Positions 1 through 11,989 of a stretch of 11,989 nt of DNA are shown piece after piece. The position numbers were made by a program, and so were the translations under genes. The stretch is taken from positions 1-11,989 of the forward strand of contig JACQOM010000027.1 in assembly GCA_016202525.1 (NCBI GenBank), given 5' to 3'. The first letter of the stretch is position 1. The number at the start of each line of letters is the position of its first letter. The notes beneath the pieces are model-generated. The model had not been told where the DNA came from and ran no database searches. It saw only the letters and a list, made by a program, of their open reading frames with translations. This DNA is from Chloroflexota bacterium. Its GTDB lineage: Bacteria; Chloroflexota; Dehalococcoidia; Dehalococcoidales; UBA2162.

Positions 1-411
1 CTACTGGAGCAGGATGCCTGGCAGACCAGCGACACACTAGCCAAGTCACTTGGCGTAAGTCCGGCTACCGTCAGGCGGCGGCGGCAACAGCTACTCCACA
101 ACGGGGTACTGCGGGCTACGGCTGTTCACCTTGAGCCGGGCGACAGACAGATAAAGGCAATAATAGGTTTAAATGTATCCTATGAAAGTATCGATAATGT
201 TATGCGAACGCTGGCCGATGAACCGGAGACGATGTGGGTAGCCAGTACCACCGGGCGATTCGACGTTTTTGTCCTGGTTCAGTTTAACTCTACTGAAGAA
301 CTTTCCCAGTACTTACGCGGCAGGCTGACCCGGATAGAAGGGGTAAAAAACAGCGAAACGTTTGTCTGTCTCTATGTCGAGAAAGGCAAGCAATTAGTCA
401 GCGTATTCTGA
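1..411 (+). CDS. Lrp/AsnC-family transcriptional regulator (5' end cut by the window)
   Basis: The frame is open from base 1 to the TGA at 409-411, giving 136 visible residues; the true start lies outside the window. The first ~38 residues form a winged-helix/HTH segment: LAKSLGVSPATVRRRRQQLL has the LA-x2-LGVS-x2-TVRRR recognition-helix pattern of Lrp/AsnC proteins, followed by 'NGVLRA'. From about residue 50 to 130 there is a RAM/AsnC ligand-binding domain, with the 'STTGRFDVFVLV' core and a late 'RIEGVKNSET' segment. Such proteins bind DNA as oligomers and respond to amino acids or similar small molecules; the effector here is unknown. The missing part should be only the first helix or so. 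The gene converges on the crotonase gene with a single base between stop codons, so it is not in that operon. Confidence 0.82.
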   Translation, partial: LLEQDAWQTSDTLAKSLGVSPATVRRRRQQLLHNGVLRATAVHLEPGDRQIKAIIGLNVSYESIDNVMRTLADEPETMWVASTTGRFDVFVLVQFNSTEELSQYLRGRLTRIEGVKNSETFVCLYVEKGKQLVSVF

Positions 412-412
412 A

Positions 413-1360
413 CTACTTCTTTTCCTCCGGCGGTCGAGCGGTTCTCCCTGCGGTACGACCATCCGCATATTTTCCATCCCGCCAGGTAAGAGCCGCTTTA
501 AGGCCCTGCTCCTGTCTTATCTTATTGAATTCCGAGCTCAACCTCTGACTGGCCTCAGAAGCATGCACTAGGGCATCCATCTCAACGCCTGTGTTAATAC
601 AGGTCTTTAAGCCGGCGACTTCAAAGAAACGGTTAATCGCCCGCTTGTGCAGGGTAAGAAAATCCATCTCCATAAGGGCTACACTTCTGGCAGCCTCGTT
701 AGTCTCTTCCTCCAACTTCTCCCTGGGAACTACTTTATTAACATAGCCGACACGTAACGCTTCGGCCGCAGTCATGGTCTTACCGGTTAGAGCCAGCCAC
801 TTGGCCTGCCTCAAGCCCATGTTGATTGCCCAGAGGGCGCCGAAGCTATTAGGCAAATTGCCCTGGGACCTGGCCGCCGGATGACCGAAGACCGCATCCT
901 CAGAAGCTACGATTAAGTCGCAGTTGCCAGCCAGCTCGTTGGCTCCGGATAAGCAGTAGTTATGCACCTGAGCAATAGTAATCTTGCGGTAATCCCAGAG
1001 GCTGAGCCACTTGGTGGCCCGAAAGTAAAGATATCTCAGGTCTTCGGCGGTTCCCGAATGCCGCCGGGGACCTCTCCGGAAGAAAGACCAGCTAAATCCC
1101 CTGCCGTCAGGTCCCGCCGAGGCTTCCTCTGATGCCTCCAAAGGCGGCGGGTTCAAATCATAGCCGGAAGCAAAGCAGCGGCCGGCACCTCTGATAATCA
1201 CTACCTTTACCTCGTCATCATCTTCGGCTTCAGCCAGAGCCGCAAAAAGTTCGTCCAGTAATCCGGCGCTGAATGCATTCAACTTCTCCGGTCGGTTGAG
1301 AGTAATCCTGGCGACACCATCCAGATACCTGTTCTCATAGATAATATCACGATAAGCCAT
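413..1360 (-). CDS. Enoyl-CoA hydratase/isomerase (crotonase) family protein, substrate unknown
   Basis: This 315-residue protein has the crotonase fold signature. The N-terminus is 'VARITLNRPEKLNAFS' (16-31). The first oxyanion-hole loop is 'CFASGYDL' (62-69), and the second is 'YCLSGANELAGNCDLIVASE' (135-154). The downstream 'LTGKTMTAAEALRVGYVNKV' (191-210) is typical. Members act on acyl-CoA thioesters in the cytoplasm by hydration, isomerisation, hydrolysis or dehydration. Glu142, in the position of the first catalytic Glu of enoyl-CoA hydratase, is kept. The place of the second Glu ('GQPE' in the rat enzyme) reads 'GHPA', so simple hydratase chemistry is doubtful. Residues ~72-118 hold a charged, Gly/Ser/Arg-rich insertion longer than in a minimal 260-residue crotonase. 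The ATG is preceded by AGGAGG (1371-1376, minus strand) at a 10-base spacing, so the start is secure. No linked fatty-acid genes are visible. Confidence 0.93.
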   Translation of the reverse strand: MAYRDIIYENRYLDGVARITLNRPEKLNAFSAGLLDELFAALAEAEDDDEVKVVIIRGAGRCFASGYDLNPPPLEASEEASAGPDGRGFSWSFFRRGPRRHSGTAEDLRYLYFRATKWLSLWDYRKITIAQVHNYCLSGANELAGNCDLIVASEDAVFGHPAARSQGNLPNSFGALWAINMGLRQAKWLALTGKTMTAAEALRVGYVNKVVPREKLEEETNEAARSVALMEMDFLTLHKRAINRFFEVAGLKTCINTGVEMDALVHASEASQRLSSEFNKIRQEQGLKAALTWRDGKYADGRTAGRTARPPEEKK

Positions 1361-1439
1361 TTTACGTTTGCCTCCTTCAGATAATTATATCGTTGCCTAT
1401 GCCCGCTATCTTAGGAATGTGATGCCTTTATGAGAATCA

Positions 1440-1468
1440 ATTATACAACAATGACCCTGAAACGACAC
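1440..1468 (-). promoter_or_regulatory. Candidate sigma70 promoter for the crotonase gene
   Basis: On the minus strand a perfect -10 TATAAT lies at 1440-1445. At a 17-base spacing the -35 region (1463-1468, GTGTCG) matches the consensus poorly. The predicted transcript start near 1434 would leave a leader of about 75 bases. A second perfect TATAAT (minus strand, 1384-1389) sits too close to the ribosome-binding site to be a good alternative. The call rests on the -10 box alone. Confidence 0.3.
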
Positions 1469-1531
1469 GCACTCGGCGTTACATTACTATAAGCTAAGAA
1501 GTGCATCTTCATGACAAACTGAGGCTAGTTT

Positions 1532-1560
1532 TTTAAATATTCACCCCTTTGTGTTACAAT
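1532..1560 (+). promoter_or_regulatory. Candidate sigma70 promoter for the MoxR-DUF58-transglutaminase genes
   Basis: TTTAAA (1532-1537, 4 of 6 to TTGACA) and TACAAT (1555-1560, 5 of 6 to TATAAT) are separated by exactly 17 bases. Transcription would start near 1567 and leave a leader of about 55 bases before the MoxR start. This is the best-spaced pair in the divergent intergenic region and has the correct orientation. Confidence 0.45.
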
Positions 1561-1621
1561 TAAACATAGACCAAAAACAAGCGTACCACAAGAAAGGACC
1601 GGATAGTATCGGAGGGCGGCG

Positions 1622-2581
1622 ATGGAGAACTCAGTAAAAGCGGCACAAAAGATGACCGAGAAGATAATAGACAACATGGAGAAGGTCATTCTCGGCAAGA
1701 AGGAAGCAATCATCTTGGCCGTAATCGCCTTGACCAGCAAGGGGCATTTGCTTATCGAAGATGCTCCGGGTGTTGGTAAAACCATGCTCGCCCGCAGTCT
1801 GGCTAAGTCCATAGACTGTACATTCAAGCGAATCCAGTTCACTCCTGATATGTTGCCCGGCGATATTACCGGAGTTTCTGTCTACAATCAGAAAACAGCC
1901 GATTTCGAATTCCGCCCCGGTCCAATCATGGCACAAATCGTCCTGGCTGACGAAATCAACCGGGCTACACCCAAGGTTCAATCAGCCCTCCTGGAATGTA
2001 TGGAGGAGGGACAGGTTACCGTGGACGGCGTCACTCATCAAATACCTCCTCCCTTCCACATTTTAGCCACCCAAAATCCAATAGAATATGAAGGGACATT
2101 TCCCCTTCCAGAGACGCAACTGGACAGGTTTATGCTCCGGATATCCCTGGGCTATCCATCTCCAGCCGATGAAATAACCATTATGGAAAACCAACAGTAT
2201 GTTCATCCTATTGAACAACTTGGGCCGGTGGCTAACGCGGATGATGTTTTAATGCTTCAGGAAGCCGTGAAAGCTATTTACGTGGATGATTTAGTAAAGC
2301 AATATATCGTAGCATTAGTAGCCGCAACACGCCACAATCCGCTGATACACCTGGGAGCTTCGCCCCGGGGTGCTTTAGGTCTCTTCAGGACTGCCCAGGC
2401 CAATGCTCTAATTCAGGGACGCGACTTTGTTTTACCGGATGATGTTAAGCTTTTGGCTAAACCGGTCCTGGCTCATCGGATAATAGCCCACTCATCGGAT
2501 TCACAGGATAAGGATGGTAAAATCACAATCGATGAGCTACTGGAAACAGTACCCGTGCCCGGAGCACTTGCCAAGAGGTAA
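1622..2581 (+). CDS. MoxR-family AAA+ ATPase
   Basis: This 319-residue protein is of normal length for the family. Visible motifs are Walker A 'EDAPGVGKT' (46-54), Walker B 'IVLADEINR' (106-114), sensor 1 'ATQNP' (149-153), the arginine-finger region 'ETQLDRF' (164-170) and sensor 2 'GASPRG' (246-250 region). The C-terminal lid domain follows. MoxR ATPases are cytoplasmic, hexameric chaperone-like ATPases that act on VWA or DUF58 partner proteins to activate or assemble other complexes. The start is fixed by GGAGG (1611-1615) six bases before the ATG. The DUF58 gene follows after 59 bases and the membrane transglutaminase-like gene after that, which is the standard order of this conserved set. 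The substrate complex cannot be told from sequence. Confidence 0.97.
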   Translation: MENSVKAAQKMTEKIIDNMEKVILGKKEAIILAVIALTSKGHLLIEDAPGVGKTMLARSLAKSIDCTFKRIQFTPDMLPGDITGVSVYNQKTADFEFRPGPIMAQIVLADEINRATPKVQSALLECMEEGQVTVDGVTHQIPPPFHILATQNPIEYEGTFPLPETQLDRFMLRISLGYPSPADEITIMENQQYVHPIEQLGPVANADDVLMLQEAVKAIYVDDLVKQYIVALVAATRHNPLIHLGASPRGALGLFRTAQANALIQGRDFVLPDDVKLLAKPVLAHRIIAHSSDSQDKDGKITIDELLETVPVPGALAKR

Positions 2582-2640
2582 AACGAACCCGCTCCTGGCG
2601 ACTTTTCTCTATAAAATAAAAACCTACCGGAAATCAAACC

Positions 2641-3867
2641 ATGAAAATTCGGACTATTATTTTTATTCTGCTCCCTCTTCTCCTACTTCTGGCTCTAGCT
2701 GAGGGCCTGGTACTGGTATTGAGACTCTCTATCCTCCTGGCGCTGGTGCTTTTAATCAGCTATTTGTGGGTGCTGTTCGGGCTGCGCGGCATCAGGATTC
2801 AAACTAGCCAACCACCGGACTACTGCCAGGTTGGTGAACGCTTTGAAAAAGAGGTAACGTTATTCAACCAGAGCAAGTTACCCAAACTATTGCTTAAAGC
2901 GGCTGAGAATACCGATATACCAGGATATCACAACATGGCGGTATTGAATCTGCCCCCGGGAGGCTCTTACCACTGGCAGACTGATGTCCATTGCCGGCGC
3001 CGGGGCCAATACAGCATGGGCTCGGTTACCGTCACCACCACCGACCCATTCGGCCTTTTCTCCCGACAACGAGACTTGGGACAGCCATACCCTATCCTAA
3101 TCTACCCGGCAACGCTGCCACTACCCTTCTTCGAATCATCGCCTCTCAGCGTCCTGGGTTATAACTCCGGCTACCGGTCATTCAGTCAAATTAGTCCCAA
3201 TGCCTCCAGTGTACGCGAATACACCACTGGTGACAGTCTTAACCATATCCACTGGCGCAGTACCGCTCATGCAGGCAATCTAATGGTTAAAATGTTCGAT
3301 ACCGACCACTCTCATAGCGGGTCGAAAAGTGTCTGGGTTATCATCGATATGCAGCAGTCTCTTCAACTCGGTGAAGGTGATGAGACCACGGAAGAGTATG
3401 TTATAACCATTGCCGCTTCGCTCATAAAAAAATATATCGATAGCGGCATGCAGGTGGGACTGACGGCTTCAGGCGACCGACCTTACTTCTTCCCGCCCGA
3501 GAGGGGAGAGCAACACCTGCGGCGTCTGATGGAAACGCTAGCCCTGATGAAAGCAACGGGGCAAATACCGGTCGGCCAGCTGATTTCAAGCCAGATGGAG
3601 CACTTTAACAGCAATTCTATTGCCATTGTTATCACTCCCGCAGACAGTAAAGAGATGATAGCCTCTATCCGCCAGCTAAAGGGCCGGGACAACCTGGCGG
3701 TGTCTATCCTACTCGAACCAGCCAGCTTCGGCGGTCCCGCCAGCCAGCTCAACACCGCACACAACCTTAGCGCCAACGGCATCCAGGTCTATACCATCAG
3801 AAAAGGAGACGAAATAGCCAGAGCTCTGGACAACAGAGTCCCTTCCCTGCATACGAGATATATTTGA
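2641..3867 (+). CDS. DUF58-domain membrane protein, MoxR partner
   Basis: This 408-residue protein opens with two closely spaced hydrophobic helices (about 5-20 and 27-47), which anchor it in the membrane. A beta-rich region follows, with the typical 'RRRGQYSMGSVTVTTTDPFG' block (119-138). The DUF58 hallmark is at 191-220 ('VREYTTGDSLNHIHWRSTAH' onward, with the D-x2-N-x-IHW-x-STA pattern). Residues 231-390 look like a VWA-type alpha/beta domain ('VWVIIDMQQS', 'IAIVITP'). DUF58 proteins are regular partners of MoxR ATPases, and the upstream MoxR gene supports this role. The ribosome-binding site is weak (GGAAA at 2629-2633), so translation may depend partly on the upstream gene. Its stop overlaps the ribosome-binding site of the next gene. 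The biochemical activity of DUF58 proteins is not established. Confidence 0.94.
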   Translation: MKIRTIIFILLPLLLLLALAEGLVLVLRLSILLALVLLISYLWVLFGLRGIRIQTSQPPDYCQVGERFEKEVTLFNQSKLPKLLLKAAENTDIPGYHNMAVLNLPPGGSYHWQTDVHCRRRGQYSMGSVTVTTTDPFGLFSRQRDLGQPYPILIYPATLPLPFFESSPLSVLGYNSGYRSFSQISPNASSVREYTTGDSLNHIHWRSTAHAGNLMVKMFDTDHSHSGSKSVWVIIDMQQSLQLGEGDETTEEYVITIAASLIKKYIDSGMQVGLTASGDRPYFFPPERGEQHLRRLMETLALMKATGQIPVGQLISSQMEHFNSNSIAIVITPADSKEMIASIRQLKGRDNLAVSILLEPASFGGPASQLNTAHNLSANGIQVYTIRKGDEIARALDNRVPSLHTRYI

Positions 3868-3883
3868 GGTATAGTCAGATTTG
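3866..3883 (+). promoter_or_regulatory. Ribosome-binding site supporting a TTG start of the transglutaminase-like gene
   Basis: GAGGT (3866-3870) overlaps the DUF58 stop codon (TGA 3865-3867) and sits 10 bases before TTG at 3881. An in-frame TAG at 3872-3874 blocks any earlier start. No in-frame ATG occurs until well inside the first part of the protein (about residue 39), where it would remove the N-terminal cytoplasmic segment. TTG is therefore the best start. Confidence 0.6.
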
Positions 3884-6355
3884 CATAGAAATCGGAAAGA
3901 AAACAGACTCATAGTTTATTTGGCCGGAATAACCCGCAGATACCGGCTATTGCCACCGTGGCTCAGGTTCTGGCTGGGCAGCGGGCCGGAGTGGATGAGT
4001 GTCTTACTCGTTTTTCTGACTCTGGCTATCGCGGTACGTTCTGTCGAGCAAGCCCAATGGATAATACCGCAACCATCACTGACAATGGTCCTCGGCCTGG
4101 CTGTTTTGGCCGGCTGGCTACTGGTTAAGAGCCGTCTACCTGATGCCATAACATTTTCCATCATGATAGTCCTGGGAGTCGTCATTACGATGTGGCAAAC
4201 AGCCAGTCTCGTACCCCCACCACACACCGTACCGGGCTCCAATCACCTGTTATCCATTTTGAAGTCCTGGTGGCAGGCAATAAGTCTGACCAAACCCAGC
4301 GAGGGGACTATCCATTTCGCCGTATTTCTGGTCTTCCTCGACTGGATAGTGGGCCTTATTTCGACCTGGTTTATCTTACGGAAACAGAATGCATGGATGA
4401 CTGTTTTTCTCGGCGCTACCATTCTTCTGGTCAACCTCGCCAATCTGTCTGAACAGTACTATTATTTCTTCCTCATCTACTTCTTAGCATCGATGCTATC
4501 GATTGGACTGACAAACCTGTCCCGGGAATACAGCCAATTCCAGAAATATGGCTCCATCTATCCTAAACATGGCATGGTCTACTTTACCGCTTCAGTAATT
4601 ATTATCAGCCTACTGACCATTCCCGGTGCCTGGTTCACACCTGAAATCCAGGTTAAGCCGCTGGAAACCGTAACCGAAGGCGCAATACCCTGGGCAAAAA
4701 GTGCCGAAACTTACTGGCTAAATCTCTTCGCTGCCGTGCCCGGAAAATGGGATATTATCAGAGGCAGAGACCAGAAAAAACTAACTTTCAGCGATAATAT
4801 CAACTACAGTAACGAGATACAATTCATCATTACCGCCGAGCGTCCTTCCTACTGGCGCACCAGAAGGTATGATACTTACTACTCATGGGGATGGACGAGC
4901 AACACTGTGGCCAACCACCTACTCAAGCCGGAAACACCTATCACTGAAACCAGGGCATCGCCGAAACGTCAGGAGATGACCTATACCGTGGAAACAAAAC
5001 TAAAAACAGATGTCTTGTTGACTGCCGGCGAATTTGTATCTACCAACATTCCGGTTTTGCTGGAGACTGTGGCCGCTACACCCGGAGCCAGCCAATCTGC
5101 CTTTCCCGCAGACAACTCGCCTTCGACAAATGAAACCTTGCCTGCCGATTCGGGACAAGTTCTACCGCCGGTAAATACTCTGCCCGAACTAAATAATAAG
5201 ACTAAAGAGCCACTGGCAAGCGCATCACCAGACAGAGTCACCGATGGTGCCGTGTCAACGGAACAGAACAATAAAATAACCACAGATGGAAAAGGTGAAG
5301 TACATGGTAACGCCGGAGACATTGTTGCCATCATTGCGCCACAGCTACTCAAACCGAACCAGCGCTATATACTGACTACCAGCACCCTTAATGCTACGCC
5401 CGATGAACTATCTCAAGCCGGCGAGAACTATGCTCCACGGATTATCGATTACTATCTGCAATTACCAGACAGCCTCCCGGAGCGTGTCACACAATTCACT
5501 AAAGAACTTACCCAGGGAGCCAAAACGGCCTATGATAAAGCAATAATAATCAAACGCTTCCTTAACAGGTTTAAATATAATGAAGCGGTGAAACCTGCTC
5601 CGGCAGGGGCCGACCCTGTAGACTATTTTATCTTCAAGCAGCAAGAAGGCGACTGTGTCAACTTCGCCTCAACCATGGCCGTCATGCTCCGCTCGGTAGG
5701 CGTACCCACCCGTCTCAATACCGGTTATCTCCACGGCAAATTAGATAAGGATACCGGCACACTTATCGTAAGAGCCCGGGATTATCATGCCTGGCCGGAG
5801 GCCTACTTCCCCGGCTACGGTTGGGTAGAATTCGAAGCGACCACCAGGCTAGAAAACCGGATAAACGCCGACGAAGAAATAAACGCCGACCCTAGAATTT
5901 CTATTTTTGATTTTCGAGAAGAAGACGCTCCATCCGGCCCCTCAGGCGCTGCCTCGGGTGATAGCAGTTTCTCCAGACAGTTAGGGCAAAGCTCACCTTT
6001 CCCCATAATCAGTATCCAGATATTAGCGATACTGGCTGTAGTAATACTCCTTTATCGCTCGATACAGAGATTTACCGGAGCTGACAACGCCTTCAATGTC
6101 TATGCCAGAATGAGCTGGCTGGCTTCACTAGTCAAATCCGGACCCGACCCTCACGAGACACCCCTGGAATACCGCACCAGGTTGACAGCGGTTATTCCGG
6201 CACAGGCTCAAGCTATCGACGATATCGCCCAGGCTTACATACAGAGCCGGTTCAGCCCCAGAAAGACATTATTCCTGCTACAGGAAATAAAGCTGCAACA
6301 GTCCTGGCGTGATGTCTACCGTGCCCTGCTCAAGCGCCTGCTACATCTGGGCTGA
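3881..6355 (+). CDS. Multi-pass membrane transglutaminase-like protein (TgpA/DUF3488 type with C-terminal DUF4129-like region)
   Basis: An 824-residue protein starts at TTG 3881. Its N-terminal third is a bundle of about six or seven hydrophobic helices (roughly 38-53, 66-82, 88-108, 145-163, 171-188, 192-210, 232-250). A long external region follows, with a low-complexity Ser/Thr/Pro/Asn-rich linker at ~395-475. The transglutaminase core has 'GDCVNFASTMAVMLRSVGVPT' around Cys592, 'RDYHAWPEAYF' around His636 and 'GWVEFEATT' with Glu652, giving a probable Cys-His-Glu triad. One more helix (706-726) leads to a cytoplasmic tail with 'ETPLEYRTRL' (759-768), like DUF4129. The family acts on the outer face of the membrane as a protease- or transglutaminase-like enzyme; the substrate is unknown. 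It is the third gene of the MoxR-DUF58 set and starts 13 bases after the DUF58 stop. An 18-base unit is partly duplicated at 5861-5890. Confidence 0.93.
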   Translation: MHRNRKENRLIVYLAGITRRYRLLPPWLRFWLGSGPEWMSVLLVFLTLAIAVRSVEQAQWIIPQPSLTMVLGLAVLAGWLLVKSRLPDAITFSIMIVLGVVITMWQTASLVPPPHTVPGSNHLLSILKSWWQAISLTKPSEGTIHFAVFLVFLDWIVGLISTWFILRKQNAWMTVFLGATILLVNLANLSEQYYYFFLIYFLASMLSIGLTNLSREYSQFQKYGSIYPKHGMVYFTASVIIISLLTIPGAWFTPEIQVKPLETVTEGAIPWAKSAETYWLNLFAAVPGKWDIIRGRDQKKLTFSDNINYSNEIQFIITAERPSYWRTRRYDTYYSWGWTSNTVANHLLKPETPITETRASPKRQEMTYTVETKLKTDVLLTAGEFVSTNIPVLLETVAATPGASQSAFPADNSPSTNETLPADSGQVLPPVNTLPELNNKTKEPLASASPDRVTDGAVSTEQNNKITTDGKGEVHGNAGDIVAIIAPQLLKPNQRYILTTSTLNATPDELSQAGENYAPRIIDYYLQLPDSLPERVTQFTKELTQGAKTAYDKAIIIKRFLNRFKYNEAVKPAPAGADPVDYFIFKQQEGDCVNFASTMAVMLRSVGVPTRLNTGYLHGKLDKDTGTLIVRARDYHAWPEAYFPGYGWVEFEATTRLENRINADEEINADPRISIFDFREEDAPSGPSGAASGDSSFSRQLGQSSPFPIISIQILAILAVVILLYRSIQRFTGADNAFNVYARMSWLASLVKSGPDPHETPLEYRTRLTAVIPAQAQAIDDIAQAYIQSRFSPRKTLFLLQEIKLQQSWRDVYRALLKRLLHLG
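5861..5890 (+). repeat. Short tandem duplication inside the transglutaminase-like gene
   Basis: The 12-mer ATAAACGCCGAC occurs at 5861-5872 and again at 5879-5890 with GAAGAA between. This is one and two-thirds copies of an 18-base unit. It is in frame and gives INADEEINAD in the linker between the catalytic domain and the last membrane helix, which probably tolerates length change. Confidence 0.85.
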
Positions 6356-6384
6356 TAGCCATGTCCAACCCTAGACATAGTGGA

Positions 6385-6414
6385 TTGACACTGTGCATCA
6401 TTTTCCGCTAGAAT
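6385..6414 (+). promoter_or_regulatory. Near-consensus sigma70 promoter of the TrpF-like/MptG-like operon
   Basis: A perfect -35 TTGACA (6385-6390) is followed after 18 bases by TAGAAT (6409-6414, 5 of 6 to TATAAT). Transcription would begin near 6421, about 30 bases before the TTG start at 6452. It is the strongest promoter-like sequence in the window. It sits in the largest gap (96 bases) between the transglutaminase-like gene and the following six genes, and marks these as a separate transcription unit. No clear operator was recognised around it. Confidence 0.72.
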
Positions 6415-6440
6415 TCAGCCAGTTTCACACTCAATGGTTC

Positions 6441-6454
6441 AAGGAGTCGCTTTG
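6441..6454 (+). promoter_or_regulatory. Ribosome-binding site that favours a TTG start for the TrpF-like gene
   Basis: AAGGAG at 6441-6446 lies five bases before TTG at 6452. The in-frame ATG at 6434 has no purine-rich sequence before it and would place this AAGGAG inside the coding region. TTG 6452 also puts the first beta strand ('VKIKICGIT') at the usual distance from the N-terminus for TrpF. Confidence 0.65.
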
Positions 6455-7156
6455 TCCACTCGAAAAAACGTCAAGATAAAAATCTGTGGCATCACCACTG
6501 TTGAAGACGCTCGTCTCGCTGCCGAGGCCGGCGCCGACTACATCGGTGTCATTATCGAAATCGATTACTCGCCGCGCCGCCTGAGTGTGGAACAGGCACG
6601 CCCGATTTGCCAGCAGTCGACCCTACCGGTAGTCACCCTGGTCTTCAACTGGTCAGCGCAACAGATACAGAAAATGGTATCCACTTTGCATCCTCATGCG
6701 GTGCAACTCCTGGGACAAGAAACCCCATCCCTGGTCAAGAAGCTGAAGAGCCTGGTTTCCTGCGACCTGTGGAAATCCATCCATCTTCCACCACTTGGCC
6801 TGGGAGAAATCAATATCACTGAATACCAGGACAGGATAGATTCCCTGATTGATGCCGGTATCGATGCCATTGTTATCGATACTGTAGCCAGTTCCCCGCA
6901 GGGTAACCAGCGCTACGGCGGAACCGGACAGGTTAGCAACTGGGATATTGCCCGCAAGCTGGTTGAGACTACTTCCGTGCCGACTTTCCTCGCCGGTGGC
7001 ATCAATCCGCAGAATGTCCAGTCCGCCATCGAACTGGTCCACCCATACGGCATCGACCTGTGCAGCGGGGTAGAACACACTCCCGGACATAAAGACGCCG
7101 AGAAGCTACACAAGCTAATGCTGGCTATAAATAGAGTTGCTCCGGTAAAAAGATAA
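6452..7156 (+). CDS. trpF: Phosphoribosylanthranilate isomerase-like protein (TrpF family)
   Basis: From TTG 6452 the protein has 234 residues (240 if ATG 6434 is used). It is a TIM-barrel protein with the TrpF order of motifs: 'KICGIT' with the catalytic-type Cys12, 'SPRRLS' (40-45), 'HAVQLLGQE' (82-90), 'DAIVIDT' with the catalytic-type Asp143, 'YGGTG' (155-159), 'FLAGGINPQNV' (179-189) and 'SGVEHTPGHKD' (205-215). TrpF converts N-(5'-phosphoribosyl)anthranilate to its carboxyphenylamino-deoxyribulose phosphate by an Amadori rearrangement, in the cytoplasm. Both key residues are kept, so isomerase chemistry is likely. The usual VQLHG reads VQLLG. No other trp gene is nearby. Instead it leads an operon with an MptG homologue, and the next gene starts three bases after its stop. 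It may be the cell's ordinary tryptophan enzyme or a paralogue acting on another phosphoriboside. Confidence 0.88.
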   Translation: MSTRKNVKIKICGITTVEDARLAAEAGADYIGVIIEIDYSPRRLSVEQARPICQQSTLPVVTLVFNWSAQQIQKMVSTLHPHAVQLLGQETPSLVKKLKSLVSCDLWKSIHLPPLGLGEINITEYQDRIDSLIDAGIDAIVIDTVASSPQGNQRYGGTGQVSNWDIARKLVETTSVPTFLAGGINPQNVQSAIELVHPYGIDLCSGVEHTPGHKDAEKLHKLMLAINRVAPVKR

Positions 7157-7159
7157 CAT

Positions 7160-8188
7160 ATGAAAGCAGCCGTACTATATGGTGAGAACGACCTCCGTTA
7201 TCAGGAGGTGGAGACGCCGCACGCTCTGCCCGGGGAAGTGGTCGTCCAGATAAAAGCCTGCGGAATATGCACCACCGATATCAAGATTCTGTCCGGTGAG
7301 AGCACACCCCGGAATTTACCGACCATTCTGGGACATGAAGTCGCCGGGCTGGTACACGAAGTCGGCGCCGGCGTTAAGGGATTAACCACAGGCCAGAGGG
7401 TTGCCGTGTACCCCATAGCCTCATGCGGAGAATGTTTTTTCTGCCTCAGAGGGCGTCATAGCCTCTGCCTCCATGAATTCGGACTGGCACACGGCGCCGA
7501 CGGAGGTTTCGCTGAATATGTCCGCATTCCCAAAACTCTGGTGAACCTGGGAGGTATCTTGCCTATTAAGAATTCCCTCCCCATGGAGCTGGCGGCCATG
7601 ACCGAACCCCTTAGTTGCTGTCTCAGTGCCTTCCGCTCCGCCGGAGTTTCTAAAGGCGACTGGGTTGCCATCATCGGCGCTGGCCCTATGGGACTGCTCC
7701 ACCTGCTGACGGCTAAAGCAAGGGACACGCGTACTATCGTTATCGACGTCATTACGGAGCGCCTGGATAAAGCGCGCGAGCTGGGAGCAGAGAAGGTCAT
7801 CGATGCCAGCAAGACTGACCCTGTTCAGGCAGTACGTTCCATTACCGGGATTGGCGCCGACCTGGTCATTGCCGCATTGGGGTCGACCGAAGTCATGGAA
7901 AAATATATGCCCATGGTACGTAATGCAGGAACATTCAATATCTTTGGCGGCGCGCCAAAGGGTTCCCGCCTGACCATAGACCCCAGATGGCTGCACTACG
8001 GCGAGATTATACTCACCGGCACCTTCGGGTCTTCACTGCCGGATTTCAAGCAGGCGCTCCGCCTAATCTCCACTGGAAAAGCGCCTGTAGAGAAAATCAT
8101 TTCCCACCGGGTCGGACTGGACAAGCTGCTCGATGCGGTGCAACAGACACGGGAACATAATTTATTGAAGGCGGTCGTCCTCTTCTAA
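7160..8188 (+). CDS. Zinc-dependent medium-chain alcohol/polyol dehydrogenase
   Basis: This 342-residue protein is of normal length for a medium-chain dehydrogenase, close in style to sorbitol and threonine dehydrogenases. The catalytic zinc ligands are likely Cys37 ('CGICTTD'), His59-Glu60 ('LGHEVAG') and perhaps Glu149 ('TEPLSCC'). The structural zinc site is complete: Cys89, Cys92, Cys95 and Cys103 ('CGECFFCLRGRHSLC'). The Rossmann domain has 'GAGPMG' (173-178), and Asp196 ends strand beta-2 ('IVIDV'), which favours NAD(H) over NADP(H). It should interconvert a secondary alcohol and a ketone in a small polar substrate. It starts three bases after the TrpF-like stop without a clear ribosome-binding site, suggesting translational coupling. 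The substrate is unknown; the operon context suggests a sugar-like or aryl-polyol intermediate. Confidence 0.93.
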   Translation: MKAAVLYGENDLRYQEVETPHALPGEVVVQIKACGICTTDIKILSGESTPRNLPTILGHEVAGLVHEVGAGVKGLTTGQRVAVYPIASCGECFFCLRGRHSLCLHEFGLAHGADGGFAEYVRIPKTLVNLGGILPIKNSLPMELAAMTEPLSCCLSAFRSAGVSKGDWVAIIGAGPMGLLHLLTAKARDTRTIVIDVITERLDKARELGAEKVIDASKTDPVQAVRSITGIGADLVIAALGSTEVMEKYMPMVRNAGTFNIFGGAPKGSRLTIDPRWLHYGEIILTGTFGSSLPDFKQALRLISTGKAPVEKIISHRVGLDKLLDAVQQTREHNLLKAVVLF

Positions 8189-8217
8189 CGAGAGCTGGGT
8201 ATAAGGAGACAACTGAA

Positions 8218-9024
8218 ATGACAGTAGGCAAAATAAACCGCATGAACCGCATTTTAAACCCGACCACTGGCAAAGGACTTATTATCGCCGTCGACCATGG
8301 CATGGCACTTGGCCCAACGACAGGCCTGGTCGACATCGCCAAGACTATCCGCACTCTTTCCGCCACCGGCAAAGTAGATGCCTGGTTAATAACTAAAGGA
8401 ATACTGACCACCTGCTTCGAGCCTGACGGCCGGCAGGGCATAATCCTGCGAGCCAGCGGCGCCGCCACCATCGCCGGTGAAGACCTCACAAATGAAGGAC
8501 TGACCACCAGCGTGGACATGGCACTTCGCCTCGGTGCCGATGCCCTGGCTACCACCGCTTTTATCGGCTCGCCCAATGAGCATGAGACATTAATGAATAT
8601 GGCTTACCTGGCTGACGAATGCCACCAGTATGACCTGCCTTTACTCGGTGTGCTGGGTGCAGGTAAGACACTGGAAGATAAAATGCTCGACCCCCAGTAC
8701 CTGGCACTGGGAGCACGCGTCGCCGTCGAGCATGGGGCCGATATGGTCAAGACATACTATACAACCCAGGACTTCAACCGGGTTATCGCAGGCTGTCCGG
8801 TACCGGTGATGATTGCCGGCGGGCCCAAGTGCGATACTGACCTGGACACTCTCAACATGATTAACGGTGCTTTAAAGGGCGGCGCCCGTGGTATTGTCAT
8901 GGGACGCAACATCTGGCAAAGTGACCGCCCGTCAGAGCTTCTGGATATCGTCTGGCGCATGATTCACCAGGGACTGAGCATCGAAGAAGCCGGCGAGGCG
9001 TTGAATACCAGAACAAGGAGATAA
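8218..9024 (+). CDS. Class I aldolase of the DhnA/FbaB/LsrF family (possible ADH synthase-like)
   Basis: This 268-residue TIM-barrel protein opens with 'KGLIIAVDHGMALGPTTGL' (19-37), the Asp-His-Gly signature of archaeal-type class I fructose-bisphosphate aldolases, 2-amino-3,7-dideoxy-D-threo-hept-6-ulosonate (ADH) synthases and LsrF thiolases. Lys178 in 'HGADMVKTYYT' is the likely Schiff-base lysine. 'PVPVMIAGGPKCDTD' (194-208) and 'GARGIVMGRNIWQS' (222-235) form the phosphate-binding end. It should make or break a C-C bond in a sugar phosphate or keto compound. I cannot tell aldolase, ADH synthase and thiolase apart from sequence. AAGGAG (8203-8208) nine bases before the ATG fixes the start. 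It lies 29 bases after the dehydrogenase and four bases before the MptG-like gene. No dehydroquinate synthase II gene is alongside, which would be expected for the archaeal aromatic route. Confidence 0.9.
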   Translation: MTVGKINRMNRILNPTTGKGLIIAVDHGMALGPTTGLVDIAKTIRTLSATGKVDAWLITKGILTTCFEPDGRQGIILRASGAATIAGEDLTNEGLTTSVDMALRLGADALATTAFIGSPNEHETLMNMAYLADECHQYDLPLLGVLGAGKTLEDKMLDPQYLALGARVAVEHGADMVKTYYTTQDFNRVIAGCPVPVMIAGGPKCDTDLDTLNMINGALKGGARGIVMGRNIWQSDRPSELLDIVWRMIHQGLSIEEAGEALNTRTRR

Positions 9025-9028
9025 CGAT

Positions 9029-10015
9029 ATGAATGAAATTAGAATTGCTTTTCCTTCACGTCTGCATCTGGGACTTATCGACCTTAACGGAGAAATCGGG
9101 CGTATCGATGGCGGTACGGGCATTACCCTCGAAGACCCTCAAACCGTGATTTATGCCAAGAAAAGCAGCCGTCTGGAGGTTGAATATCCGCCCGACCCGG
9201 CGGTAGCCAAGCGTGCCTATGAGGGAGCCCAGGCGGTAATAAAACGTTATGACCTACCGCCAGCTAAAATAGTTATCGAAGAACGGCCCTTAGTCCATGT
9301 CGGCCTGGGCAGCGGCACACAACTGATGGTGGGAGTGGCTGAGGTACTCTGCCATCTGGCAGGACACCCGGTAAGCGCGGCTGAGTTAGGCTCGGTAGTG
9401 AACCGCGGCGGCACATCGGGCATCGGAGTTGCCAGCATTCAACATGGAGGGTTCATCCTCGATGGCGGCCATAAATTCCGTGCCGACGGCGTCGCCAACA
9501 GTAAGAGCGTATATACCCCCTCTTCCGCCGTAATGGGTCTGATGCCGCCGCCGGTACTGGCGCACTATGACTTCCCCGACTGGGACATCTTAATCTGCAT
9601 CCCCACCGGTGAACAAACGGCCGGTATCCATGAGGTCCAGATATTTAAAGTCGTTTGTCCCGTGCCGCTGGACGAAGTTAAGACAATCTGCCACCTGATA
9701 CTGCTCAAGATGCTGCCGGCTATCCTGGAACGCGACCTGGAATCATTCGGCTCTGCCCTCGAGGAAACACAAAAACACGGTTTCAAGAAGTTCGAATTTC
9801 GTGCCCAATCACCTAACATCTTACAATGCAAGGGTTTTCTGAAACAGAATGGCGGCATCGGCGTCGGCATGAGCAGTTGGGGAGCAGCCATCTTTGCTTT
9901 CGGTGAAGACCTGTCCGACCTTGAGAAGAAAGCACGCCGCTTTCTGGATAAGAACATGGGCGGCACCTGTTTCATTACTCACGCCAATAACATCGGATTA
10001 AAGGTGCTGGATTAA
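9029..10015 (+). CDS. Beta-ribofuranosylaminobenzene 5'-phosphate synthase-like protein (MptG family, GHMP-kinase fold)
   Basis: This 328-residue protein matches the beta-RFAP synthase pattern along its length: 'FPSRLHLGLIDLNGEIGRID' (8-27) followed by 'GGTGI', 'HVGLGSGTQLMVGVAEVL' (90-107), 'RGGTSGIGVASIQHGGFILD' (126-145), 'FPDWDILICIPTG' (182-194), 'LLKMLPAILERDLESFGSAL' (225-244) and 'GGIGVGMSSWGAAIF' (275-289). Known MptG enzymes join PRPP to 4-aminobenzoate (or 4-hydroxybenzoate) with loss of CO2, giving a C-riboside: the first committed step of tetrahydromethanopterin synthesis. Related enzymes form the C-glycosidic bond of pyrazole C-nucleosides (ForT/PyfQ). The ATG follows AAGGAG (9015-9020) by eight bases, inside the end of the aldolase gene. 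No other methanopterin genes are visible, so the acceptor acid here is unknown. The family call is firm; the exact reaction is inferred. Confidence 0.9.
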   Translation: MNEIRIAFPSRLHLGLIDLNGEIGRIDGGTGITLEDPQTVIYAKKSSRLEVEYPPDPAVAKRAYEGAQAVIKRYDLPPAKIVIEERPLVHVGLGSGTQLMVGVAEVLCHLAGHPVSAAELGSVVNRGGTSGIGVASIQHGGFILDGGHKFRADGVANSKSVYTPSSAVMGLMPPPVLAHYDFPDWDILICIPTGEQTAGIHEVQIFKVVCPVPLDEVKTICHLILLKMLPAILERDLESFGSALEETQKHGFKKFEFRAQSPNILQCKGFLKQNGGIGVGMSSWGAAIFAFGEDLSDLEKKARRFLDKNMGGTCFITHANNIGLKVLD

Positions 10016-10033
10016 TACTACCACCAGACACAA

Positions 10034-10047
10034 TTAATCCCGATTAA
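10034..10047. repeat. Small inverted repeat between the MptG-like and ligase genes
   Basis: TTAATC (10034-10039) and GATTAA (10042-10047) form a 6-bp inverted repeat with a two-base centre. It lies in the 66-base gap that is the only sizeable break inside the operon. It is AT-rich and has no following T-run, so it is not a terminator. It could be an operator half-site pair or chance. Confidence 0.35.
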
Positions 10048-10081
10048 CCGTATGGCCCAATCTGCTTCACGATGAGGGATT

Positions 10082-11731
10082 ATGGCTAAGCCAACACGGT
10101 ACACCCGCCAAGAAATTGACAGACTGGTCAAGAATGGAGTCTGGCAGACTACTATCTCCAGCTTGTGGGATAGAAATGCGGAACAGCACCCCCGGCAAAA
10201 AGCCATCGCCGACCTGAATCAAACATATACCTGGGCAGAGGCAAAGACCTGGATAGACCGGGTGGCCCTCGGCCTTACCAAAATCGGCATCGAGCGTGAC
10301 GAGACGCTGGTAGTCCAGTTGCCGAATAGCGTGGAACTCCATCTGTTACGAGTAGCCTGTGAGAAAGCCGGCGTACTTTGTGTTCCCGTATTGAGCAATA
10401 TGCGGGAAAGTGAGATAAAGTACATCTCGACCTATACCGGTGCAGCGGCACTGGTCATCACCAGAGAGTTCCGTGGTTTCAATTATGTCAACATGACCAA
10501 CAACATCCGTCCTGAGCTACCCGAACTCAGGCATGTGCTTATCGCTGGTAGCGAAGATGACAAAAGTGGAATCCATATCGACAGTATGGCGCAAAAGCCT
10601 CTTGAAAAACACTACAAGCCGGAATATCTGGAACAACGACGCTACCGGCCGGATGAAGTCTCCACAGTCCTCCTCACCAGCGGCACGACCGGTTCCCCGA
10701 AACTGGTCGAGTACCCGGCGGGTGCCGGCACCAACGGCGGCCAGTACTTAGCCGATGCCCTGGGCCTAACTGAAAATGACATCGTCGCCGCTATTTCTCC
10801 CGCTTCACGTGGCCCCAATGTCGCCGTTTATTATTCAGCACCTCAGATAGCCGCCAGCATAGTTATGGTGCCATGGCTCGGTGCCAGCGAAGCTCTGCGG
10901 GCAATCGAACAAAAAAGGGTTACCGTCGCCTGCCTCGTGCCGACCCAACTGGCAATGATGCTGGCAGAAATCGACAAGCAGGCTTATGACTTAAGTTCCG
11001 TGCGCATCTGGTTGTGTGCCGGCTCTCAGTTATCCCCGTCTCTCGCCTCAACCGTAGAGAAAAAAATGGGCGGAGTTGTTATCAGCCAGTACGGTGCCGT
11101 CGACTTCGGCGCCATCACCATTTCCCGACCGGAAGATTCTTTTGCCATCAGGGCATTTACCGTCGGCAAGCCCCGGCTCGGGGTGACGGTAAAAATAACC
11201 GACGATAGCGGTCAGGAGACCGGACAAGGCACAGTAGGTGAAGTGCTGGCAAAAGGACCAAATTCCGCATCGGGATACTACCGGGATGCCAAAGCCACAC
11301 AAGAGACCTGGACTAAAGACGGATGGTTTGCCACCGGAGACCTGGGCAAACTGGATGAGGCTGGAAACCTGACAATCGTCGGCCGCAAGAAGGATGTCAT
11401 CATACGGGGCGGTCAGAACATTTATCCCAGTGAATTGGAGGGCCTGTTGATTACTCACCCGAGTATTCGCAGCGCCGCCATCGTTGCCATGCCGGATAGT
11501 GTGATGGGAGAAAAAGCCTGCGCCTACATTGTACTGAAACAAAAGAAAACGCTAACACTGGAAGATTTAGCCTCATTTCTGAAAAAGAAAAATATCGCCC
11601 CGTTCAAGATACCGGAAAGGATAGAGATAATAGATAAGCTGCCAACAATATCTGACGGGCAGAAAGTAGACAAGATGGAATTAGTTCAAGACCTAATGCT
11701 GAAACTAAAGCCGGAGGAGACCAGACGGTGA
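10082..11731 (+). CDS. AMP-dependent ligase (ANL superfamily), EntE/DhbE-like aryl or acyl acid activating enzyme
   Basis: This 549-residue protein has the full ANL architecture. The adenylate-binding loop is 'TVLLTSGTTGSPK' (195-207). The A5 region is 'ISQYGAVDFG' (334-343). The A7/A8 hinge region has 'GWFATGDLGKLD' (414-425) and 'GRKKDVIIRGGQNIYPSELE' (434-453). The C-terminal lysine motif is 'DGQKVDK' (525-531), with Lys528 the likely catalytic residue. These enzymes activate a carboxylate as acyl-AMP and usually pass it to CoA or a carrier protein. The N-terminal 'RYTRQEIDRLVKNGVW' and the C-terminal 'KVDK' recall 2,3-dihydroxybenzoate-AMP ligases, which would suit an aromatic acid. The segment after the P-loop ('LVEYPAGAGTNGG') lacks the common TH motif. 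The start has GAGGG (10074-10078) at an unusually short three-base spacing. It lies 66 bases after the MptG-like gene and overlaps the next gene by four bases. Confidence 0.93.
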   Translation: MAKPTRYTRQEIDRLVKNGVWQTTISSLWDRNAEQHPRQKAIADLNQTYTWAEAKTWIDRVALGLTKIGIERDETLVVQLPNSVELHLLRVACEKAGVLCVPVLSNMRESEIKYISTYTGAAALVITREFRGFNYVNMTNNIRPELPELRHVLIAGSEDDKSGIHIDSMAQKPLEKHYKPEYLEQRRYRPDEVSTVLLTSGTTGSPKLVEYPAGAGTNGGQYLADALGLTENDIVAAISPASRGPNVAVYYSAPQIAASIVMVPWLGASEALRAIEQKRVTVACLVPTQLAMMLAEIDKQAYDLSSVRIWLCAGSQLSPSLASTVEKKMGGVVISQYGAVDFGAITISRPEDSFAIRAFTVGKPRLGVTVKITDDSGQETGQGTVGEVLAKGPNSASGYYRDAKATQETWTKDGWFATGDLGKLDEAGNLTIVGRKKDVIIRGGQNIYPSELEGLLITHPSIRSAAIVAMPDSVMGEKACAYIVLKQKKTLTLEDLASFLKKKNIAPFKIPERIEIIDKLPTISDGQKVDKMELVQDLMLKLKPEETRR

Positions 11732-11989
11732 AAATAGACATCTTCGCTCATATTCTACCCCCAAAATACAAAGAGGCTCTTTACCGTGCCAATCCACGCG
11801 GCTTTCATTTGCAAAATGTCATCGAGACGCTACCGACACTCTTCAACCTGAAGGACAGATTCCGGATAATGGACAAATTCGAGGGGCTACAGCACGTGGT
11901 AACTTTATCCACACCAGCTATCGAACACTTTACCAACCCCCAGCAGGCGGTAGATTTCGCCAGGATGGCTAATGATGAGATGGCAGAAC
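11728..11989 (+). CDS. Amidohydrolase-2 (ACMSD-like) family protein, 3' end cut by the window
   Basis: A GTG start at 11728 overlaps the ligase stop (GTGA, four bases) and is preceded by GGAGG (11713-11717) at ten bases. The frame stays open to the window edge (87 residues). The N-terminus 'MKIDIFAHILPPKYKEAL' matches the amidohydrolase-2 family, which includes aminocarboxymuconate-semialdehyde decarboxylase, gamma-resorcylate decarboxylase and 4-oxalomesaconate hydratase. The family's first metal motif is normally His-x-His (or Glu-x-His in some decarboxylases); here it reads Phe-Ala-His, so one ligand is missing. Family members decarboxylate or hydrate aromatic and ring-opened acids, which would fit an operon handling aryl acids. 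Only about a quarter of the usual ~300 residues is visible, so the rest of the metal site cannot be checked. Confidence 0.78.
   Translation, partial: MKIDIFAHILPPKYKEALYRANPRGFHLQNVIETLPTLFNLKDRFRIMDKFEGLQHVVTLSTPAIEHFTNPQQAVDFARMANDEMAE

Follow-up and report, generated by a model that had tools for sequence, protein, structure and literature searches.

The 11,989-nucleotide stretch of Chloroflexota DNA analyzed here (hereafter the window) carries a genuine six-gene operon, beyond chance clustering. Three of its genes, which encode an MptG-like synthase, a TrpF-like isomerase, and a zinc-dependent medium-chain dehydrogenase, form a conserved core, to which a variable fourth gene for either an LsrF-like aldolase or a metallo-beta-lactamase (MBL)-fold hydrolase is added. 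We tentatively propose, with a probability of about 0.4, that these genes serve a dedicated and undescribed aryl-C-riboside pathway, consisting of C-ribosylation, ring opening by the TrpF-like enzyme, oxidation, and release of dihydroxyacetone phosphate (DHAP). The initial annotation knew of no described pathway with this gene set, and none was found in the literature searched, in which no paper named both ribofuranosylaminobenzene and phosphoribosylanthranilate isomerase (PRAI).

The six genes are aligned on the plus strand from position 6434 to the window end, with gaps of 3, 29, 4, 66, and -4 nucleotides between the ORFs, in exact agreement with the initial annotation, and profile matches bore out its family assignments of the first five. 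The TrpF-like gene (6434..7156; PF00697, 110.4 bits) likely starts at TTG 6452, which has AAGGAG 5 nucleotides upstream and corresponds to the TTG where the frame starts in the nearest relative, L001. It is followed by the dehydrogenase gene (7160..8188; PF08240, ADH_N, and PF00107, ADH_zinc_N), a gene for an LsrF-like DhnA-type aldolase or thiolase (8218..9024; PF01791, DeoC/LacD aldolase), the gene for the predicted MptG-like aryl C-riboside 5-phosphate synthase (9029..10015), an AMP-forming acid ligase gene (10082..11731; PF00501, AMP-binding, 199.8 bits), and a sixth gene cut by the window end (11728..11989). Upstream of these lies a doubtful promoter-like site, TTGACA-18-TAGAAT (6385..6414, plus strand), which matches the consensus at 11 of 12 positions, in line with the near-consensus promoter of the initial annotation. 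We rejected it as support for the operon because a scan of 4 kb gave three sites of this quality versus 2.9 expected in shuffled sequence and because the -10 hexamer is partly missing in L001, where the promoter is not conserved.

Conservation was judged on the loci of the best 80 of 541 MptG-like relatives. A same-strand TrpF-like gene adjoins MptG in 22 of these best 80 loci, in two gene orders, and the clustering is therefore more than chance. The gene order of the window, whose conservation the initial annotation had proposed to check, is identical in the close relatives L001 and L128, and the core neighbors recur across phyla, in genomes titled Chloroflexi, Deltaproteobacteria, and Gemmatimonadetes. 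Genome-wide tests covered 22 genomes selected among the 80 loci, 16 of them non-poribacterial, with the relative G001 (MptG 95% identical) representing the window's own genome. Within classes the operon is rare: surveys of 393 and 155 genomes each found it in the seed genome alone; G576, another carrier, turned up through the family search, not through the class-wide surveys. Poribacteria encode MptG and the TrpF-like protein at separate places, without a close ortholog of the dehydrogenase or the aldolase. Among the 82 genomes of one poribacterial class, MptG is present in 78, the TrpF-like protein (at least 130 bits) in 76, and both in 73, while G581 has neither at the thresholds used; as a test of co-occurrence this has little power, both genes being near-universal.

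The pathway that we propose would begin with the MptG-like enzyme, which, judging from its family membership and conserved residues, would couple an aromatic carboxylic acid with PRPP, releasing CO2 and PPi and forming an aryl C-riboside 5-phosphate. Opening of the ribofuranose would then fall to the TrpF-like enzyme, through an Amadori-type rearrangement that yields 1-aryl-1-deoxyribulose 5-phosphate, with an electron-donating NH2 or OH group of the ring taking the place of the anilinic nitrogen. Oxidation of a side-chain hydroxyl by the zinc dehydrogenase would provide an aryl analog of the LsrF substrate, which the LsrF-like enzyme could thiolyze with CoA to DHAP and arylacetyl-CoA or arylacetate; in other genomes the MBL-fold hydrolase would make the same cut. 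The broader claim, that this is a new type of pathway converting aryl-COOH into an aryl-CH2-CO unit, in which decarboxylative C-ribosylation, vinylogous Amadori opening, and oxidation are followed by a cleavage that frees triose phosphate, catalyzed by either an LsrF-type thiolase or a hydrolase unrelated to it, we regard as doubtful.

By score, the MptG-like protein of the window is a beta-RFAP synthase equivalog (NF040726, 343.6 bits; cut-off 328), and so are those of L002 (360), L005 (356), L006 (366), and L060 (336), with L010 (324) just below the cut-off. Asp18 and Arg25 occur in all 82 aligned MptG-type proteins; of the 27 grouped there as poribacterial, one (L046) is a Caldilineaceae protein truncated at a contig end. 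By motif and numbering, Asp18 and Arg25 match D19 and R26 of MTH0830, reported to be needed for activity (PMC6787355). The positions aligned with E211, T138, K263, and L24 of ForT are also conserved, and His13 and Glu256 of archaeal MptG are kept in 24 of 24 core proteins and 31 of 31 archaeal copies. Since positions 158 and 284 differ from archaeal MptG, the acceptor may not be pABA.

The TrpF-like proteins match the same fold model as TrpF and retain the Cys, Asp, and Arg conserved in that family: Cys18, Arg48, and Asp149, which we take to be catalytic, are kept in 29 of 29 proteins. Unlike TrpF, however, they form a clade of their own, apart from trp-type TrpF, with a support of 100/100, and the window protein falls below the NCBIfam equivalog cut-offs for PRAI. 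Trp113, Ile190, Pro87, and Leu209 are found in 29 of 29 TrpF-like proteins versus 0 of 24 trp-type proteins; these counts use the grouping of the tree, which removed the poribacterial L145–L147 from the trp-type group.

An ortholog of the dehydrogenase (46–94% identity) is present in all 16 non-poribacterial genomes. The fourth gene, in contrast, varies: an ortholog of the LsrF-like aldolase (59–95%) was found only in G001–G005 (5 of 22 genomes), and ten of the 22 have one of the MBL-fold hydrolase (60% or more), none of these ten being among the five with the aldolase; in 8 of the 10 it adjoins the dehydrogenase gene. The two were never found together, and the 16 non-poribacterial genomes comprise five with the aldolase, ten with the hydrolase, and one (G018) with neither at the thresholds used. 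This mutual exclusion rests on few lineages.

The LsrF thiolase of AI-2 breakdown is the best relative of the window aldolase both among NCBIfam models (NF006081, 260.6 bits) and in the PDB (186.1 bits), but the score is under the model cut-off of 297. The aldolases of three lineages likewise score best against this model, below the cut-off, at 260–265 bits (263–265 for L005 and L002). Nearer LsrF-type copies, judged by motif, are located elsewhere in G003 and G004, and we saw no further lsr genes next to the window aldolase. Within the retained KTYY motif, the window protein keeps the lysine that is Ala in 4p2v, presumably the Schiff-base lysine. LsrF-type homologs also catalyze plain aldol chemistry. 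LsrF itself yields DHAP and acetyl-CoA (PMC8016206). The nearest solved relatives of the MBL-fold protein are uncharacterized hydrolases. We know of no metallo-beta-lactamase-fold enzyme that cleaves C-C bonds.

The last two genes of the window are local additions. Besides the window, only L001 and L128 were seen to have the AMP ligase and the amidohydrolase as part of the operon, and the window's lineage further adds an NDP-forming CoA-ligase alpha-type protein. Aryl-acid AMP ligases are the nearest PDB structures to the window ligase (salicylate-AMP ligase, 247 bits), which scores 298.2 bits against the EntE-type DHB-AMP ligase equivalog (cut-off 723.6). The cut sixth gene gave no family match by itself in profile searches; its complete homologs in L001 (335 amino acids) and L128 belong to PF04909, Amidohydro_2. 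Of the gene set initially annotated as one pathway, what recurs is thus an operon linking the MptG-type synthase, the separate TrpF-like isomerase, and the dehydrogenase, with the aldolase in some genomes; the ligase and the amidohydrolase stand outside this core.

Reduction by the dehydrogenase would fit the first three steps equally well as oxidation. The MptG-like and TrpF-like enzymes might act as we propose but be followed by reduction of the ketone, the dehydrogenase then forming 1-aryl-1-deoxyribitol 5-phosphate, a side chain of the methanopterin type, for a methanopterin-like or other cofactor, with the aldolase or hydrolase acting elsewhere, e.g., in aryl acid supply. The dehydrogenase does accompany MptG and the TrpF-like protein even where there is no aldolase ortholog (16/16 versus 5/16), and TarJ, a ribulose 5-phosphate reductase, is a member of the same dehydrogenase superfamily. 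The near-universal presence of MptG and the TrpF-like protein in the poribacterial class is also as expected for a cofactor route, and about seven methanopterin-synthesis proteins still lacked an assignment in 2011 (PMC3087415). The MptG-like protein of the window and the beta-RFAP synthase of methanopterin biosynthesis have their family and conserved catalytic positions in common. However, the 30 archaeal MptG loci have none of the TrpF-like, dehydrogenase, and LsrF-like neighbors present in the window, and no clear role is left for the LsrF-like and MBL-fold genes. Moreover, Mch, a marker of methanopterin C1 metabolism, was found in none of the 22 genomes, with a control positive in 3 of 14; we therefore rejected C1 metabolism as the use of the operon, for which the initial annotation had considered a methanopterin-like cofactor possible. 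We consider the reductive route rather unlikely. The haloarchaeal HVO_2628 is, by its published description (PMC8305020), another MptG relative in organisms without methanopterin; it is reported as 26–31% identical to archaeal RFAP synthases, and the authors doubt a role as RFAP synthase.

A C-nucleoside-type natural product, the aglycone of which would be tailored by the other genes, is very unlikely. In the biosynthesis of formycin and pyrazofurin, an MptG relative performs decarboxylative C-ribosylation of an aromatic acid, (PMC9832568), so that family and chemistry are common to the proposed window step, and among solved structures ForT is nearest to the MptG-like protein (126 bits). Nevertheless, the second-carboxylate ligands Ser21 and Gln266 of ForT are replaced in the bacterial MptG-like proteins by the archaeal His and Glu. 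The window set also adds the TrpF-like isomerase, which, if it opens the ribose, would destroy the ribofuranose and make the C-nucleoside-like end product suggested in the initial annotation improbable. In addition, the core recurs with few extra genes, which would be unusual for a natural-product cluster.

The least probable reading is that ordinary genes merely lie side by side, the TrpF-like gene for tryptophan and the aldolase gene for sugar metabolism: this would suit the rarity of the operon within classes and the single PRAI-family genes of G001, whose trp cluster (trpD, trpC, trpB, trpA) has no trpF between trpC and trpB, and of G011, which does have an IGPS gene, but identical neighbors occur in several phyla and in two orders, a second PRAI-family gene is present in 15 of 16 non-poribacterial genomes and adjoins trpC in all seven checked (G002–G006, G018, and G010), and G576 carries the operon with no trpC seen in its incomplete MAG. 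The TrpF-like protein as the sole tryptophan enzyme, which the initial annotation had named as a possible objection, applies to G001, where a second TrpF could be absent through MAG incompleteness; its lack of a link to MptG does not hold. In the window's lineage, the TrpF-like enzyme may also serve tryptophan synthesis.

If the proposed aryl-C-riboside pathway is correct, the C-riboside synthase reaction of the methanopterin and formycin pathways would also initiate a further bacterial one, in genomes where no Mch was found, and automatic labels such as "RFAP synthase" and "phosphoribosylanthranilate isomerase" in these bacteria may misdirect pathway assignment. The vinylogous Amadori rearrangement would extend the TrpF fold to a new reaction. 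The TrpF-like family is also a candidate for opening an aryl C-riboside, a step needed as well in the unassigned part of methanopterin synthesis, and its isomerase chemistry would offer a possible model for the opening of methanopterin's ribose.

Gene calling and family searches bore out the initial annotation's description of six plus-strand genes, separated by gaps of 3, 29, 4, 66 and −4 bases, together with its family assignments. From position 6434 to the end of the window, these genes encode a TrpF-like protein, a zinc-dependent medium-chain dehydrogenase (MDR), an LsrF-like DhnA-type aldolase/thiolase (ALD), an MptG-like aryl C-riboside 5-phosphate synthase, an AMP ligase, and an Amidohydro_2 protein cut by the window end. 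The closest relative is a locus of a Chloroflexi groundwater MAG (L001, in genome G001), whose MptG-like protein is 95% identical to that of the window; its gene order is the same, with the Amidohydro_2 gene present in full and followed by one for an NDP-forming CoA-ligase alpha-type protein. A second relative (L128, in genome G576; MptG-like protein 78% identical) retains all seven genes, while the genes upstream are quite unlike those of the window, which sets the left end of the operon. Genes for a MoxR-type ATPase, DUF58 and transglutaminase-core proteins, located upstream on the same strand (1622–6355), are present in L001 and not in L128. The promoter previously proposed at 6385 is a good match to consensus, but chance alone would produce sites of this kind in the region, and the site is broken in L001.

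To examine the conservation of gene order, we used an alignment of MptG relatives to search the genomes of GTDB species; 541 relatives were found, of which the best 80 loci were kept. The module recurs beyond close relatives: a same-strand TrpF-like gene adjoins MptG in 22 of these 80 loci. Two orders were found, MptG-TrpF-MDR-ALD (L002, from a record titled "bacterium", and L005 from Deltaproteobacteria) and TrpF-MDR-ALD-MptG (the window, L001, and L003 from Deltaproteobacteria). MptG-TrpF-MDR occurs in L006 (Gemmatimonadetes) and in L056, L057 and L066 (Caldilineales or Caldilineaceae), and the MptG-TrpF pair in 14 Caldilineaceae loci. No TrpF-like gene lies beside MptG in the other 58 loci, namely 30 archaeal loci, 26 poribacterial loci, L046, where the contig ends inside MptG, and L004, where the TrpF-MDR-ALD trio is located elsewhere in the genome. 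A euryarchaeotal MAG carries a tandem pair of MptG genes (L061:8791–9747 and 9998–10963). Because the operon is rare within classes (1 of 393 sampled genomes in one survey and 1 of 155 in another), horizontal spread or repeated loss is suggested.

Genome-wide tests covered 22 genomes that we chose from those behind the loci, 16 non-poribacterial and 6 poribacterial. A dehydrogenase ortholog (46–94% identity) is present in all 16 non-poribacterial genomes, although it is distant from MptG in seven Caldilineaceae genomes (about 45 kb in G009, for example); at E 1e-50 it is absent from four poribacterial genomes, and the relatives in the other two are only 37–39% identical. The aldolase ortholog (59–95%) is confined to G001–G005, with relatives of at most 40% elsewhere. 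In Caldilineaceae and L006, the dehydrogenase gene is followed, in place of the aldolase gene, by one for a PF13483 metallo-beta-lactamase (MBL)-fold protein. Orthologs of the latter (60% or more) occur in 10 of the 22 genomes, next to the dehydrogenase in eight of them, and none of the 10 has an aldolase ortholog; the MBL-fold relatives in G001 and G004 are only about 30% identical. At the thresholds used, G018 has neither ortholog. The trio and a stand-alone MptG are on different contigs in G004, and the trio directly follows a gene for a divergent, N-terminally extended MptG-like GHMP protein of 404 residues (L101:10019–11233, minus strand), which scores 87 bits against the beta-RFAP synthase model NF040726 (cut-off, 328). 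A thiolase-family gene immediately precedes the stand-alone MptG (L004:8788–9978). Since the module genes travel together and substitute for each other at one position, they argue for one pathway, with few independent lineages behind the exclusivity of the fourth gene.

In a tree with trp-type TrpF proteins from these and related genomes, the TrpF-like proteins form a separate clade (support 100/100). Cys18, Asp149 and Arg48 of the family are each retained in 29 of 29 proteins; we take the Cys and Asp to be catalytic and the Arg to bind the carboxylate of anthranilate. Trp113, Ile190, Pro87 and Leu209 are clade-specific (29/29 versus 0/24 trp-type proteins), and Arg160 is found in 26 of 29. 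The possibility, raised previously, that the TrpF-like protein is the sole tryptophan enzyme may hold in G001, of the window's lineage, where, as far as MAG completeness allows, the operon copy is the only phosphoribosylanthranilate isomerase (PRAI) gene found, but fails in 15 of the 16 non-poribacterial genomes, which have a second PRAI gene; within the limits of MAG completeness, the G001 trp cluster (L111:1443–5390) contains trpD, trpC, trpB and trpA and lacks trpF. The second PRAI gene adjoins trpC in all seven genomes checked (G002–G006, G018 and G010), and trpF is inside the trp cluster in 4 of 4 inspected relatives without the operon. A TrpF of 31–37% identity is present in 8 of 12 family genomes, and no trpC was seen in the G576 MAG, as far as its completeness allows. 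In the window's lineage, the TrpF-like enzyme can probably still perform the tryptophan step; elsewhere, its main job would be a different one.

MptG acting first and TrpF second would be a chemically natural sequence. An amino- or hydroxyaryl C-riboside could open via a quinone-methide-type intermediate to 1-aryl-1-deoxyribulose 5-phosphate, in a carbon counterpart of the reaction that TrpF catalyses. The aldolase is nearest to the AI-2-breakdown thiolase LsrF by profile (260–265 bits in three lineages, below the cut-off of 297, with other models lower), and LsrF is its closest PDB sequence. With CoA, LsrF turns a phosphorylated five-carbon substrate into DHAP and acetyl-CoA, according to PMC8016206. 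If the dehydrogenase oxidises the TrpF product, an aryl version of the LsrF substrate would result, from which thiolysis by the LsrF-like enzyme, or hydrolysis where the MBL-fold protein replaces it, would yield DHAP and an arylacetyl unit. Reduction of the TrpF product would instead give a methanopterin-type aryl-ribitol phosphate and is a plausible, less favoured alternative; we prefer the oxidative route because it explains the fourth gene. The steps after ring opening are less certain than those before.

Methanopterin C1 metabolism is unlikely as the operon's use, given the absence of the marker Mch from all 22 genomes, in a search whose control found it in 3 of 14 known genomes. Residues required for MptG activity are present in the bacterial MptG-like proteins, which match archaeal MptG at the sites of the second-carboxylate ligands of ForT, the formycin-pathway relative; a benzoate-type acceptor is therefore our best guess from these residues, against which count the differences at other sites that set the bacterial core group apart from archaeal MptG, such as Ser158 and Trp284. 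In a searched library that has few subscription papers and no bioRxiv preprints, no paper contained both "ribofuranosylaminobenzene" and "phosphoribosylanthranilate isomerase", and nothing was found for methanopterin with aminophenyl and ribulose; among the 13 papers mentioning ribofuranosylaminobenzene, no title or abstract start held the MptG/TrpF-like/dehydrogenase gene set.

Some poribacterial MptG genes are preceded by a PF04199 cyclase-family gene (L012:9301–13721, also L018 and L027); in L012, MptG is followed by genes for a nitroreductase, a dehydrogenase and an iron-sulfur protein. Within one poribacterial class, MptG is present in 78 of 82 genomes and a TrpF-like match of operon-clade strength in 76 of 82; all four of the proteins placed in the tree group with the operon clade. 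A small cupin gene lies beside the TrpF-like gene in 10 of 16 regions fetched (e.g., L169:10448–10807), and no trp genes were noticed around it in these regions. The pair of MptG and TrpF-like proteins may thus matter in Poribacteria too, without gene linkage.
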